From contig JAPLKB010000034.1 of NCBI GenBank assembly GCA_026388275.1, positions 1 to 64,000 on the forward strand: a stretch of 64,000 nt of DNA, given 5' to 3'. The stretch comes from Pseudomonadota bacterium (lineage in GTDB: Bacteria > Desulfobacterota > Syntrophorhabdia > Syntrophorhabdales > Syntrophorhabdaceae). Made by a program: the position numbers and the translations under genes. Under the pieces are notes generated by a model that was not told the DNA's origin, did not search any database, and saw only the letters and a program-made list of their open reading frames with translations. Shown here in pieces: positions 1 to 64,000 of this stretch (position 1 is its first letter; each line of letters begins with the position of its first letter).

Positions 1-48
1 CTCGAAGTTGCCGCTTGGTCTGATAAAACTTTGATTTGTCCGGGTCAT
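1..48 (-). CDS. 5' end of an unknown gene, cut by the window edge
   Basis: Sixteen codons are visible, reading MTRTNQSFIRPSGNFE. The ATG at 46-48 is preceded on the minus strand by a strong ribosome binding site (AAAAGGAGGAGAA), which is the main reason to call it. The product cannot be recognised from so few residues. It starts only about 150 bases downstream of the decayed parB-like copy on the same strand, so it may once have been in the same transcript. Confidence 0.55.
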   Translation of the reverse strand, partial: MTRTNQSFIRPSGNFE

Positions 49-204
49 TTCTCCTCCTTTTCTTTTAAGAAAAAGCAGAATAAATAATGATCCTTAGCAG
101 TCTAACGGTCAATAAATTTTGTTACGTATAGGTAGGTGGAAGAAAAATTATCCAGTTAAGGGTAGAAGGCGCACATTTCAATCCGAAGTCTTTGCCTCTG
201 CGAA

Positions 205-900
205 ACCACGCAGTATGCACATTGGTACTGGTTTCGGGTCTGTTGATTCTGGTTTTCTTCTTTTGTATGCGGTGAGTTTTTTTCAAGTACTGCATTTGTT
301 ACAGGCGTCTCCATTATTTCATCAAATGTGGTAAAAAAGTCAGGAATTCAAAGGTTAGCGGCAAAGAGATATCCCTATGAAAAGGGGAGTTTTTCTGCCT
401 AAATTACATCCTGTATTTTCAAAACAGGTTTTAAAAGTGATATCGTGTTGAACAGCGTCTTTATTGATTTTCCAGAGATTTCCGAAATTGCTACAACAGT
501 TGTAGCAATTTCTTTCTGTAGGTTTTCAGGTATCCGATTGTAGTTTATCAACTCACTCATCACCCCATCCAGATTGTATCCCTTATCAGGATGTTTTGCT
601 TGAATAAAGGATAATATTCCTTTGGTCCGATCTATGGGATTCAAGTCTTCTCGTTGGAGGTTTTCTGTCAATTGGATGGCCAGTATTTCATCCTTTTGGG
701 TGACTATATTAACAATTCTTGCCGGGATGGATTCAAGGCCCAGCTTCTGAACTGCAAGATATCTTCTTTCCCCGCAGAGGAGAAGGTATTTATCTTTTTC
801 ATCAACGTTTGTTTCCTTGAGCAGTCCGCGAAGAGATGCCGTTATAGGAGGTGTTTTTTGGTATGGATTGTATCTGTATTAAGGATACGAAAATAATCGG
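205..900 (-). pseudogene. decayed parB-like gene, copy 1
   Basis: Minus-strand translation matches the intact ParB-like protein at 19630-20559 over most of its length. The ParB N-domain motif appears as YLLLCGERRYLA, followed by LTENLQREDLNPID, the GKSIKTLF helix-turn-helix segment, GYLFAANL and ETPVTNAVLE. It is broken by at least three in-frame stops between about 320 and 401 and by a frameshift or loss in the N-terminal part near 880. The open stretch at 399-671 is only a fragment. Bases 301-570 match a second relic at about 2484-2753 with 28 mismatches in 270 aligned positions, counted by eye. The perfect inverted repeat at 484-512 lies inside the former helix-turn-helix region. Confidence 0.85.
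484..512. repeat. perfect inverted repeat inside parB copy 1
   Basis: Two 14-base arms, GAAATTGCTACAAC and GTTGTAGCAATTTC, are separated by a single A. In the former reading frame it encodes EIATTVVAIS, just before the GKS of the helix-turn-helix. The same place in the other parB-like copies also holds an inverted repeat with different arm sequence. Confidence 0.9.
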
Positions 901-990
901 CAACCACTTGCGACAAGGATAAACTTTTTTTTCGGGCGTATGTTTTTGCCTGTTCAATGAGGTTGTCATCAAGACTATTTTGATTCTTAA

Positions 991-2181
991 CTATCCACCC
1001 AATTTTGCTGACAGCCACGCAGGAAAATGATGCCAGGGGATTGCAAGGTTATTGAATGGCATTTGCATCTCCTTTTCAATCCTGCATACCAGCAAGCCCG
1101 TTTCAGACGCATCGTTTCCGGCCAGAGACTTGAAACGGTTAAGCGGTTCCAGGTGTTTCAAAGATGGGGTTGAAGTAAGTTTTATCTCTATGGGGTACAT
1201 TTTTGCGCCTGCCCGAACAATTAAGTCTACCTCAAGGCCGTCGTGTGAGCGCCAAAAAAACACATCCGCCTTCATCCCCTTGTTTGCAAAAAATTTAACT
1301 GCTTCACATATTATCAGACCCTCAAAGATTGCACCGCTCATTGCACCGGAAAGTGTTGAAATTGCATCCGGCTGCCTTGTCAGTGCACAGACAATGAGAG
1401 AATCGAGGAAATAGAGTTTCGGGGTTTTCACTAACCGTTTTCCATAGTTACTAAAATACGGGGGGAGAAAACAACAGAGATATGACGCTTCAAGAACAGA
1501 TGACCATGCCTTTATGGTAGGTAAGGATACTCCACACTCTCTCGATAGATTTGCAGTGTTAAATGTCTGGCTGTGATTTGCTGCGCAAAAACCAAGAAAT
1601 AGCTCAAACAACCTGATGTCTTTAATGTTTTGAAGCTGTCTTACATCGCGCTCAATATAAGTTTGTATATAGGAACGAATCCATAAGTCCCTTTTCTCTG
1701 GATAAAGAGACGGTTCAGGGTAACCTCCATTCCATATAACCGCTTCCAACGACGCCCCGCCTTCCTTCATGCTTTCAGTCATACTGAACGGCAGAAGATC
1801 AAGTATTGCAATCCGCCCTGCAAGCGATTCGCTTACATTCTTCATTAGATGAAACTGCTGAGAACCGGTCAGCACCCATAGTCCCGGTGTATTTCTGTCG
1901 TTATCTATACGGATTTTGATATACGGGAATATCTCAGGGACATGTTGAACTTCATCAAGGATAACATGCCTTTTTGTGAACCTGTTTAAAAATCCATTGG
2001 GGTCAGACAGGGCAAAACTTCTTTCAAACGGGTCATCGAGGCTGACATAGTCCGATGCTTCGCCTATTTCATTAAGTAAAAACGTGGTTTTTCCCGACTG
2101 CCTCGGTCCTGTCACCAATACCGATGGGAAAGATTTTAATGCCTCTGCCAGTTTTGATGATAAGAGCCTGGACACATACAT
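991..2181 (-). CDS. AAA ATPase with DUF4143 domain
   Basis: The 396-residue protein belongs to the large AAA_14/DUF4143 family of ATP-binding proteins. A Walker A loop (GPRQSGKTT) lies near residue 25, Walker B (HVILDEVQ) near 93 and a sensor-like LTGSQQF near 127. The C-terminal half holds DUF4143, including VDLIVRAGAKMYPIEIK near 325-341, which resembles a PD-(D/E)XK-like fold. The family is common in bacteria and archaea, is often found on mobile or accessory DNA, and has no settled function. The gene sits alone between two decayed parB-like copies in the same orientation. It looks complete: the ATG is at 2179-2181 and the length is usual for the family. Confidence 0.85.
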   Translation of the reverse strand: MYVSRLLSSKLAEALKSFPSVLVTGPRQSGKTTFLLNEIGEASDYVSLDDPFERSFALSDPNGFLNRFTKRHVILDEVQHVPEIFPYIKIRIDNDRNTPGLWVLTGSQQFHLMKNVSESLAGRIAILDLLPFSMTESMKEGGASLEAVIWNGGYPEPSLYPEKRDLWIRSYIQTYIERDVRQLQNIKDIRLFELFLGFCAANHSQTFNTANLSRECGVSLPTIKAWSSVLEASYLCCFLPPYFSNYGKRLVKTPKLYFLDSLIVCALTRQPDAISTLSGAMSGAIFEGLIICEAVKFFANKGMKADVFFWRSHDGLEVDLIVRAGAKMYPIEIKLTSTPSLKHLEPLNRFKSLAGNDASETGLLVCRIEKEMQMPFNNLAIPWHHFPAWLSAKLGG

Positions 2182-2287
2182 ATTGACAATAATAAATTAC
2201 AACTTTATATCTGTCAAGACAAATAATTGAAATACGCTGCCTCCTTTTCCTGGGAAAGACTGGGGGTCAGGTCTTGTTTTTTTGCAC

Positions 2288-2424
2288 GCATTATTCCAAT
2301 TCTAAATCAAGGCGCTATCATCGTTGGCTTCGTCATCAGATCCTCGACGTACTGCTATCGTACGCCTACGTCTCTTCTTCCTTGCCGCCTTGATTTCATC
2401 CTTGATTTAAAACTGGAATTGATC
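2288..2424 (-). repeat. hairpin repeat, distant member of the R2 family
   Basis: Imperfect outer arms (CCAATTCTAAATCAAGG at the left; the right end reads CCTTGATTTAAAACTGG) enclose a core. Read on the minus strand, the core has GGCGTAC, a short loop, GTACGTC and then GAGGATC. This core layout matches the R2 repeats at 3076, 7827 and 12005, so I place it in the same superfamily in opposite orientation. It lies in the gene-free stretch 2182-3336. Confidence 0.6.
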
Positions 2425-2425
2425 C

Positions 2426-2758
2426 TCACACCTGCGGAACAGGTTTTTTAATCGGTTTTATTGGCGCAATCTCCGGGTTGGTTACAGGCGTCTCCATTAT
2501 TTCATCAAATATGGTAAAAAAGTCAGGACTTCCAAGGTTAGCGGCAAAGAGATATCCCTGTGAAAAGGGGAGTTTTTCTGTCTGAATTACATCTTGTATT
2601 TTCAAAACATGTTTTAAAAGTGATATCGTGCGATGCAGCGTCTGTATTTACTTTGCAGAGATTTCAGAAATCGTTACAACTGTTGTAACGATTTCTTTCT
2701 GTAGGTTTTCGGGTCTCCGATTGTAGCTTATCAACTCACTCATCACCCAGTCCAAGAT
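2426..2758 (-). pseudogene. truncated parB-like gene, copy 2
   Basis: Minus-strand translation gives VMSELISYNRRPENLQKE, then the helix-turn-helix segment with a TAA stop replacing the serine codon of GKSI, then an open tail ending near KKPVPQV with TGA at 2426-2428. The N-terminal two thirds are absent. Homology stops near 2758, where unrelated sequence begins. Over the shared part it is about 90% identical to copy 1 at the DNA level. It has the same orientation, so the two relics are direct repeats flanking the ATPase gene. Confidence 0.85.
2666..2696. repeat. perfect inverted repeat inside parB copy 2
   Basis: Fifteen-base arms AGAAATCGTTACAAC and GTTGTAACGATTTCT surround one T. Compared with copy 1, two positions differ in the left arm and the two partner positions in the right arm differ to match. 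It occupies the same codons (EIVTTVVTIS). Confidence 0.9.
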
Positions 2759-2834
2759 GAAAATAAATAAACCAAACAAATCATGATGATATGGTATTGT
2801 CAAAAGTTTCATGCACAATTAATATGAAGATTGA

Positions 2835-2995
2835 ACCTCCCCGCAGCAGGGTGCAGGTTATCACTGGGAAGAGGCTCATATCCCCCTCACCCCGCCCTCT
2901 CCCCCGGAGGGGCGAGGGCAAGTAGTAACCCTACAGCAAGCTTCAGGGCAAGTAGTAACCCTACAGCAAACTGCAGGGAATCATTTGGATTGAAT
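2835..2995 (+). repeat. dispersed repeat R1, copy a
   Basis: Contains CCCCGCAGCAGGGTGCAGG-like and CTCACCCCGCCCTCTCCC segments, followed by AAGTAGTAACCCTACAGCA hairpin units. Homologous copies are at 23258-23400 and 27041-27175. In this copy the second hairpin unit is tandemly duplicated with a period of about 28 bases. It carries no believable coding signal. Confidence 0.8.
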
Positions 2996-3075
2996 ATGGG
3001 CAGGACTCTACAAAGCAAAATAGAGGGTATGTAGAAAATAAAATTGAAAATGAAGAAACTTGCCCCCTTCTTTAT

Positions 3076-3262
3076 TCCGGCTTAGCATCAATGTAGATGC
3101 TAAGCCGGATTGAGTGGGCAGCGGCATGGCAGGGATGTTTCAGATTCGGATGGGCTGTTAGACTTGAAGGCCGTAGACGTACTCAACGTACGTCGGAGGA
3201 TCGCAAGTCGAAGCAGAGCGCCGAAGATGAACATCCCAATCATGCCGCTGACCGACCAAGTG
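3076..3262 (+). repeat. hairpin repeat R2, copy a
   Basis: Begins with a stem of two 14-base arms (TCCGGCTTAGCATC and GATGCTAAGCCGGA) around a 6-base loop, 3076-3109. After TTGAGTGGGC comes a long outer stem (GCGGCATG with CATGCCGC, GGATGTT with AACATCC). This encloses an inner hairpin, GACGTAC-TCAAC-GTACGTC. Copies b and c have the same layout with different, still matching, arm sequences. It lies downstream of the MOT1 transporter gene. Confidence 0.85.
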
Positions 3263-3336
3263 AAAAGACAGACAAAACTGCTTAAGATCCGGTCTGCTCA
3301 GTTACCAGGGAAAGAAGGGTAAATAAAACTTGCAGT

Positions 3337-4467
3337 TTATATTCTGATCCAACGGCGTTCAATGGCATAGTAGATAAATAATCCCGCCAGATAGGCTGCG
3401 CCCATGTTCCACATTGCAGTACCGGCGGTGATGACAAGGACAAAAAGGTTCTCCTTCTTTAGCTTCACATCCTTGATGGTCATGGCAAGTTCCACACCCG
3501 CGAAAAAAAGAATCACGCCGAGAATAGACCGGGGAAAGACCTGAAGTATGAGCGATATTGAGTCGCTCAGGAAAAGCCCGGAAAAAAGGGTAATCAGGCC
3601 GAGTATTACCAGGGCACCGCCGGTTTTTGCTCCAAAACGTATATGTCCCGCCATACCTCCTGCACCGTGACAGACCGGGATACCGCCAATGCAAGGGCTG
3701 ATAAGGTTCATCACTCCATGATCGATACTGATTTTCCTGGCTGTCACCGGCCTGTCCGGAAAATATTGATTATTCTCGGCAACAGTGCCGATGATGGCAT
3801 TGCCAAGGGTAAGCGGCACCTGGGGGAGTCCCAGGACTATAAACCCTGTCAGCAGTTCGCTCCACGAAATCCGCGGAAGCCCGATCTCCGGCCACCGGAA
3901 CCTAACTGAAATATGGGCCAGGTCACCAAACAATCCCGGATTATGAATGAATGAAACAACGATCCCGTAAGAAAGAAGGACCAGCATCGCCGGATATCGT
4001 TTGCTGTTCAGGAGAATCAAAGTCAAAACAGCGCCTCCGATAGCAAATACCGGCTGCGTTCTCATCATGCTCAGTCCCTCAGCAATGAAGCTGAGGCCGA
4101 GGCCGACCATTATGCCTCTTACCACAGGCTTGGCAGTGATCTTCTGAATCACTGTAATGGCGCCTGTGAAGCCCATTAAAAGCCAGAAAACCCCGGTAAA
4201 AATACCCGCGCCCCAGATCATTCCCGGAGAGATAGTGCTTGCATGAGCAATGGACATTCCCCCGATCGCTTTCATGGGCTGAATCGGCATAGGCGTTCTG
4301 AAATAAAGGCCCGCAAAGATTTTGAAGAGCCCGAATGTAACGAGAATACCCAGGGGGTCCATCTTGTTAAGAGTGATATAGCCTACAATAAAAGGGATTA
4401 ACGTTCCCAGATCTCCGAAGGCACCGGCAAATTCCATTCTGTCGTATTGATTACCAAAAATCTTCAT
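3337..4467 (-). CDS. MOT1-type molybdate/sulfate transporter
   Basis: The 376-residue, highly hydrophobic protein has about ten to eleven predicted membrane segments. The N-terminal EFAGAFGDLGTLIPFI and the later GGIPVCHGAGGMAGHIRFGA are signatures of the MOT1 molybdate transporter family (related to SulP but without a STAS domain). It probably imports molybdate or sulfate across the inner membrane. The substrate cannot be fixed from sequence. It is transcribed away from the B12 locus and shares the 4468-4670 upstream region with it. A hairpin repeat follows its 3' end. Confidence 0.85.
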   Translation of the reverse strand: MKIFGNQYDRMEFAGAFGDLGTLIPFIVGYITLNKMDPLGILVTFGLFKIFAGLYFRTPMPIQPMKAIGGMSIAHASTISPGMIWGAGIFTGVFWLLMGFTGAITVIQKITAKPVVRGIMVGLGLSFIAEGLSMMRTQPVFAIGGAVLTLILLNSKRYPAMLVLLSYGIVVSFIHNPGLFGDLAHISVRFRWPEIGLPRISWSELLTGFIVLGLPQVPLTLGNAIIGTVAENNQYFPDRPVTARKISIDHGVMNLISPCIGGIPVCHGAGGMAGHIRFGAKTGGALVILGLITLFSGLFLSDSISLILQVFPRSILGVILFFAGVELAMTIKDVKLKKENLFVLVITAGTAMWNMGAAYLAGLFIYYAIERRWIRI

Positions 4468-4671
4468 AGAGCCTTTCCGCTAATCATCCTATGCCTGCTG
4501 TCAATGGGCACAGAGGAACATTTTTTCTCCATCACACAACATTAACATTCAAGAAAGAGCCGTTCAAGAAGAAAGATGAAAAGAAAAGGCACAAAAAGTA
4601 TATCAAAAATATCTTTAAGATATTATTATTGAAATTTAATTCAATGCATGATAAAGATTTCAACTAAGCAA

Positions 4672-4835
4672 TATTCGTCCGATTTGCAAGGGAAGTGAAG
4701 TGAAAATCTTCCACTGTCCCGCAACTGTGACGGGTTAAAGGCAACGCATGGCATATGCCGGCCACTGTCCTGAAAAAGGATGGGAAGGCGCGTAAGCTCA
4801 ACGCCCGGAAGTCAGGAAACCTTGGATTGGATGTC
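4672..4835 (+). ncRNA. cobalamin riboswitch
   Basis: The conserved features appear in order: GGGAAGTGAAGTGAAAATC, TCCCGCAACTGTGACGGG, the B12-box region GCCGGCCACTG, GGGAAGGCGCG and CGGAAGTCAGGA. It lies about 40 bases before the btuB start and should turn off the downstream locus when adenosylcobalamin is plentiful. It is a class I type by its elements. The exact ends are approximate. Confidence 0.95.
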
Positions 4836-4873
4836 TTAAGATACTGTCCTTACGAGGCATAAGGAGGTTACTC

Positions 4874-6790
4874 TTGAAACATGTATTATCAACATTTCTT
4901 TTATTCCTTATTTTTTTAATTCCCCATACAGCACAGGGTCTGCAAACTTACAGTTTAGACAAAATTGTTGTTACCGCAACAAGGGTAGAAACACCGGCGG
5001 AAGAAGTCGCAAGCTCGATCAGCATCGTCACCTCAAAAGAGATTGAGGACAAAAAACAGCCTATTGTTCTGGATATCCTCCGCGGATTACCGGGAGTTGA
5101 CGTTACTCAAACCGGAGGACTGGGCAGGACATCCTCAATATATATGCGGGGCGCTAATCCGGAACATACACTTGTATTGATCGATGGAATGGAAGTAAAC
5201 GATGTTATGCACTTCGGCAGACTCTACGACTTTTCGGACCTTACGATTGACAATATCGAGCGCATCGAGGTCTTACGGGGGCCTCAAAGCACCCTTTATG
5301 GTTCAGGCGCTATAGGAGGCGTTATAAACATAATTACAAAAAAGGGAGCCGGTAAACCGAAGTTCTTTGTGTCTGGAGAAGGCGGTTCCTATAATACTTA
5401 TAGAGAATCTGCAGGATTAGAGGGCTCACTGAAAAATTTTCATTATTCTTTAGGTGCTTCCCATATTAATTCAAAAGGCATCTCATCGGCAAACAGAGGG
5501 GACGGCAATATTGAAACCGACGGATATGATAATATGTCCCTTTCATCCAGGTTCGGATTTAGCCTTGGGGAATATGTCAATACCGATTTTGTTGTCCATT
5601 ATACCAAAGCAAGATCAGATATAGATAATGGCGGCGGCATAGGCGGAGATGATATCAATAACATATACAGGGTTGTCCAGCTTCTCTTGAAAGGCAAGGT
5701 TGATATCACCCTTTATGATGGAAAATGGATGCAGTCCATAGAGTTCGCTACCAACACCAATGACAGGACAAACTTTAATCCACAGGATTTCCAGCATCCT
5801 CTTGATGCAGAAAGAGCAAGTTATAACGGAAGGCTTGACAAAATAGGATGGCAGCATGTTGTTGAGGTGCACAGAACAAATACGCTCACCTTTGGTGTGG
5901 AATATAAGGAAGAGACGGGAAAATCAGATTACCGCTGGATAAGCGCCTGGGGCCCCGGGACAAGTCTCTTTCCCGAAAAATCTGCGCATAATACGGGCTA
6001 TTACATACAGGATCAGATTAGGCTGGGGGAACAGTTTTTTGGAACCATAGGCATGCGCCTGGATGATCACAGTGAGATAGGATCGAAAATCACATATCGG
6101 ATTGCCCCTGCATATTTCATAAAACAGACCGGAACAAAGATACGGGGAACATACGGCACCGGAGAGAGGGCTCCTTCCCTGTATCAGCTTTATGCACCGG
6201 CAACAGTGTGGAGTCCTGTGGGTAATGCGAATTTAAAACCGGAGGAGAGCAAGGGCTGGGATTTTGGGATAGACCAGGATTTTTTTCATGAAAAAGTCAC
6301 CCTTGGTATCACCTATTTTAATAACACATTCAAAAACCTCATAGACTTCGATAATGCCCTCGGTTACGTAAATATCGGAAAGGCAAGAACTGACGGAGTG
6401 GAGTTCTCAACCAGGATTAAGGCAAGAGATGATCTTATATTAGATTTCAGCTATACCTATATGGACACCGAGAATCAGGATACCGACGAATCTTTATTAA
6501 GAAGACCGAAGAATAAGTTCAGCGCTGATGCAAACTATAGTTTTTCAGAAAAAGGAAGCGTTAATCTCAGGATTCTTTATACTGGCCAAAGGAGAGACTG
6601 GATGCCGTATCCTTCAAGCGGTATAGTTGGAGGACATACATTGGTAAATGCTGCAGCCAAATACAATATAACCAAACAAATCCAGTTATTCGGAAGGATT
6701 GAGAACCTCCTGAACAGAAAATATCAGGAGGTCCATGGATATGGAACACCAGGATTTTCCATGTACGGAGGGTTTAAGGTTGACTATTGA
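4874..6790 (+). CDS. btuB: TonB-dependent outer-membrane B12 receptor
   Basis: The 638-residue protein has a signal peptide (residues 1-22), a TonB box (DKIVVTATR), a plug domain with GGLGRTSSIYMRGANPEHT and VLRGPQSTLYGSGAIGG, and a 22-strand-type barrel ending in an aromatic-rich strand (MYGGFKVDY). It imports corrinoids across the outer membrane using TonB energy. The TTG start at 4874 is chosen because AAGGAGG lies just before it. It is the first gene after the cobalamin riboswitch, which supports B12 or cobinamide as the substrate. Confidence 0.93.
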   Translation: MKHVLSTFLLFLIFLIPHTAQGLQTYSLDKIVVTATRVETPAEEVASSISIVTSKEIEDKKQPIVLDILRGLPGVDVTQTGGLGRTSSIYMRGANPEHTLVLIDGMEVNDVMHFGRLYDFSDLTIDNIERIEVLRGPQSTLYGSGAIGGVINIITKKGAGKPKFFVSGEGGSYNTYRESAGLEGSLKNFHYSLGASHINSKGISSANRGDGNIETDGYDNMSLSSRFGFSLGEYVNTDFVVHYTKARSDIDNGGGIGGDDINNIYRVVQLLLKGKVDITLYDGKWMQSIEFATNTNDRTNFNPQDFQHPLDAERASYNGRLDKIGWQHVVEVHRTNTLTFGVEYKEETGKSDYRWISAWGPGTSLFPEKSAHNTGYYIQDQIRLGEQFFGTIGMRLDDHSEIGSKITYRIAPAYFIKQTGTKIRGTYGTGERAPSLYQLYAPATVWSPVGNANLKPEESKGWDFGIDQDFFHEKVTLGITYFNNTFKNLIDFDNALGYVNIGKARTDGVEFSTRIKARDDLILDFSYTYMDTENQDTDESLLRRPKNKFSADANYSFSEKGSVNLRILYTGQRRDWMPYPSSGIVGGHTLVNAAAKYNITKQIQLFGRIENLLNRKYQEVHGYGTPGFSMYGGFKVDY

Positions 6791-7733
6791 GAATATAACA
6801 TCACAGCTGAATAAAGTTTTCACCAATGCTGTTAAAAAGATAGCTGCACCCGGTATACTATTCTCAGGCGGGCTTGATACGAGCATCATCGCAGCCATTG
6901 CATGCCGTATATATGCACCATCTGAAGTTCAGGCTGTTACAATAAATCTTTTGTCTGAGGGTGAAGACCTCCAGTACTCAAAAGAGCTTGCACAGACTCT
7001 CCGATTCCATCATATTCAGAGATCGATAAGCATTGATGAAGCAATAGAGGCTATTCCCATTGTAATAAAAGCACTTGGGAGTTTCGATCCTGCAATACCG
7101 AATGATATTACAGCCTACTACGGTTTAAAGACCCTCTCCGGTATGGGCATCACTTCATTCATGACAGGAGACGGCGCAGACGAGCTTTTCGGCGGTTATG
7201 ATTTTATGAAGGAAATTGATGATTTACCCGGTTATATAAGAAGGATCGCTTCACACATGTCTTTCAGTTCCAATATGCTCGCCGATTTTCTGGCTATGGA
7301 CGTAAGGCAGCCCTTCCTTGATAAAAATGTAATCAAATTTGCCCTGGAAATACCGAATGAGTTAAGGATACGGGAAGAGCACGGGATAATCCACGGCAAA
7401 TGGGTTCTCAGAAAAGCCTTCGAAGACCTTCTCCCGTCCAAATTCATCTGGCAAGGCAAAAGGCCCCTTGAATACGGCTCCGGTATGACAAGACTCAGAG
7501 GCATCATATCTTCAATGATCAGCGACGAAGAGTTTCAAAATAATCCTTATCCTATAAGATTTTTTAACAAAGAACATTTCTATTATTTCAAGGTGTTTTG
7601 TGAGGTCGTCGGCACGATCCCGGGGCCGGAAGAAGGAGAAAAATCATGTCCGGGCTGCGGCGCCGGTATGCCGGTAGATTCCTTCCACTGCCATGTGTGC
7701 GGGCATGTACTGGAGTTGCTAAATGGGTCATGA
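6780..7733 (+). CDS. asparagine-synthase-like PP-loop ATPase with C-terminal zinc ribbon
   Basis: The protein matches only the synthetase half of asparagine synthetase: PP-loop LFSGGLDTSIIAA near residue 27, then MTGDGADELFGGYDF near 130. The N-terminal glutaminase domain is missing, so it would need free ammonia or another partner. The C-terminus has CPGCG and CHVCG pairs, a likely zinc ribbon. The TTG at 6780 is chosen because GGAGGG precedes it; it overlaps the end of btuB by 11 bases, so the two are translationally coupled. An ATG start at 6735 is also open but sits deeper in btuB. Its job in B12 uptake or salvage is unknown. It may adenylate and amidate a carboxylate. Confidence 0.85.
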   Translation: MTIENITSQLNKVFTNAVKKIAAPGILFSGGLDTSIIAAIACRIYAPSEVQAVTINLLSEGEDLQYSKELAQTLRFHHIQRSISIDEAIEAIPIVIKALGSFDPAIPNDITAYYGLKTLSGMGITSFMTGDGADELFGGYDFMKEIDDLPGYIRRIASHMSFSSNMLADFLAMDVRQPFLDKNVIKFALEIPNELRIREEHGIIHGKWVLRKAFEDLLPSKFIWQGKRPLEYGSGMTRLRGIISSMISDEEFQNNPYPIRFFNKEHFYYFKVFCEVVGTIPGPEEGEKSCPGCGAGMPVDSFHCHVCGHVLELLNGS

Positions 7734-7826
7734 AAAATGGGTGTAAAGTATGAGTAAAGAAAACTTGAACAATACAGAAAAATGTGGAGATAGGTAGTTT
7801 AAAATGAAGATATCTGTTTTTTTATT

Positions 7827-8020
7827 TCCGAATTCACATAAGCGTGTATGTGAATTCGGATTGAGTGGGCTGCGGCTTGTAAGAAATGATTCAGATGTGG
7901 ATGAGATGCAAGCCTTGCAGACCGGAGGCGTACTTAACGTACGTCGGAGGATCGCAAGGCGCAGCAGATCGCCGCAGATAAGCATTTCTTCCAAGCCGCT
8001 GACCGAACAAAGAAAAAACT
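7827..8020 (+). repeat. hairpin repeat R2, copy b, inside the B12 operon
   Basis: Starts with 14-base arms TCCGAATTCACATA and TATGTGAATTCGGA around a 6-base loop (7827-7860), then TTGAGTGGGC. The outer stem is GCGGCTTG/CAAGCCGC with AAGAAATG/CATTTCTT. A middle stem GCCTTGC/GCAAGGC encloses CGTAC-TTAAC-GTACG. It fills the gap between the PP-loop gene and the next gene (7734-8060), so it should be transcribed as part of the operon mRNA. Confidence 0.85.
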
Positions 8021-8060
8021 AGGGGGAAAACAAAGTTTTTATTTACTAAAGGAGCGTATT

Positions 8061-8732
8061 ATGAAAACATTTTGTTCATGGAGCGGTGGAAAAGACAGTG
8101 CTCTGGCATTCTATGAGGCAACCAGATCAGGTATAGAAATTACTCATTTACTCAATATGGCAACGGAAAACGGTGAGCATTCACGCACTCATGGTCTTAC
8201 ATCAGGTCTTCTCGCCTCTCAATCTGAAGCAATCAATATCAGTCTGTTACAACAAAAGGCATCCTGGGATACCTATGAAAAAGAATTCAAGAAAGCTCTT
8301 TCAATCATCAAAGACGGAGATGCACTTAGAGGAGTCTTCGGGGATATTGACATGATAGAACATAGAGACTGGGTGGAACGGGTATGTCTGGAGTCAGGAG
8401 TGGAACCCATACTTCCACTTTGGTTGAAAGACAGGGAGGAAATCCTTATCAGCTTTATTGATGCAGGGTTTAAGGCCATAGTTGTAGCAACGGATGAACG
8501 ATACTTAGGCGAAGAATGGCTCGGAAGGGAGATAAACAGGGCTTTTATACATGATTTAAAAGCATTAAATAATGTCGATCTCTGTGGAGAAAAAGGAGAA
8601 TATCATACTTTTGTTTATGATGGCCCAATTTTTAAAAAACCTGTAGAATTCAACGTAGTAAGAAAGATATTAATGGATTCATACCGGATTCTGGAACTTG
8701 CGCCCAAAGATGGAGGAGCGGCTGACAAGTAA
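8061..8732 (+). CDS. Dph6/MJ0570-type PP-loop ATPase (diphthine-ammonia ligase family)
   Basis: The 223-residue protein begins with the PP-loop WSGGKDSALAFYEA and contains HGLTSGLLASQSEA and GEKGEYHTFVYDGP, hallmarks of the family that amidates diphthine in eukaryotes and archaea. Bacteria have no diphthamide, so the bacterial role must differ. Here it lies between btuB and btuF in a riboswitch-controlled operon and is the second PP-loop enzyme there. The start ATG follows AAAGGAGCG. Its stop overlaps the btuF start (TAATG). Confidence 0.85.
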   Translation: MKTFCSWSGGKDSALAFYEATRSGIEITHLLNMATENGEHSRTHGLTSGLLASQSEAINISLLQQKASWDTYEKEFKKALSIIKDGDALRGVFGDIDMIEHRDWVERVCLESGVEPILPLWLKDREEILISFIDAGFKAIVVATDERYLGEEWLGREINRAFIHDLKALNNVDLCGEKGEYHTFVYDGPIFKKPVEFNVVRKILMDSYRILELAPKDGGAADK

Positions 8733-9601
8733 TGCAAAGACACGTCATAACAGCACTTTTTATTGTACTTTATGCCTGTTCAGGCCTTTTTATCCTATCC
8801 GCCCCTTGTACAGGCGAACCTGCGGCAAAAAACGTCCCGCACAGGATCATTTCCCTGGGTCCTGCCATTACGGAAGCCCTATACTTCCTTGGAGTTGAAG
8901 ACAGAGTCGTAGGCGTCACCACATACTGTCAGAAACCACCTGAGGCGGCAAAAAAAGAAAAAATAGGCACCATAATTGAAATCAATACGGAAAAAATAAT
9001 CAACCTCAGACCTGACCTTGTAATCGGTACAGGGCTTACAAATTCAAAAGATATCAAGAAATTAAAAAATCTCGGGATTAATGTGGTAACTTTCGATATA
9101 TCAAAAGACTTTGACCGGCTATGCCAAATTTTCCTTGATCTCGGCAAATTGGTGGGAAAAGAAGAACAGGCCCGGACTATGATAGCTGAATCGAGAAAAA
9201 AGATAGTAAAAACACAAAAAAAGGTTGAAAATCTTCCCCGTAAAAAGGTATTTGTCCAGCTCGGCTCCAAACCGCTTTTTGCAGTAACAAGGGATTACTT
9301 TATCAATGATCTTATAGAATTTGCAGGCGGTGTAAATATTTTTAAAGACGCAAAGTCCGGTCTTATAAGCAGGGAAGAAGTGGTACGGCGCAATCCTGAC
9401 ATATTGATTATCACAACTATGGGCATTGCCGGCGAAAAAGAGCAAAAATCATGGCAGCAATACAAAACCATAAACGCTGTGAAAAACAAGCATATATATC
9501 TCGTAGATTCCGACAAAATATGCAGCCCTACGCCGGTCAGCTTTGTAGAATTGCTTGAAGAGATTGTAAAAATATTGCATCCTGAAGCATTTGAAGGATA
9601 G
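8732..9601 (+). CDS. btuF: periplasmic B12-binding protein of the ABC importer
   Basis: The 289-residue protein has an N-terminal signal peptide, then two alpha/beta lobes joined by a long helix as in the BtuF/FhuD fold. PHRIISLGPAITEALYFLG, KIGTIIEINTEKI and NPDILII are typical family segments. No clear lipobox is seen (the Cys in SAPCTG is preceded by Pro), so it may be soluble in the periplasm. It delivers corrinoid to BtuCD, encoded directly downstream. Confidence 0.9.
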   Translation: MQRHVITALFIVLYACSGLFILSAPCTGEPAAKNVPHRIISLGPAITEALYFLGVEDRVVGVTTYCQKPPEAAKKEKIGTIIEINTEKIINLRPDLVIGTGLTNSKDIKKLKNLGINVVTFDISKDFDRLCQIFLDLGKLVGKEEQARTMIAESRKKIVKTQKKVENLPRKKVFVQLGSKPLFAVTRDYFINDLIEFAGGVNIFKDAKSGLISREEVVRRNPDILIITTMGIAGEKEQKSWQQYKTINAVKNKHIYLVDSDKICSPTPVSFVELLEEIVKILHPEAFEG

Positions 9602-9604
9602 GGA

Positions 9605-10609
9605 ATGAAAAAAACTATATTAAACTGGCCGCTCTCCATGCTTCTTTCAGTGGGTTTTCTTCTTGCTGCAAGCCTTTATTCACTGGGCAGCGGTTCCTCC
9701 GACATCACCCTGAAAGATGTCATACCAACGCTCTTAAAGGGCAGCGGAACCCCTGAGTTCAGCATTCTTTTTGATATCCGAATACCCAGGATTCTGCTTG
9801 GCTTTGCTGTCGGGGGCTCTTTAAGCCTTGCCGGAGTTATCCTTCAGGGCATGTTCCGGAACCCTCTCGTTGAGCCATATACACTTGGTATTTCAGGAGG
9901 CGCTGCCCTTGGAGTAGCCCTCTGTATTATTCTGGGACTTCACAGGGTATTCCCGGACCTTGCCATGCCGCTTTTCGGATTCATTGGAGCTTTTGCTGTA
10001 GCCCTTCCCATATCACTTATAAATATAAGGAAGGGTATGGTAAAAACAGAAGGGCTTCTTCTTACAGGAGTCATGATAAGCTATATATCTTCCTCTATAG
10101 TTACACTTATATTGGCAATATCAAGCACCGAAGATCTCCAGGGCATCATATTCTGGATAATGGGATCACTCGAAGAACCGAGCTGGTTGCTCATTTCCAT
10201 TGTCCTCTTTATTTCCTTGATCTGCCTTGTCTTGTCTTACATCTTTTCTTTAGACCTGAACGCCCTTGCACTGGGCGAAGAAGAGGCCATTCATCTCGGG
10301 GTAAATGTGGAAAGGGCGAAAAAGATACTCTTTCTCATTGCATCGGTTTTAACAGGAGTCAGTGTATCCATTGCAGGGATAATCGGCTTTGTCGGGCTTG
10401 TTGTCCCTCACTTTGTAAGGATGCTTGCAGGGTATGACCACAGAGTGCTTCTGGTCATGTCATTTATCACAGGCGCAGGTTTTCTCATATTCTGCGACAC
10501 CCTGGCGCGGACGATCATTTCGCCGGTGGAACTTCCTGTAGGGGTAATAACGGGCATACTCGGCGGAAGCCTTTTTGTCTATGCTCTGGGCAGGAGGTTT
10601 CTAAAATGA
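9605..10609 (+). CDS. btuC: B12 ABC importer permease, FecCD family
   Basis: The 334-residue inner-membrane protein has about ten membrane helices and the conserved FRNPLVEPYTLGISGGAALG and IIGFVGLVVPHFVRML segments of FecCD permeases. It pairs with the ATPase encoded next. It follows btuF by 3 bases and overlaps the ATPase start by 4, a tight operon arrangement. Confidence 0.93.
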   Translation: MKKTILNWPLSMLLSVGFLLAASLYSLGSGSSDITLKDVIPTLLKGSGTPEFSILFDIRIPRILLGFAVGGSLSLAGVILQGMFRNPLVEPYTLGISGGAALGVALCIILGLHRVFPDLAMPLFGFIGAFAVALPISLINIRKGMVKTEGLLLTGVMISYISSSIVTLILAISSTEDLQGIIFWIMGSLEEPSWLLISIVLFISLICLVLSYIFSLDLNALALGEEEAIHLGVNVERAKKILFLIASVLTGVSVSIAGIIGFVGLVVPHFVRMLAGYDHRVLLVMSFITGAGFLIFCDTLARTIISPVELPVGVITGILGGSLFVYALGRRFLK

Positions 10610-11403
10610 TTCAAATAAACAATTTTTCATGCGGATATGGCTCTAAAACTATTCTGAATAATATCGATCTCCGGGTAGACAAAGGAGAATTTGTAGGCAT
10701 CATAGGACCTAACGGATCAGGAAAGACTACATTACTTCGCGGAATTACACGATTAGCAAAACATTTCGGAGGCACGATCCTTTTCGACGGGAAAGATATA
10801 AGGGGGATGGGTTTCAGAGAAATTGCACAAAAGATTGCCGTAGTTTCCCAGGGCATACCTGCGACAATAATGACTGTCGAAGAATATGTTCTCCTCGGCA
10901 GATTACCCCATTACAGTACATTCCAATTGTTCGAAACCGAAAAGGATATTGAACTTGCCGAATATTGCATGGAACTTACCGATACAATAAAATTTAAAGA
11001 CAGGTATATCTCGGAGTTGAGCAGCGGAGAGGTACAGCTTGCACTCATTGCACGGGCACTCACACAGGAGCCGGTGCTGCTTCTTCTTGATGAACCTACC
11101 GCCCATCTGGATATTACTCATCAGGTAGGAATCCTGGACCTCATCAAAAAACTGAATATGGAGTATGCTCTTACTATTATCATCGTGCTTCACGATCTCA
11201 ACCTTGCAGCAGAATATTGCGACCGTCTAATCCTGATGGACAAAGGCACCATCAAAAGGGCGGGGGAACCGAAAGACGTACTGAATTACAGTGATATAGA
11301 AGAGGTCTATAAGACAGTTGTTGTTGTGGAAACAAATCCTCTGTCTTCCAAGCCCTTCGTGCTTGTAGTAACTGAGGAGGTAAAAAAACGATGCAAAAGA
11401 TAG
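10606..11403 (+). CDS. btuD: B12 ABC importer ATPase
   Basis: The 265-residue ABC ATPase has Walker A GPNGSGKTTLL near residue 36, signature LSSGEVQLALIARAL near 140, Walker B VLLLLDEPTAHLD and the switch histidine in VLHDLNLA. It drives corrinoid import through BtuC. Its 3' end overlaps the cobU start by 13 bases. Confidence 0.92.
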   Translation: MIQINNFSCGYGSKTILNNIDLRVDKGEFVGIIGPNGSGKTTLLRGITRLAKHFGGTILFDGKDIRGMGFREIAQKIAVVSQGIPATIMTVEEYVLLGRLPHYSTFQLFETEKDIELAEYCMELTDTIKFKDRYISELSSGEVQLALIARALTQEPVLLLLDEPTAHLDITHQVGILDLIKKLNMEYALTIIIVLHDLNLAAEYCDRLILMDKGTIKRAGEPKDVLNYSDIEEVYKTVVVVETNPLSSKPFVLVVTEEVKKRCKR

Positions 11404-11909
11404 TCATTGTGCTGGGAGGCGCCAGGAGTGGAAAAAGTTATTATGCTCTGGCAGAGGCATCGCTCATAAAGGGGAAAAAAGCCTTTATTGCAACAGCAGA
11501 GCCTCTTGACGATGAGATGTATATCCGCATAGAAAATCATAAGAAGGAAAGGGGAAACGACTGGGATACCTACGAAGAACCGCTCCAAATAGCGCCCCTT
11601 ATTAACAGGATCAAAGGAAAATACAATGTAATCCTGATAGACTGCCTTACCTTATGGGTTTCGAACATCATGCACGCCGGCCTTGACATTGCTGAAGAAA
11701 CAGGGAAACTTGTTTCCGCACTTTCAACCGCTTCCCCTGCCCCGCTATATATAATCTCAAATGAAGTAGGATTGGGACTTGTCCCTGAATCGCCTCTCGG
11801 GAGGGCCTACAGGGATAATCTGGGGCACGTGAACCGGCAGGTTGCACAGGCAGCATCGGATGTAATTTTCATGGTTGCAGGCATACCATTAAAAATAAAA
11901 ACATCATAA
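11391..11909 (+). CDS. cobU: adenosylcobinamide kinase / guanylyltransferase
   Basis: The 172-residue protein has the P-loop GGARSGKSYYAL at its N-terminus, the AEPLDDEM and DCLTLWVSN segments and SNEVGLGLVPE near 125. It phosphorylates adenosylcobinamide and adds GMP, giving adenosylcobinamide-GDP. It is translationally overlapped with the transport ATPase, tying import of cobinamide to its use. Confidence 0.93.
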   Translation: MQKIVIVLGGARSGKSYYALAEASLIKGKKAFIATAEPLDDEMYIRIENHKKERGNDWDTYEEPLQIAPLINRIKGKYNVILIDCLTLWVSNIMHAGLDIAEETGKLVSALSTASPAPLYIISNEVGLGLVPESPLGRAYRDNLGHVNRQVAQAASDVIFMVAGIPLKIKTS

Positions 11910-12004
11910 ATATTTTCATGAAATGGCTACAAAGATTGAATAATGATAAACCAGAGGCAGTGATCGAGAAGTATGGGAAATGAAGAAATCTTTTCTTCAT
12001 TTCC

Positions 12005-12218
12005 GCCGGATTCACATAAGCTTATATGTGAATCCGGCTTGAGTGGGCAGCGGCATGGAAGTGAGATTTCATTGCGAGGGCAGTGTTGAGCAAAAATGCA
12101 GCAGATGTGGATGAGATGTAAGCCTTGCAGGCCGCAATCGTACTGAATGTACGATGGAGGATCGCAAGGCGCAGCAGATCGCCGCAGATGAGTATTTCTT
12201 CCATGCCGCTGCCCGATA
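12005..12218 (+). repeat. hairpin repeat R2, copy c, inside the B12 operon
   Basis: Starts with 14-base arms GCCGGATTCACATA and TATGTGAATCCGGC around a 6-base loop (12005-12038), then TTGAGTGGGC. The outer stem is GGGCAGCGGCATGGAA pairing with TTCCATGCCGCTGCCC. The middle stem GCCTTGC/GCAAGGC encloses ATCGTAC-TGAAT-GTACGAT. It carries an extra stretch of roughly 20-30 bases in the left arm compared with copies a and b. It accounts for most of the gap between cobU and cobT. Confidence 0.85.
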
Positions 12219-12278
12219 AAGAGAAAAACCGGAAATGATATAACAAATACTCAACAAAACATAAGAGAGGCAAATTCG

Positions 12279-13325
12279 ATGATAAAACTTACAATTGAAC
12301 CGATAAAGACAGCATTGTTTGAATCTGCACAGACAAGACTCGACAGTCTTACAAAACCGATAGGCAGCCTTGGCAGACTTGAAGAATTTGCCAGAAAGCT
12401 TGTCGGCATATCAGGTTTGGAAATTCCCTCTCCTTTTTCAAAAAAGGCTATCTTCACCTTTGCCGGAGACCATGGGGTTACAGAGGAAGGTATATCTCTT
12501 TATCCGAAAGAAGTGACGGAACAGATGGTATATAACTTCCTCAGGGGCGGGGCAGGTATAAATATACTGGCAAGACATGCAGGAGCGGATGTTGTTGTTG
12601 TAGACATAGGCGTAGACTGTGATTTTACCGGACAGTCAGACCTCCTCATAAAAAAAGTCGTCAGAGGGACAAGGAATATGCGAAAAGGACCTGCCATGAC
12701 CCGTGAAGAGGCAGAACGATGTATCGACACAGGTATTTCGCTCGCTATGGAATATGCTGACAAAGGCTATGGCATGTTCGGGACAGGGGATATGGGTATT
12801 GGCAATACCACTCCATCCAGCGCCATTGCAGCAGTCATTACAGGAAAACCCGTTTCCGGAGTAACCGGCAGAGGTACCGGTATATCCGATGAAGCCTTAA
12901 AACACAAGGTCAAGGTTATCGAAGATTCAATAGCCTTAAATAAACCGGACCCACAAGACCCGGTTGATGTGCTCTCCAAGGTGGGCGGCGCAGAGATAGG
13001 GGGAATTGCAGGGCTCATTCTCGGGGCTGCATCCCGGAGGATACCGGTGGTGGTAGACGGCTTCATTTCTACTGCCGGGGCACTTATAGCCTATGCTATA
13101 GAACCGGCTGCAGCAAATTATATGTTTGCAGCCCACAACTCAATAGAAATAGGTCATAAAATTATTCTTGATGCAATGGGCTTGCGGCCCATACTTGATC
13201 TGGACTTAAGACTCGGGGAAGGCACAGGGGCTGCCCTGGCAATGTTTATCATTGAAGGAGGTCTCAAAATATATCGTGAAATGGCTACATTTGATGAAGC
13301 AGGAGTTTCAAAGGAACTGCCGTGA
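12279..13325 (+). CDS. cobT: nicotinate-nucleotide:DMB phosphoribosyltransferase
   Basis: The 348-residue protein carries [16 protein letters not shown] near the N-terminus, [28 protein letters not shown] near 168 and the C-terminal [12 protein letters not shown] with the catalytic glutamate. It activates the lower-ligand base to its ribotide. The base itself cannot be predicted. It overlaps cobS by 4 bases. Confidence 0.95.
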
Positions 13326-14140
13326 AATTACGAAATATTGCCCTCGCCTTTCAGTTTCTTACCATCATACCGATAAAAACAACCGGTGAGGTCTCGGAAA
13401 AAGATATAGCTGACTCTTCGATCTTTTTTCCTGTTGTTGGGGCTTTTCAGGGGTTTATACTTGTTGCCTTATCTTTTTTTCTGTTGAAGGTCTTTTCTCC
13501 TGAGATAACCACTGCCCTTGTCCTTGTTGCATATCTTCTTACAAACGGAGGCTTTCACCAGGACGGCCTCTCCGACACATTTGACGCCATTTCTGTAAAA
13601 TCCACAGGAAACAGGGCGCAGGATATACAAAAGAGACTGGCTGTAATGAAAGACAGCACAACAGGACCCATAGGAGTAATTGCTATTGTCTTTTCATTGC
13701 TCCTCAAATATCTTTTAATTAAGGCGATTCTGCAAATAGAGGGAAATGCCTGTTTTATCCTTTTTTTAATGCCTATTTATTCAAAATGGGCTATGGTATC
13801 AGTTATGTATCGTTCAAGGAGCGCACGTTCAGACGGCATCGGCAGGATTTTTCTTGAACGGGTCGGTTTCAAACACGCCCTCCTCTCAACTCTCCTTATT
13901 TTTTTTACGGGTTTAACAGCATTCTATGCCTGTGGATATGGCACGTCCTCCCTTGCTCAATTGGGAGAGTACAGATTTATCCTTTTCCTTTTCTGCGAAA
14001 TAGCCGTTATTTTTCTTTTTTGTCTTTTTTTAAGACATATTTTCACAAATAAATTCGGCGGTCTCACAGGGGATAATTTTGGCGCTATCCACGAAATATC
14101 AGAAATTGTATTTCTGCTCGTTGCACTGATATGGAGATAA
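13322..14140 (+). CDS. cobS: adenosylcobinamide-GDP ribazoletransferase
   Basis: The 272-residue membrane protein joins the alpha-ribazole ribotide to adenosylcobinamide-GDP. It contains [16 protein letters not shown] and [14 protein letters not shown], the conserved metal-binding and active-site segments. Six or seven hydrophobic segments follow. It starts GTG inside the last codons of cobT and overlaps cbiB by 10 bases. Confidence 0.95.
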
Positions 14141-15129
14141 TTAACAACCATATATTCATTATTTTACTTATCCTTGCATTCTTCCTCGACCTGGCCATAG
14201 GCGACCCCACCTGGCTTCCGCATCCTGTAAAAATCATCGGAAAAGGTATTGCCATAATGGAGTATCTTTTGACAAAACCGTTTTCAATGCAAGTGCAGGA
14301 GAGACTGGCCGGCACTCTTCTGACAGTAACAATTGTTTCTTCAACTTTCCTCCTTGCCTATATAACGGAAAAATGGATTCTCTTTGGCACACAAGGCATA
14401 ACCAGATTTATCGGCATAGCCTTTCTTGTATATCTCACTGCAACGACTCTTGCAACAAAAGAACTTCTACGGGCAGGGTTTAAGGTCATAGGGGCTATTA
14501 AGGAAAATAATATTGACCTTGCAAGAAAGCATTTGCATATGATTGTAGGTCGTGACGTAGACGTTCTTGATAATAAAGGTATACTAAAGGCAACAATAGA
14601 GACTCTTTCCGAAAACCTATCTGACGGTGTCATCGCGCCCCTCTTTTATCTCACCATCGGAGGAATGCCCCTCGGTCTGACCTATAAGGCGATCAACACA
14701 CTCGATTCCATGGTGGGGTATAAAAACGATAAGTATATACGTTTCGGTTGGGCCTCTGCACGTCTTGATGATCTTGCCAACTATATACCGGCACGTATCT
14801 CAGGTCTTCTTATTGTATTATCATCAGGCATCCTTTTTCGCTCTAAGGAAATTATGCGTTACGCCTTCACAACCATGTATCGCGACGGAAGGAAGCATAC
14901 GAGCCCGAACAGCGGCTATCCGGAGGCTGCAATGGCAGGCGCTCTTGGCGTACAGCTTGGAGGGCCGTCAAAATACAATGGGGCTATTTTTGAAAAACCA
15001 TATATAGGTTCTGAAAGGTCCGCAGACTATTTTTCCGCTTCTCTCGATACCATAAGGATTGTAAGGACAGCCTCATTTCTTGGCTTTTTTATTTCAATTG
15101 GTGTACTATGTCTGCTGATAATTTTATGA
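14131..15129 (+). CDS. cbiB: adenosylcobinamide-phosphate synthase
   Basis: The 332-residue membrane protein has AIGDPTWLPHPVKIIGKGI, SENLSDGVIAPLFY and MVGYKNDKYIRFGWASARLD, all family landmarks. It links aminopropanol phosphate to adenosylcobyric acid (called CobD in the aerobic nomenclature). With no ring-synthesis genes nearby, it implies the cell can also use cobyric acid. It overlaps the next gene by about 20 bases. Confidence 0.94.
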   Translation: MEIINNHIFIILLILAFFLDLAIGDPTWLPHPVKIIGKGIAIMEYLLTKPFSMQVQERLAGTLLTVTIVSSTFLLAYITEKWILFGTQGITRFIGIAFLVYLTATTLATKELLRAGFKVIGAIKENNIDLARKHLHMIVGRDVDVLDNKGILKATIETLSENLSDGVIAPLFYLTIGGMPLGLTYKAINTLDSMVGYKNDKYIRFGWASARLDDLANYIPARISGLLIVLSSGILFRSKEIMRYAFTTMYRDGRKHTSPNSGYPEAAMAGALGVQLGGPSKYNGAIFEKPYIGSERSADYFSASLDTIRIVRTASFLGFFISIGVLCLLIIL

Positions 15130-16190
15130 CAGCTCATGGCGGAAACATATACAGTTTCATGGAGAAGAAAGGTCTGGATCAAAGGTCTGTAACAGATTTC
15201 AGTGCCTCTATCAACCCTTTGGGCACATCCAAAAATGTTATCCAGGAAATCAAAAAGAACCTGAAAAATCTTATCCATTATCCGGATATTCACGCAACCA
15301 GATTGATTGATAAAATCGCTGAGACGCTTGGTGTAAGCAAAAAATCCATAGTCTGCGGGAACGGGTCTACAGAACTGATTTATCTTGTCCCGAGAATAAT
15401 GGGTTTCAGAAATGTCCTCATACCCCAGCCAACTTTCAGTGATTATGAACGGGCATGCAGAATTGCATATCCTTCATGCACCATCAAAGATTATATGCTT
15501 GAGCATAAGAACAACTTCGATATAGAAACAGAAGACTTACTAAATAAAATCCTGAATGCAAAACCTGATGCCGTATTTTTATGCAACCCCAATAATCCCA
15601 CAGGAAGGCTTATTAAAAAAACATCACTTCTTCAAATAGCAGAACAGGCAAAAAAACAAAAATTCTATCTCATTGTAGACGAATCCTTCATTGATTTCTG
15701 TCCGGGGGAATCCGTTGCAGATAAAGTGGAAAAGAACCCCTATCTTATTGTATTAAAATCTATGACAAAGTTTTATGCACTTGCAGGCTTACGATTGGGT
15801 TACGGCATCTTTCCCGCCAATATTGCCGGGATGGTGCAGAAACATAAAGAGCCATGGAGCGTCAATACTCTTGCCCAGAGTGCCGGTATAACAGCATTGG
15901 ATGACAGCGCATACAAAGAAAGGACGATGAAAATTGTAAAAAAACAAAAAAGAGTCCTGGAGAAGGGATTGCAAGGTCTTGGCATTGATTATATTCCTTC
16001 TCATGCAAACTACTATCTCTTACATACTCCCAAAGCTCTAAAAATTGCAGAACAGCTTGCAAAAAAAGGCATCATGGTTAGAGACTGTTCAAACTTCGAA
16101 GGACTTGACCACAGATATTTACGTATTGCAGTAAAATCACAAAAAGAGAACAATCTTCTCTTAAAATACATGGAGGGATGCATTGAATAG
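15108..16190 (+). CDS. cobD: threonine-phosphate decarboxylase, PLP-dependent
   Basis: The 360-residue class I/II aminotransferase-fold enzyme carries FLCNPNNPTGRL, DESFIDF and the PLP lysine in SMTKFYALAGLRLGYG. It makes (R)-1-amino-2-propanol phosphate, the substrate of the preceding CbiB. The start at 15108 overlaps cbiB; an ATG at 15126 (MTAHGG) is an alternative. A histidinol-phosphate aminotransferase is the main rival reading, but the neighbours and the AHGGN opening favour CobD. Confidence 0.9.
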   Translation: MSADNFMTAHGGNIYSFMEKKGLDQRSVTDFSASINPLGTSKNVIQEIKKNLKNLIHYPDIHATRLIDKIAETLGVSKKSIVCGNGSTELIYLVPRIMGFRNVLIPQPTFSDYERACRIAYPSCTIKDYMLEHKNNFDIETEDLLNKILNAKPDAVFLCNPNNPTGRLIKKTSLLQIAEQAKKQKFYLIVDESFIDFCPGESVADKVEKNPYLIVLKSMTKFYALAGLRLGYGIFPANIAGMVQKHKEPWSVNTLAQSAGITALDDSAYKERTMKIVKKQKRVLEKGLQGLGIDYIPSHANYYLLHTPKALKIAEQLAKKGIMVRDCSNFEGLDHRYLRIAVKSQKENNLLLKYMEGCIE

Positions 16191-16803
16191 AAACAACCGT
16201 ACACGATTATTTCTCATAAGACATGGTGATACAATCGACGAAGAAACAAAGAAAGTCTTTAAAGGTACCAGCGATATACCTTTGTCCGAAAAAGGCAGGG
16301 AAAAGCTGCAAAAAGCTTCACAATTTCTCACACGTTTTAATTTTGATCACATATACACATCCGCTCTTTCAAGGTGCATTGAAAGCGGGAAAATCATTGC
16401 CGAACCCCACAACATCGAGACGGAAATTGCCGAGGCCTTCAACGAAATCCATTTCGGCATCTGGGAAGGAAGAAGCTTTGAAGAAATAGATGAGGAAAAC
16501 CCGACAGAATTCCGAAGATGGGTAAAAAACCCGGATATTCACACCCCGCCTCAAGGCGAACCTCTCATAGACGCCCAGCAAAGAAGCGTTGGCATTTTCA
16601 ATGAAATGATAAGCAGGCACAGAGGACAAAATGTTGCAGTAGTCACCCATGCAGGCATACTAAGGCTCATACTCGCTTCGATCCTCGGCATGCAATTATC
16701 CTCAATATTCAAGATTGGCCAGGACTACGGCTGTATTAATATAATAGACATTTACAAGGATGATATTACTGTAATAAAGCTTCTCAATTTTACCTTGTAC
16801 TAG
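16183..16803 (+). CDS. cobC: alpha-ribazole phosphatase, histidine phosphatase family
   Basis: The 206-residue protein opens with FLIRHGDT, the phosphohistidine motif, and has FNEIHFGIWEG and VVTHAGILRLIL, the second catalytic histidine. It removes the phosphate from alpha-ribazole phosphate or adenosylcobalamin phosphate at the end of the pathway. The TTG start follows GGAGGG and overlaps cobD by 8 bases. It is the last gene of the riboswitch-controlled run. Confidence 0.88.
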   Translation: MNRNNRTRLFLIRHGDTIDEETKKVFKGTSDIPLSEKGREKLQKASQFLTRFNFDHIYTSALSRCIESGKIIAEPHNIETEIAEAFNEIHFGIWEGRSFEEIDEENPTEFRRWVKNPDIHTPPQGEPLIDAQQRSVGIFNEMISRHRGQNVAVVTHAGILRLILASILGMQLSSIFKIGQDYGCINIIDIYKDDITVIKLLNFTLY

Positions 16804-16806
16804 AGG

Positions 16807-16822
16807 TGGTCAAGTTCTTTCA
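16807..16822. repeat. 16-base direct repeat flanking the flavoprotein gene
   Basis: TGGTCAAGTTCTTTCA occurs here and again at 17672-17687, one on each side of the flavoprotein gene. On the minus strand it reads TGAAAGAACTTGACCA. It could be a promoter element (TTGACC) or a scar of insertion. Confidence 0.7.
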
Positions 16823-16840
16823 GGCTACTCCCAACAATAC

Positions 16841-17566
16841 TTATTTCTGACCTGTTTCGCTCAGTTTCTTCCGGCACCAGGACTCGTATTTGGCTGCCGC
16901 AATGAGATACCCTTCTACTGTAAAGGGTGGTGTATTCAGCTCTTTTAAGATGCCTGCGTTTATTGACCCCTTAGCGGCAATTTCTTGACCAGCCTTTTTG
17001 ATAAGCTCAATGTGCCGATTTAATGCATCCGGTTCCATCTGGATAGCAATGGAACCGGGGACGCATATCTCCGCAACGGCCTCAGAGCCGAAATTCAATG
17101 CCTGGGCGCGATATGTAGCGATAAGCGGTTCAAATGTTTCCATTTCCGGAAAACCCGATGTGGAAATAAGCATGAATTTTGCCGGCATACGCCAGGAAAA
17201 GAGGTGCCTTACTCTGCCGAAACGATCTTTGTTTAAAAAACCCTGCATGCAGCATACAGAGCGATCCATGACCTTTTTTAGCTGGGCGGACATATTGTCA
17301 GTATACACAGGCGTTGCCAACACCAACACATCCGATTTCTTCATCTTTTTATAGATATGTTCCATATCATCTTTGACGGCGCATTCTCCCAGAGTCTTGT
17401 GCATACATGAGAGACAGGCTGTGCATGGTGATATATCAAGACTTTGTACATTAAATTCTGTTACGCTTGCATTGCCGTCAATTAAGCCTTCAACGAAACT
17501 CTTGAGCAATCTTCCCGTTACTCCTTTCTGTCCTCTTGCGCTGCCGTTAAGAATCAATACCTCCAT
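16841..17566 (-). CDS. NADPH-dependent FMN reductase / iron-sulfur flavoprotein
   Basis: A flavodoxin-fold protein with the FMN-phosphate loop LNGSARGQKGVTG and a compact cysteine cluster CTACLSC...C near residues 48-62, typical of iron-sulfur flavoproteins. LATPVYTDNMSAQLKKVMDR is the second flavin-contact region. It probably transfers electrons between ferredoxin-like partners and an unknown acceptor. The ATG at 17564-17566 is chosen over the upstream TTG because GGAGG lies at the right distance. It converges on cobC. Confidence 0.85.
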   Translation of the reverse strand: MEVLILNGSARGQKGVTGRLLKSFVEGLIDGNASVTEFNVQSLDISPCTACLSCMHKTLGECAVKDDMEHIYKKMKKSDVLVLATPVYTDNMSAQLKKVMDRSVCCMQGFLNKDRFGRVRHLFSWRMPAKFMLISTSGFPEMETFEPLIATYRAQALNFGSEAVAEICVPGSIAIQMEPDALNRHIELIKKAGQEIAAKGSINAGILKELNTPPFTVEGYLIAAAKYESWCRKKLSETGQK

Positions 17567-17718
17567 AACACCCTCCAAAGTTTTTTAATTCTATTAAAAT
17601 CTTCCAAACATTTATCAATTAGATAATACTATTGACATTATTTTACTACAAGAACAAACTTATCCAAAAGATGGTCAAGTTCTTTCACAAGTTTTAAAGG
17701 GGATGAGTTATCGCCTTT

Positions 17719-18684
17719 TTATCTTTTCTCCCTGATGATAAGCTCAGGTTTTTTAAGGAATACAACTGTATCGGGGGGAACGGATTCTGTAAGCCAAACA
17801 TTGCCGCCAATGACAGAGTTGCGGCCAATGACCGTATCGCCGCCAAGTATGGTTGCGTTCGCATAGATAATCACATCATCTTCGATGGTAGGGTGACGTT
17901 TTTTGTCCCTTAGCTGTTGACACTCATCCTTATTCAGTGAAAGTGCGCCAAGAGTTACACCCTGATATATTCTAACACGGTCGCCGATAACCGTTGTTTC
18001 ACCAATAACCACGCCTGTTCCATGGTCGATAAAAAACCTCTCGCCGATCTGAACTCCCGGATGGATATCAATGCCGGTGCGGCCATGGGCATACTCCGTC
18101 ATGATCCTCGGTATAAGTGGGATATTCTGTTTGTAGAGATGATTGGCAATACGATATACAGTAATGGCAAAGAGACCCGGATAGCTGAATATGATTTCAT
18201 CAAAATTCTTTGAAGCAGGATCTCCTTCATAAGCAGCACGGATATCATCTCCAAGCATTTTTTGGAGTTGAGGCAAATCACGCATAAGTTGTATGGCAGC
18301 TTTCTGGCCCCTTTCTTCACAACCGGTGCAGGGTTGATTAAAACGAATGCAGTCATGTCTTATTGCAAAAGTAGCCTGTTGCGAAAGCACATCGAAGAAT
18401 TCCGTTGCTTCCCGACCAAGACAGTAATTCAAATTAACCTCATCAAGGACAGTATCTGTGAAGTATCCCGGATAAACAATACGGCAAACTCTCTCTAAAA
18501 TATCTATAACCGATGCCCTTGACGGTATAGGCTCGGGGTCTGTGTGGCTGAAGCAATCATTTTTTTCGTATGACATTACAAGTTGGTTTACCAATGAAGG
18601 GATCTCTCTGCGAAAACCCATTTTATTAGAAATATCAATCTTGCATTCCTGTTTTCTGCTTACAGGTTTTACTTTCTTATTCAT
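17719..18684 (-). CDS. cysE: serine O-acetyltransferase
   Basis: The 321-residue protein has an alpha-helical N-terminal domain of about 190 residues and a left-handed beta-helix of hexapeptide repeats. HGRTGIDIHPGVQIGERFFI, GTGVVIGETTVIGD and IYQGVTLGALSL carry the active-site region. It makes O-acetylserine for cysteine synthesis. The N-terminal extension with CTGCEERG resembles the longer EpsC-type subgroup. No cysK is adjacent in the window. Confidence 0.9.
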   Translation of the reverse strand: MNKKVKPVSRKQECKIDISNKMGFRREIPSLVNQLVMSYEKNDCFSHTDPEPIPSRASVIDILERVCRIVYPGYFTDTVLDEVNLNYCLGREATEFFDVLSQQATFAIRHDCIRFNQPCTGCEERGQKAAIQLMRDLPQLQKMLGDDIRAAYEGDPASKNFDEIIFSYPGLFAITVYRIANHLYKQNIPLIPRIMTEYAHGRTGIDIHPGVQIGERFFIDHGTGVVIGETTVIGDRVRIYQGVTLGALSLNKDECQQLRDKKRHPTIEDDVIIYANATILGGDTVIGRNSVIGGNVWLTESVPPDTVVFLKKPELIIREKR

Positions 18685-18802
18685 AATACCTCCATTATAT
18701 ATACAGCCTACAACACGTTATACAGCAAAGTTTCCGCAGGCGTCAACAAGTTTGTGGAGACCCCGGGGTCATGTCTGACATTTGAAAATATCCTTTATGT
18801 AT

Positions 18803-18885
18803 TTATAAATGAATCAATTTTTCAATTTCTTTTTTTAGTTGCGGGATATCTTTCTTGACGGTATTCCAGACCGCATCAATGTTGA
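18803..18885 (-). pseudogene. C-terminal fragment of a HepT-like (DUF86) protein
   Basis: The minus strand encodes VNIDAVWNTVKKDIPQLKKE and then IEKLIHL-stop, the usual C-terminal tail of HEPN-domain HepT toxins. An in-frame stop lies just upstream, and the RX4-6H catalytic motif and the MNT partner are absent. It is a remnant of a toxin-antitoxin locus. Confidence 0.7.
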
Positions 18886-19150
18886 CACTTTAAGCGTAAT
18901 GAGCATGTTTGCCTCAGGACAGTCCGACACCGTTGCTTATCCTGATGTAAAATATGTGTTAAAACAAATTTATATTAATTCTGTGAGCTCTACAAAAATT
19001 CATTATGCTTTTTTATCAATTTCGTGATAATCAAAGACAGGGCACTGAAACGCATATGCAACATATAGACAAGAGAAAAACATGCATTGCCCTTTTAGTG
19101 AAAATTGTATTGTCTGCGAGTAAATTCCTGTGCTATATAAAATAAATCAT

Positions 19151-19222
19151 GCCGACGTAGCTCAGGGGTAGAGCAGCTCACTCGTAATGAGCAGGTCGCG
19201 GGTTCGAATCCCATCGTCGGCT
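19151..19222 (+). tRNA. tRNA-Thr (anticodon CGT)
   Basis: The cloverleaf has acceptor GCCGACG/CGTCGGC, D-arm GCTC...GAGC, anticodon stem GCTCA/TGAGC with loop CTCGTAA, and T-loop TTCGAAT. The T-stem GCGGG/CCCAT has one C-A mismatch. CCA is not encoded. Confidence 0.93.
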
Positions 19223-19629
19223 TTATTATTATCAAGGGTTTGTGGGTAATCGTTCAACAAGATTTTTTCTTTGGTGTCCGTATTGGTATCCACCATACCA
19301 TCTAACCTCTTTATTTCTTTCTGTTCAAAATCATCCGGTGAAACAACATAATATTTCATTGTGTCAAACCAAAATAGAAATGTCCTATCCTTACCAAAAT
19401 AGAAATGTTGTATGTTTCGTTTGCACATTTATTGAATTATTGAAACACATTCCCTCTTGCTAAATCCATCTACTGTTAGCTGCCTCTCCAGCTTCAAGAA
19501 TCCTGCATTTCCACTTCACACCAGTTTAATTTGCTTTTCAAATGTTTTCCCGCTTTTTTCATCATGTCCCGCATAAAGCGGGATTAAACCGTACACTATT
19601 CACCATTCACCATTCACTATTCACTATTT
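19223..19629. other. gene-free stretch with IS-like remnant and short tandem repeat
   Basis: CCAAAATAGAAATGT occurs twice within about 25 bases (19366-19410), a pattern I associate with insertion-sequence ends. An open frame on the minus strand starts MKYYVVSPDDFEQKEIKRL but runs into the tRNA, so it is not a whole gene. At 19601-19627 there is a degenerate 7-base tandem repeat (CACCATT/CACTATT). Confidence 0.5.
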
Positions 19630-20559
19630 TTATACTTGTGGTGGTCTTTTCTTGCCGTATGGGGTTATAAACATCTCCTGCTGGACATGATTACAGAAAA
19701 CCTGTAGTTCATAGAGATATTTTTCAACATCTTCCCTTATATAGGTTCCAATGCCTTTATCAAAATCTGTTTTTATGGATATAAGGCCTTTGACTTGTTT
19801 CTTAACGGATTTGGGCTTTGTATCAACAGGGGCAGGTTTGATTTTCTTGTACGCAGTAAGGATTCTTTCAAGTGTAGCATTGGTTACCGGTGTCTTTATG
19901 ACAGTATCGAATATATTCTTAAGATCGGGGCATTCGAGGTTTGCGGCAAAAAGATAACCCTGGGAAACAGGGAGATTTCCCGACCTGATTTCGGCTTGAA
20001 TTTCAGGAGAAAGTTTTAAAAGTGAAATTATGTTAAACAGCGTAGATATTGACTTTCCAGTGATTTCAATTATAACGCCAACTGTTGGCGTTAACTGGTT
20101 TGATATATCATCGGTTCTCAACTTGTATCTTACTAACTCACTCATGACTCCACCCACATCGTACCCTTTATCAGGATGTTTCGCCTGAATATATGTAAGA
20201 ATTCCTTTGGCCTGATCTATGGGATTTAAGTCTTCCCGCTGGAGGTTCTCAGTCAGTTGAAGGGCTATAGTGTCACCCAATTCCTTGCCTGCTTCAATAA
20301 CTCTCACCGGTACGGTTTCAAGTCCTAATTGCTTGGCTGCCACAAGACGTCTCTCTCCGCAGATAAGTAGATATGTCCCGTCATCCTGAGCTGTTACAAT
20401 GAGAGGTTCTAAGATACCTTTGTCTTTGATTGACTGCATAAGTGGCTTGAATGAGTCCGTTTCAATATTGATGCTTGATCTCACCTGTTCCATTACCACA
20501 ATCTTTTCTACGGGAATGTACAGAAACTCAGGATTTACAGTTGTTTTCTTTGTTGCCAT
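19630..20559 (-). CDS. ParB-like nuclease/partition domain protein, intact copy
   Basis: The 309-residue protein has an N-terminal ParB domain (EFLYIPVEKI, LICGERRLVAAKQLG, LTENLQREDLNPIDQAKGI) and then a helix-turn-helix (GKSISTLFNIISLL). An insertion of about 25 residues separates the first and second helices of the usual ParB DNA-binding fold. The codons of its last part (LTPTVGV) form a perfect inverted repeat. No parA lies beside it, so plasmid-type partition is unlikely; transcriptional control or an accessory DNA role is more plausible. The ATG at 20557-20559 follows GAGGGGGTAAT. Three decayed copies lie elsewhere in the window. Confidence 0.85.
   Translation of the reverse strand: MATKKTTVNPEFLYIPVEKIVVMEQVRSSINIETDSFKPLMQSIKDKGILEPLIVTAQDDGTYLLICGERRLVAAKQLGLETVPVRVIEAGKELGDTIALQLTENLQREDLNPIDQAKGILTYIQAKHPDKGYDVGGVMSELVRYKLRTDDISNQLTPTVGVIIEITGKSISTLFNIISLLKLSPEIQAEIRSGNLPVSQGYLFAANLECPDLKNIFDTVIKTPVTNATLERILTAYKKIKPAPVDTKPKSVKKQVKGLISIKTDFDKGIGTYIREDVEKYLYELQVFCNHVQQEMFITPYGKKRPPQV
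20073..20093. repeat. perfect inverted repeat inside the intact parB-like gene
   Basis: Ten-base arms TAACGCCAAC and GTTGGCGTTA flank a single T. The CAAC-N-GTTG core is shared with copies 1 and 2 while the outer arm bases differ. In frame it encodes LTPTVGV immediately before the helix-turn-helix. Confidence 0.92.
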
Positions 20560-20606
20560 ATTACCCCCTCTACCTTTAATTGGTTTTGTAAAAAAGCTTA
20601 TTGCTA

Positions 20607-20971
20607 TCCTCTCGCCCACTCCCATGCGGTCGTTCGAGTACGCGGAGATCGCAGAGTTAAAACTTATTTTTGCCGGAATTGAGAGAATGATTCATTCCGG
20701 CAAACCTGCACACCCTGCGGGTAAAAACTAACATCTGCCCCGAAGGGGCATGAAATGTGAGCAGAATCAGTCAGTCTCAGGATACTGCTCACAGATAAAT
20801 TTGCCTTTCTCTGCGTACCCTGCGTTCTCTGCGAGAGACAATGCCTTAAAATCTTTTATCCTCTCGCCCTCTCCTATACGGTCTTTCGAGTACGCGGAGA
20901 GCGCAGAGTTTTATATAGCTTTTCGGACACTCCCCTGGTGTTTTTTTAATTGTCTTGTGAGTTTACCTTGA
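20607..20971. repeat. paired direct repeats R3 and hairpins
   Basis: A segment of about 55 bases (TATCCTCTCGCCC..., CGAGTACGCGGAGA, CGCAGAGTT) occurs at 20607 and 20858. Between them lie a hairpin with arms TTTGCCGGAAT/ATTCCGGCAAA (about 20669-20703), a GCCCCGAAGGGGC hairpin and CTCTGCGTACCCTGCG, which can pair with the CGCAGAG of R3. No gene is seen. Confidence 0.75.
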
Positions 20972-21329
20972 TGTTGTTATTAATTGTAGATATTTAAGAA
21001 CAATGTGTCAAGACATTTCCGGGGGTTATGCAGAGCTGACAGGCGTTACGCATCCTCCCCATTTCTAGCAAATTAGTTGAGAATGTGTTTTATGAAAATT
21101 ATTAAATTTACCAAAGTAAGCGGCTTCGCAGTTTTCCGGAATTAAGAATTACCAAGAGAGGGGGGCTATTTCTTCCCAATATTATTTAATGTTTTAAGAA
21201 AATATTCCTTTCTTTACGCGTTCAAGAGGGCCATCAAAAAGTTTCTTATTTTTTAAAGAACATCCCGTCCACGTTCCCATTACATTTCAAGAGGGTCTCT
21301 GCCTCACTTGTCAGGGCTCAAACACCGAG
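20972..21329. other. gene-free stretch
   Basis: No coding signal longer than about 20 codons, no tRNA and no strong hairpin are seen. A short ATG frame near 21090 reads MKIIKFTKVSGFAVFRN and then stops. Confidence 0.6.
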
Positions 21330-21878
21330 TTAATCGGTTGCAATCTCTTTCATACAATCTGGCAGTATTATTTGGTGCATAAGAGAATTTCCCTTTAATT
21401 CAATCATTTTCAGTTTAATCATCTGGTCTTTGGCCTCACTACACCCGAAATATAGGCTTCTGGCAAGAGGAACAGTGTCACCAGCAGAGAAATACATGTT
21501 TTGCAGCTTTGCTTTTTTGTCACTACTCAAATTAGGGCTTCCGTCATATATACTGATGCTATCCATTCCGCTTTCAATGTTGAACGTTTTTTCACCCGTC
21601 CTGCCAGTTAGTCGATACCAAAACATTAAGCGTAGGAAATTTTTCTCGCTTTTGGGTTCACCTCCCAATGTTTTCTCTATCGTATGAAGCATAATATTTT
21701 GGCCTACATTCACCGAGCATTTGTCTTTAAAGCATCCAGAGTATGTGTGCTTTGATTTTCCCACTTGAAATGAGATTTCTCCTTTGACAGTCGTTTTCTC
21801 GCTTTGCTGTGCTTCACAAATCCTACCAAAACCAAAAATACTTATAATCATTATTAGTACTATTACAGTCTTTTTCAT
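21330..21878 (-). CDS. exported protein of unknown function
   Basis: About 182 residues with a clear signal peptide (MKKTVIVLIMIISIFGFG, cleavage near EAQQ). The mature part has two cysteines close together (GCFKDKC) and two others, so a disulfide is likely. I do not recognise the family. The ATG at 21876-21878 is chosen because AGAGGAG precedes it and the longer frame would disrupt the signal peptide. It stands alone among repeats and small accessory genes. Confidence 0.75.
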   Translation of the reverse strand: MKKTVIVLIMIISIFGFGRICEAQQSEKTTVKGEISFQVGKSKHTYSGCFKDKCSVNVGQNIMLHTIEKTLGGEPKSEKNFLRLMFWYRLTGRTGEKTFNIESGMDSISIYDGSPNLSSDKKAKLQNMYFSAGDTVPLARSLYFGCSEAKDQMIKLKMIELKGNSLMHQIILPDCMKEIATD

Positions 21879-21989
21879 CTGTCTCCTCTTTTTAGTCAAG
21901 AATACGCTTATGTAAAGTTTGCGCTATTTTGTCTTGCCTATAAATAGCAAAGAACAAGTTTTACAGAAATCTTCTGAGATATTGAAATA

Positions 21990-22205
21990 TCAAACAATAT
22001 AACCCCCGCCCATAAAAACATAATTATTTTTCCATTCCTGCTTCAACGACTCCCCACTTAAGTATTTATTGTCCTTCAATTCTTTATTAATTTCAAGCAG
22101 TAAATACAGAAACTTAATTGAATACGGTTTGAAATGTTCTGTCTCTAAAATTGTTATAGAGGCTTTACTACAGGAAGCACTTATTAACTTATTATAAAAA
22201 TTCAA
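21990..22205 (-). CDS. possible small protein downstream of the DUF433/DUF5615 pair
   Basis: A 71-residue frame starting TTG, overlapping the end of the DUF5615 gene by 14 bases. It is rich in lysine, leucine and tyrosine (LEINKELKDNKYLSGESLKQ), so it reads like protein, but no ribosome binding site or known family is seen. It could be a real third gene or the tail of a decayed one. Confidence 0.35.
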   Translation of the reverse strand: MNFYNKLISASCSKASITILETEHFKPYSIKFLYLLLEINKELKDNKYLSGESLKQEWKNNYVFMGGGYIV

Positions 22206-22536
22206 TCTGATTTTTCATTTCTTCAGGCGTTATGATCTCGGCATAAACAGACAGCCTTCTAATACATTCGCCAATACCATATTTATTCATTTTTGAAAAA
22301 ATAACCCCTGGATGATTCAGTCCCTTTTCATTTGCACGCTTTGCAATATTAAGGAAATGGTGGTCATGGGTAAACAAGACGGCGTTAATTTTACGGGCAT
22401 AATTGAAATGTTCTATATCGGATTTCCCGATTAAGCCTTCATCAATAGCAGTAAGAACCTCTATTCCTTGTTTTTTTAATCCTTTTGCTATTGAAATATC
22501 AACATTTTCATCTATGTAGATTTTTAATTTTCCCAA
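22192..22536 (-). CDS. DUF5615 PIN-like protein, putative toxin
   Basis: The 114-residue protein opens with KIYIDENVDISIAKGLKKQG and has VLFTHDHHFLNIA, the conserved acidic residues of the DUF5615/Mut7-C PIN-like fold. Such proteins are usually paired with DUF433 proteins and are predicted RNases. It overlaps the DUF433 gene by 29 bases. Confidence 0.85.
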   Translation of the reverse strand: MGKLKIYIDENVDISIAKGLKKQGIEVLTAIDEGLIGKSDIEHFNYARKINAVLFTHDHHFLNIAKRANEKGLNHPGVIFSKMNKYGIGECIRRLSVYAEIITPEEMKNQIEFL

Positions 22537-22840
22537 GCTTTTTCTCCAGAACTGATGAATGCACGGATTCTAATTTCTCTATTTCTTCAAGCTCATCTTT
22601 CCATATTTTATCAATTACATTTTTGTTTTCATAATAATATGAAAGGGCATCGTGCACTTGTGCAAGATCAAGGTGCGGGTGTGCATTGGTAATTTCTTCA
22701 GGAGACATGCCCATAAGCCCATATCTTATTGCAATATCAAGAACACGAATGCCGGTACCGGCTATAATCGGTTCACCGTTTCTAATCTTTTTATCTATTG
22801 TTATGTAAGGATGATCTATTCTTTTAGCTGCAACTCCCAT
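22508..22840 (-). CDS. DUF433 protein, putative antitoxin
   Basis: About 110 residues with GEPIIAGTGIRVLDIAIRYG and MSPEEITNAHPHLDLAQVHD, the DUF433 winged-helix signature. It is the first gene of a probable two-gene toxin-antitoxin module with the overlapping DUF5615 gene. The ATG at 22838-22840 is chosen; a GTG four codons upstream is possible. Confidence 0.85.
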   Translation of the reverse strand: MGVAAKRIDHPYITIDKKIRNGEPIIAGTGIRVLDIAIRYGLMGMSPEEITNAHPHLDLAQVHDALSYYYENKNVIDKIWKDELEEIEKLESVHSSVLEKKLGKIKNLHR

Positions 22841-22852
22841 ATATTTCACCAC

Positions 22853-23254
22853 CTTATCTTTTTGTCTATTGTATTATAAATATTTGCCTTTTTCTATAAA
22901 TTTATTATCGTTATAAGCAAGTCCGACAATAAAGACCTTTCTTGATGCTTATATATGTACTTACTTCCACTCCAAACCAATTATCCTGGTTTTACGCCTT
23001 AAATTTTATCCACCAAGGTATTATATAGTTAATATTGTAGCAGCAGCATGATCCGCTGTTGTTCCTGAGCCCGATGTTGCTGCATACATTGGAAGCACAG
23101 TCAGGATCTCTCCTTCCTTGGCAGATACTATAAAAAGAATGTTCAGGCAGAATTCTTTCCCGGAACCACTACATCAAGGCCTTAAATGATACAATGCAAC
23201 CAATACCGCATCTCGGTTATCATTACTTCACAATATTCTTAAAGTGTAATGCGC
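22853..23254. other. gene-free stretch
   Basis: No recognisable gene. On the minus strand a short open frame ending at 23021 reads EILTVLPMYAATSGSGTTAD but has no start or family match I know. The R1 repeat begins just after. Confidence 0.5.
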
Positions 23255-23257
23255 TTA

Positions 23258-23400
23258 ATGAACCTCCCCGCAGCAAAGCTGCGAGGTATCAGAGGAATGG
23301 GGGACATGATTATCCCCCCCTCACCCTGCCCTCTCCCTCAAGGGGCGAGGGATTGTGGTCACCCCGAAGCAGAGCTGCGAGGAATCAATTGATTGAACTT
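23258..23400 (+). repeat. dispersed repeat R1, copy b
   Basis: AACCTCCCCGCAGCAAAGCT, then CTCACCCTGCCCTCTCCC and GGGGCGAGGGATTGTGG, then a second hairpin (GCAGAGCTGCGAGGAATCA). Same order as copies at 2835 and 27041, with more divergence in the middle. Confidence 0.8.
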
Positions 23401-23454
23401 CAAGTCTGCCGGTGCTATAAATATACATATTAAATAGAATAACAAGGAGGGTAC

Positions 23455-23796
23455 ATGGGATTTAACAGGGATATATATGATTTTGCCGCTAAGGTAGGTT
23501 CGCTTGAGGGTTATGTATTTCCAAAAGAGATGGAGCTTTCTTATTTGCCTGCGTGGATAGGTCACGTAGTGCAGGGTTACAACATGCTTCCAGAGGAAAT
23601 AAGGCATGAAATTCAGGATTTATGTAATGCCACTGTCGGTCGTACCATACAGTCGCTCATTCCTGTGCTCGGAGAAGACCATGAGTTGGTGAAACAACTG
23701 AAAAGCATTTTTACAGGTGAATTGCCTTCATCGCCTTATGAGTTCGACCGTAAAAATGTTATGAGCCATGAGGGGAAAGATATACCTACTCTTTAA
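23455..23796 (+). CDS. small protein of unknown function
   Basis: 113 residues, soluble, acidic in places; no family recognised. The opening is MGFNRDIYDFAAKVGSLEGY. AAGGAGGG precedes the ATG at the right distance, so translation is likely. It directly follows an R1 repeat and converges on the sensor-kinase gene. Confidence 0.7.
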   Translation: MGFNRDIYDFAAKVGSLEGYVFPKEMELSYLPAWIGHVVQGYNMLPEEIRHEIQDLCNATVGRTIQSLIPVLGEDHELVKQLKSIFTGELPSSPYEFDRKNVMSHEGKDIPTL

Positions 23797-23913
23797 CAGA
23801 AAAAACGGGGGCAGGAAATGAAGCCCTCGCGGCAATTTTCGGTGCAGCCATCTTGAAACAAGCTTCGGGGTATGGACCAGCAGAGCAATAAGCCTGGCGT
23901 GCCCTATCCTTTT

Positions 23914-25419
23914 TCATGCTTTCGGGATGATTACTGAAAAAATACTTCCTCCGGAGGCAAAGCACTCCTGCTTTGATTTAACAGCCCGGCAGCGAGAGAT
24001 CCTGCCCATACAGATATCTCTGTCCGCAGGGATAAAAACACAGCGGGAACTGTTGAAATCAAGGCGGAATCCATATTGTTCGGATAATGCCTTAATCCTG
24101 AGAAGGTCGGAACCTGAGCCGCCTGCATTGAACATATATGGTTCTCTTGATGAATATACATCAGTATCCTGGGTATGAAAAAACCCTCCGAAGATCATCT
24201 TCTGGTTTTCAGGGGAAATACCGATTCCAAAATCACGAAAGTCTATCTGAACACTATTGTCCACAGAATAAGCACTTATATCAACCATGCCCTCATCAGG
24301 CGTTTTTTCAACAGCATTCTTCAAAATACCACCGCACACCTTTTTCAAGATATTCCGGTCCATATTTACAGCAATACTCTTTTCAAAATTTCTTACAATT
24401 TCAATTTCCCTTTCTTTCATCAATACGGCCGTTTCGTTACAGAGATCGTTCAGAAAAACATCGATCACAATAAGTTCTTCCCTCACCTCTTCGATCCTGT
24501 ATAAAGACTCAATGCGCTCGGTTATAAGATCAAGAATATTTGTACCTGACAGGTTTTCCTGTCCGTTGAGTTCTTCTACAAAATAGAGGGCATCCTGGAT
24601 AATGTTCAATATTTTCTGTTTCTCCTCCGAAGGCTTCTGATGGAGTAAATCATCTATCTTCACCTGCAATTCCTGCAGACGGGTAACATTTCGGTACCCG
24701 ATAGCAATAGCCCGCTCCAGCGATACAATATTGGCTTCTCTTACCTTTTTTAAAACCCGGTCCAGGACTCCTGATACTATAGCAAGGGGCGTTCTTAATT
24801 CATGAGAAAGGTGGTTGATAACCCGTTCTTTGGCTTTATCAAGAAGTTTGAGTTCTTCATAGAGCTTCGAGTTCTCAAGGGCAATTGCAATATAATTAGA
24901 GACAGGCACAAGCAGTTCCACATCCTCATTTGTGAAATCCCCTGTTTTTTTATTCAATGCCTGGAGCGCTCCTATACATTCGTGAGATCTGTTGATCAGG
25001 GGGAAACAAAGAATGTTTCTGGTGTGGAAGCCAGTTTTCTTGTCTATTTCAGCATAAAAGCGGGGATCATTGTAGCAATCATTGATTAGCAAGGGCTCCC
25101 GGTGCTGGAAGACCCAGCCTGCTATCCCGTGTTCCACGGAAACTCTGATTTGTTCATCATGCATGCCTGTTGCCGCAAGAGACCTTAATTCGTTATCTTT
25201 ATCGCAATACAGGAACACAGAGCTTCTCTCTGCATCAAGGATCTGGTTGGTCTGCTCCATAATTATTTCGAAGAGAGCGCTCATGTTAATTTCAGAAACT
25301 ATGATCTGACCGACATGGAGAAGCTGGCTCTGTCTTTTGATCCTGTCCCTTACAAACCAGTCTTCCTGTCGCCTACCGAAACTTCTTGGCATTGATTGCT
25401 TATCAGAAAAAGTGGACAT
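23914..25419 (-). CDS. GAF-domain sensor histidine kinase
   Basis: About 501 residues, cytoplasmic by the lack of membrane segments. A GAF domain covers about residues 45-185, followed by an H-box (HLSHELRTPLAIVSG) and a HATPase domain with ILKNAVE, DFGIGIS and GGSGSDLLRI. The tail carries a four-cysteine motif (C...IPADRDICMGRISRC...C) that I have seen in kinases of related bacteria and that may bind metal. No response regulator is adjacent. The ATG at 25417-25419 follows AAAGGAG. It is divergent from the MFS gene. Confidence 0.88.
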   Translation of the reverse strand: MSTFSDKQSMPRSFGRRQEDWFVRDRIKRQSQLLHVGQIIVSEINMSALFEIIMEQTNQILDAERSSVFLYCDKDNELRSLAATGMHDEQIRVSVEHGIAGWVFQHREPLLINDCYNDPRFYAEIDKKTGFHTRNILCFPLINRSHECIGALQALNKKTGDFTNEDVELLVPVSNYIAIALENSKLYEELKLLDKAKERVINHLSHELRTPLAIVSGVLDRVLKKVREANIVSLERAIAIGYRNVTRLQELQVKIDDLLHQKPSEEKQKILNIIQDALYFVEELNGQENLSGTNILDLITERIESLYRIEEVREELIVIDVFLNDLCNETAVLMKEREIEIVRNFEKSIAVNMDRNILKKVCGGILKNAVEKTPDEGMVDISAYSVDNSVQIDFRDFGIGISPENQKMIFGGFFHTQDTDVYSSREPYMFNAGGSGSDLLRIKALSEQYGFRLDFNSSRCVFIPADRDICMGRISRCRAVKSKQECFASGGSIFSVIIPKA

Positions 25420-25593
25420 TTTGCTCCTTTCAGCAAGAAATACATAATTAAATGTTTTCAACAGGATGCAAAAAGAATGTGTTTTATGCTTTTTAAAGGA
25501 AAATTAGCACGGAGAAAAAAAACTGTCAAGAAGAAACATTTTCTTATTTTGATGTTGCAAAACAGCAAAGATAGTGTAGATTGTTTGAACATT

Positions 25594-27015
25594 ATGAGGG
25601 CTGACGATAAAAAAATATATTTGATCGTCCTTAGTGTTGCCTTTGCTTCCTTTCTCGGCCGCCTGAACCTTTACACTGTTAATGTTTCCCTGCCCACAAT
25701 CTCTCGTATCTTTAACATCGGAACAGGCGAGGCGTCCCGTATTGTAACTGTATATCTCCTTGTTATCACAAGTTTTCTCATGTTTTTTGGAAAACTTGGC
25801 GACAGGACGGGACATAAAAACATATTCATTATCGGATATGGCGTTTTTATCCTAGGGTCGCTTTTTTGCGGCATATCCACAGGAATTAATACACTGACCA
25901 TTGCCAGGGCAATTCATGGCCTGGGGAGCTCCATGCTTCTGGCTGCAAGTTTCGCAATCCTTGCAAGAGTAGTCCCTGAAAATAGATTGGGATGGGCCTT
26001 TGGCATGAATGCTTCTGCTACAGCACTCGGAGTCGCTGCAGGGGCGCCCTTAGGGGGCATAATAGCCGAGTATTTATCGTGGAGGGGGGTATTCCTTATC
26101 AATGTCCCCCTTGGTGCAGGCGCCATGGTTTGCGCATACAAATTCATCCCCTCATCGGTCGGCAATCATGATGCAATGCCTGCCCGTATCAAGCGCAAAT
26201 TTGATTTTATTGGTACAATTCTCAGCTTTATTTTATTGTCTGCACTCTTTTTCTGCAACATTATTGGAAGTAAGCAAGGCTGGATTTCGTTTTCAACATT
26301 CGCATTACTGGGCATTTTTCTCCTTGTACTCTTTTTCTTTATTACACATGAAAAAAAACATGAAGACCCTCTTCTGGATATTAATACCCTGAAGAGTTCT
26401 AAATTTACATTTGCATTATCCGCAACAATGATGGCATACATGCTTATCGCTGGAAATGCCTTTCTCCTTCCCTTCTATCTTGAAATTGTAAAAGGGCTCA
26501 GTCCTGCAGGAACAGGGATGATTCTACTTGTTTACTCATTGATTTATGTGTTCGTATCCCCTTATGCAGGCAAACTTTCCGACAGGAAAAACCCCGCCAT
26601 TCTCTGTATTGCAGCAATGGCTGCTGCAACAATAAACACCTTTGCCTTCTCCTACAGCATAAGAAACAACGGCCTTATTCCTGTAATTGTTTTCCTCGCA
26701 TTGTTCGGCTTCTCCTATGTGTTTTTCCTGTCGCCAATTAATAATATGGCCATGAGTTGTGCTTCTAAAGGAAAAGAAGGAATGGCATCAGGTCTTCTTA
26801 ATACAGCAATTAATTTGAGCATGGTTTTTGGGGTTGCCATATTTGAAAAAGTTTTCATTGATTCACTTGGCAGCTTTGCCCCAGGCAGTGTAAATTTGAG
26901 TCAACTGGACATTCCCGGATCAATACTGCTGAATGGATTCAGCCATGCATACGTGGCCGGGGGGATGATGTGTGTTTTAGCTTTGTTTTTTACAATTTTT
27001 GCAAATAAACGGTGA
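25594..27015 (+). CDS. MFS drug/solute exporter, DHA2-like
   Basis: About 473 residues with 14 likely membrane helices. FFGKLGDRTGHKN between helices 2 and 3 is the MFS motif A, and ALGVAAGAPLGGIIAEYLSW is motif C of drug:H+ antiporters. The start is uncertain: ATG 25594 begins just before the first helix, but an open frame extends upstream to 25396 through lysine-rich sequence overlapping the divergent kinase gene. The substrate is unknown. Confidence 0.82.
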   Translation: MRADDKKIYLIVLSVAFASFLGRLNLYTVNVSLPTISRIFNIGTGEASRIVTVYLLVITSFLMFFGKLGDRTGHKNIFIIGYGVFILGSLFCGISTGINTLTIARAIHGLGSSMLLAASFAILARVVPENRLGWAFGMNASATALGVAAGAPLGGIIAEYLSWRGVFLINVPLGAGAMVCAYKFIPSSVGNHDAMPARIKRKFDFIGTILSFILLSALFFCNIIGSKQGWISFSTFALLGIFLLVLFFFITHEKKHEDPLLDINTLKSSKFTFALSATMMAYMLIAGNAFLLPFYLEIVKGLSPAGTGMILLVYSLIYVFVSPYAGKLSDRKNPAILCIAAMAAATINTFAFSYSIRNNGLIPVIVFLALFGFSYVFFLSPINNMAMSCASKGKEGMASGLLNTAINLSMVFGVAIFEKVFIDSLGSFAPGSVNLSQLDIPGSILLNGFSHAYVAGGMMCVLALFFTIFANKR

Positions 27016-27040
27016 CATATCCAGGAGATGGATATGCTAA

Positions 27041-27175
27041 TGAACCTGCCCGCAGCAAGCTGCGGGGTATCACTGAAAAGAGGCTCATATCCCCCTCACC
27101 CCGCCCTCTCCCCCGGAGGGGCGAGGGAAAGTAGTAACCCTGCAGCAAGCTGCAGGGAATCATTTGGATTAAATT
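27041..27175 (+). repeat. dispersed repeat R1, copy c
   Basis: AACCTGCCCGCAGCAAGCTG, CTCACCCCGCCCTCTCCC, GGAGGGGCGAGGG, then CCCTGCAGCAAGCTGCAGGG, a perfect hairpin. Nearly the same as copy a without its tandem duplication. It fills the gap between the MFS and metallo-beta-lactamase genes. Confidence 0.85.
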
Positions 27176-27197
27176 ATGATAATATGAGGTTATTTTT

Positions 27198-28910
27198 ATG
27201 GACACAACACTTTCAAAAGAACCAACTCTGGAGAATAACCAGTGGGCTGCGGTACCAGGGTCTAATAGCGTTGGAATATACCCTTTAATACGGAAACCCT
27301 GCGTTACCTGTTCCAATACGTTTATTCTGAAATCTGACCGGTATATTATCATTATAGATCCAGGCGCAGAACTTGATCAGATAGAGCAAATACAAAGGAT
27401 TATTTCGCCGGTTCAGAAAGAGAAATACCGGCCTGTATTTATCTTTTTTACACATTGCCACATTGACCATTTCCTTGCCGTATCACATCTCATGAATGAT
27501 GAACCCCATGGTGAAATTATTTGCCATTTCGAGGCGGCAAGGGCCATTGAGAGCCGGGATGAAAGTATTACCCTTGCAAACATGAATGGTTCAGTATTGC
27601 CTGAGTGCAAGGTAAGAGCCCGTTTTTTTGAAAACTATGATGAATCCGATACAACCAAAGAACACCCCCTGGCCATTGAGAACAGCGTCATCCAACTTGA
27701 GAATGGTGAAATTGTACCATGTCAATCCTTCGCAATTAGCGAGAACGACAAAATACAACTTTTTCACACACCTGGGCATAGCCCGGATAGTGTCAGTTAT
27801 CGGTTGGGATCGCTTCTCTTTACCGGAGACCTGCATTTGGCCACTACGCCGGGGATTGCCGGAAAATCAGGGTGGGATAATGAAAAACTGGCCCTGTCAA
27901 TAAGGGCAATGTTGAAAAAAGGGAGAGAAGCAGGTATAAAACTTGTACTGACCGGTCACGGTAACATCATCAGTTTTGCAAAGGCAGAGAAAATTCTTGA
28001 AGATACTTACAAAGATGCATTGAAGCTCAAAAACATTTCTTATTTTGACCGGCAACGTTCTTTGTATTTGTCAGAATATGCTGTCGTTCTCCTGGAGGAA
28101 GCAAGCAATATATTTTCCATCATTGCAGCGCGCCTCCTGAAGACCTCCTACTATCTCGAGATGCTGGAAGAAGAGGAAAGGGCAGTGGAAATCCTGGGTG
28201 CCATCGATTTTGATGCAATCGATAATATTGTAAACGAATTTCAAAGTTTTTTTGACGAACTCACGGACAAGCGCGGGGCACCGCTCATTTCAAAGGCTGT
28301 ACATTTTTCAAGAAAAGTCAACAAGATCTTTGAGCCCGAAAAGCTTTTTGGGCTCTTTGATCCCCACTTTATTCACAGGATCAGAAGTCTGCTGTCAGAT
28401 TTTGTAAACGTAGTCTATGGTATTCAATTCAAAGATCAGGAAACTCTCTTCGACCTCAACAGCGCTGTCAAAGAGACACTTGATTCAATTAGAGACATTT
28501 CCTCTCAAGACGAAAAGATATTTGATGCCCTCGATGACGACAGAAAATTTATTGATGAACTTACAAAAAGGATTGCCTACACGCCTCTTTTCTCTTCAAT
28601 CCGGATAACATTCGATCCAATACAGGAAGACCTCCTTATTACTGCCGATAAACTCATGTTTCAGGATATTCTCACGGCCTTTCTGGAACAGCTTGCTATT
28701 TCCGAAGTCCCCCAAGTCCTTCTGAAAACATACCGTAGCCGGAAAGACATCATTCTGTCGCTAACACCCATGCATGGTAGCAACCCTTTTGTTCTCAGGG
28801 AATCAAAACTGCTCTATCAGCAGCATTCAATGAGGCTTGCAGGCGGAGAGTTCAAAAAAAATGTATCTCAGAATACAGACGTCTATCATTATATTTTTCC
28901 ATCAGAGTAA
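27198..28910 (+). CDS. metallo-beta-lactamase-fold protein with kinase-like C-terminal region
   Basis: The first ~270 residues form an MBL-fold hydrolase with the complete metal set: THCHIDH, HTPGHSPDS, FTGDLH and LTGHG. The remaining ~300 residues are mostly helical. Their order suggests a histidine-kinase dimerisation/ATPase region that has lost its catalytic boxes: no HE(L)RTP, no DxGxG. ITADKLMFQDILTAFLEQL resembles an N-box helix without the asparagine. It may be a signalling protein or a hydrolase with a protein-binding tail. No partner is adjacent. The start follows a GAGG. Confidence 0.75.
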   Translation: MDTTLSKEPTLENNQWAAVPGSNSVGIYPLIRKPCVTCSNTFILKSDRYIIIIDPGAELDQIEQIQRIISPVQKEKYRPVFIFFTHCHIDHFLAVSHLMNDEPHGEIICHFEAARAIESRDESITLANMNGSVLPECKVRARFFENYDESDTTKEHPLAIENSVIQLENGEIVPCQSFAISENDKIQLFHTPGHSPDSVSYRLGSLLFTGDLHLATTPGIAGKSGWDNEKLALSIRAMLKKGREAGIKLVLTGHGNIISFAKAEKILEDTYKDALKLKNISYFDRQRSLYLSEYAVVLLEEASNIFSIIAARLLKTSYYLEMLEEEERAVEILGAIDFDAIDNIVNEFQSFFDELTDKRGAPLISKAVHFSRKVNKIFEPEKLFGLFDPHFIHRIRSLLSDFVNVVYGIQFKDQETLFDLNSAVKETLDSIRDISSQDEKIFDALDDDRKFIDELTKRIAYTPLFSSIRITFDPIQEDLLITADKLMFQDILTAFLEQLAISEVPQVLLKTYRSRKDIILSLTPMHGSNPFVLRESKLLYQQHSMRLAGGEFKKNVSQNTDVYHYIFPSE

Positions 28911-29035
28911 TAACAACCAGATACAAACAATGTTGCGCCCTCTGAAAACTATAGGCTGAGGATGCTGATAATGCTCCATCCCTACAGTTTAATTCCGGCA
29001 GCATCTGGACAATTGCAGCCTGAATCAAAGAACCA

Positions 29036-29165
29036 AAGTTTTAAAAGTAAAATCGTGTGGAACTAAGAGGGTAAGCTTTTTCAGAAACTTCTATGATTGC
29101 ATCCCCGGTAGATGCAAATGTTTTTATCATGTCCCCCGGTTCCCGATTGTACATCATCAACATAA
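29036..29165 (-). pseudogene. parB-like relic, copy 3 (short)
   Basis: The minus strand reads MMYNREPGDMIKTFASTGDA then IIEVSEKA, aligning with the YNRRPENLQKE...EISGKS segment of the other copies. Flanking DNA such as GTTTTAAAAGTAAAATCGTG also matches GTTTTAAAAGTGATATCGTG of copies 1 and 2. Only the helix-turn-helix region survives, and it is more diverged. Confidence 0.65.
29097..29117. repeat. inverted repeat inside parB relic 3
   Basis: Seven-base arms TTGCATC and GATGCAA around a 7-base loop, at the same place as the inverted repeats of the other parB-like copies but with unrelated sequence. Confidence 0.75.
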
Positions 29166-29556
29166 AATCTTGTATCTACGAGAAGCGCTGTATCCAATTT
29201 GACAACTTATTTGCACGGACTATTATCATTCCCAATGATTGTCTGTCAAAAATAATGATCTTACATTTTTACTCCTAAATTGTAGGATTTTTAGACAACA
29301 TTTGTATAACATTTCCTACATACAAAAATAATACATTATTGTATATGGTAGAAATGATTTTATTCAAATTATTATTAACAGCTCTTGAAGCGTCTTTGCC
29401 ATATTTAGCGCTTGAGAAAAAATGGGGGTGGACCGGCAAACAGCAATCGAAATGATAAAAGCTGGCGTAGTATTGGGAACTTATTGAAATAGTTATAGCT
29501 GATGGAAAGAATTCGGCACTCCACATATCATCTAACATTATTTATGGGGGAAGCAT
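29166..29556. other. gene-free stretch
   Basis: AT-rich. Only short open frames without ribosome binding sites are present, and nothing recognisable is seen before the PEP-CTERM gene. Confidence 0.6.
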
Positions 29557-30042
29557 ATGAAGAAAAAGATTATATTAATGTGTTTAATTATCCTTATCAC
29601 CAGCCCTGTAGCCTTGTTGGCATATCAGACGCCGGAGCCGCCGTTTCAACCGGACTTTTATAACGAGTGGCGCTATTTGCCGACTAACACATATTTTGAT
29701 TTCGAACTTCAGAATATATATAACCCAGACGGTATAAAAACAGTCTGGTTTTATATGGAATCATCCGGTTCTGCTTTCATGAAAAGCGTTATCACCACTC
29801 CTGGAGGGATTGAACCGGAAACAATATTTGAAACATATGGCCCTGGAAGATACACCTGGATGTTCACACTTACTCCCCAACCTTCGTCAGAGATTGTGCA
29901 TATCTTTTTTGGGACAGAAACGATAGTAACCTATGCAGCCATGGCATCACATTGTAGTACAGTACCAATCCCCGGTGCTCTATGGCTTTTGGGCTCTGGT
30001 CTGGTAGGACTTGCAGGATTGAGGAGAAGATTCAAAAAATAA
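29557..30042 (+). CDS. PEP-CTERM-type exported protein
   Basis: 161 residues. A signal peptide (IILMCLIILITSPVALLA) is followed by a beta-rich body and the C-terminal sorting tail VPIPGALWLLGSGLVGLAGL, ending RRRFKK. This is the VPxPGAxWLLGSGL variant of the PEP-CTERM signal cut by an exosortase. The body shows no domain I recognise. No exosortase gene is in the window. Confidence 0.85.
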   Translation: MKKKIILMCLIILITSPVALLAYQTPEPPFQPDFYNEWRYLPTNTYFDFELQNIYNPDGIKTVWFYMESSGSAFMKSVITTPGGIEPETIFETYGPGRYTWMFTLTPQPSSEIVHIFFGTETIVTYAAMASHCSTVPIPGALWLLGSGLVGLAGLRRRFKK

Positions 30043-30060
30043 ACATAGTAGATCAATTAT

Positions 30061-30095
30061 CAAGGCGGGGTCGATTTGACCCTGCCTTTTTATTT
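30061..30095 (+). terminator. rho-independent terminator
   Basis: Stem AAGGCGGGGTC/GACCCTGCCTT with a 5-base loop, ending in a T run, just after the PEP-CTERM gene. Confidence 0.85.
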
Positions 30096-30344
30096 GAAAT
30101 ATTATGAGTGATTACTTCACAAACCTTCTTCGCAGCAATCCGAGAAAAACCAGCCTTGAACCTAAAAGCGGTTGAGCGAAGCAAACAGTAATACCACGCA
30201 TACATGACATGACAAAAAAATAGGAAACTAATTTTCACAAATTTTCTGACTTATAAAATTTTAAGCACTTTCTTGATCTTACCTGATCTTTAACATCTTC
30301 CCAGTATTGACTTTTCCTCCCCAGATAGGTGATATTTTAGCCTG

Positions 30345-32387
30345 ATGAAAAAAGAATCTCAGAGACTGAAAAAGATACGCAACATCGGAATCGCCGCACA
30401 TATAGATGCCGGAAAGACCACTGTATCGGAGCGTATCCTTTTTTATACCGGTAAAACCTATAAAATAGGGGAAGTTCATGAAGGTACAGCCACAATGGAC
30501 TACCTCCCGCAGGAACAGGAGAGGGGCATTACCATTACCTCTGCCGTTACAACTTGCTACTGGGATAATCACGAAATTCAGATTATTGACACACCGGGAC
30601 ATGTTGACTTCACTATTGAAGTCGAGCGGTCTCTCCGGGTGCTTGATGGAATGATAGCTGTTTTCTGTGGTGTCGGCGGCGTTGAGGCTCAGTCGGAAAC
30701 CGTCTGGCATCAGGCAGACAGATACAATGTTCCAAGAATAGCCTTTATCAATAAGCTCGACAGGATTGGCGCCGATTATTTTAATGTTATAGATATGATG
30801 GTAGAGAAGTTCGGAGCAAATCCAATTCCATTGCAGATTCCCCTCGGCAAAGAAGACGGCTTTTTCGGCGTTGTCGATCTCATAGCAATGAAAGGTATTA
30901 TCTGGGATGAAGAAGACCTGGGGACTACTTACAAATTTATCAAAATTCCCGAGGCATATATAAAAATATCCATGGAATATCGTGAAAAACTCCTTGAAAA
31001 ATTGTCGCTTCTTGACGATGTGTTCATGGAACTCTATCTGGAAGGGCAGGAAATTGAAGAGTCTGTAATTCACGATACAATACGGAAAGCCGCTATCTCC
31101 CTAAAATGTGTGCCTGTCCTGTGCGGTGCAGCGCTCAGGAATAAAGGCATTCAACCCCTTCTGGACGGAATAGTCCGTTATCTGCCTTCTCCGCTTGATG
31201 TCCCGCCTGTTCAGGGCAAAAATCCAGAAACCGGGGAGATTGAGACAAGACAGACAAGAAGTGATGAGGATTTATCGGCCCTTGCATTTAAAGTTGTCAT
31301 GGAAGAAGGCCGAAAGCTTATCTATATTCGGATATACTCCGGGGAAATAAAGGTCGGAGAGGATGTCTACAACGTAAATATTGGAAAGAAAGAAAAGATT
31401 TCAAGAATTTATAAAATTCATGCGAATCATAAAGACAGGGTAGACGAAGCAAAGACCGGGGCCATAGTCGGCATAGTCGGTCTGAAGGAAACATCCACCG
31501 GCCACACCCTGACCAAAACAAAACCGATCCTCCTCGAATCCATTGAAATATATCAGCCTGTCATTTCAATAGCTGTCGAACCCCGACGGAATATTGACCA
31601 GGATAAGCTTAACCAGGTACTCCAGAGAATATCCGAGGAAGACCCTACATTCATCCTCAAGACTGATGAGAATGCCTATCAGACGATTGTCTCCGGCATG
31701 GGTGAACTCCACCTTGATGTTGTTATGCGGAGGATCAAGGAAGAATTCGGCATTGATCTACAGGTAGGCAAACCTCAGGTTGTTTATAAAGAAACCATTG
31801 AAGCTTCTGCATCCATAGAGCACACATTTGAAAAATCGATAAATAATATCCTTTGCAAAGGTACGGTATCATTGAGTGTAGCACCGAACAAACGCGGGGA
31901 AGGCATAGTCGTTACCTGTCATATTAACGAGGAACACCCCGCCTTTCCATATATTGCCGCCATCGAAGAAGGCATTACTGAATCATCCAATGTGGGGATT
32001 ATCAAGGGTTTTCCTTTGACGGACATTAAAGTGGACATAAAAGATGCATCATTCAACAACCCTGATTTTGCCCGTCTTACCCTGAAAATGTCCGCATATG
32101 AAGGGTTTCGAAAGGCATGCAATGATGCAAAACCCGAACTTCTCCTTCCTATTATGTCTCTTGCCGTAACAGTGCCAAATGAATTCCTGGGAGAGGTTAT
32201 CAGTGACTTAAATGCAAGAAAATGCCAGATTGCAAATTTGTTAGCAAAAGATAAAATTACTATGGTTCAGGCATATGCACCACTGACAAAGATGTTCGGT
32301 TATTCTACCGATGTAAGATCCATTTCACAGGGAAGGGCATCTTTTACTATGTATTTCTCACATTACGACAAGGTGGAAAATGGATAG
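30345..32387 (+). CDS. fusA: elongation factor G
   Basis: The 680-residue translational GTPase has G1 [10 protein letters not shown]3 DTPGHVDF and G4 NKLDR, then domains II-V ([20 protein letters not shown] in domain [11 protein letters not shown] in domain II). It catalyses translocation on the ribosome. It stands outside an rpsL-rpsG-tuf cluster, so it may be a second EF-G. It overlaps birA by 8 bases. Confidence 0.93.
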
Positions 32388-33345
32388 AATCAGAGATATA
32401 TTGAACTTTTTAAGAGAAAAACCGGACTATATTTCCGGAGATTTTATTTCCACTGAGCTTGGCATATCGAGGACAGCTATATGGAAGTATATGCATCAGC
32501 TTGAACGGCTTGGATATGTTATTGCAAAATTAAAAGGTAGAGGATACAAACTCATTAAGACCCCTGATAAACTGTATGCCTGGGAAATAGAAAGGCACTT
32601 AAAAACAGACATTATCGGAAAAGAGATAATATATAAGGACATTATTGATTCAACGAATTCATATGCTTTCAAACTCGCTCTTGATGGCGCTCCTGAGGGA
32701 ACATGTGTTCTTGCCGATGCACAGAAAGCCGGCAGGGGAAGATTAAACAGGGTCTGGTTTTCGCCGGCAGGAGAAAACCTGTATCTATCAATAATACTTA
32801 AACCGCATGTTCATCCTTCAAACGTATACTCCATAACGTTTATTTCCTCTCTTGCCGTTTATGACACTGTTGAGACAATAACAGGAATAAAACCAACGCT
32901 TAAGTGGCCCAATGATCTGCTTATCAACGGAAAGAAGATATGCGGTACATTGCTTGAACTTTCCACTGAGGCCGACATGGTAAAATTTGTTGTCGTGGGT
33001 ATCGGATTGGACATAAATATGAAGGAAAAGGAAATAAGCGAGGAGATTGATCAAAAGGCAACATCCCTCTTAATTGAGACAAAAATTCTATTTGAAAGGC
33101 CTCGTATATGTGGTATTTTACTTTCAAACTTGGAGAAATATTACCTTCTTTTTAAACAGAATGGTGAAAATGAGATTTGTCGTATCTGGGAAGACAGGTC
33201 ATGTATAAAAGGCAAATATCTGGAGATAAATCAAATGGGCCGGATATACAAAGGAACCTCCGAAGGTATAGACAATAAAGGCGCACTGCTCCTTAATATA
33301 GATGGGGAGATAAAAAGAATAATTGCAGGGGATGTAATTTTTTAG
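32380..33345 (+). CDS. birA: biotin-protein ligase / biotin repressor
   Basis: 321 residues. An N-terminal helix-turn-helix ([20 protein letters not shown]) precedes the ligase domain with [39 protein letters not shown] and a small C-terminal domain. It adenylates biotin, attaches it to carboxylase carrier proteins and probably represses biotin genes. Confidence 0.94.
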
Positions 33346-33416
33346 GATTTTTGGGTTAATTTTTTAGACAGTGGAGTATTAGCTGTGAACCACTAACAAA
33401 TCATGAGGTATAGAAA

Positions 33417-34199
33417 ATGCTTTTAGTTATCGATATCGGAAATACCAATATAGTCTTCGGGGTATACAAAGGCGATAAACTTGTAAACAACTGGAGGTTG
33501 AGCACCATCTTCCATAAAACTGTTGATGAATATGCCATTCTTATAAACAGCCTGCTATACATAGAAAAAATAAAGCCCCATGAAGTAGAAAGCGCTATTA
33601 TATCCTGCGTAGTCCCGCCGCTTCTAATTCCCTTTGAAATTTTCTGCGGAAGATATATGGGAATTAAGCCTCTGGTAGTAGGCCCCGGCATCAAAACCGG
33701 AATGCCCATACTTTACGAAAATCCCCAGGAAGTAGGTGCCGACAGGATCGTAAATGCTGTTGCAGGCTACGATAAGCACAAAAATGCCCTCATTGTTGTA
33801 GATTTCGGAACTGCAACAACTTTTGATTACGTAACCCCGAAGGGGGAGTATGCAGGCGGTTCTATTGCACCGGGTATTATGATTTCCCTTGAAGCCCTTT
33901 TTGAGAGGGCCGCCAAACTGCCGAGGGTAGAATTAATAAGACCAAAGAATGTTATTGGAAAAAATACCATACAAGCCATGCAGTCCGGCATATCATACGG
34001 ATATGTAAGTCTTGTGGACGGAATAATAAAGAAAATCCGGGAAGAGGTTAAAACTAATCCCTATGTGATGGCTACCGGAGGGCTTGCCAACCTTATCTTT
34101 AAAAATTCAGATTCTATAGATGAAGTGGATGAATTTCTCACCTTGAAGGGGCTGAAAATACTCTACGAGAGAAACAAGGATTTTCATAAATTCAAATAA
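33417..34199 (+). CDS. coaX: type III pantothenate kinase
   Basis: 260 residues, ASKHA fold: [14 protein letters not shown] at the N-terminus, [25 protein letters not shown] and ATGGLANLI. It catalyses the first step of coenzyme A synthesis. It follows birA, a frequent arrangement. Confidence 0.95.
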
Positions 34200-34244
34200 T
34201 GAAAGCCCTGCCCCATGATTTGACACTTTCTGTACTTACTGCAT

Positions 34245-35030
34245 TTATTTTATGCTGTATTTTGGGAGATAGAAATACTTGAGAAAAAGGCCTGTAAAAA
34301 GCATTATGGCACATAATATCTGTCCCATTGTTACTACACCGAATATGTAGCCAACCTGCAAATCAGGCTCCCGGAAAAATTCACAAAAAAATCTGAAAAC
34401 ACCGTACAACATTAAAAAAAGCGCAAAAACATCGCCTCCTCTTTTCTTTCTGTCTTTGTACAACCAGAGAACGACAAAGAGGACAAATCCCTCAAAAAAT
34501 GCCTCATATAATTGCGAAGGATGCCTTGCAATATTGCCGCCCTGGGGGAATATCATCGCCCAGGGCACATCTGAAGGCTTACCGAAAAGCTCGCCGTTAA
34601 TAAAGTTACCCAGCCTTCCCAGGCCTATACCTATAGGGCCGGTCGGGACAATAAGGTCCAGCATTGTAAGAAATTTAAGTTTTTTTCTTTTAATAACTAT
34701 ATAACCGGCGATGAATGTCCCTATAAGTCCTCCGTGAAACGACATGCCTCCATGCCATAGAACAAATACCTCAAGGGGATTCCCCAGGTAAAAGCTTAGA
34801 TTGTAAAAGCATATATACCCCAGCCGAGCTCCGACAATAAGACCAAGAATCAGGTAAAAATACAGGTCATCAATCTGCGCCCTCTCTATTTTCAGCGCCT
34901 TCTTTTTTATCTGGTACATGACAAGGAGGTATGAAGAAACAAATCCTAAAATATACATAAGGCCATACCATCGTACTGCTAAAGGGCCAACTTTTATGAT
35001 TACCGGATCAATATCAGGATACTGAATCAT
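34245..35030 (-). CDS. lgt: prolipoprotein diacylglyceryl transferase
   Basis: The 261-residue membrane protein has about seven helices; FHGGLIGTFIAG and GLGRLGNFINGELFGKPSD are the Lgt signatures, with the catalytic arginine. It adds diacylglycerol to lipobox cysteines. It converges on coaX. Confidence 0.95.
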   Translation of the reverse strand: MIQYPDIDPVIIKVGPLAVRWYGLMYILGFVSSYLLVMYQIKKKALKIERAQIDDLYFYLILGLIVGARLGYICFYNLSFYLGNPLEVFVLWHGGMSFHGGLIGTFIAGYIVIKRKKLKFLTMLDLIVPTGPIGIGLGRLGNFINGELFGKPSDVPWAMIFPQGGNIARHPSQLYEAFFEGFVLFVVLWLYKDRKKRGGDVFALFLMLYGVFRFFCEFFREPDLQVGYIFGVVTMGQILCAIMLFTGLFLKYFYLPKYSIK

Positions 35031-35135
35031 TGTATATACTCCTATGTATGTCCAATATTTGTTAAACCTTGGACGCTGAGCAACCTTTCTTTATCACCTG
35101 GTTCCCGTCCGGGGTTCCCGGATGGAAACCTATTT

Positions 35136-35173
35136 CTGAGTAACTCAACTCTGTTTAATTAAAGTTACTCAGT
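35136..35173. repeat. inverted repeat downstream of the HAD gene
   Basis: Arms TGAGTAACT and AGTTACTCA (10 bases including the closing C/G pair) around about 17 bases. There is no T run in the minus direction, so terminator function for the HAD gene is uncertain. Confidence 0.6.
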
Positions 35174-35202
35174 AACAAATCGCCCCGGAGTGGCATGTTT
35201 TG

Positions 35203-35820
35203 CTATATTCCATTTTCTTTCAACATCTGCCACAATTCTTCCGCATCCCGGAAGACCATGCCGTTAATACCATAACTTTTTGCAGCTTCTATATACCTCT
35301 CAATGTCGTCAATATAAAAAACTTCGCTTCCATCTATGTCCATCTCTTCAAATATAACATCATAGATCTTTTTATCAGGCTTTTTTACGCCTACTTTATA
35401 AGAAAGAATCCACTTATCCATAGCATGGACAACAGGGTAAGTCTCAGCAGCATATGTGAAATGAAGCTCGTTTGTATCACTTAATAAATAAACAGGATAA
35501 CCCTTTGATTTTAAATATAATACAGCCTCACTTACCCGGAGGTTCTCATGGAAAATAGGATTCCATATATTTTTGAAATCCTCAAAATCCATGGCAAGCA
35601 TGTAAAGTTCCTTTAGCCGGGTAAAGAATTCAAGCGAAGACATGTTGCCTGTTTCATAGATATTTACAATACCCTTCTCCCTGTCAAAGAGGAATTTAAA
35701 AATATCATCCGGCAATATTCCCGTTCTATTTTTTGATTTTTCATAGAGTTTTACCGCAATCTGCCTGTGCTCAAAGGGCAGGATTACATTTCCGAGGTCA
35801 AACACAAAAAGCTTTATCAT
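35203..35820 (-). CDS. HAD-family phosphatase, YihX-like
   Basis: About 205 residues. Motif I VFDLGNVILPFEHR, motif II YLLSDTNELH, motif III lysine in KVGVKKPDKKIYD and motif IV FYIDDIERYIEAA are all in order, as in the YihX-type sugar-phosphate phosphatases. The ATG at 35818-35820 overlaps the end of the upstream gene, so the two are coupled. The substrate is unknown. Confidence 0.85.
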   Translation of the reverse strand: MIKLFVFDLGNVILPFEHRQIAVKLYEKSKNRTGILPDDIFKFLFDREKGIVNIYETGNMSSLEFFTRLKELYMLAMDFEDFKNIWNPIFHENLRVSEAVLYLKSKGYPVYLLSDTNELHFTYAAETYPVVHAMDKWILSYKVGVKKPDKKIYDVIFEEMDIDGSEVFYIDDIERYIEAAKSYGINGMVFRDAEELWQMLKENGI

Positions 35821-36481
35821 AGAAAAACGCCTTTCCTGGATTGAATTGGGCATAAAGCCCGTATGGATCCTGCAGGTGCTGCCACCCGCATATATGAAGA
35901 AACTTCTTATGCATATGATGTTTCATTAATGTCGAAATCATGTTACTCATATGCTTGTCCCTGACATACATCTCATCAGTATAAGTAAAAAGTTTTATCC
36001 CTTTTTCAAAGAATAATTTTGCAATAGCCTTCTCATTGCTGTCTACGGCTCCGTCATTCCCGTAAAGGAGCTGTCTTATATTGTTTTCTTCAAACAATTC
36101 ATCAATCTGCTGAAGCTTGAGATAAGAAAAATCGTCCATGTCTATCAGATAAAACAATGCGTCATGCTCCTGGGCATACCCGGATACAACCTCATACTCA
36201 TAGGGCATATTGATATAAGCAAAAAGTCTGGAAAGCGCTTCCCTATCATAGGTTTCATTTTCAACCTTTATTTTATTCAGGATTTCCTCAAGTCTTTTTT
36301 TGTATTCCATACCTCTTTCTTTTCTGAATTCCAGACCATAGTTGGAAAACTCCAGGGTAATTACTTCAGGCGCAATATTTACAAGCCATTCACGTAGCAA
36401 TTCAGCACCCTTGTCGTCCCGGTGAATTACACCAAGGATAAAAAGCCTGTTTGGATTATCTTCGGGACATGCCTTGGACAT
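35798..36481 (-). CDS. TraB/ChaN-like protein of unknown function
   Basis: 227 residues. The N-terminus (LFILGVIHRDDKGAELL, then PEVITLEFS) and the C-terminal RDKHMSNMISTLMKHH and HICGWQHL follow the order of motifs in TraB/PrgY-like proteins: early conserved histidine, a glutamate, an RDxxM segment and a late G-x-x-H. No membrane helices are seen. The assignment is by motif order only. Confidence 0.5.
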   Translation of the reverse strand: MSKACPEDNPNRLFILGVIHRDDKGAELLREWLVNIAPEVITLEFSNYGLEFRKERGMEYKKRLEEILNKIKVENETYDREALSRLFAYINMPYEYEVVSGYAQEHDALFYLIDMDDFSYLKLQQIDELFEENNIRQLLYGNDGAVDSNEKAIAKLFFEKGIKLFTYTDEMYVRDKHMSNMISTLMKHHMHKKFLHICGWQHLQDPYGLYAQFNPGKAFFYDKAFCV

Positions 36482-36549
36482 GCTTTAAATTAACACATTC
36501 TGTGGTGTAAGTTTCAAGAAAAACCATATCGTGCCAGTCCGCCCCGGCT

Positions 36550-38784
36550 TTAATCCATCAGCACCTGCAGGAGCTGGTTAGTATAGGCAAGCCGTTCTCC
36601 CATACGATGAATTATAAACCTGTGAAAGGCAGCGGCCAGCTCAGGTTCTTTTTCCTCCATACTGCGTAAAGCTTCAACTGTTAATTTGAAAAAGACACTT
36701 TGTTTTATTGTTACTACAGATGCCGTTGATGGGAGGCTCAGGTAGAGTCCCAGTTCTCCAACTACCGTACCCGGGCCCATGGTCCGTAAACGGACTGTTT
36801 GACCATATTCATTGCGAAGCGTTACAGTTACCTGACCGGATTCAAGATAGTAGAGGGAATGAGGAGGATCGCCCTGTTTTATCAGGTAATAGCCTTCAGG
36901 AACTTCCTGCCGCTCAAGATAATGAAGAAAATGGTCTATTCTGACTGAAGACAGGAGAAAATCCTGTAGTTGATCTTCAAGGTTCTGTTTTTTCTCAATA
37001 CAAACCGAATCAATGCTGCATAAAATCTCATTTTCACACCACTCCATGCCAAGGTCGAGGTCAGGAAACATATGGAAGGACTCATCGTCCATGAAATCAA
37101 AACCACCCCTTTTGAACTGGTTGAAAAGTTCCGCTGATATCTGTGTAAATACAAGAACATAGCTATGTACCTCAGCGTGCTGCCTCATCTTGCTGAAACT
37201 ATTTACTGCCGATGAATCGACGCCGTTCACAAGTCTGAAATCAAGGATGACTGAGCGAAGAGGCATCATAATCCGATCATTTGCTCTTTTGCGTATATCC
37301 TCGAATAAATTATTGGCAGTGCCGAAGAAAATAAAACCCTGAAGTTTCAGGATATAAATTTCCTCTCCTTTCTCATCAAGGACTTGCTGCTGATGCGGAG
37401 CACGGTCTACGTTGCTGTGATAATTGATACCTGAAAGGGCATGTTTTATCACATTAACGTGGCTGTATCGCACTACAAAGATTATGATGGCTATAAGTAT
37501 GCCTGCCCCTACCCCTTCGATAAAACCTAAAGCCCCTATGACTACGAGTATAAGGATTATAAGGAAGCAATCAAGCCTGGGGAGCTTGAACCAGGCTTCA
37601 TATAGCCATTGATACAGGAAGGCAAAGCCGAGGTAAAGCAGCACACTGCCCATAATTGGTCTTGGGAAATAAGATAAAAGGGAACTTCCGAAAAAGATAA
37701 TGGAACCGCACATGGCTGCGGAAAATAGCCCTACCATTCTATTGTTTGCCCCCATGGAATATCTGAGAGTGGAAAGGCTAAGCGAGTGAAAACCGGCAGT
37801 GCCGCCGAAAAGACCTGCCATGAAGTCAGCAGCCCCAACTGATCTGAGTTCCCGGTTAAGGTCAATTTCTTCCCGCACGACAAGCTCAAGGCTGCTCGCA
37901 TTGAGCAGCATGGAAACGCAGCAGATTATTGGAATAGTCCCTATGTTTCCGATCTGCGTTAAAATCAGCGGCCAGTTAATCTGCGAAAAAGATGACAATG
38001 ATAAGGGGTATCTAAATTCTATCTTTTGAAATGCTTCTATAAGCCACCCCTGTGCCCGCACTTCGCTTAAGGGAATATGAGCTGTAACCATAATGAGATA
38101 AAAAAGACCAAAGGAAGCGCAAAGCCAAAGGGGCATAACAAGATAGTGTTTCCGCCATCGAAGAATCAAAAACAAAATAATGGCAAGGAAGAGACCCGGA
38201 AACCACTTGATCAAGATATCAGGCTGGGCAAGATAAAGCAGATTGGCAATGGCAAGCGTTTTCCCTGTCATTACACTGAATGCTCCCTTGACCAGCAGTA
38301 AACCGGTGCCGGCGAGGAATCCCCCTATTACAGGGTAAGGAATAAACCGTATAAGATTGCCTGCCTTTAAAAAACCGAGGATAAGAAAAAAAAGTCCCGT
38401 GGCAAGAGATGTTAAAATAATCACGGCAACAACGGTTACAAAAACAGCTTCCCCTGTTCCCTTGCCCTGCATTGCAGAAGCAATGAAAGACGCAATAAGG
38501 GCAAGAATTACCGCTGGAATTTCCTGGGGGTGCACTACAGTACCTTTGTAAGAACTTGTAATTGCTGTAAAAACACCCATTATAAAAGCGCCGAAAAGAA
38601 TAAGGCTGACACCGCGGGACATAAAATCAGACAAAGGGCCTGCAAATATAAGGGCAGAAAAAGCTGTGCCCATGGTGATTGTGATAACCCCGGAGATTAG
38701 CCCTGCAGTCAAATTTGTAAAAAATTTACCAGGGTTAAATCGGTTTTTTAAAAGTTGTTCCGGTTTATTGGCATTGCCGGGCAT
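36550..38784 (-). CDS. SulP anion permease fused to STAS and cyclic-nucleotide-binding domains
   Basis: 744 residues in three parts. Residues ~20-435 form a SulP transporter (FIPYPVIGGFLAGTG; GFHSLSLSTLRYSMGANNR). A STAS domain follows at ~470-590 (LRSVILDFRLVNGVDSSAVN). The C-terminus (~620-735) is a cNMP-binding fold (YLIKQGDPPHSLYYLESGQV and GPGTVVGELGLYLSLP). SulP proteins carry sulfate, bicarbonate or organic acids. The tail suggests control by cAMP or another nucleotide. The RxA phosphate-binding pattern appears as LPSTASV, so nucleotide binding may be weak or lost. Confidence 0.88.
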   Translation of the reverse strand: MPGNANKPEQLLKNRFNPGKFFTNLTAGLISGVITITMGTAFSALIFAGPLSDFMSRGVSLILFGAFIMGVFTAITSSYKGTVVHPQEIPAVILALIASFIASAMQGKGTGEAVFVTVVAVIILTSLATGLFFLILGFLKAGNLIRFIPYPVIGGFLAGTGLLLVKGAFSVMTGKTLAIANLLYLAQPDILIKWFPGLFLAIILFLILRWRKHYLVMPLWLCASFGLFYLIMVTAHIPLSEVRAQGWLIEAFQKIEFRYPLSLSSFSQINWPLILTQIGNIGTIPIICCVSMLLNASSLELVVREEIDLNRELRSVGAADFMAGLFGGTAGFHSLSLSTLRYSMGANNRMVGLFSAAMCGSIIFFGSSLLSYFPRPIMGSVLLYLGFAFLYQWLYEAWFKLPRLDCFLIILILVVIGALGFIEGVGAGILIAIIIFVVRYSHVNVIKHALSGINYHSNVDRAPHQQQVLDEKGEEIYILKLQGFIFFGTANNLFEDIRKRANDRIMMPLRSVILDFRLVNGVDSSAVNSFSKMRQHAEVHSYVLVFTQISAELFNQFKRGGFDFMDDESFHMFPDLDLGMEWCENEILCSIDSVCIEKKQNLEDQLQDFLLSSVRIDHFLHYLERQEVPEGYYLIKQGDPPHSLYYLESGQVTVTLRNEYGQTVRLRTMGPGTVVGELGLYLSLPSTASVVTIKQSVFFKLTVEALRSMEEKEPELAAAFHRFIIHRMGERLAYTNQLLQVLMD

Positions 38785-38995
38785 TTTTCATAACATACCG
38801 GTATAGCAGGACAATGTCAAGGGGGTATAAAGAATGTTGGATAATTTCTTCAGCTCCCTTAAGAGGAGGATGTTCTGTAAAGCCTCTCAGTGATAGTTTG
38901 TTTTTCCTGTATTATTTATATCCTGATGCGGTAAAATGAATTTACAGAAGTTGAGAAGTAGATTCGCAATACAGTTCAAATAAAGAGGGAAGTTC

Positions 38996-39154
38996 ATGGT
39001 AAATGTGGATCGATACGGCAACACATCCTCAGCATCCATCCCTATTGCACTGCACGAAGCACTGCAGACCGGTCGGATTAAAGCGGGTGATGTGGTGGTA
39101 CTGACGGGTTTTGGAGCAGGTTTAACCTGGGGTGCAGTTGTAATCAGGTGGTAA
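38996..39154 (+). pseudogene. C-terminal fragment of 3-oxoacyl-ACP synthase III
   Basis: Fifty-two codons from ATG to TAA read [18 protein letters not shown] and end in [17 protein letters not shown], the unmistakable last part of FabH with the catalytic asparagine (YGNTS). The catalytic cysteine and histidine lie in the missing N-terminal part. The sequence before the ATG does not continue the match. It ends 66 bases before the acyl-CoA synthetase gene. Confidence 0.85.
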
Positions 39155-39220
39155 GGCTGGCTCATTTTATCTGCCTTAGAATAAATGGTTATCAGACAAC
39201 CTGAATGAGGTGCTTATTTT

Positions 39221-41365
39221 ATGGAAAAACTTTTCTATCCACAATCAATAGTTATTATCGGACTGTCGGCTAAGGCTAATAATATTCCCAAGCTGATTCT
39301 GGAGAATCTCCTGCGATGGGGTTACAGGGGACGCATATTTGGAGTAAATCCAAAGAACGACGAGTTGAACGTCAGCGGGATCAAGATGTATAAGGAGGTT
39401 GAAGACCTGCCGGAAATTCCTGATCTTGCGGTATGCCTTATACCTGCCCGCTTTGTACCTGAGTCGGTTGAAAAATGCGGAAAGTTCGGAATCACACGAA
39501 TGGCCATTTTATCGGGAGGATTTTCAGAATTCGGAGATGAGGGTAAAAATCTATCATCTGTTCTTTTAAAAACTGCCCGGAAGTATAATATCAAGTTTGT
39601 GGGTCCAAACTGTATTGCAGTGGCAAATACCGGAAATGGTCTCTGCCTTCCCTTCGTCCCGATTTACCCACCCGCCAGGGGAGGAATGTCCATTATAACC
39701 CAGAGCGGCGGCGTCGGTCTCATGCTCTTCAACCTGCTCGCTGATGAAAATGTGGGCATGGCAAAGTTTATCAGCATCGGAAATAAGCTTGACCTTGATG
39801 AAGCAGATTTTCTTGAGTACCTGGACCAGGACCCTGAGACAGATACTATTTGTATGTACCTTGAAAGCATCAGCAATGGAAATCGTCTTATTCAGGTCGC
39901 TAAAAAGGTCAGGAAACCTATAATAGTCTATAAATCGAATACCACATCGGCCGGAGGAAGGGCTGCATTAAGCCATACCAGCGCACTCAGTAATGATGAG
40001 GATATTATAGATGCAGCTTTTGAGGAAGCTGGGATTATTAGAATACACAATTTCGGGGACCTTGTGGCTGTTGCCAAAGCTTTCGTGCTTCCTCCAATGC
40101 GTGGAAATCGGATTATGGTTATGAGTCCGGCCGGCGGGTTCGCCGTTATGGGTGCAGACTTGTGTGAAAAGGCAGGCTTTGAGTTTGCCGATCCCGGTGA
40201 AGAGTTCTATAATAGTTTGAATAAGTTTGCCAATGCAGGGGTAATCAAATTTTCCAATCCACTCGACATGGGAGATATTTATGATCCACATATGGTAGCC
40301 CATGTAAATTACGAGGTAATGCACAATGATAATGTTGATGGTGCAATTTATATCGGTCAGAAGCCGAAGATGCCTGAAGGAAATAATGTTTTTACCGGTC
40401 TGTTTTTGACGGACTTGTCAAAGGAAACTTACGGCTCAATTCTTTCATCAGGGAAACCACTGGGGGTATGTCTCTATGGACTTTCCGGGTACCTGCATAC
40501 AGTAAAGGAATATTCGAACTATCCGATTTTTAATAATCCCGAAGAGATGGTGCGAGCACTCTCCTTCCAGAAAGACTGGCATACAAGAAGGTATATCGAT
40601 CAAGAGGCGCCTCCAACGAACTCATATTTTAATAAAGACGATCTTCGAAAGTGGATCGATGCTCATGGAGAGGTAATCGGTGAAGATGCCCTTGAACTGC
40701 TTCGCATGTCAGGCATATCCGCAGCCGTCTCAGATATTGCAAGGAATGAGCAAGATGCAGTTGAACTGGCAAAAGAGATCGGATACCCGGTTGCAATGAA
40801 GGTTGTATCTCCCGATGCTCTCCACAAGACCGATGCCGGTGGGGTTGTCGTTGGGGTCAGAGATGAGAAGGGGGTTAAGAGATATTTTTCGCAAATACGT
40901 CAGAATCTTGAAGAATATAAGAAGGGCGCTAGTTTTGAGGGGATACGGATACAGGCAATGGCCGATGAAGGCTACGATATGTTCATCGGAGGCAAATTCG
41001 ATAAATCTTTCGGTCCCGTAGTCATTTTCGGTTTCGGAGGCATATATGTGGAAGTTTTCAAAGATGTTCAAACCTGCCTGTGCCCTGCCAATGCACAGTT
41101 TGTAAGGAAAAAGATCGAATCTCTTAAATCTTATGCACTTCTGAAGGGAGCCCGGGGTATGGAACCTGCAGATATTGATGGATACGTTAGTTCCGTTGTG
41201 AGAGTATCGTGGATACTTGCAGAATTCCCGGAAATAAAAGAAATGGATGTCAATCCTTTACGACTCCTTAAGGACGGATCAGGCGTCTGTGCCCTCGATG
41301 CCCGCATGGTTGTGGATAAAAAACCTTTTAGAATATTTTCCTTCAATGAAAAGATTCAGCCATAA
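39221..41365 (+). CDS. ADP-forming acyl-CoA (acetyl-CoA) synthetase, fused subunits
   Basis: 714 residues. The N-terminal CoA-binding domain (SIVIIGLSAKANNIPKL) and succinyl-CoA-ligase-like domains (ITQSGGVGLMLFNLL; LSHTSALSNDEDIIDAAFEE, with the phosphohistidine) are followed by an ATP-grasp domain (EIGYPVAMKVVSPDALHKTD, GGVVVGV). It couples acyl-CoA cleavage to ATP formation, fitting energy saving in an anaerobic acid oxidiser. Gene remnants abut it on both sides. Confidence 0.9.
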   Translation: MEKLFYPQSIVIIGLSAKANNIPKLILENLLRWGYRGRIFGVNPKNDELNVSGIKMYKEVEDLPEIPDLAVCLIPARFVPESVEKCGKFGITRMAILSGGFSEFGDEGKNLSSVLLKTARKYNIKFVGPNCIAVANTGNGLCLPFVPIYPPARGGMSIITQSGGVGLMLFNLLADENVGMAKFISIGNKLDLDEADFLEYLDQDPETDTICMYLESISNGNRLIQVAKKVRKPIIVYKSNTTSAGGRAALSHTSALSNDEDIIDAAFEEAGIIRIHNFGDLVAVAKAFVLPPMRGNRIMVMSPAGGFAVMGADLCEKAGFEFADPGEEFYNSLNKFANAGVIKFSNPLDMGDIYDPHMVAHVNYEVMHNDNVDGAIYIGQKPKMPEGNNVFTGLFLTDLSKETYGSILSSGKPLGVCLYGLSGYLHTVKEYSNYPIFNNPEEMVRALSFQKDWHTRRYIDQEAPPTNSYFNKDDLRKWIDAHGEVIGEDALELLRMSGISAAVSDIARNEQDAVELAKEIGYPVAMKVVSPDALHKTDAGGVVVGVRDEKGVKRYFSQIRQNLEEYKKGASFEGIRIQAMADEGYDMFIGGKFDKSFGPVVIFGFGGIYVEVFKDVQTCLCPANAQFVRKKIESLKSYALLKGARGMEPADIDGYVSSVVRVSWILAEFPEIKEMDVNPLRLLKDGSGVCALDARMVVDKKPFRIFSFNEKIQP

Positions 41366-41507
41366 ATACATATTCGGTTCCGACTTCCCGGGCGTTCCCG
41401 GCGTAAAAAAGAACTATGAAGCCATAAAAAACTCATCCAGGACGACAGAGCCATGGAACTGATCGGCTTTCAAAATGCCTATGAGCTCTTCGGCTTCTGG
41501 AAGTAAA
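41357..41507 (+). pseudogene. frameshifted C-terminal fragment of an amidohydrolase
   Basis: The first frame reads HKYIFGSDFPGVPGVKKNYE. After the A run near 41428 the sense moves to a second frame reading LIQDDRAMELIGFQNAYELF and then GFWK-stop. Together these make the C-terminal part of a TIM-barrel amidohydrolase (Amidohydro_2, FGSDFPG motif). The match begins right at the stop codon of the synthetase, as if a deletion joined the two. Confidence 0.8.
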
Positions 41508-41724
41508 TAACATGCGTGACAGGTGATATTGTTTATAAGAAATACAGTCTTGAGCTTCTGCATGATGCAGGCAAGATCTTCAGGTATAATTTTCTGTATA
41601 CATTTCTCTACAACAAATATAGAATAAACGATATAGAATAATTTAAATAGTGACGATAGTTATTGCAACAGAGGTTCAGCAATGTAAATGCAGCATGTTC
41701 ATCTTTAAAAAAAGGGGGACATCA

Positions 41725-44286
41725 ATGAACACGGTGGCAAAACATGTACTGAACATCTACAAAAATTCCTGTAAAACAAAAAAGTTACAGGAAGAGTTAT
41801 ACACAGTCCTGACACAGCTTTTTGATATAATGTTTCTGGCAGGCGGAATTTTCGGGGGTATTGCGCTTCTTTTTTCAATCTACCGGTCAATAAATTACGG
41901 ATGGTACCCTGCAGTCTTTTTACACACAGGTATGTATCTCTTTGCCATGGTAATTCTCTTTTTTCGCCGACGAATATCTGTCATTTTCATGTTTTCAGCA
42001 TTGCTTAGTCTTATCTGTGTAGATGTCCTGTATTCTCTTATCAACATGGGGCTTGCAAGCGCCGGTTTTGCCAGCCTCACCGTACTTTGTATCTTCGCAG
42101 GGGTTTTCCTCGGTGTAAGAGCGGGAATCATAGCTATGTGCGCCAGCATCCTGACAGCATCATTAATCGGCGCTGGCATTTGCACAGGCATGATCAACAT
42201 GAAGCCCGATATTATCAATCATATATCAGCGCCCGTTGGATGGATTGTACAGATCGCATGTTTTGTTGTGTATGTAATGCCGCTCATTCTTGCAATAAAC
42301 AGCATACAACAAAAAATGGTCAGGTCTTTGAGTGAATCAAGGGAAACAAACGAGAAACTTCAGGCTGAAATACTGGTAAGGAGAAGGGCCGTAGAAGAAT
42401 TACAGGAGAGTGAGAAAAAATACCGTAACATCTTCGAAAATGCAGTAGAAGGTATTTTTCAGGCTACTCCGGATGGCGAGGTACTAAATGTAAATCCTTC
42501 CCTGGCACGGATGGCCGGCTTTGCCTCTCCGCAGGATATGGTTAAAAACATCAAAGACCTTAATCAGTTCTATGTTGATTCCCAGGACAGGGATCATCTT
42601 AAAAAAATCATAAGCGAACAGGGATATGTTGAAGGTTTTGAGGTGCAGTTGTACAGGCAAGACAGAAGTATCGCATGGATCTCCATGAACGCCCGCGCTG
42701 TTTGTAGCGGGGAAGGCCATTGCGTATACCTTGAAGGAAGCATAGAGGACATATCTAAACGGAAGTCTGCCGAGATTGCACTTCGTGAGTCAGAGGAAAA
42801 ATACCGCACTGTGGTGGAAAATTCACTTGTAGGGTCCTTTATTATTCAGGACGGCCTCTTCAGATTCGTCAATCCCCTGTTCTGCAAGATATCAGGATAT
42901 ACCTATAATGAAATTATTGACAAATTGAGCCCACTGGATATTATCCTTCCCGATGAACGGGAAAAAATACGAAAAAACCTCGAAAGCCGCATGGATGGCA
43001 ATACATGTCAAAGTGAATATGAATTAAAGGTAGTCAGAAAGGACGGCAAGGTTATTACAATAAAAATTCTGGGAAATTTTATCATTTACAATGGAAGACC
43101 GGCTTCCTTTGGGACGCTGATTGACATTACAAAAGAGGTAGCACTTGAGTCACAGCTCCGTCAGGCCCAGAAGATGGAGGCTATTGGCACGCTCGCCGGC
43201 GGCATTGCCCATGATTTCAATAATATCATTACTGCCCTGATAGGATTCGGAACCCTCCTGCAAATGAAAATGGATAGAACAGACCCCTTAAGGATATATG
43301 TGGAACAGATACTGTCAGCGTCCCGGAAGGCGGCAAGCCTTACGCAAAGCCTCCTGGCCTTCAGCAGGCAGCAGCCCATCACTTTAAAACCATTAAACGT
43401 CAATAATGCCGTCAGGGGATCTGAGAAACTTCTGCAACGTCTCATTACTGAGGATATTGCATTTACAACCGATCTGGGCGCGGAGGATATTACAATTATG
43501 GCAGATGCAAGCCAGATTGACCAAATCCTTTTTAATCTCGTTTCCAATGCGAGAGATGCAATGCCGAGAGGAGGAAATTTAATTATCACAACAAAAGCTG
43601 TTGAACTGGACAGAGAGTTTGTATTAGCTCACGGGTTCGGTGAAACAGGACAGTATGCACTCATTGCCGTATCGGATACAGGTACAGGCATGGACACAAA
43701 GACAAAAGAAAATATCTTCGACCCCTTCTTTACAACTAAAGCTATCGGAAAGGGTACAGGACTCGGTCTATCCACTGTCTACGGGATTGTAAAGCAGCAC
43801 GGCGGATACATCACTACCGACAGTTGGCCAAACAAAGGGACTATCTTCAACGTCTATCTTCCTGTAGTCAAAAGCGCTGTCCATAATATACAGCCTTCGG
43901 TTGAACTTATGAAAGGTGGAAGAGAGACAATTCTTGTTGCAGAGGATGATGAGGACGTGAGGCTTTTTGTTAAAGACATTCTCAGTGAACACGGCTATAC
44001 GGTTATCGAGGCAGTTAATGGAAATGAAGCAATTGAAAGATTCAGAGAACACAAAGGTATATCACTCTTAGTTCTCGATTCTATTATGCCGCGCAAGAAC
44101 GGTATAGATGTTTATAATGCAACAAAGATATTTGCGCCTGACATTAAAGCCCTCTTTATGAGCGGATATACACTCGACATGGTGTCTGACAAGGGTGTTG
44201 AGCAAAGCGAATATGATTTTATCAAAAAACCTCTGCTGCCAGATGAATTACTGAAAAAAGTGCGGGAAATACTCGACAGACAATAA
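41725..44286 (+). CDS. membrane hybrid sensor histidine kinase
   Basis: About 853 residues. Five or six membrane helices occupy about residues 25-190, then a short coiled coil, two PAS domains (each opening with E-E/K-KYR), an H-box (AGGIAHDFNNIITALIGFG), a HATPase (NLVSNARDAMP, DTGTGMD, GTGLGLSTVYGIVKQHGG) and a receiver domain (VAEDDED, phospho-acceptor D in LLVLDSIMP). The signal is unknown. The ATG at 41725 follows AGGGGGAC; the longer frame from 41650 has no ribosome binding site. Confidence 0.9.
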   Translation: MNTVAKHVLNIYKNSCKTKKLQEELYTVLTQLFDIMFLAGGIFGGIALLFSIYRSINYGWYPAVFLHTGMYLFAMVILFFRRRISVIFMFSALLSLICVDVLYSLINMGLASAGFASLTVLCIFAGVFLGVRAGIIAMCASILTASLIGAGICTGMINMKPDIINHISAPVGWIVQIACFVVYVMPLILAINSIQQKMVRSLSESRETNEKLQAEILVRRRAVEELQESEKKYRNIFENAVEGIFQATPDGEVLNVNPSLARMAGFASPQDMVKNIKDLNQFYVDSQDRDHLKKIISEQGYVEGFEVQLYRQDRSIAWISMNARAVCSGEGHCVYLEGSIEDISKRKSAEIALRESEEKYRTVVENSLVGSFIIQDGLFRFVNPLFCKISGYTYNEIIDKLSPLDIILPDEREKIRKNLESRMDGNTCQSEYELKVVRKDGKVITIKILGNFIIYNGRPASFGTLIDITKEVALESQLRQAQKMEAIGTLAGGIAHDFNNIITALIGFGTLLQMKMDRTDPLRIYVEQILSASRKAASLTQSLLAFSRQQPITLKPLNVNNAVRGSEKLLQRLITEDIAFTTDLGAEDITIMADASQIDQILFNLVSNARDAMPRGGNLIITTKAVELDREFVLAHGFGETGQYALIAVSDTGTGMDTKTKENIFDPFFTTKAIGKGTGLGLSTVYGIVKQHGGYITTDSWPNKGTIFNVYLPVVKSAVHNIQPSVELMKGGRETILVAEDDEDVRLFVKDILSEHGYTVIEAVNGNEAIERFREHKGISLLVLDSIMPRKNGIDVYNATKIFAPDIKALFMSGYTLDMVSDKGVEQSEYDFIKKPLLPDELLKKVREILDRQ

Positions 44287-44365
44287 TAAAACAACGGGAT
44301 TATACATACCAATTCTGTTTCAGACATAGCACCCAAGGGGTACCCGGGCATACAGGGGTTTGTTT

Positions 44366-44460
44366 AGCTCACACAGTGAGCGAGAAGGGGAGGCTCCGAC
44401 GGCCGGGGCACCCACAGAGCGGGTCGTGGTGGAGGGGGCGACGCAAGCCCCGGGAATAGG
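44366..44460 (+). ncRNA. candidate structured RNA, unit 1
   Basis: Order of elements: hairpin GCTCAC-ACA-GTGAGC, CGAGAAGGGGAGGCTCCGAC, a variable insert, GGTGGAG, and hairpin GGGGC-GACGCAA-GCCCC. CTCC of the first block can pair with GGAG after the insert. The same layout returns about 150 bases later. The closest class I can recall is the HEARO/omega-RNA group, but I cannot check this. No IscB/IsrB gene is nearby. Confidence 0.5.
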
Positions 44461-44520
44461 AGAACATACGGATGAGTGAATGCGGAAGCTCCACATCTGA
44501 AGGTTGTAAGGTGTTAACCA

Positions 44521-44597
44521 GCCCATTCTTGGGCGCGAGGGGAAGGCTCCGACAGCTTTGCTGGTGGAGGGGGCGACGCAAGCCCCAGTAATAGCGG
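44521..44597 (+). ncRNA. candidate structured RNA, unit 2
   Basis: Hairpin GCCCA-TTCT-TGGGC, GCGAGGGGAAGGCTCCGAC, then a short stem CAGC-TTT-GCTG, GGTGGAG and the identical GGGGC-GACGCAA-GCCCC hairpin. The first hairpin and the insert differ from unit 1 yet still pair. Confidence 0.5.
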
Positions 44598-44635
44598 AGA
44601 GGCAACGAAGTTATATGATTGAAGGCTAATCGGTA

Positions 44636-45451
44636 TCATAGATACTCTCTTCTTAACTGTTCAATAATATCATCTGTCAGTCTTTCCGATTTTCTCAACT
44701 CTGCGAACTTGTCGAGGAGGTCATCCACCGTGAGCCGCACCTTTTCCTTTTCTGAAATATCATCGATAATCCGGCCCTGGTGCATCATGATCGTACGGGT
44801 TCCCAATTCAAGTGCCTGCTGCATGCTGTGCGTTACCATGAGGGCTGTAAGATTCCCCCGTTCAATAAAGGTTTTTGTCAATTTAATGATTTGAGAGGCC
44901 GATTTCGGGTCAAGGGCTGCCGTATGCTCATCAAGAAGAAGAACTTGGGGCTCCCGTATTACAGCCATAAGAAGGCTTACTGCCTGACGTTGCCCTCCGG
45001 AAAGTGTACCGATGACAGTGTCTATCCTTTCCTCAAGTTGCATTTCAAGTTCTGCCAGCCTCTTTTTGAATAAATCCCTGCGTTCCCGGTTTAGTCCTAA
45101 TTTCGGATAGTGCCGCTTGCCCCTGAGAAATGCGAGAAGGAGATTCTCGGCTATGGTCATGTCCGGGGCAGTTCCCATAAAAGGATTCTGAAAAACCCTC
45201 GCAATAGAATGAGCCCTTTTAAAATCTTTCTTTTTTGTAATATCTTCTCCTGCAAGCATAATGGTCCCGGAATCAGGCATTATCGCGCCTGCCACCATAT
45301 TGAGCAGCGTCGATTTCCCTGATCCGTTGGTACCGATAACTGTGACAAATTCGCCTTCCCTGATTTCAAGGCTAACATCCTTCAACGCATAAACCTCATT
45401 AATCGTGTGTGCGTTAAACCTTTTATGAATACTGCTTAGCTCTATCATCAT
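44636..45451 (-). CDS. ABC transporter ATPase, TrpXYZ-like importer
   Basis: 271 residues with Walker A GTNGSGKSTLLN, signature LSGGQRQAVSLLMA, Walker B VLLLDEHTAALD and the switch histidine VTHSMQQAL. It powers the permease encoded immediately upstream (adjacent, no gap). The family goes with ABC_sub_bind binding proteins and often imports aromatic amino acids or their analogues. Confidence 0.9.
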   Translation of the reverse strand: MMIELSSIHKRFNAHTINEVYALKDVSLEIREGEFVTVIGTNGSGKSTLLNMVAGAIMPDSGTIMLAGEDITKKKDFKRAHSIARVFQNPFMGTAPDMTIAENLLLAFLRGKRHYPKLGLNRERRDLFKKRLAELEMQLEERIDTVIGTLSGGQRQAVSLLMAVIREPQVLLLDEHTAALDPKSASQIIKLTKTFIERGNLTALMVTHSMQQALELGTRTIMMHQGRIIDDISEKEKVRLTVDDLLDKFAELRKSERLTDDIIEQLRREYL

Positions 45452-48271
45452 CTACCTTTTAATAATAACGGCCTTCTTCAAAAACTTTTCCGGTATAGTT
45501 ACCCCGTATAGTTTTGCAAGCGCCATATGAATGCCTATTTTTTCCGGGGCACAATCCAAAATGGGGATATTCTTTGTTTCTTCTCCGCCGATTACCCTCT
45601 CTGCAATCCTTGCAGTCTCCACGCCTACTTCAAAATAGTCGGCGCCGATTGAAAAGAATGCCCCGCGTTCAATATCCGTGGGGTCGTTTGTAAAATAGGG
45701 TATTCTGTGTTCGCTCAGAATGGCTGCTATTGTTACAACGGCAAGCATCACCGTGTTGTCGCCGGATGTGAAGAAAACGTCTATTTTCTCATTAACAAGG
45801 GCAGCCAGGGCATCTTTTACTTCATCGGTTGTGCTTACTGTTCTTTCAATAAGCTCAAAACCCTGCTTCTTAGCCGCTTCCCGCGCCTTGAATGTACATG
45901 CTTCCGAATTTGCCTCAGCCGGATTCCAGATAATCCCGATACGTTTTGCCTTCGGAAAAATAGCCCTCATTGCCTTAATCGCTGATTCAACAGGCTGAAA
46001 CGTAGCAACGCCTGTAATATTAGGAATATGTTCTTTGGGGGTTTTAGCAATACCCATTCGATAAGGGTCTGTTACTGCCCCGAATATATGGGGAATCTTT
46101 GTATTGCCGTTGGCCGCCACCTGAAGGGCAATAGTTGATGCAGTTACAAGATAATCATAATTCTGACGGACTATATCCTGCACTATGGCCTGGGCAATGG
46201 AATAATCGTTCTGGGCATTTTTCATATCCACGGTTATGTTGTATTTCTTTAATATGCCGCTTTTTTTCAACTCATCCATAATGCCGTCTGCAGTGACTTT
46301 CAGAACAAAGTTGTCAGAAAAGAGGAAGAGCGCAAGACGTCTCGTCTTTTTATCAATTTTTGCGTTGTCGCCTATAATGGCAGTTTCAGAGAGAATTTTC
46401 TGCGGTATTATTACACCAAGCTTTTTTGCTACGTCAAAGTTGATTCCTTTGGTGATTTTGGTGTATTTTTCAAAGGGTATGCCAGCCGGGTTCTCACCTT
46501 TTATGATACGGTCTGTAATACGGGCAGCCTGAATACCGCTCAAAGAATAATCATATCCGCAAGCGCCGAGAGCGCCGTCTTTCAGCCGTTCAACATCACT
46601 TATGAAAATAGGTATCTTTTTAGCTTCTGACGCCTTCACAATCGATTCGAAAGCTGAAAAAACAATATTATCTGTCGTTAAAACAAATGCGTTTATTCCT
46701 TTGCCGGCCAGTGAGGCTGCCGCCTGGTAGACTTCCGACGAGCCTGCAACTGTTGCACCGATGAAAGTAACATTCTTATTCAGCGCTATGGTTTCTTTCA
46801 GTTTTTTTACATTATATACGGCGTTTTCCTGGGATGGGTCCCATATGCATCCGACTTTAATTTTTCCCGGCAAAATTTCTCTAACCATTTCCATCATTTT
46901 ATCTGAAGGCGCCGCTCCGTAAACCCCTGTCACATTGGGCAGATGTTCTGTTTCAGATTTGCCCGCACCAATTATAAAAGGATTTGCAACAGTAGCAAAA
47001 ACTATGGGGCGGTCCTTTATCTTGTTTATGGCAGCCTGGGTACAACCGGTAGAAATGGGTAGTACAATATCGACTTTTTCATACAGGAATTTATCAAGTA
47101 TGGAATTTACAGTAGTCATATCACCGTTTGCATTCTCAAGATAGTAGCTCACATTTTTCTTATCTTCATATCCGAGCTTTTTCATCTCTTCGATAAAGCT
47201 GTCGCGGGTGATATTGAGAAGAGCGTGGTCTGTCAACTGAACAATTCCGATGCGAACCTTTTTTGAAGAAGTAAGCGCTTTTGTGCTGAATAATTTATAG
47301 CCAAAGGCAACAGCGGTTATAATTACAATAAGAGCAGCAACACCTGTGATCAATTTCTTAACATTAACTCTTTTTACAATCATTTCAGTTGCGCCGATAA
47401 TTTCTAAACCTCTGCCTGTCAGTACTTTCGGAGCGATAAGTATAAAGAGCACAAAAAGTGCGGTAATGAGCTTCAAATCTATGGGGTCCAAACCGACATA
47501 AAGAGCAAAGGCGACCATGAGCCGGAAAACAATGGAACCGATAATTATGCTCAATACTCTGCCGTAGACTGACCTCGTCCTGATGATTGATTCCCCGATG
47601 ATGACCGCTGCAAGTCCAAAGACAACAGATCCTATGCCCATGCCGATATCGGCAAAACCCTGATACTGGGCTACGATGCTGCCAGAAATACCTACAAGAC
47701 CGTTTGCCAGTGCAATGCCGATGGTTTTCATCATATTTACATTAACACCCGATGCACCGGCCATTGTCGGGTTATTACCCGTTGCCCTCATAGTGATCCC
47801 GAAATCTGTCCTGAAAAAAAGTGAGATAAGCGCCCAGAAAATAAAGATAACGGCACTAAAAACAATGCATATCCAGATTTCGTAGGGCAATCCCGGATTG
47901 AGTGTTTTTAAATAAGTGATAATGCCGGGGCGGTTGAGAAGAGGGATATTCGATCTCCCCATAATATGCAGATTGATCGAATACAAACCGGTCATGACGA
48001 GTATGCCGGCAAGGAGGCCGTTAATATTAAATCTGGTATGTATAAAAGCCGTAACAGCACCGGCGAATGCCGCAGCTAAAAAAGAAAGGGCCAGGGCTGC
48101 AAAGGGGTTTACCCCGGCAACAATAAGCACGGCTGTTACTGCTGCCCCGGTAACAAAGCTCCCATCTACCGTAATATCGGGAAAGTCATGTATCCGGAAA
48201 GTTATGAAAACACCCATGGCCATAAAAGCATACAAAAACCCGAGGTTTATGGCACCGACCCAGAGTTCCAT
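45452..48271 (-). CDS. ABC permease fused to two tandem substrate-binding domains
   Basis: 939 residues. Residues 1-~300 are a BPD_transp_2-type permease with about nine helices (ITFRIHDFPDITVDGSFVTG; MRATGNNPTMAGASG). A further helix (~310-328) leads into two ABC_sub_bind (PF04392-type) domains, ~340-635 and ~645-935. Both carry matching landmarks: RIGIVQLTDHALL and RLALFLFSDNFVL at their starts, VFATVANPFIIG and IFGAVTDPYRMG, then NVTGV and NITGV. In other bacteria the permease and a single lipoprotein binding protein are separate genes. Confidence 0.88.
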   Translation of the reverse strand: MELWVGAINLGFLYAFMAMGVFITFRIHDFPDITVDGSFVTGAAVTAVLIVAGVNPFAALALSFLAAAFAGAVTAFIHTRFNINGLLAGILVMTGLYSINLHIMGRSNIPLLNRPGIITYLKTLNPGLPYEIWICIVFSAVIFIFWALISLFFRTDFGITMRATGNNPTMAGASGVNVNMMKTIGIALANGLVGISGSIVAQYQGFADIGMGIGSVVFGLAAVIIGESIIRTRSVYGRVLSIIIGSIVFRLMVAFALYVGLDPIDLKLITALFVLFILIAPKVLTGRGLEIIGATEMIVKRVNVKKLITGVAALIVIITAVAFGYKLFSTKALTSSKKVRIGIVQLTDHALLNITRDSFIEEMKKLGYEDKKNVSYYLENANGDMTTVNSILDKFLYEKVDIVLPISTGCTQAAINKIKDRPIVFATVANPFIIGAGKSETEHLPNVTGVYGAAPSDKMMEMVREILPGKIKVGCIWDPSQENAVYNVKKLKETIALNKNVTFIGATVAGSSEVYQAAASLAGKGINAFVLTTDNIVFSAFESIVKASEAKKIPIFISDVERLKDGALGACGYDYSLSGIQAARITDRIIKGENPAGIPFEKYTKITKGINFDVAKKLGVIIPQKILSETAIIGDNAKIDKKTRRLALFLFSDNFVLKVTADGIMDELKKSGILKKYNITVDMKNAQNDYSIAQAIVQDIVRQNYDYLVTASTIALQVAANGNTKIPHIFGAVTDPYRMGIAKTPKEHIPNITGVATFQPVESAIKAMRAIFPKAKRIGIIWNPAEANSEACTFKAREAAKKQGFELIERTVSTTDEVKDALAALVNEKIDVFFTSGDNTVMLAVVTIAAILSEHRIPYFTNDPTDIERGAFFSIGADYFEVGVETARIAERVIGGEETKNIPILDCAPEKIGIHMALAKLYGVTIPEKFLKKAVIIKR

Positions 48272-48274
48272 TGT

Positions 48275-49495
48275 TCAGGCCTCAAGCTCCACGATTGCAG
48301 CCATGCCGGTTGAAAACTTTGAAAGACCGAGAAGATGCTGGATTTTATATATCTGATGTTCGTTAAATATACGCATCGTCTCTTTGTCAAAATCAGCCAT
48401 ATTTTTACTGACAGGTGCCTTATCAAAAATGCCCCCGTGGATATGGAAGTTGTTCCCTTCCGGAATGAGGAATGCATTCTCACGAGCCAGGCATGAACGT
48501 TCCCTTACGGCAATACCCGTTGCAATAACAATGTTGTTTATATATGACGGCTCAAGTGGATAATCGATCCAATCGGAAAAATTATCGCTGTCAAAGATAC
48601 TTTTCCCGTTTGCCGGTTTCCGGTCAATGACAGGTACCTGCTTAATATGCATGCCCCAGATTCCCTTGCTTTCTGCCAGTATACAAACACCGAGGATATC
48701 CGCACTGGAGATCGTAAAAAAACTCCGGATCAGAGAAGATAAATCAACAGGGGTATTTTCCCCATGAAATGAGAGAACATATCTATGGTCCCCGTTAAAG
48801 CCAAAACCATGGAAAAATCTATAGACAACACCTGGGTTTTTATGGGCATCAATCAGGAAATCAACAGATGAGTGTTTTACGGCTGGATAAAAAAAGAAGG
48901 CGTTGTTCACCACCATGGATTCCCCAAAGAGAAACCTGTATTCATCGTATGTATCTCCCAGCGCCGCAAGGCCGCAGCCAAACTGCATATCTGTTGGTTT
49001 CACTGCTATGACATCCTCTTCGGTAAATGAAGAGTCTGCCGTTTTATCCTGTTTCCCGGCAACGAAGAGGGGGGATAATTTCTTTTCCTTGCTTTCGATG
49101 TACTCTATGGCTATCCCGTCAATTTTACATGCAATAATGTCTGTTCCCTTATTATCTTTACGGAACAGCTCCTGCACCTCTTCTCTGTCTGTCACCATAT
49201 GGAATAATGCAACAAGGCCGCTCATTTTAAATATTTCAAAAACAGGCTCTGTAACGCCTGAGAGGATAATTTCTCCTCCCGCCTTTTTCAACAACTTCTG
49301 TGTGCTGATAAATACGCGGAGGCCTGCACTGCTTATATAATGCACTGCCGCCATATCAAAAATAAAAGTGTGCTCACCTGAGAGGATGAGCTCATCGAAT
49401 ACCTTCTGAATGTCAGACGAACTAAGCGAATCAATGCGCCCTTTTGCAGTAATGCACTTAATAGGGCCTTCATTTGTTACAGTACATTCAAACAT
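48275..49495 (-). CDS. STAS-domain protein with uncharacterised C-terminal region
   Basis: 406 residues. The first ~110 form an anti-anti-sigma-type STAS domain (FDMAAVHYISSAGLRVFIST, with the phosphorylatable serine before AGL). The remaining ~290 residues (GESMVVNNAFFFYPAVKHSS; FHGFGFNGDHRYVLSFHGEN) match nothing I recognise and lack membrane helices. It ends 3 bases before the permease fusion and is probably the first gene of that operon, so it may regulate the transporter. Confidence 0.75.
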   Translation of the reverse strand: MFECTVTNEGPIKCITAKGRIDSLSSSDIQKVFDELILSGEHTFIFDMAAVHYISSAGLRVFISTQKLLKKAGGEIILSGVTEPVFEIFKMSGLVALFHMVTDREEVQELFRKDNKGTDIIACKIDGIAIEYIESKEKKLSPLFVAGKQDKTADSSFTEEDVIAVKPTDMQFGCGLAALGDTYDEYRFLFGESMVVNNAFFFYPAVKHSSVDFLIDAHKNPGVVYRFFHGFGFNGDHRYVLSFHGENTPVDLSSLIRSFFTISSADILGVCILAESKGIWGMHIKQVPVIDRKPANGKSIFDSDNFSDWIDYPLEPSYINNIVIATGIAVRERSCLARENAFLIPEGNNFHIHGGIFDKAPVSKNMADFDKETMRIFNEHQIYKIQHLLGLSKFSTGMAAIVELEA

Positions 49496-49536
49496 ATTCG
49501 CAAATGTATCATATTATGCATTATTATTCGAGACCC

Positions 49537-49881
49537 TTACTTTTTTACATTCTGCTTTGGAGGTAATGATCGGGCATATTCAATTCCTTTATACAGCCAA
49601 TCGATCAGATCCACATCTGATTCATATCCCTCGGATGAAATCATTACCCAGCCCTTCATAGACCTTCCGGTAATGTCAAACTCTCTTGCGTGAGGTTTTT
49701 TTAATGATTCTTCGTAAATATAAGGACCAACACGCACAATGATGTCATCATTCAATATGCCGCAGGCCATATTGCCGTTGAATAAAATGCATATACCTCC
49801 GAACATTTTCTTTTCATTAAATCCATGCTCTTCTTCTAAAATTTCACGAATTCTTTGCGCTAAACCTTTATCATATGCCAT
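49537..49881 (-). CDS. TfoX N-terminal domain protein
   Basis: 114 residues with KKMFGGICILFNGNMACGIL and the GWVMI segment, the TfoX_N fold. In competence regulators this domain is joined to a C-terminal one; here it stands alone, as in many non-competent bacteria. The ATG at 49879-49881 follows AAGGTGATT. Confidence 0.82.
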   Translation of the reverse strand: MAYDKGLAQRIREILEEEHGFNEKKMFGGICILFNGNMACGILNDDIIVRVGPYIYEESLKKPHAREFDITGRSMKGWVMISSEGYESDVDLIDWLYKGIEYARSLPPKQNVKK

Positions 49882-50194
49882 GTAATCACCTTCCCTTTGT
49901 TTTAACAGGCAATAACCTGGTGTTGTTTCAGCCCGATATTCTTTTATGCACCTGTCAATTTGCTCCATTAACGTATAGCGGGTATTGCACTGCAAGGTAA
50001 AATTTCTCAAATATTATGATTAACAAAATAGGTTGTCAAGAACAATGGTATTGACATAGTTCTTCATTTCCGAATTACCTCCCCCCTGATCCGGCAAACT
50101 GCTCCTTACTTTCAACCGCCTACTCATAAATGTGTCTGCTGATTTAACCTTGCAACCGATGTTTATGCGGCTCGACTTGAAAAGTACAATTCTG
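49882..50194. other. gene-free stretch upstream of rpsU
   Basis: No gene seen. A TTGACA at about 50051 lacks a convincing partner -10. The likelier promoter lies further on at 50195. Confidence 0.5.
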
Positions 50195-50223
50195 TTGACT
50201 TTAGTCTCTATTTCGGGTTTAAT
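50195..50223 (+). promoter_or_regulatory. sigma-70-type promoter of the rpsU operon
   Basis: TTGACT, 17-base spacer, TTTAAT. The -10 runs into a perfect palindrome AATTAGCTAATT (50221-50232), which could be an operator. Confidence 0.55.
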
Positions 50224-50278
50224 TAGCTAATTTAATTTACATATTATAGATACCATGTATGGAAGGAGGGAAAGATGA

Positions 50279-50488
50279 ATGCCAGCAGTTATTGTAAGAG
50301 AAGGAGAATCTTTCGAAAGTGCCCTTAAGAGATTTAAAAAACAATGCGAAAAAACAGGGATTTTATCTGAGATTAAGAAAAGAGAACATTACGAAAAGCC
50401 AAGCGTAAAAAAGAAGAAAAAAATGCTTGCCGCAAAGAAAAGAGCGTTAAAAAAGCTTAAGAGAGTAATGGACAAAGGTCTTTATTAA
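50279..50488 (+). CDS. rpsU: 30S ribosomal protein S21
   Basis: 69 residues, very basic, with [20 protein letters not shown], the S21 signature. GGAAGGAGGG precedes the ATG. It heads the macromolecular-synthesis operon and shares its last base with the next start. Confidence 0.95.
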
Positions 50489-50937
50489 TGGAATTCAGAT
50501 CAAATATTGAAGACAGTCTTAAGCAATCCTTAAAGCAAAGAGATGCCTTAAAAGTATCAATTCTTCGTATGCTCCTTGCCGCTATCAAGAATAAGGAAGT
50601 TGAAAAGCTCAGAGCACTGACAGAGGACGAATTTTACGGTATCGTAAAAACATCGGTAAAGCAGCATATTGATTCAATAGAAAGTTTTAAAAAAGGCAAC
50701 AGACAGGATCTTGTAGATAAAGAAGAAAAAGAGCTCGAAATGTTAAAAGGGTTCCTGCCTGTTGCCTTATCAGATACAGAACTTCTGACAGAAATTGAGG
50801 AAACCATAAAAATAGTAGAAGCAAAAAACCAGAAGGATATGGGGAAAGTTATTAAACACCTTATGGAAAAATATCCTGGAAGAATCGATGGAAAGGCATT
50901 AAGTGGAATGGTGCTTAAAAGACTGTCTTCTCTGTAA
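50488..50937 (+). CDS. GatB/YqeY domain protein
   Basis: 149 residues; SNIEDSLKQSLKQRDALKVS and SILRMLLAAIKNKEVEKL open the YqeY family, with KGFLPVALSD later. The domain resembles the tRNA-binding tail of GatB. YqeY commonly follows rpsU, but its exact role is not settled. Confidence 0.92.
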   Translation: MEFRSNIEDSLKQSLKQRDALKVSILRMLLAAIKNKEVEKLRALTEDEFYGIVKTSVKQHIDSIESFKKGNRQDLVDKEEKELEMLKGFLPVALSDTELLTEIEETIKIVEAKNQKDMGKVIKHLMEKYPGRIDGKALSGMVLKRLSSL

Positions 50938-50954
50938 GATAGTCAAAGCCACCC

Positions 50955-53255
50955 ATGGTTGATAAAACATTATCATACCTCGATTATTTAAAACTCCTTG
51001 ATTTATTTAAACAATACTCTGCAACCCCCTTTGCTGCAGATCTTATATCAGCGCTAAGGCCTCTTAGCGCTATCGAAGAAATAAAACTCAGACAGAACAG
51101 AATTGAAGACATTATTGAGATTATAAAGTGGGATGGGAATATTCCTCTGTCCTATATTGCTGATATCAGGGATGTTTTGAAGAGGACTTTTATTAAAGAC
51201 TCAATCCTTGAGACAGGTGAATTTTTGATGATGTCAACCTTTTTAAGGACTTGCGACGATATTGTCAGGTTCTTAAAAAAGGCGCACGTTAAAGGACAAT
51301 ACATAGAAACAATTCTGGAAAATGCTAAGCCATTTCCTCATATCCTTTCAAAAATACTCAAGACCATCAACCCTGACGGGTTTATTGAAGACACTGCAAC
51401 ATATGAATTGTCTAGGATCAGAGCAGACTTATTCCTTTTCAGGGGAAAGATAAAAAAACAACTCGAAAAAATCATGGAAAGGGAAACGGTAAACCCAGTA
51501 CTACAGGATTTCTATGTCTCCATTCGAAACGGGAGATACGTTATACCTCTAAAACCAAACTTCAATCAGTTTCTACAGGGCATAGTTCATGATTATTCTC
51601 ATACGCTGAAGACATCTTTTGTTGAACCGGTAGAATGTGTAGATATGAACAATAACATCAACATGCTTGAAAAGGAGGAAAAGGAAGAGGAAAAAAGGGT
51701 CCTAAAAGAATTGACCGAATATATCAGGACCTATGCCAACGACCTGAAAACAGACCTTGAGATTGTTGCAGATCTTGATTTTTATCAGTCCCTCGCCTTA
51801 TTCAGCATAAAGTTTGACTGTACAAAACCGGAGGTTGGTCCAGATGAATCCATAGACATCAAAGATGCTAAAAACCCTTTTATAGCAATATCAAAAAAAG
51901 ACCGGACTATCCCGATAGATATTTTTATGGAACCAGGCAAGAAAGCAATGATTATAAGCGGCCCGAACGCCGGCGGCAAGACTGCTGCTTTAAAAACAGT
52001 TGGACTCTTATCCCTTATGGCACAGACAGGTTTATTCATTCCGGCATCCGGTAAGCCAAGGTTACCTGTTTTTAAAAATGTTTTTGCCATTATAGGGGAT
52101 GAGCAGGATATTGCTATGGAACTTTCCAGTTTTACTGCGCATATGACAACTGTAAAAGACATATACGAGCATGCCGCTGGAGGAGAACTTATCCTGATTG
52201 ATGAAATCGGCGGGAATACAGAACCGCAGGAGGCTTCTGCCCTTTCAATGGGCGTTATTGATGCCTTTGTTGAAAAAGGGTGCAGGGTAATTGTCACAAC
52301 TCACCTGAATCTTTTAAAAGCCTATGGCTACACGAAACCCTTTGCTATAAATGCAGCCACGGCTTTTGACACGGAAAAGATGAAGCCGCTTTATAAGTTG
52401 ACCTATGGAATGGCAGGGTACAGCAATGCAATCAGTGTTGCAAAAAATATTAATGTCCCTGAAAGGATTATCGAGAAAAGCTATGAGTATCTGGGAACAC
52501 AGGAACATATGCTCAACGAGCTTGTAAGCGCATTGGAAAATGCAAGGAGAAAGGCTGATGAAGAACTTGCAGAGCTTAAAAACACAAAAGAAGAAATAAA
52601 AAAGAGACTTTCTCTGGTAAAGGGTAAAAAAGATGAAATTATAAAAACATTTGAAGAAAAATACAATCTCAGGTTATTGGAATTAGAAGTAGAATTGGAA
52701 TCAATAAAAAAAGAGATTGCAAAAAATGAAAAAATGTCTATAAAGATAAGTAAGGAAAAATTAACATCTTTAAGAAATAAATATGTTAAAAATCCGATAA
52801 AAAAAACTGATGATATTAGGATAGGTGACTATGTATTTGTGAGCAGCATGGGGGGAAATGGTTATGTTACAAACATCGATAAGGGGGGGGACATGTATGA
52901 GGTTGTCATAGGAAACCTCAGAACAAAGATCCACAAAGCTCTTGTCAGTAAAACATCAAAAACAAAAGTACCCAAACCGGTCAGGAAAGAAGCAGAGATC
53001 GTCGTAAACGTTCAGGATACTGAAGTATCCGAGTTGAACCTCATGGGGCTGAGAGTCGAGGAAGCATTGGAAGAACTTGACAGGTTTATGGACAAGGCCA
53101 TTGTCCGGGGCATATCAAAGGCAAAGATTATTCACGGAATAGGAACAGGCAGGCTGATGAACGCAGTCAAAAACCGTCTTCTTGAAACAAAGTACATAAA
53201 AAATATTGAAAGAGACGAAAGAAACGCAGGAATAACATTGGTAGAGCTTTTATGA
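50955..53255 (+). CDS. mutS2: MutS2-family ATPase with C-terminal Smr domain
   Basis: 766 residues. The MutS core/lever helices lead to Walker A (SGPNAGGKTAALKTVG, near 335) and Walker B (LILIDEIGGNTEP). A long coiled coil (~520-610) and a KOW-like segment come next, then an Smr nuclease domain (LNLMGLRVEEALEELD; IHGIGTGRL). Family members act on branched DNA or collided ribosomes. Its place in the rpsU-dnaG-rpoD operon is unusual. The 3' end overlaps dnaG by 4 bases. Confidence 0.92.
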   Translation: MVDKTLSYLDYLKLLDLFKQYSATPFAADLISALRPLSAIEEIKLRQNRIEDIIEIIKWDGNIPLSYIADIRDVLKRTFIKDSILETGEFLMMSTFLRTCDDIVRFLKKAHVKGQYIETILENAKPFPHILSKILKTINPDGFIEDTATYELSRIRADLFLFRGKIKKQLEKIMERETVNPVLQDFYVSIRNGRYVIPLKPNFNQFLQGIVHDYSHTLKTSFVEPVECVDMNNNINMLEKEEKEEEKRVLKELTEYIRTYANDLKTDLEIVADLDFYQSLALFSIKFDCTKPEVGPDESIDIKDAKNPFIAISKKDRTIPIDIFMEPGKKAMIISGPNAGGKTAALKTVGLLSLMAQTGLFIPASGKPRLPVFKNVFAIIGDEQDIAMELSSFTAHMTTVKDIYEHAAGGELILIDEIGGNTEPQEASALSMGVIDAFVEKGCRVIVTTHLNLLKAYGYTKPFAINAATAFDTEKMKPLYKLTYGMAGYSNAISVAKNINVPERIIEKSYEYLGTQEHMLNELVSALENARRKADEELAELKNTKEEIKKRLSLVKGKKDEIIKTFEEKYNLRLLELEVELESIKKEIAKNEKMSIKISKEKLTSLRNKYVKNPIKKTDDIRIGDYVFVSSMGGNGYVTNIDKGGDMYEVVIGNLRTKIHKALVSKTSKTKVPKPVRKEAEIVVNVQDTEVSELNLMGLRVEEALEELDRFMDKAIVRGISKAKIIHGIGTGRLMNAVKNRLLETKYIKNIERDERNAGITLVELL

Positions 53256-54958
53256 GATCAACACTGGAAGAACTACTTCACAGGGTAAATATTGTGGATG
53301 TTATTTCCCAACATGTTAAACTAAGGAAAAGCGGCAAAGATTTCAGTGGCTTATGTCCATTTCACAGTGAAAAGACACCATCTTTTACAGTAAGCATTGA
53401 AAAACAGATATATTATTGTTTCGGATGTCATGAAGGGGGTAATGTAATAAATTTTCTGATGAAATTCGAAAATATGACCTTCCAGGAAACCCTTGAAAAT
53501 CTTGCACATGAATACGGGGTTGAGATTAAAAAAGGGGGCACAAAAAGGTCGAATTCATTTGATGCAATGTCGAAACTGGCTGATTATTACCACAATAATA
53601 TTAAGAACAACAGGGTTGCGCTTGAATATCTTTCCAGGAGAGGAATAACCTCTGATGTTATTGATGAATTTAAGATCGGATACAGCGACAGGTCAAGAAA
53701 TTCGATCCGGACATTTATAAAAAATTCTGGAATACCAAGAGATGTCCTTTTAAATACAGGGATTTTAAGGTTAAAAGATACAGAAATATACGATATGTTC
53801 ATGGGCAGGGTTGTAGTTCCAATTATTGATGTTAATAAAAAGGTGATAGGCTTTGGAGGAAGAACAATTGAAAAAGAAGGATTTCCAAAATATATAAATT
53901 CTCCGGAATCTCCTATCTTTTCTAAGGGTACATCGTTATTCGGCATTGACAAAACAAGAAAACACATAACCGAAAAGAATGAAGTATTTATTGTTGAAGG
54001 GTACTTCGATTTTATTGCTTTATATACGGCAGGTTTGAAGAACATTGTTTCCACACTGGGTACATCGGTAACAGAAGAGCAGCTTATCAGATTAAGAAAT
54101 TACACGGATAATATAACCCTTATGCTTGACGGCGACGAGGCTGGTATAAAAAGTGCCCTAAAGTTGATAGGCCGGCTTTCTGATATGGATATTAACGGAA
54201 GTATGGTTGTTTTGCCCGATGGTCATGACCCGGATAGCTTTATAAAAAAAGAAGGGATGGATGCACTGAACAAATTGATCAACACAAAGAAACCAATAAT
54301 GGATTATTATTTTGACTATTGTATGGCAAAATGGGGAGTAGGAACAATGGAAAACAAGAACCGGTTTATAAAATCGGTTCTGCCTTACATAGAAGGCATA
54401 AGAGGCGGTGTAAAAAAAAGACTTTATATAAAGAGATTGTCGGAATTAACAGGAGTGGAGGAATACCATTTCAGAGAAGGACTGGAGGAAAGGAGAACTG
54501 AACAACTATCCGGTAATTATATTTCATCCAGTATTATCGAGAGAAAGGTTATCGGGGCTTTGATGGGCAAACCCGGAATGCTCGGGATATTAAAAGAAAA
54601 GGAGGTGATAAATTATATAAAAGATGCCGAAATAAAAGAGATATTGATGAATATGTGTGACTTCTTTGATGAGAAAGGTACCATGGAGGTAAACAACTTT
54701 ATTAACGTCCTTGGCACGGATAGCTTGAGGGATTTAGTAACAAATGCTGTTTTTGATGTGGCAGGTTATGAGGATAATGAATTAGAGAAGGTTTTACAGG
54801 ACTACTTCAGACATGTAGAAAAAAATTCCATAAAAGATAAAGCAAAGAAAATTACGGAAAGGCTTTTGGAAGCAGAAAAAAGGGGAGATGAAAAGGAGAT
54901 TATGGAGCTTCTTAATGAGAAGAGAAAGGTACTGGCATTCTTCAAAACCAACCAATAA
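53252..54958 (+). CDS. dnaG: DNA primase
   Basis: 568 residues. CHC2 zinc finger ([25 protein letters not shown]) at 35-65, RNA polymerase domain with toprim motifs [14 protein letters not shown] and LMLDGDEAG, and a helical C-terminal DnaB-interaction region. It makes RNA primers for replication. Confidence 0.95.
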
Positions 54959-54972
54959 AAAGAGAGGTGAAA

Positions 54973-56520
54973 ATGGCCGATAAAGCGAAGATATTTTTTC
55001 CTTCTGATGAAAATCAAGAAAACAAAAAAATGTATCTTATCGTAAAAGGCAGTGAAAAACCTGAAAGCATATTCGATGACATGGAACTTTTCGATCTGGA
55101 AGGGGAAGCCGAAACAAGCCTTGTAGATACTGAAAGATTTGAAGAGGTCTTGAACGCTGAACTTGAAGAAGTTTATATTGATGAACTGACCAACCCCATC
55201 AGACACTATATCAAAGAGATGGCCGATCTTGCATTGCTCACACGTGAAGGCGAAAAAGAGATTGCCATTAGAATGGAAGAAGCCAAAGAAGAAATCAGAA
55301 AAATTATTGTTTCTTTCCCTGGTACAGTTAAAGAATTGCTGAATGTCCTGTTATCCCTTAAAACAACAAATACAAAGATAAAAGACATAATTTTCGGTAA
55401 TGACGATGAAGACGAAACAGAATGCGACATGGAATTGCAAAGAGAAAAGATAATTGAACTTCTTGAAGGGCTGAAAAATGTTTATCTGCAATTTAAAGAC
55501 AACAGCAAAGGCAATAGAACAAAATACAGAGCAAAAGTAAAGGCAATAATAGGCGAAATGAATTTTGGTAAAAAAATTACCGAGAATATTACTTGTAAAA
55601 TAAAAAAGTATGTAGAAAGAATTTGTAAAATAGAAGGTGATATAGAAAAATGTTGCAATGCCGGCAGCAAAGATATGGAGACACAGTTATCTACACTACA
55701 GAAAAGGCTGGAAAAAATTGAACAGGAAGCAGGGGCTTCGGCTAAGGAACTCAAGTCCTATCTGAAAAAGATTGAAGATGCCGAAAAGAGATGTCTCTGT
55801 GCAAAGAACGAATTGGTTAAAGCCAATCTCAGATTAGTTGTAAGCATTGCAAAGCGATATATAAACAGAGGGCTTTCTCTCCTGGATATAATTCAGGAAG
55901 GCAACATAGGTTTGATGAAGGCAGTAGACAGATTTGAGTACAGGCGGGGTTATAAATTCAGCACTTATGCCACATGGTGGATCCGACAGTCGATTACAAG
56001 GGCCATAGCCGATCAGGCAAGAACAATCAGAATTCCGGTCCATATGATTGAAACTATAAATAAAATTGTAAAAGCATCGAAGGAGCTTGTGCAGAATCTC
56101 GGCAGAGAACCTCTTCCCGATGAAATAGCAGAAGAAATAGGGTTTTCTACAGACAAGGTGCGGAAGGTTTTAAAAATAACAAAAGAACCTATTTCTCTTG
56201 AAGCACCGATAAGCGACGATGACGATACTCACCTTGCTGATTTTATTGAAGACCGGCGCGCGCAAACACCGCAGGATTCTGCCATATTCTATGATCTTAT
56301 TGAACAATTAAACATAGTGCTCGCCACACTGACACCAAAAGAAGAAAAGGTGGTGCGCATGAGGTTTGGTCTGGGAGAAAAGCACGATCATACCCTGGAA
56401 GAGGTTGGACAGGTTTTTGACGTAACAAGAGAGCGGGTGAGACAGATAGAAGCGAAGGCATTAAGAAAACTGAAGCACCCTATGAGAGCAACAAAATTGA
56501 GAGGTTTTGTTGAAGCATAG
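54973..56520 (+). CDS. rpoD: primary sigma factor RpoD (sigma-70)
   Basis: About 515 residues. Region 1.2 ([20 protein letters not shown]), a long acidic/lysine-rich non-conserved segment, region 2 ([40 protein letters not shown]), region 3 and region 4 ([20 protein letters not shown]). Classical region 1.1 is short. ATG 54973 follows AGAGAGGTG; the GTG at 54967 is part of the likely ribosome binding site. Confidence 0.95.
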
Positions 56521-56532
56521 CAAGTATTTTGC

Positions 56533-56572
56533 TTGACAAGTCCGATCCATTTTAAATATTGTATACAATATT
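56533..56572 (+). promoter_or_regulatory. promoter with an 18-base palindromic operator
   Basis: TTGACA (56533-56538) and a TATTGT 18 bases on overlap a perfect palindrome, AATATTGTATACAATATT (56555-56572). Palindromes with TTGTATACAA are typical of GntR-type repressor sites. It lies just before the acyl-CoA dehydrogenase gene. Confidence 0.6.
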
Positions 56573-56604
56573 AGTATTCTATATTTTTCAAATTGGGGAT
56601 TATT

Positions 56605-57753
56605 ATGGACTTTCAATTAACAGAAGTACAAGGTTTTTTTAAGAAAACTGTTGCTGATACAATTGACAAAATAGTTGCCCCCAGGTCCCAGGAAATAGAC
56701 GAGAAGGATGAATTTCCATGGGAGCTGTGGAAGGAATTTGCAAGGCTGGGCTATCTCGGATTACGTTATCCTGAAAAAATGGGCGGTTTGAATGCAGATA
56801 TGATTATGTGCATGACTTTTTATGAGGAGATTGCCCGCGGCTCTGTCGGTTTTGCCCAGAGTGTTATCATGAATATCCTCATGGGAACATATTTCATATT
56901 CCGTTTTGGAAGCGACGCAATCAAGGAACGGTGCCTTTATCCGGCAATGAAAGGTGAAAAGATTGCCACAATGTGCTTCACAGAAGATCAGTCAGGCTCC
57001 GATCTCGGCGCCACAAGAACAATGGCTGTTCGGGACGGAGAAGGCTGGCGGATAAACGGAACGAAGATGTGGATTACAAACGGACCTATATGTGATTTCT
57101 GTACTGTCCTTGCCACAACAGATCCTTCAAAAGGACTGAAGGGGTTGAACTTTTTTTTAGTAGAAAAGGGAACGCCGGGTTTTTCAAGCGGCCAGATTAT
57201 CCACAAACTTGGGTGCAGAGGCACTGTGACCGGGGAACTTGTATTCGATAACGTATGGGTGCCTTATGAAAATCTTCTGGGCGAAGAGCCTGGAAAAGGC
57301 GTATTTTATGTAAGCGATATACTGGACGAAGTACGGTTAATGACAGGCGCAATGGCTCTCGGCATAGCAAGAGGCGCATATCGTGAAGCATTGGAATTTG
57401 CAAGAAAAAGAGTGGCCTTCGGGCAACCTATAGGAAATTACCAGTTGATAAGAGAAAAATTTGCCGATATGGACACTATGATTAATGCGTCAAGACTGAT
57501 GATTTACTATGGCTCGTGGCTGTTGGAAAACAATATGGAAAGCAGGATTGTTGCCGCTGAAGCAAAAATGTACGCAACAGAAACATGTCTTAAGGTGGTT
57601 GATGAATTAACAAGAATTTACGGTGCTAACGCCTTCGCCTATGAATACAAGTCACAGAGATATTTCAGGGATGCGCGGTTCCTCCTTTACGGTGGAGGAA
57701 CACATGAAGTCTTGAAGGATTTTATTGGAAAGGCTATAATAGGAAAATTGTAA
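56605..57753 (+). CDS. acyl-CoA dehydrogenase
   Basis: About 382 residues. MCFTEDQSGSDLGATRTMAV and TKMWITNGPICDFC form the FAD/substrate site, and RIYGANAFAYEYKSQRYFRD with GGGTHEVLKDFIG the C-terminal part. The usual catalytic Glu region (Y-G-G-x-x-E) appears here as YGGGTHEVL. Substrate chain length or aromatic preference is not readable. It passes electrons to the EtfBA encoded next. ATG 56605 is chosen over TTG 56593. Confidence 0.9.
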   Translation: MDFQLTEVQGFFKKTVADTIDKIVAPRSQEIDEKDEFPWELWKEFARLGYLGLRYPEKMGGLNADMIMCMTFYEEIARGSVGFAQSVIMNILMGTYFIFRFGSDAIKERCLYPAMKGEKIATMCFTEDQSGSDLGATRTMAVRDGEGWRINGTKMWITNGPICDFCTVLATTDPSKGLKGLNFFLVEKGTPGFSSGQIIHKLGCRGTVTGELVFDNVWVPYENLLGEEPGKGVFYVSDILDEVRLMTGAMALGIARGAYREALEFARKRVAFGQPIGNYQLIREKFADMDTMINASRLMIYYGSWLLENNMESRIVAAEAKMYATETCLKVVDELTRIYGANAFAYEYKSQRYFRDARFLLYGGGTHEVLKDFIGKAIIGKL

Positions 57754-57875
57754 ATTGCAAATATTGAATTTAGAATTGCAAATTTAAAAATCCATATAAA
57801 ATTAATCGGTTTTTTATTTGTAAGTCCTGAATTTATAATCTGCAATCTCAAATTGCAATAAGGAGGCTTAATAAG
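57754..57875. repeat. short AT-rich repeats between acyl-CoA dehydrogenase and etfB
   Basis: AATTGCAAAT-like words recur at about 57761, 57774 and 57850 with AATTTA/TAAATT counterparts. No gene is seen. AAGGAGG at the end serves etfB. Confidence 0.5.
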
Positions 57876-58667
57876 TTGAAAATTCTGGTATTTATCAAGC
57901 AGGTTGCTGATACAGAGGCAAGAATTTTTATAAAAAGCGATAAAAAATCGCTTGAGATTGAGAATAAGTATAATATGAATTTCTTTGATGAGTTTGCTGT
58001 TGAAGAAGCTATAAGCATCAAAGAAAAAAAAGAAGGAACCTGGATCGGAGTTTGTACGTATGGTCCCAGGAGGGCAATTGAAGCATTACGAACAGCGATT
58101 GCAATGGGCATTGACCAGGCGTTTTTACTGGATAATAATGGTATAAACGGCGACGACCCTTTGATTACAGCAAAGATTCTGGCAGGTTTTGCCAAACAGG
58201 AAGGTTTTGATCTTATCTTGTGCGGCAGACAGGCAATTGATGATGAAAGTTCGAACATCGGAATAATGACGGCTGAATTTCTGGGTATCCCTCATGTAAG
58301 TGCGATTATGAAACTGGATATTATCGACGAAAAAAAGGTATTGGTGGAAAGCGAGATAGAAGGCGGCAGAGAAACCGTAGAAGTACAATTGCCGGCGCTT
58401 TTTACTACCCAGAAGGGGCTAAACGAGCCGAGAGTCCCGCTCATTACCGGCGTGATGAAAGCAATGAAAGCGGATATACCTTTAATAGATCCTTACTCAC
58501 TGGGACTTACACGGGAAATGATAGACACATGTGCAGCAAAAACAAATATACTCTATTATGAAACCCCGGAAAGCAGGCCTCCTGTCAGGATTATCGAAGG
58601 GAATACACCGGAGGAAAAGGTAAGAGACCTGATAACGGTTTTAAAAGAAGAAGCAAAAGTTTTATAA
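57876..58667 (+). CDS. etfB: electron transfer flavoprotein beta subunit
   Basis: 263 residues; MKILVFIKQVADTEARI, NMNFFDEFAVEEAISIKEKK and LILCGRQAIDDESSNIG are EtfB landmarks. It takes electrons from the acyl-CoA dehydrogenase with EtfA. The TTG start is supported by AAGGAGG. Confidence 0.93.
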   Translation: MKILVFIKQVADTEARIFIKSDKKSLEIENKYNMNFFDEFAVEEAISIKEKKEGTWIGVCTYGPRRAIEALRTAIAMGIDQAFLLDNNGINGDDPLITAKILAGFAKQEGFDLILCGRQAIDDESSNIGIMTAEFLGIPHVSAIMKLDIIDEKKVLVESEIEGGRETVEVQLPALFTTQKGLNEPRVPLITGVMKAMKADIPLIDPYSLGLTREMIDTCAAKTNILYYETPESRPPVRIIEGNTPEEKVRDLITVLKEEAKVL

Positions 58668-58679
58668 AGAGGAGCGGAT

Positions 58680-59660
58680 ATGTCAAGAGGTGTTTTTGTA
58701 TTTATAGAATGTAAAGACGGCGCAATCCGGAAAGTTTCCTTCGAACTTCTGTCGAAGGCAAAGGAAATTACTGAGAAAATTTCATCAGCTTCATATGCGG
58801 TGCTTTTAGGCAGTAATATAATTCAGATAGCAGAAGAATTAAAGGCCTATGCCGACAAGATTATCGTGGTGGATAAGGAAATTTTAAAGGAATACCGATG
58901 CGATGCCTATACACAAGTAATGGAATATCTTGTAAAAAAATATAATCCCAAAATGGTTTTCGGAGCATCCACTGTAACCGGTAAAGACCTTTTCCCGAGG
59001 CTTGCTGCAAGGCTGGAAATGCCCATAGTGTCAGATGCAATCGGCATTGAATTTGAAGGCGAAGAAATGAAGATTAAAAAACCGCTTTACGGAGGTAAAA
59101 TTATTTCATGGGTTACATTCAAAGGCAGTAAAAATACGCTTTTAACATTCAGACCCAATACTTTCCTGATTGAAAAGAAGATGCTTAACGGTGAGATCAT
59201 AGAAGAAACAATGGATGTGCAGAAAGACACGAGAATAAATGTTCTTGGCATACAAAAGGCTATTACGAAAAAAATTGATCTGCAGGAAGCTGATTTTATT
59301 ATTTGCGGCGGCAGAGGCATGAAAGGTCCTGAAAATTTTCAGGCTCTTGAAGAAATCGCAGATATCATGGAAGGAAGGGCAGGAGCTTCCCGTGCGGTTG
59401 TAGACGCCAAATGGAGAGATTATGACGACCAGATCGGAAAAAGCGGCAAGACCGTATCTCCGAAGCTCTATATTGGCTGCGGCATATCAGGCGCCCTTCA
59501 TCATACAATGGGCATGGACACATCGAAAGTGATCGTTGCAATCAACAAAGACCCCAATGCCCCGATATTCCAGTATGCTGATTACGGTATTGTTGACGAT
59601 GTTTTTAATATATTGCCGGTTTTGAAAGAAGAATTGAAGAAGACAAAAGAAGAATTATAA
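58680..59660 (+). CDS. etfA: electron transfer flavoprotein alpha subunit
   Basis: 326 residues. FGASTVTGKDLFPRLAARLE lies in the N-terminal part. The C-terminal FAD domain has GGRGMKGPENFQALEEIADI, SPKLYIGCGISGALHHTMGM and VAINKDPNAPIFQYADYGIV. It partners EtfB. No cysteine motif for an extra cluster is seen. Confidence 0.94.
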   Translation: MSRGVFVFIECKDGAIRKVSFELLSKAKEITEKISSASYAVLLGSNIIQIAEELKAYADKIIVVDKEILKEYRCDAYTQVMEYLVKKYNPKMVFGASTVTGKDLFPRLAARLEMPIVSDAIGIEFEGEEMKIKKPLYGGKIISWVTFKGSKNTLLTFRPNTFLIEKKMLNGEIIEETMDVQKDTRINVLGIQKAITKKIDLQEADFIICGGRGMKGPENFQALEEIADIMEGRAGASRAVVDAKWRDYDDQIGKSGKTVSPKLYIGCGISGALHHTMGMDTSKVIVAINKDPNAPIFQYADYGIVDDVFNILPVLKEELKKTKEEL

Positions 59661-59708
59661 GGGACATATTCGTAGTAAACAACCAGGATCAGTCGTGACC
59701 CGACCGGT

Positions 59709-60641
59709 TCAAAAAAGTCCCTTTTGGACTTTTTTGCAGCTTGCAGTTTTCCTCTCGTGAATTTTGTCCTCCGGGCCAATAACCCCGAAAAGCAAAGGCG
59801 ACTGCGGATCATGGGCTGCATAATTACGATGAACCCGGTTGTGATTATAGTTGGCATAACAGTACAAACATTCATGGGCACATGTGTTATACGTCCCGAT
59901 ATCGACACTTGCAACACAGCCGCATTCCAGCCTTTGTGTCGGGTCCTTTTTCACATTAAGGACAAAGCCTGAGATTTCCTCAATAAGTTTATCGTCTATA
60001 CATTTTCCATGAATAATTCCGTATTGTGTCAGATCAATTATTTCAGCACAGCTTGTCAACTCAATATTGTATTTGGAGGATATCCTGCTGAGAATTGCTG
60101 CCATTTCGATCATCTGCTCCGCCTGAATCTCAACTATTGGAACAGATGCCATGTTCCGCTTTGATTTTTTGTACATATCGACAAAGCTTATGACACACCG
60201 TTTAGTTTTTCCCGATAATTGCCGTGCTATCTCTTCGAACCTGCCTGCATGATATTTTATATTTAGTTGCTCACTCAGAATTATAGGGTCATATCTCCAG
60301 ATAACCCTGCCCTTCCCTATCATATCCGACAAAGCACGGAAAGTTGAGACTGCTTCCTGACACGAGGGAACATTCGGCTCCAACTTTTCTCCATAGCCGG
60401 TAAGAGTATACTGGAAGTAGAAGTTGTAGCCTCGCAGCCTGTGGAGTCTGTCCATTATTCCGGCGGGATTCTTAGACCAGAACACAATGCAGTCAACAGC
60501 TTCCGGGGATAGATTTATCCGGCTCACCTGATGCCGGTTCATTGGATTACGAACCAGCAAATATCTCTCATCAATTCTGTTATAAAACCAGTCGGAGAAA
60601 AATGCCGGTATATCGGTTCTTCTGCTTGCGCTAATTATCAT
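59709..60641 (-). CDS. DUF1848 protein with a CX3CX2C cluster
   Basis: 310 residues. The N-terminus SASRRTDIPAFFSDWF and IVFWSKNPAGIMDRL define DUF1848. Near residue 264 lies CGCVASVDIGTYNTCAHECL then YCYANYN, whose CAHECLYC is a CX3CX2C pattern like that of radical-SAM enzymes but placed near the C-terminus. The function is unknown. Its last codons also form the terminator at 59711-59735. Confidence 0.85.
   Translation of the reverse strand: MIISASRRTDIPAFFSDWFYNRIDERYLLVRNPMNRHQVSRINLSPEAVDCIVFWSKNPAGIMDRLHRLRGYNFYFQYTLTGYGEKLEPNVPSCQEAVSTFRALSDMIGKGRVIWRYDPIILSEQLNIKYHAGRFEEIARQLSGKTKRCVISFVDMYKKSKRNMASVPIVEIQAEQMIEMAAILSRISSKYNIELTSCAEIIDLTQYGIIHGKCIDDKLIEEISGFVLNVKKDPTQRLECGCVASVDIGTYNTCAHECLYCYANYNHNRVHRNYAAHDPQSPLLFGVIGPEDKIHERKTASCKKVQKGLF
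59711..59735. terminator. bidirectional terminator overlapping the DUF1848 3' end
   Basis: Arms AAAAAAGTCC and GGACTTTTTT around CTTTT. Read forward it ends the acyl-CoA dehydrogenase-etfBA transcript; read in reverse it encodes the last residues (KKVQKGLF) of the DUF1848 protein. Confidence 0.75.
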
Positions 60642-60711
60642 AATTTAATCCGGTAAATTCCCTTACTGCTGAGGCAAGGATGAAGATTTGGAGTATTCAC
60701 ACAAAGTCTGT

Positions 60712-63700
60712 TTAAGCGGCCCACTTAACCTTTCTCATGGAGTATTCATAGATCAGATCAAAAACATTGCTGCATTTACTTTGAAAAAGATTTTTATCGT
60801 AGCTTTCCGGCAACGATCCGTCGAGCACCTTTTCCACTGCTGTTCTTACCTTCTCCTGAGTCTGGCTGTCTTTGTACCAGTCCTGAACAAGAACCTTGGG
60901 TCGTCCGCTTGTTAATCTCTGCAGGAGCGATCTTGCGGCAAGCTTTACCTTCTGTGCCTCTTCCTTTGACATTTTTTCCTTTTTCAGGATGTCGAAAATT
61001 TCAAGTTCATCTTCCGACAAACCCTCACGGACTGCCCGTTCTTCTTCGTCTTTCAACCCTTCAGTAAATTTTACAAGCTCATCAAAGTAATTCTCAGTGG
61101 ACGAGCCTCCTGAGTTGTATCGGTCAATTATTTGCTGGAGCTTCTGAGCAAAATCAGCCCTTGTTGAGTTCCTTCCTATCATCTGTTCCAGTTTATGCTC
61201 AATGAAAATCCTGAGATCGGCAATCTCGATATTCTTGTATTCCCTCTTCTTAAAATCTTCCTTCAATTTCTGAAAATTGATCTTGCTCAAATCTAATGAG
61301 CGGCCTTTGTGGATTATTTGAAATTCCGTCACACGGTCGGCGCCGGCAGTATTCCTATCGGCAGTTACAACGCTTTCGTCGAGGAGGGTCGCTATTCTTC
61401 TTTTTGCTGAATCAATGTCCTGCTGTTGGATGATGCTGTCGATAACACCGCGCAGATATTGAAATACAGGCACAAGAGGCCGGGTTTTGTCGCTCAGTAT
61501 CTCAGGTTTGCAGGCCTCATAAAGTGCAGTAACGGTATTTTCATAAACTGTAAATTCCTTCTTCCACTCATCTTTCTCCAGTATTTTATCGGCAAAACAA
61601 TTGAAGGCCTCGATATTCCTGAATATCTCGTCATTTCCAAGTATCTCTTCAAGATCAATACCGATGTCAGCACAGAACTGACTGCTCTCGTTCAATGCAT
61701 CATCCAGGAGTTTGAAAAGTTCGTCTTTTTCCTGAACAGGCATATCCTGGGGCCTTCCTTCCGTTCCTGCCGCATAATCGGCCAGAGCTTTTTTCATGTT
61801 CCTGAAGACGTTGTAATAGTCGATAATTTCGCCGTTCTTTTTGGCGATATCATTTATCTCATGCGATGTGACCCTGTTTGCCCTCGCGATGGCCTGCATG
61901 AGTGTATGGTCTTTCATGGGCTTATCAAAATACATGGTGGATAGGGTGTGTACATCAAAACCGGTAAGCCACATGGCGCAGACAAAGACGAGTTGAAGCT
62001 GATCAAAGGGGTCTTTAAAGCGATACTCGATGTCATGACCCTGCTTGTCGAGGGCGTTCATCTTCTTGCGATGTGGTCTTATATCAAGTTGCTGGGCATC
62101 GAATTTCTTTTCTTCGCCTGCCTCTTCACTAACTATCACGGCCATTTCCACACTTCGCATGTAATCGACGGTTTTTCTAAGCCGGTCCTTCACAGCATCG
62201 TCCTTTGCTTTGGCAATCTGACCTATAAGGCGCTTTATCTCCTCCTTCCAGTGTGCCTGCACCTTGTCATGCATCTTCACGGCAGTGAATTTATCGACGC
62301 AGACAACCATGCCTTTTCCCAGATAGCCTCTTTGCGGAAAATGGCAGACAATATCCTTCGCTATAGTCTCCAGCCGGTCATCCCTTTTGATGACTTCAAT
62401 TTCGGTAGCAAACTCTTTCTCCAGTTTCTCCTGCTGCTTCTCGTCAAGATTCTCGTCTTCGAGTATCCGGTAGAACTCTTCGCTCAAATCCTCGTTCTGT
62501 ATCAGCACCTCAGGAACGCGCTTCTGATAGAAAAGGGGCACCGTGGCTTCATCATCTACAGACTGGACAAAATTGTACTCGCTCACATAGTCGCCGAACC
62601 AGGCATTTGTCTTCCTCTCTCTTCCGAGGAGCGGCGTACCAGTGAAGGCAATATACTGGGCATTGGGAAGACCGGCCCTCATATTCTCTGCCAATGTAAG
62701 ATATTGTGTACGGTGGGCTTCATCGACAATGACAATGATATCCTTCCGGTCGGAAAGGAGAGGATATTTCTTCCCCTGGGGCCATCGAAATTTATGGATG
62801 AGTGTAAAAACAATCCTTTTATTCAGGGAAAGGAATCGGCGCATCTCTTCACTGTCTTTCGGTCTCGCCGCTTCGTTCTTCTTCACCGTCATTGTATCAA
62901 GAAAGCTCCGGTATATCTGGCCGTCAAGGTCATCCCGGTCGGTAATCACTACAAAGGAAAAATTACCTGTATATTTCCTGAAGATCTTCCGCACAAAGAA
63001 GATCATGGAAAAGCTCTTGCCCGCGCCCTGGGTATGCCAGAAAACGCCTAATTTCCCTGCTCTTTCCTCGCGTGCCTCAAAAGACCGGATGGCCTTATTG
63101 ACGCCGATAAACTGGTGGTTCTGGGCAACAATCTTGTTTGTGTCCCGATAGTAGAGGATAAAGTTCTCAAGGTAATCCAGTAAACGCTGCTGATCGCAGA
63201 GGCCCTCGATAGCCCGCTCAATGCTTGTCCCTTCTTTCTTCATTTGCAGCCGGTCTACCTTTTCCCGCTCATCATCAACGCGAAGCCAGGGGAAGAAGTG
63301 CTCCCACTCTGAAGTGACGCTGCCGACCTTTGTCTCAATAGCGTTTGAAAGGATGCAAAGTCCGTTGTACTGAAAGAGAAGTGGTATGTCGTGGCGATAG
63401 TTAATAAGGTTGTCGTCATAGGCATTCCTGAGCGCAATGTTTGAGTTCTTCAGTTCAATGAATACAAGCGGAATGCCGTTCACATAGAGAAGTACATCGG
63501 GCCGCCTGAAATATCGCTCACCTTTGACCCACAACTGCGTAACAACAAAAAAGTCATTCTTTACAGGATTGTCAAAGTCAATGATCTTGACTCTTGGCCG
63601 TTCTTTCTTTCCCTTGCTGTTTTCGTATTCCACAGGTATACCGTCACGAATAAGGTTGTAGACCTCTTTATTGGCAATAGCCTGGGACATGGCGTAACGC

Positions 63701-63942
63701 CTCGCTGTGAGTTTGGAAATGACCTCGTCAATGGCTGTTTCCGGCACGCGGGGGTTAATCTGTTTTATTTGCCTTTTAAGGATGTCAAATAGTACGACTT
63801 CGGTCTTATTGTCCCGCCCGGAACCATCCTTGAGAGCGTCCGGTTCTTTGGTGAAGCAATCCATATGCCGCCAGCCGAACTTTTTTGTAAGAAGGTAGGT
63901 GATAGCTTTTTCTATCTGAGTCTCAGAAATGAAGTTAGGCAC
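60712..63942 (-). CDS. hsdR: type I restriction enzyme R subunit
   Basis: 1076 residues. The N-terminal PD-(D/E)XK nuclease is visible as PDVLLYVNGIPLVFIELKNS. The SF2 translocase has HTQGAGKSFSMIFF (motif I), VDEAHRT (motif II), AFTGTPLL (III) and LMQAIARANRV (VI). A helical C-terminal region binds the methyltransferase core. It cuts unmodified DNA as part of HsdRMS. The GTG start at 63942 overlaps the stop of the upstream gene. Confidence 0.93.
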   Translation of the reverse strand: MPNFISETQIEKAITYLLTKKFGWRHMDCFTKEPDALKDGSGRDNKTEVVLFDILKRQIKQINPRVPETAIDEVISKLTARRYAMSQAIANKEVYNLIRDGIPVEYENSKGKKERPRVKIIDFDNPVKNDFFVVTQLWVKGERYFRRPDVLLYVNGIPLVFIELKNSNIALRNAYDDNLINYRHDIPLLFQYNGLCILSNAIETKVGSVTSEWEHFFPWLRVDDEREKVDRLQMKKEGTSIERAIEGLCDQQRLLDYLENFILYYRDTNKIVAQNHQFIGVNKAIRSFEAREERAGKLGVFWHTQGAGKSFSMIFFVRKIFRKYTGNFSFVVITDRDDLDGQIYRSFLDTMTVKKNEAARPKDSEEMRRFLSLNKRIVFTLIHKFRWPQGKKYPLLSDRKDIIVIVDEAHRTQYLTLAENMRAGLPNAQYIAFTGTPLLGRERKTNAWFGDYVSEYNFVQSVDDEATVPLFYQKRVPEVLIQNEDLSEEFYRILEDENLDEKQQEKLEKEFATEIEVIKRDDRLETIAKDIVCHFPQRGYLGKGMVVCVDKFTAVKMHDKVQAHWKEEIKRLIGQIAKAKDDAVKDRLRKTVDYMRSVEMAVIVSEEAGEEKKFDAQQLDIRPHRKKMNALDKQGHDIEYRFKDPFDQLQLVFVCAMWLTGFDVHTLSTMYFDKPMKDHTLMQAIARANRVTSHEINDIAKKNGEIIDYYNVFRNMKKALADYAAGTEGRPQDMPVQEKDELFKLLDDALNESSQFCADIGIDLEEILGNDEIFRNIEAFNCFADKILEKDEWKKEFTVYENTVTALYEACKPEILSDKTRPLVPVFQYLRGVIDSIIQQQDIDSAKRRIATLLDESVVTADRNTAGADRVTEFQIIHKGRSLDLSKINFQKLKEDFKKREYKNIEIADLRIFIEHKLEQMIGRNSTRADFAQKLQQIIDRYNSGGSSTENYFDELVKFTEGLKDEEERAVREGLSEDELEIFDILKKEKMSKEEAQKVKLAARSLLQRLTSGRPKVLVQDWYKDSQTQEKVRTAVEKVLDGSLPESYDKNLFQSKCSNVFDLIYEYSMRKVKWAA

Positions 63943-64000
63943 CGGATTCGCCCCCTTCGGCAGACTCAGAGTTCCCCATGCTCGGCGGAAAATGGATATC
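63935..64000 (-). CDS. 3' end of the gene upstream of hsdR, cut by the window edge
   Basis: The minus strand reads DIHFPPSMGNSESAEGGESG, then A and a TAA stop that overlaps the hsdR start. By position it should be hsdS, hsdM or an accessory gene of the restriction locus, but the visible tail is not diagnostic. Confidence 0.5.
   Translation of the reverse strand, partial: DIHFPPSMGNSESAEGGESGA

Follow-up and report, generated by a model that had tools for sequence, protein, structure and literature searches.

Palindromes in the helix-turn-helix codons of a multi-copy ParB-like gene family covary with the recognition helix and are predicted binding sites of the genes' own products

KorB of plasmid RK2 is a ParB-family repressor with many dispersed operators. 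In the ParB-parS system of bacterial chromosomes, parS-359 of B. subtilis is located within parB (PMC4442127). In Caulobacter ParB, R173 and N178 contact parS, and positions 173 and 179 belong to four specificity positions; the paralogue Noc, which pairs with NBS, has a specificity shifted via recognition-helix positions 173/179 (PMC7383237). Orphan ParB-like proteins, which have the ParB-CTPase fold without a ParA partner and are often found on mobile elements, are surveyed in PMC12704722, in whose main text neither paralog families nor palindromes came up in a term search. No report of a family such as the one described here was found in the literature searched, most subscription journals lying outside its coverage, and nothing relevant was found on intragenic operators with co-diversified paralogues.

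The ParB-like family presented here resembles each of these systems in part. As in chromosomal ParB-parS, there is a ParB fold, a helix-turn-helix (HTH) predicted to read a short palindrome, and an in-gene site comparable to parS-359 of B. subtilis; however, the site shares sequence with the HTH codons, is odd-centred, varies from copy to copy and covaries with the recognition helix, and there are about 50 copies with no ParA partner. Positions 173/179 of Noc are equivalent to 193/199 of the present family, but Noc represents one switch, whereas many half-site classes occur here in one genome. KorB is a fold match to the intact protein studied here, P0001, but is a single gene with one operator sequence, whereas here both gene and site occur as paired variants. 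With the orphan proteins, the family shares the ParB-CTPase fold and the lack of a ParA partner.

The intact gene lies in the window, by which we mean the whole stretch of 64,000 nucleotides analysed, together with decayed or partial copies (Table 1). Its start is probably at position 20559, preceded by an AGGGGG ribosome-binding site, giving a product of 309 aa. The protein matched Pfam ParB_N (E 2.9e-14) and HTH_ParB (E 1.1e-6), both above cut-offs, and its fold matches in Foldseek were ParB, Noc and KorB. The CTP-binding motifs GERR and ENLQR, which together with the two domains place the family in ParB/Spo0J, are invariant or almost so in 51 intact copies. Judged from its HTH and its ParB_N fold, with the ParB CTPase-fold motifs GERR and ENLQRED, P0001 is predicted to be an orphan ParB-like factor. 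In an AlphaFold2 model (mean pLDDT 81) the HTH helices comprise residues 178-189 and 193-204, and the palindrome lies in the codons that open the helix at 178-189. In sequence alignment, residues 193, 194, 198 and 199 correspond to Caulobacter ParB 173, 174, 178 and 179.

Table 1. Coordinates of ParB-like copies and their palindromes in the window
Feature	Position	Strand	Remarks
Intact ParB-like gene P0001	19630..20625	(-)	Longest ORF, 331 aa
Palindrome of P0001 gene	20073..20093		TAACGCCAAC-T-GTTGGCGTTA, 10-base arms; proposed own-product binding site
P0001 recognition-helix codons	20014..20055	(-)	Residues 191-204, KSISTLFNIISLLK; model helix 193-204
Codons of residues 166-173	20107..20130	(-)	Covary, more weakly and with closer linkage, with bases -6 to -9 of the outer half-site
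Decayed parB copy 1	279..830	(-)	3 stops; perfect palindrome with 14-bp arms kept
Palindrome of copy 1	484..512		14-base arms, 1-nt centre
parB fragment copy 2	2447..2749	(-)	1 stop
Palindrome of copy 2	2666..2696		15-bp arms
parB remnant copy 4	29039..29170	(-)	About 130 bp; by direct reading FASTGDAIIEVSEKAYP, TCC-class type
Palindrome of copy 4	29097..29117		TTGCATC-CCCGGTA-GATGCAA; 7-base arms (offsets 4-10 paired), centre decayed

The first-pass annotation had placed an inverted repeat in each of the four ParB-like copies of the window. For copies 1 and 2 and the intact gene, the coordinates and arm lengths that it gave proved exact; the fourth repeat is present as well, with a decayed centre and inside a parB remnant, and copies 1 and 2 do differ by the paired arm changes that had been noticed. 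The palindrome and the HTH codons tend to be at the centre of short parB remnants, as seen in copies 2 and 4 and in L356-L358. Elsewhere in the window are high-copy intergenic repeats of about 250-450 bp that are common to many contigs (2832-3287, 7729-8020, 11968-12259), a cobalamin riboswitch (Rfam RF00174, 77 bits) at 4651-4842 upstream of a plus-strand gene run, and, by direct reading, a small secreted-looking ORF at 29557-30042 with a PEP-CTERM-like VPIPGALWLLGSG at its end.

Every fetched copy spanning the site was included; the 98 distinct copies so obtained come from six related genomes. All 98 hold an odd-centred palindrome at one position, the third base in the codon for T181, which lies 10 codons ahead of the GKS lysine, and the claim of an inverted repeat at one fixed site extends in this way far beyond the window. 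The refuting condition named at first pass, that most homologues would have no repeat here, did not hold within the family. Offset 2 was always A:T, offsets 2-10 were paired in 95-100% of copies, and offsets 3-9 were paired in 97-100%, compared to the 30-52% expected there with independently varying arms; several different pairs occurred at each of these offsets, and pairing was at background past about offset 12. The palindrome was perfect at offsets 2-10 in 83 of the 98 real copies but in only 1.75% of synonymous-codon shuffles that kept the protein. The symmetry is therefore not accounted for by constraint on the amino acids. One of the possibilities raised at first pass was an in-frame palindromic element inserted as in Rickettsia, which would agree with an in-frame palindrome in many gene copies. 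The palindrome stretch, however, corresponds in the alignment to ParB's first HTH helix, has the same length in every copy and has no empty allele among the family copies, and we consider such an insertion to have practically no likelihood.

The bases of the palindrome varied together with the residues of the recognition helix. At base -3, A occurred with Asn198 in 48 copies, C with Arg198 in 43 and G with Ser198 in 1, leaving 6 misfits among the 98; with the G/Ser copy included, exceptions to the base -3 rule amount to 7/98, and several of the misfits are decayed or broken genes. Base -5 was G with Arg or Lys194 in 53/53 cases, T mostly with Pro194, A with Met194, and C with Gln, Asn, Ser or Thr194. 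When half-site bases were compared with protein columns, mutual information was highest in the recognition helix, with 0.80 bits for base -3 and residue 198 and 1.18 bits for base -5 and residue 194, the latter residue also being associated with base -4. In a scan of protein columns, residue 198 ranked first for base -3, and 194 and 193 were among the top columns for base -5 that are not coded by the palindrome itself, as residues 180 and 183 are. Columns 187 and 189, which lie between palindrome and helix, carried little information, and simple linkage is therefore insufficient to explain the signal. Residues 193, 194, 198 and 199 covaried with the inner half-site. Residues 166-173 covaried with the outer bases -6 to -9, which could reflect a second contact or, in part, their closer linkage.

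Changes at both positions were also matched on a tree built from the protein without its HTH region. This tree requires base -3 to have changed at least 28 times, and residue 198 changed along in 14 of 15 well-supported independent pairs with 0 in the opposite direction (p 1.2e-4), while 10-11 of 11 base -5 pairs were matched by residue 194, although the copies are related and gene conversion of segments is possible, such that the tree may overstate the number of independent changes. The 12 copies that were fetched after the rules had been fixed all obeyed the base -3 and -5 rules and had 105/108 offsets paired; being homologues of the first set, they serve as a check rather than as a fully independent sample.

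Covariation of site bases with contact residues is what a protein-DNA recognition pair would display. The first-pass suggestion of an in-gene site bound by its own protein is strongly supported as a prediction, since the palindrome bases covary with residues that align to the DNA contacts of Caulobacter ParB. We put the probability at roughly 0.87 that the palindrome is a parS- or operator-like DNA site recognised by the product of the same gene, a prediction from sequence covariation. The symmetry might instead be mutational only, with arm-to-arm template switching equalising the arms without any selection for binding. A single switching event alters both arms, and the arms are perfect even in decayed copies; among those broken by stop codons, 20/23 palindromes were perfect. 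Template switching does not, however, predict that bases -3 and -5 match residues 198 and 194, nor that the same half-site vocabulary recurs outside genes. As a sole cause we regard it as very unlikely. It may act together with selection, and the part of this earlier proposal that stands is that switching could contribute to the equality of the arms; the match to helix residues lies beyond what it can account for.

Palindromes of the same type were also found outside parB genes. A search with a covariance model built on the palindrome returned 149 rows in the window's genome, most sites being entered once per strand. Row numbers were similar in the three other multi-copy genomes, and five relatives that lack the expansion gave 0-3. 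In 20 fetched regions, which were chosen for covariance-model hits, 59 palindromes lay outside parB pieces compared to 0.4 expected in shuffles. All but one of these (58/59) had an inner triplet among the 16, of 64, that are found in genes, and 37 matched the 7-bp half-site of some gene, where re-pairing of inner and outer parts would give 22. Some lie between genes in arrays of fixed spacing: one repeat family, present in about 10 copies, has three palindromes at 77 and 24 bp spacing, in which the scaffold is conserved and the palindromes vary, and a second has palindrome pairs 103 bp apart. Related genomes contained 19 outside sites with the same vocabulary; many more palindromes there lie within short remnants of parB that surround the site. 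Overlapping palindromes at 12 bp spacing share half-sites (L347 1812-1836; L343 2259-2271). Because palindromes occur outside genes and broken copies keep theirs, the sites are suggested to matter independently of the gene, although recent gene death could contribute.

Pfam searches of the array neighbours returned mixed functions, several restriction-modification genes among them, and no single target class. On contig C42, a type I restriction-modification operon is flanked on both sides by palindrome pairs (L184, 46943-56567); on C34, C26 and C56 there are restriction or methylase genes next to palindromes, and on C59 a Vsr gene. Near-canonical parS sites are present on contig C16 of the window's genome, separate from the palindromes, which are odd-centred and variable and do not qualify as canonical parS.

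A near-perfect inverted repeat within coding sequence, with paired changes, is also what would be expected if the palindrome folded in the transcript and controlled translation or stability, as the first-pass annotation had considered. In this case, however, the 1-nt centre leaves no proper RNA loop, cells of the G-U type are equal on both strands (TG 3 and CA 4, of 686), the same palindromes occur outside genes, and the recognition-helix match is left unexplained. Searches of five array loci gave no Rfam match. We give an mRNA hairpin very little credence.

The window's 3.5 Mb genome contains 53 matches to P0001, either copies or fragments, of which about 15 are full-length open frames and the others are either broken or partial. 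Among the weakest matches, a few are probably other ParBs. Many copies are present in three genomes of the same taxonomic family (G001, G007 and G016) and few in two others (G009 and G010), whereas the other searched members of the order are without the expansion. Between intact copies, with residues 151-204 excluded, median dN/dS was about 0.12, and synonymous change is far above amino-acid change, so the proteins are maintained.

The number of copies, the fragments often centred on the palindrome and the lack of a conserved partner gene (80 loci have only the parB-like gene in common) would be compatible with a palindrome that serves the multi-copy family for recombination or dispersal rather than as a regulatory site. 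However, the arms vary from copy to copy, which shared crossover sites do not, no common element ends were found in the flanks inspected, and no recombinase or transposase accompanies the parB-like gene in the 80 loci; we consider a recombination site unlikely. In the same 80 loci no parA was found adjoining the gene, as it would in a ParABS partition system. Many parB stop codons are followed by low-complexity GTGAATAGTGAATAGT tracts and by a repeat with ...CCCGCTTTATGCGGGACAT (e.g., window 19590-19630).

A divergent single-copy homologue in G032 (30% identity), the only one found there, has a palindrome with 10-bp arms 13 codons before the GKS lysine, of which the G032 genome contains no second exact copy. 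Since this homologue has a palindrome as well, the arrangement of gene plus palindrome is suggested to predate the expansion. Among profile-aligned phage and canonical ParB homologues, a palindrome near the matching place was found only in G032, besides the family members L193 and L200. Other palindromes scattered among these homologues look like chance.

If the palindrome is recognised by the product of its own gene, a dimer would place one HTH on each arm, with recognition-helix residues 193/194 and 198/199 reading bases around -5/-4 and -3 and residues 166-173 probably bearing on the outer bases. The site would travel with its reader in recombination and duplication, given the approximately 30 bp between it and the recognition-helix codons, and many specificities may coexist because the two move together as copies recombine or duplicate. 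Related palindromes outside genes would be further targets. The most likely working would be that the protein loads at palindromes and that loading at its own gene results in autoregulation or clamp loading; by analogy with plasmid ParB and KorB, the action is likely autoregulation or CTP-dependent loading. Binding, CTP dependence and a regulatory effect are what we infer for the family.

We see an even chance that these genes constitute a self-addressing family, in which dozens of paralogues encode their own palindrome in the HTH codons, specificity and site co-diversify, many distinct protein-site pairs are present per genome, and matching sites in genome-wide intergenic arrays form a combinatorial address or regulatory system. 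The family would be a natural record of a DNA-binding specificity and its target changing together, in dozens of variants with the site beside its reader. Ideas on the recognition code of ParB, on cross-talk among paralogues and on how new specificities arise would become directly testable, and the family may be a source of many distinct ParB-parS-like pairs for locus labelling.
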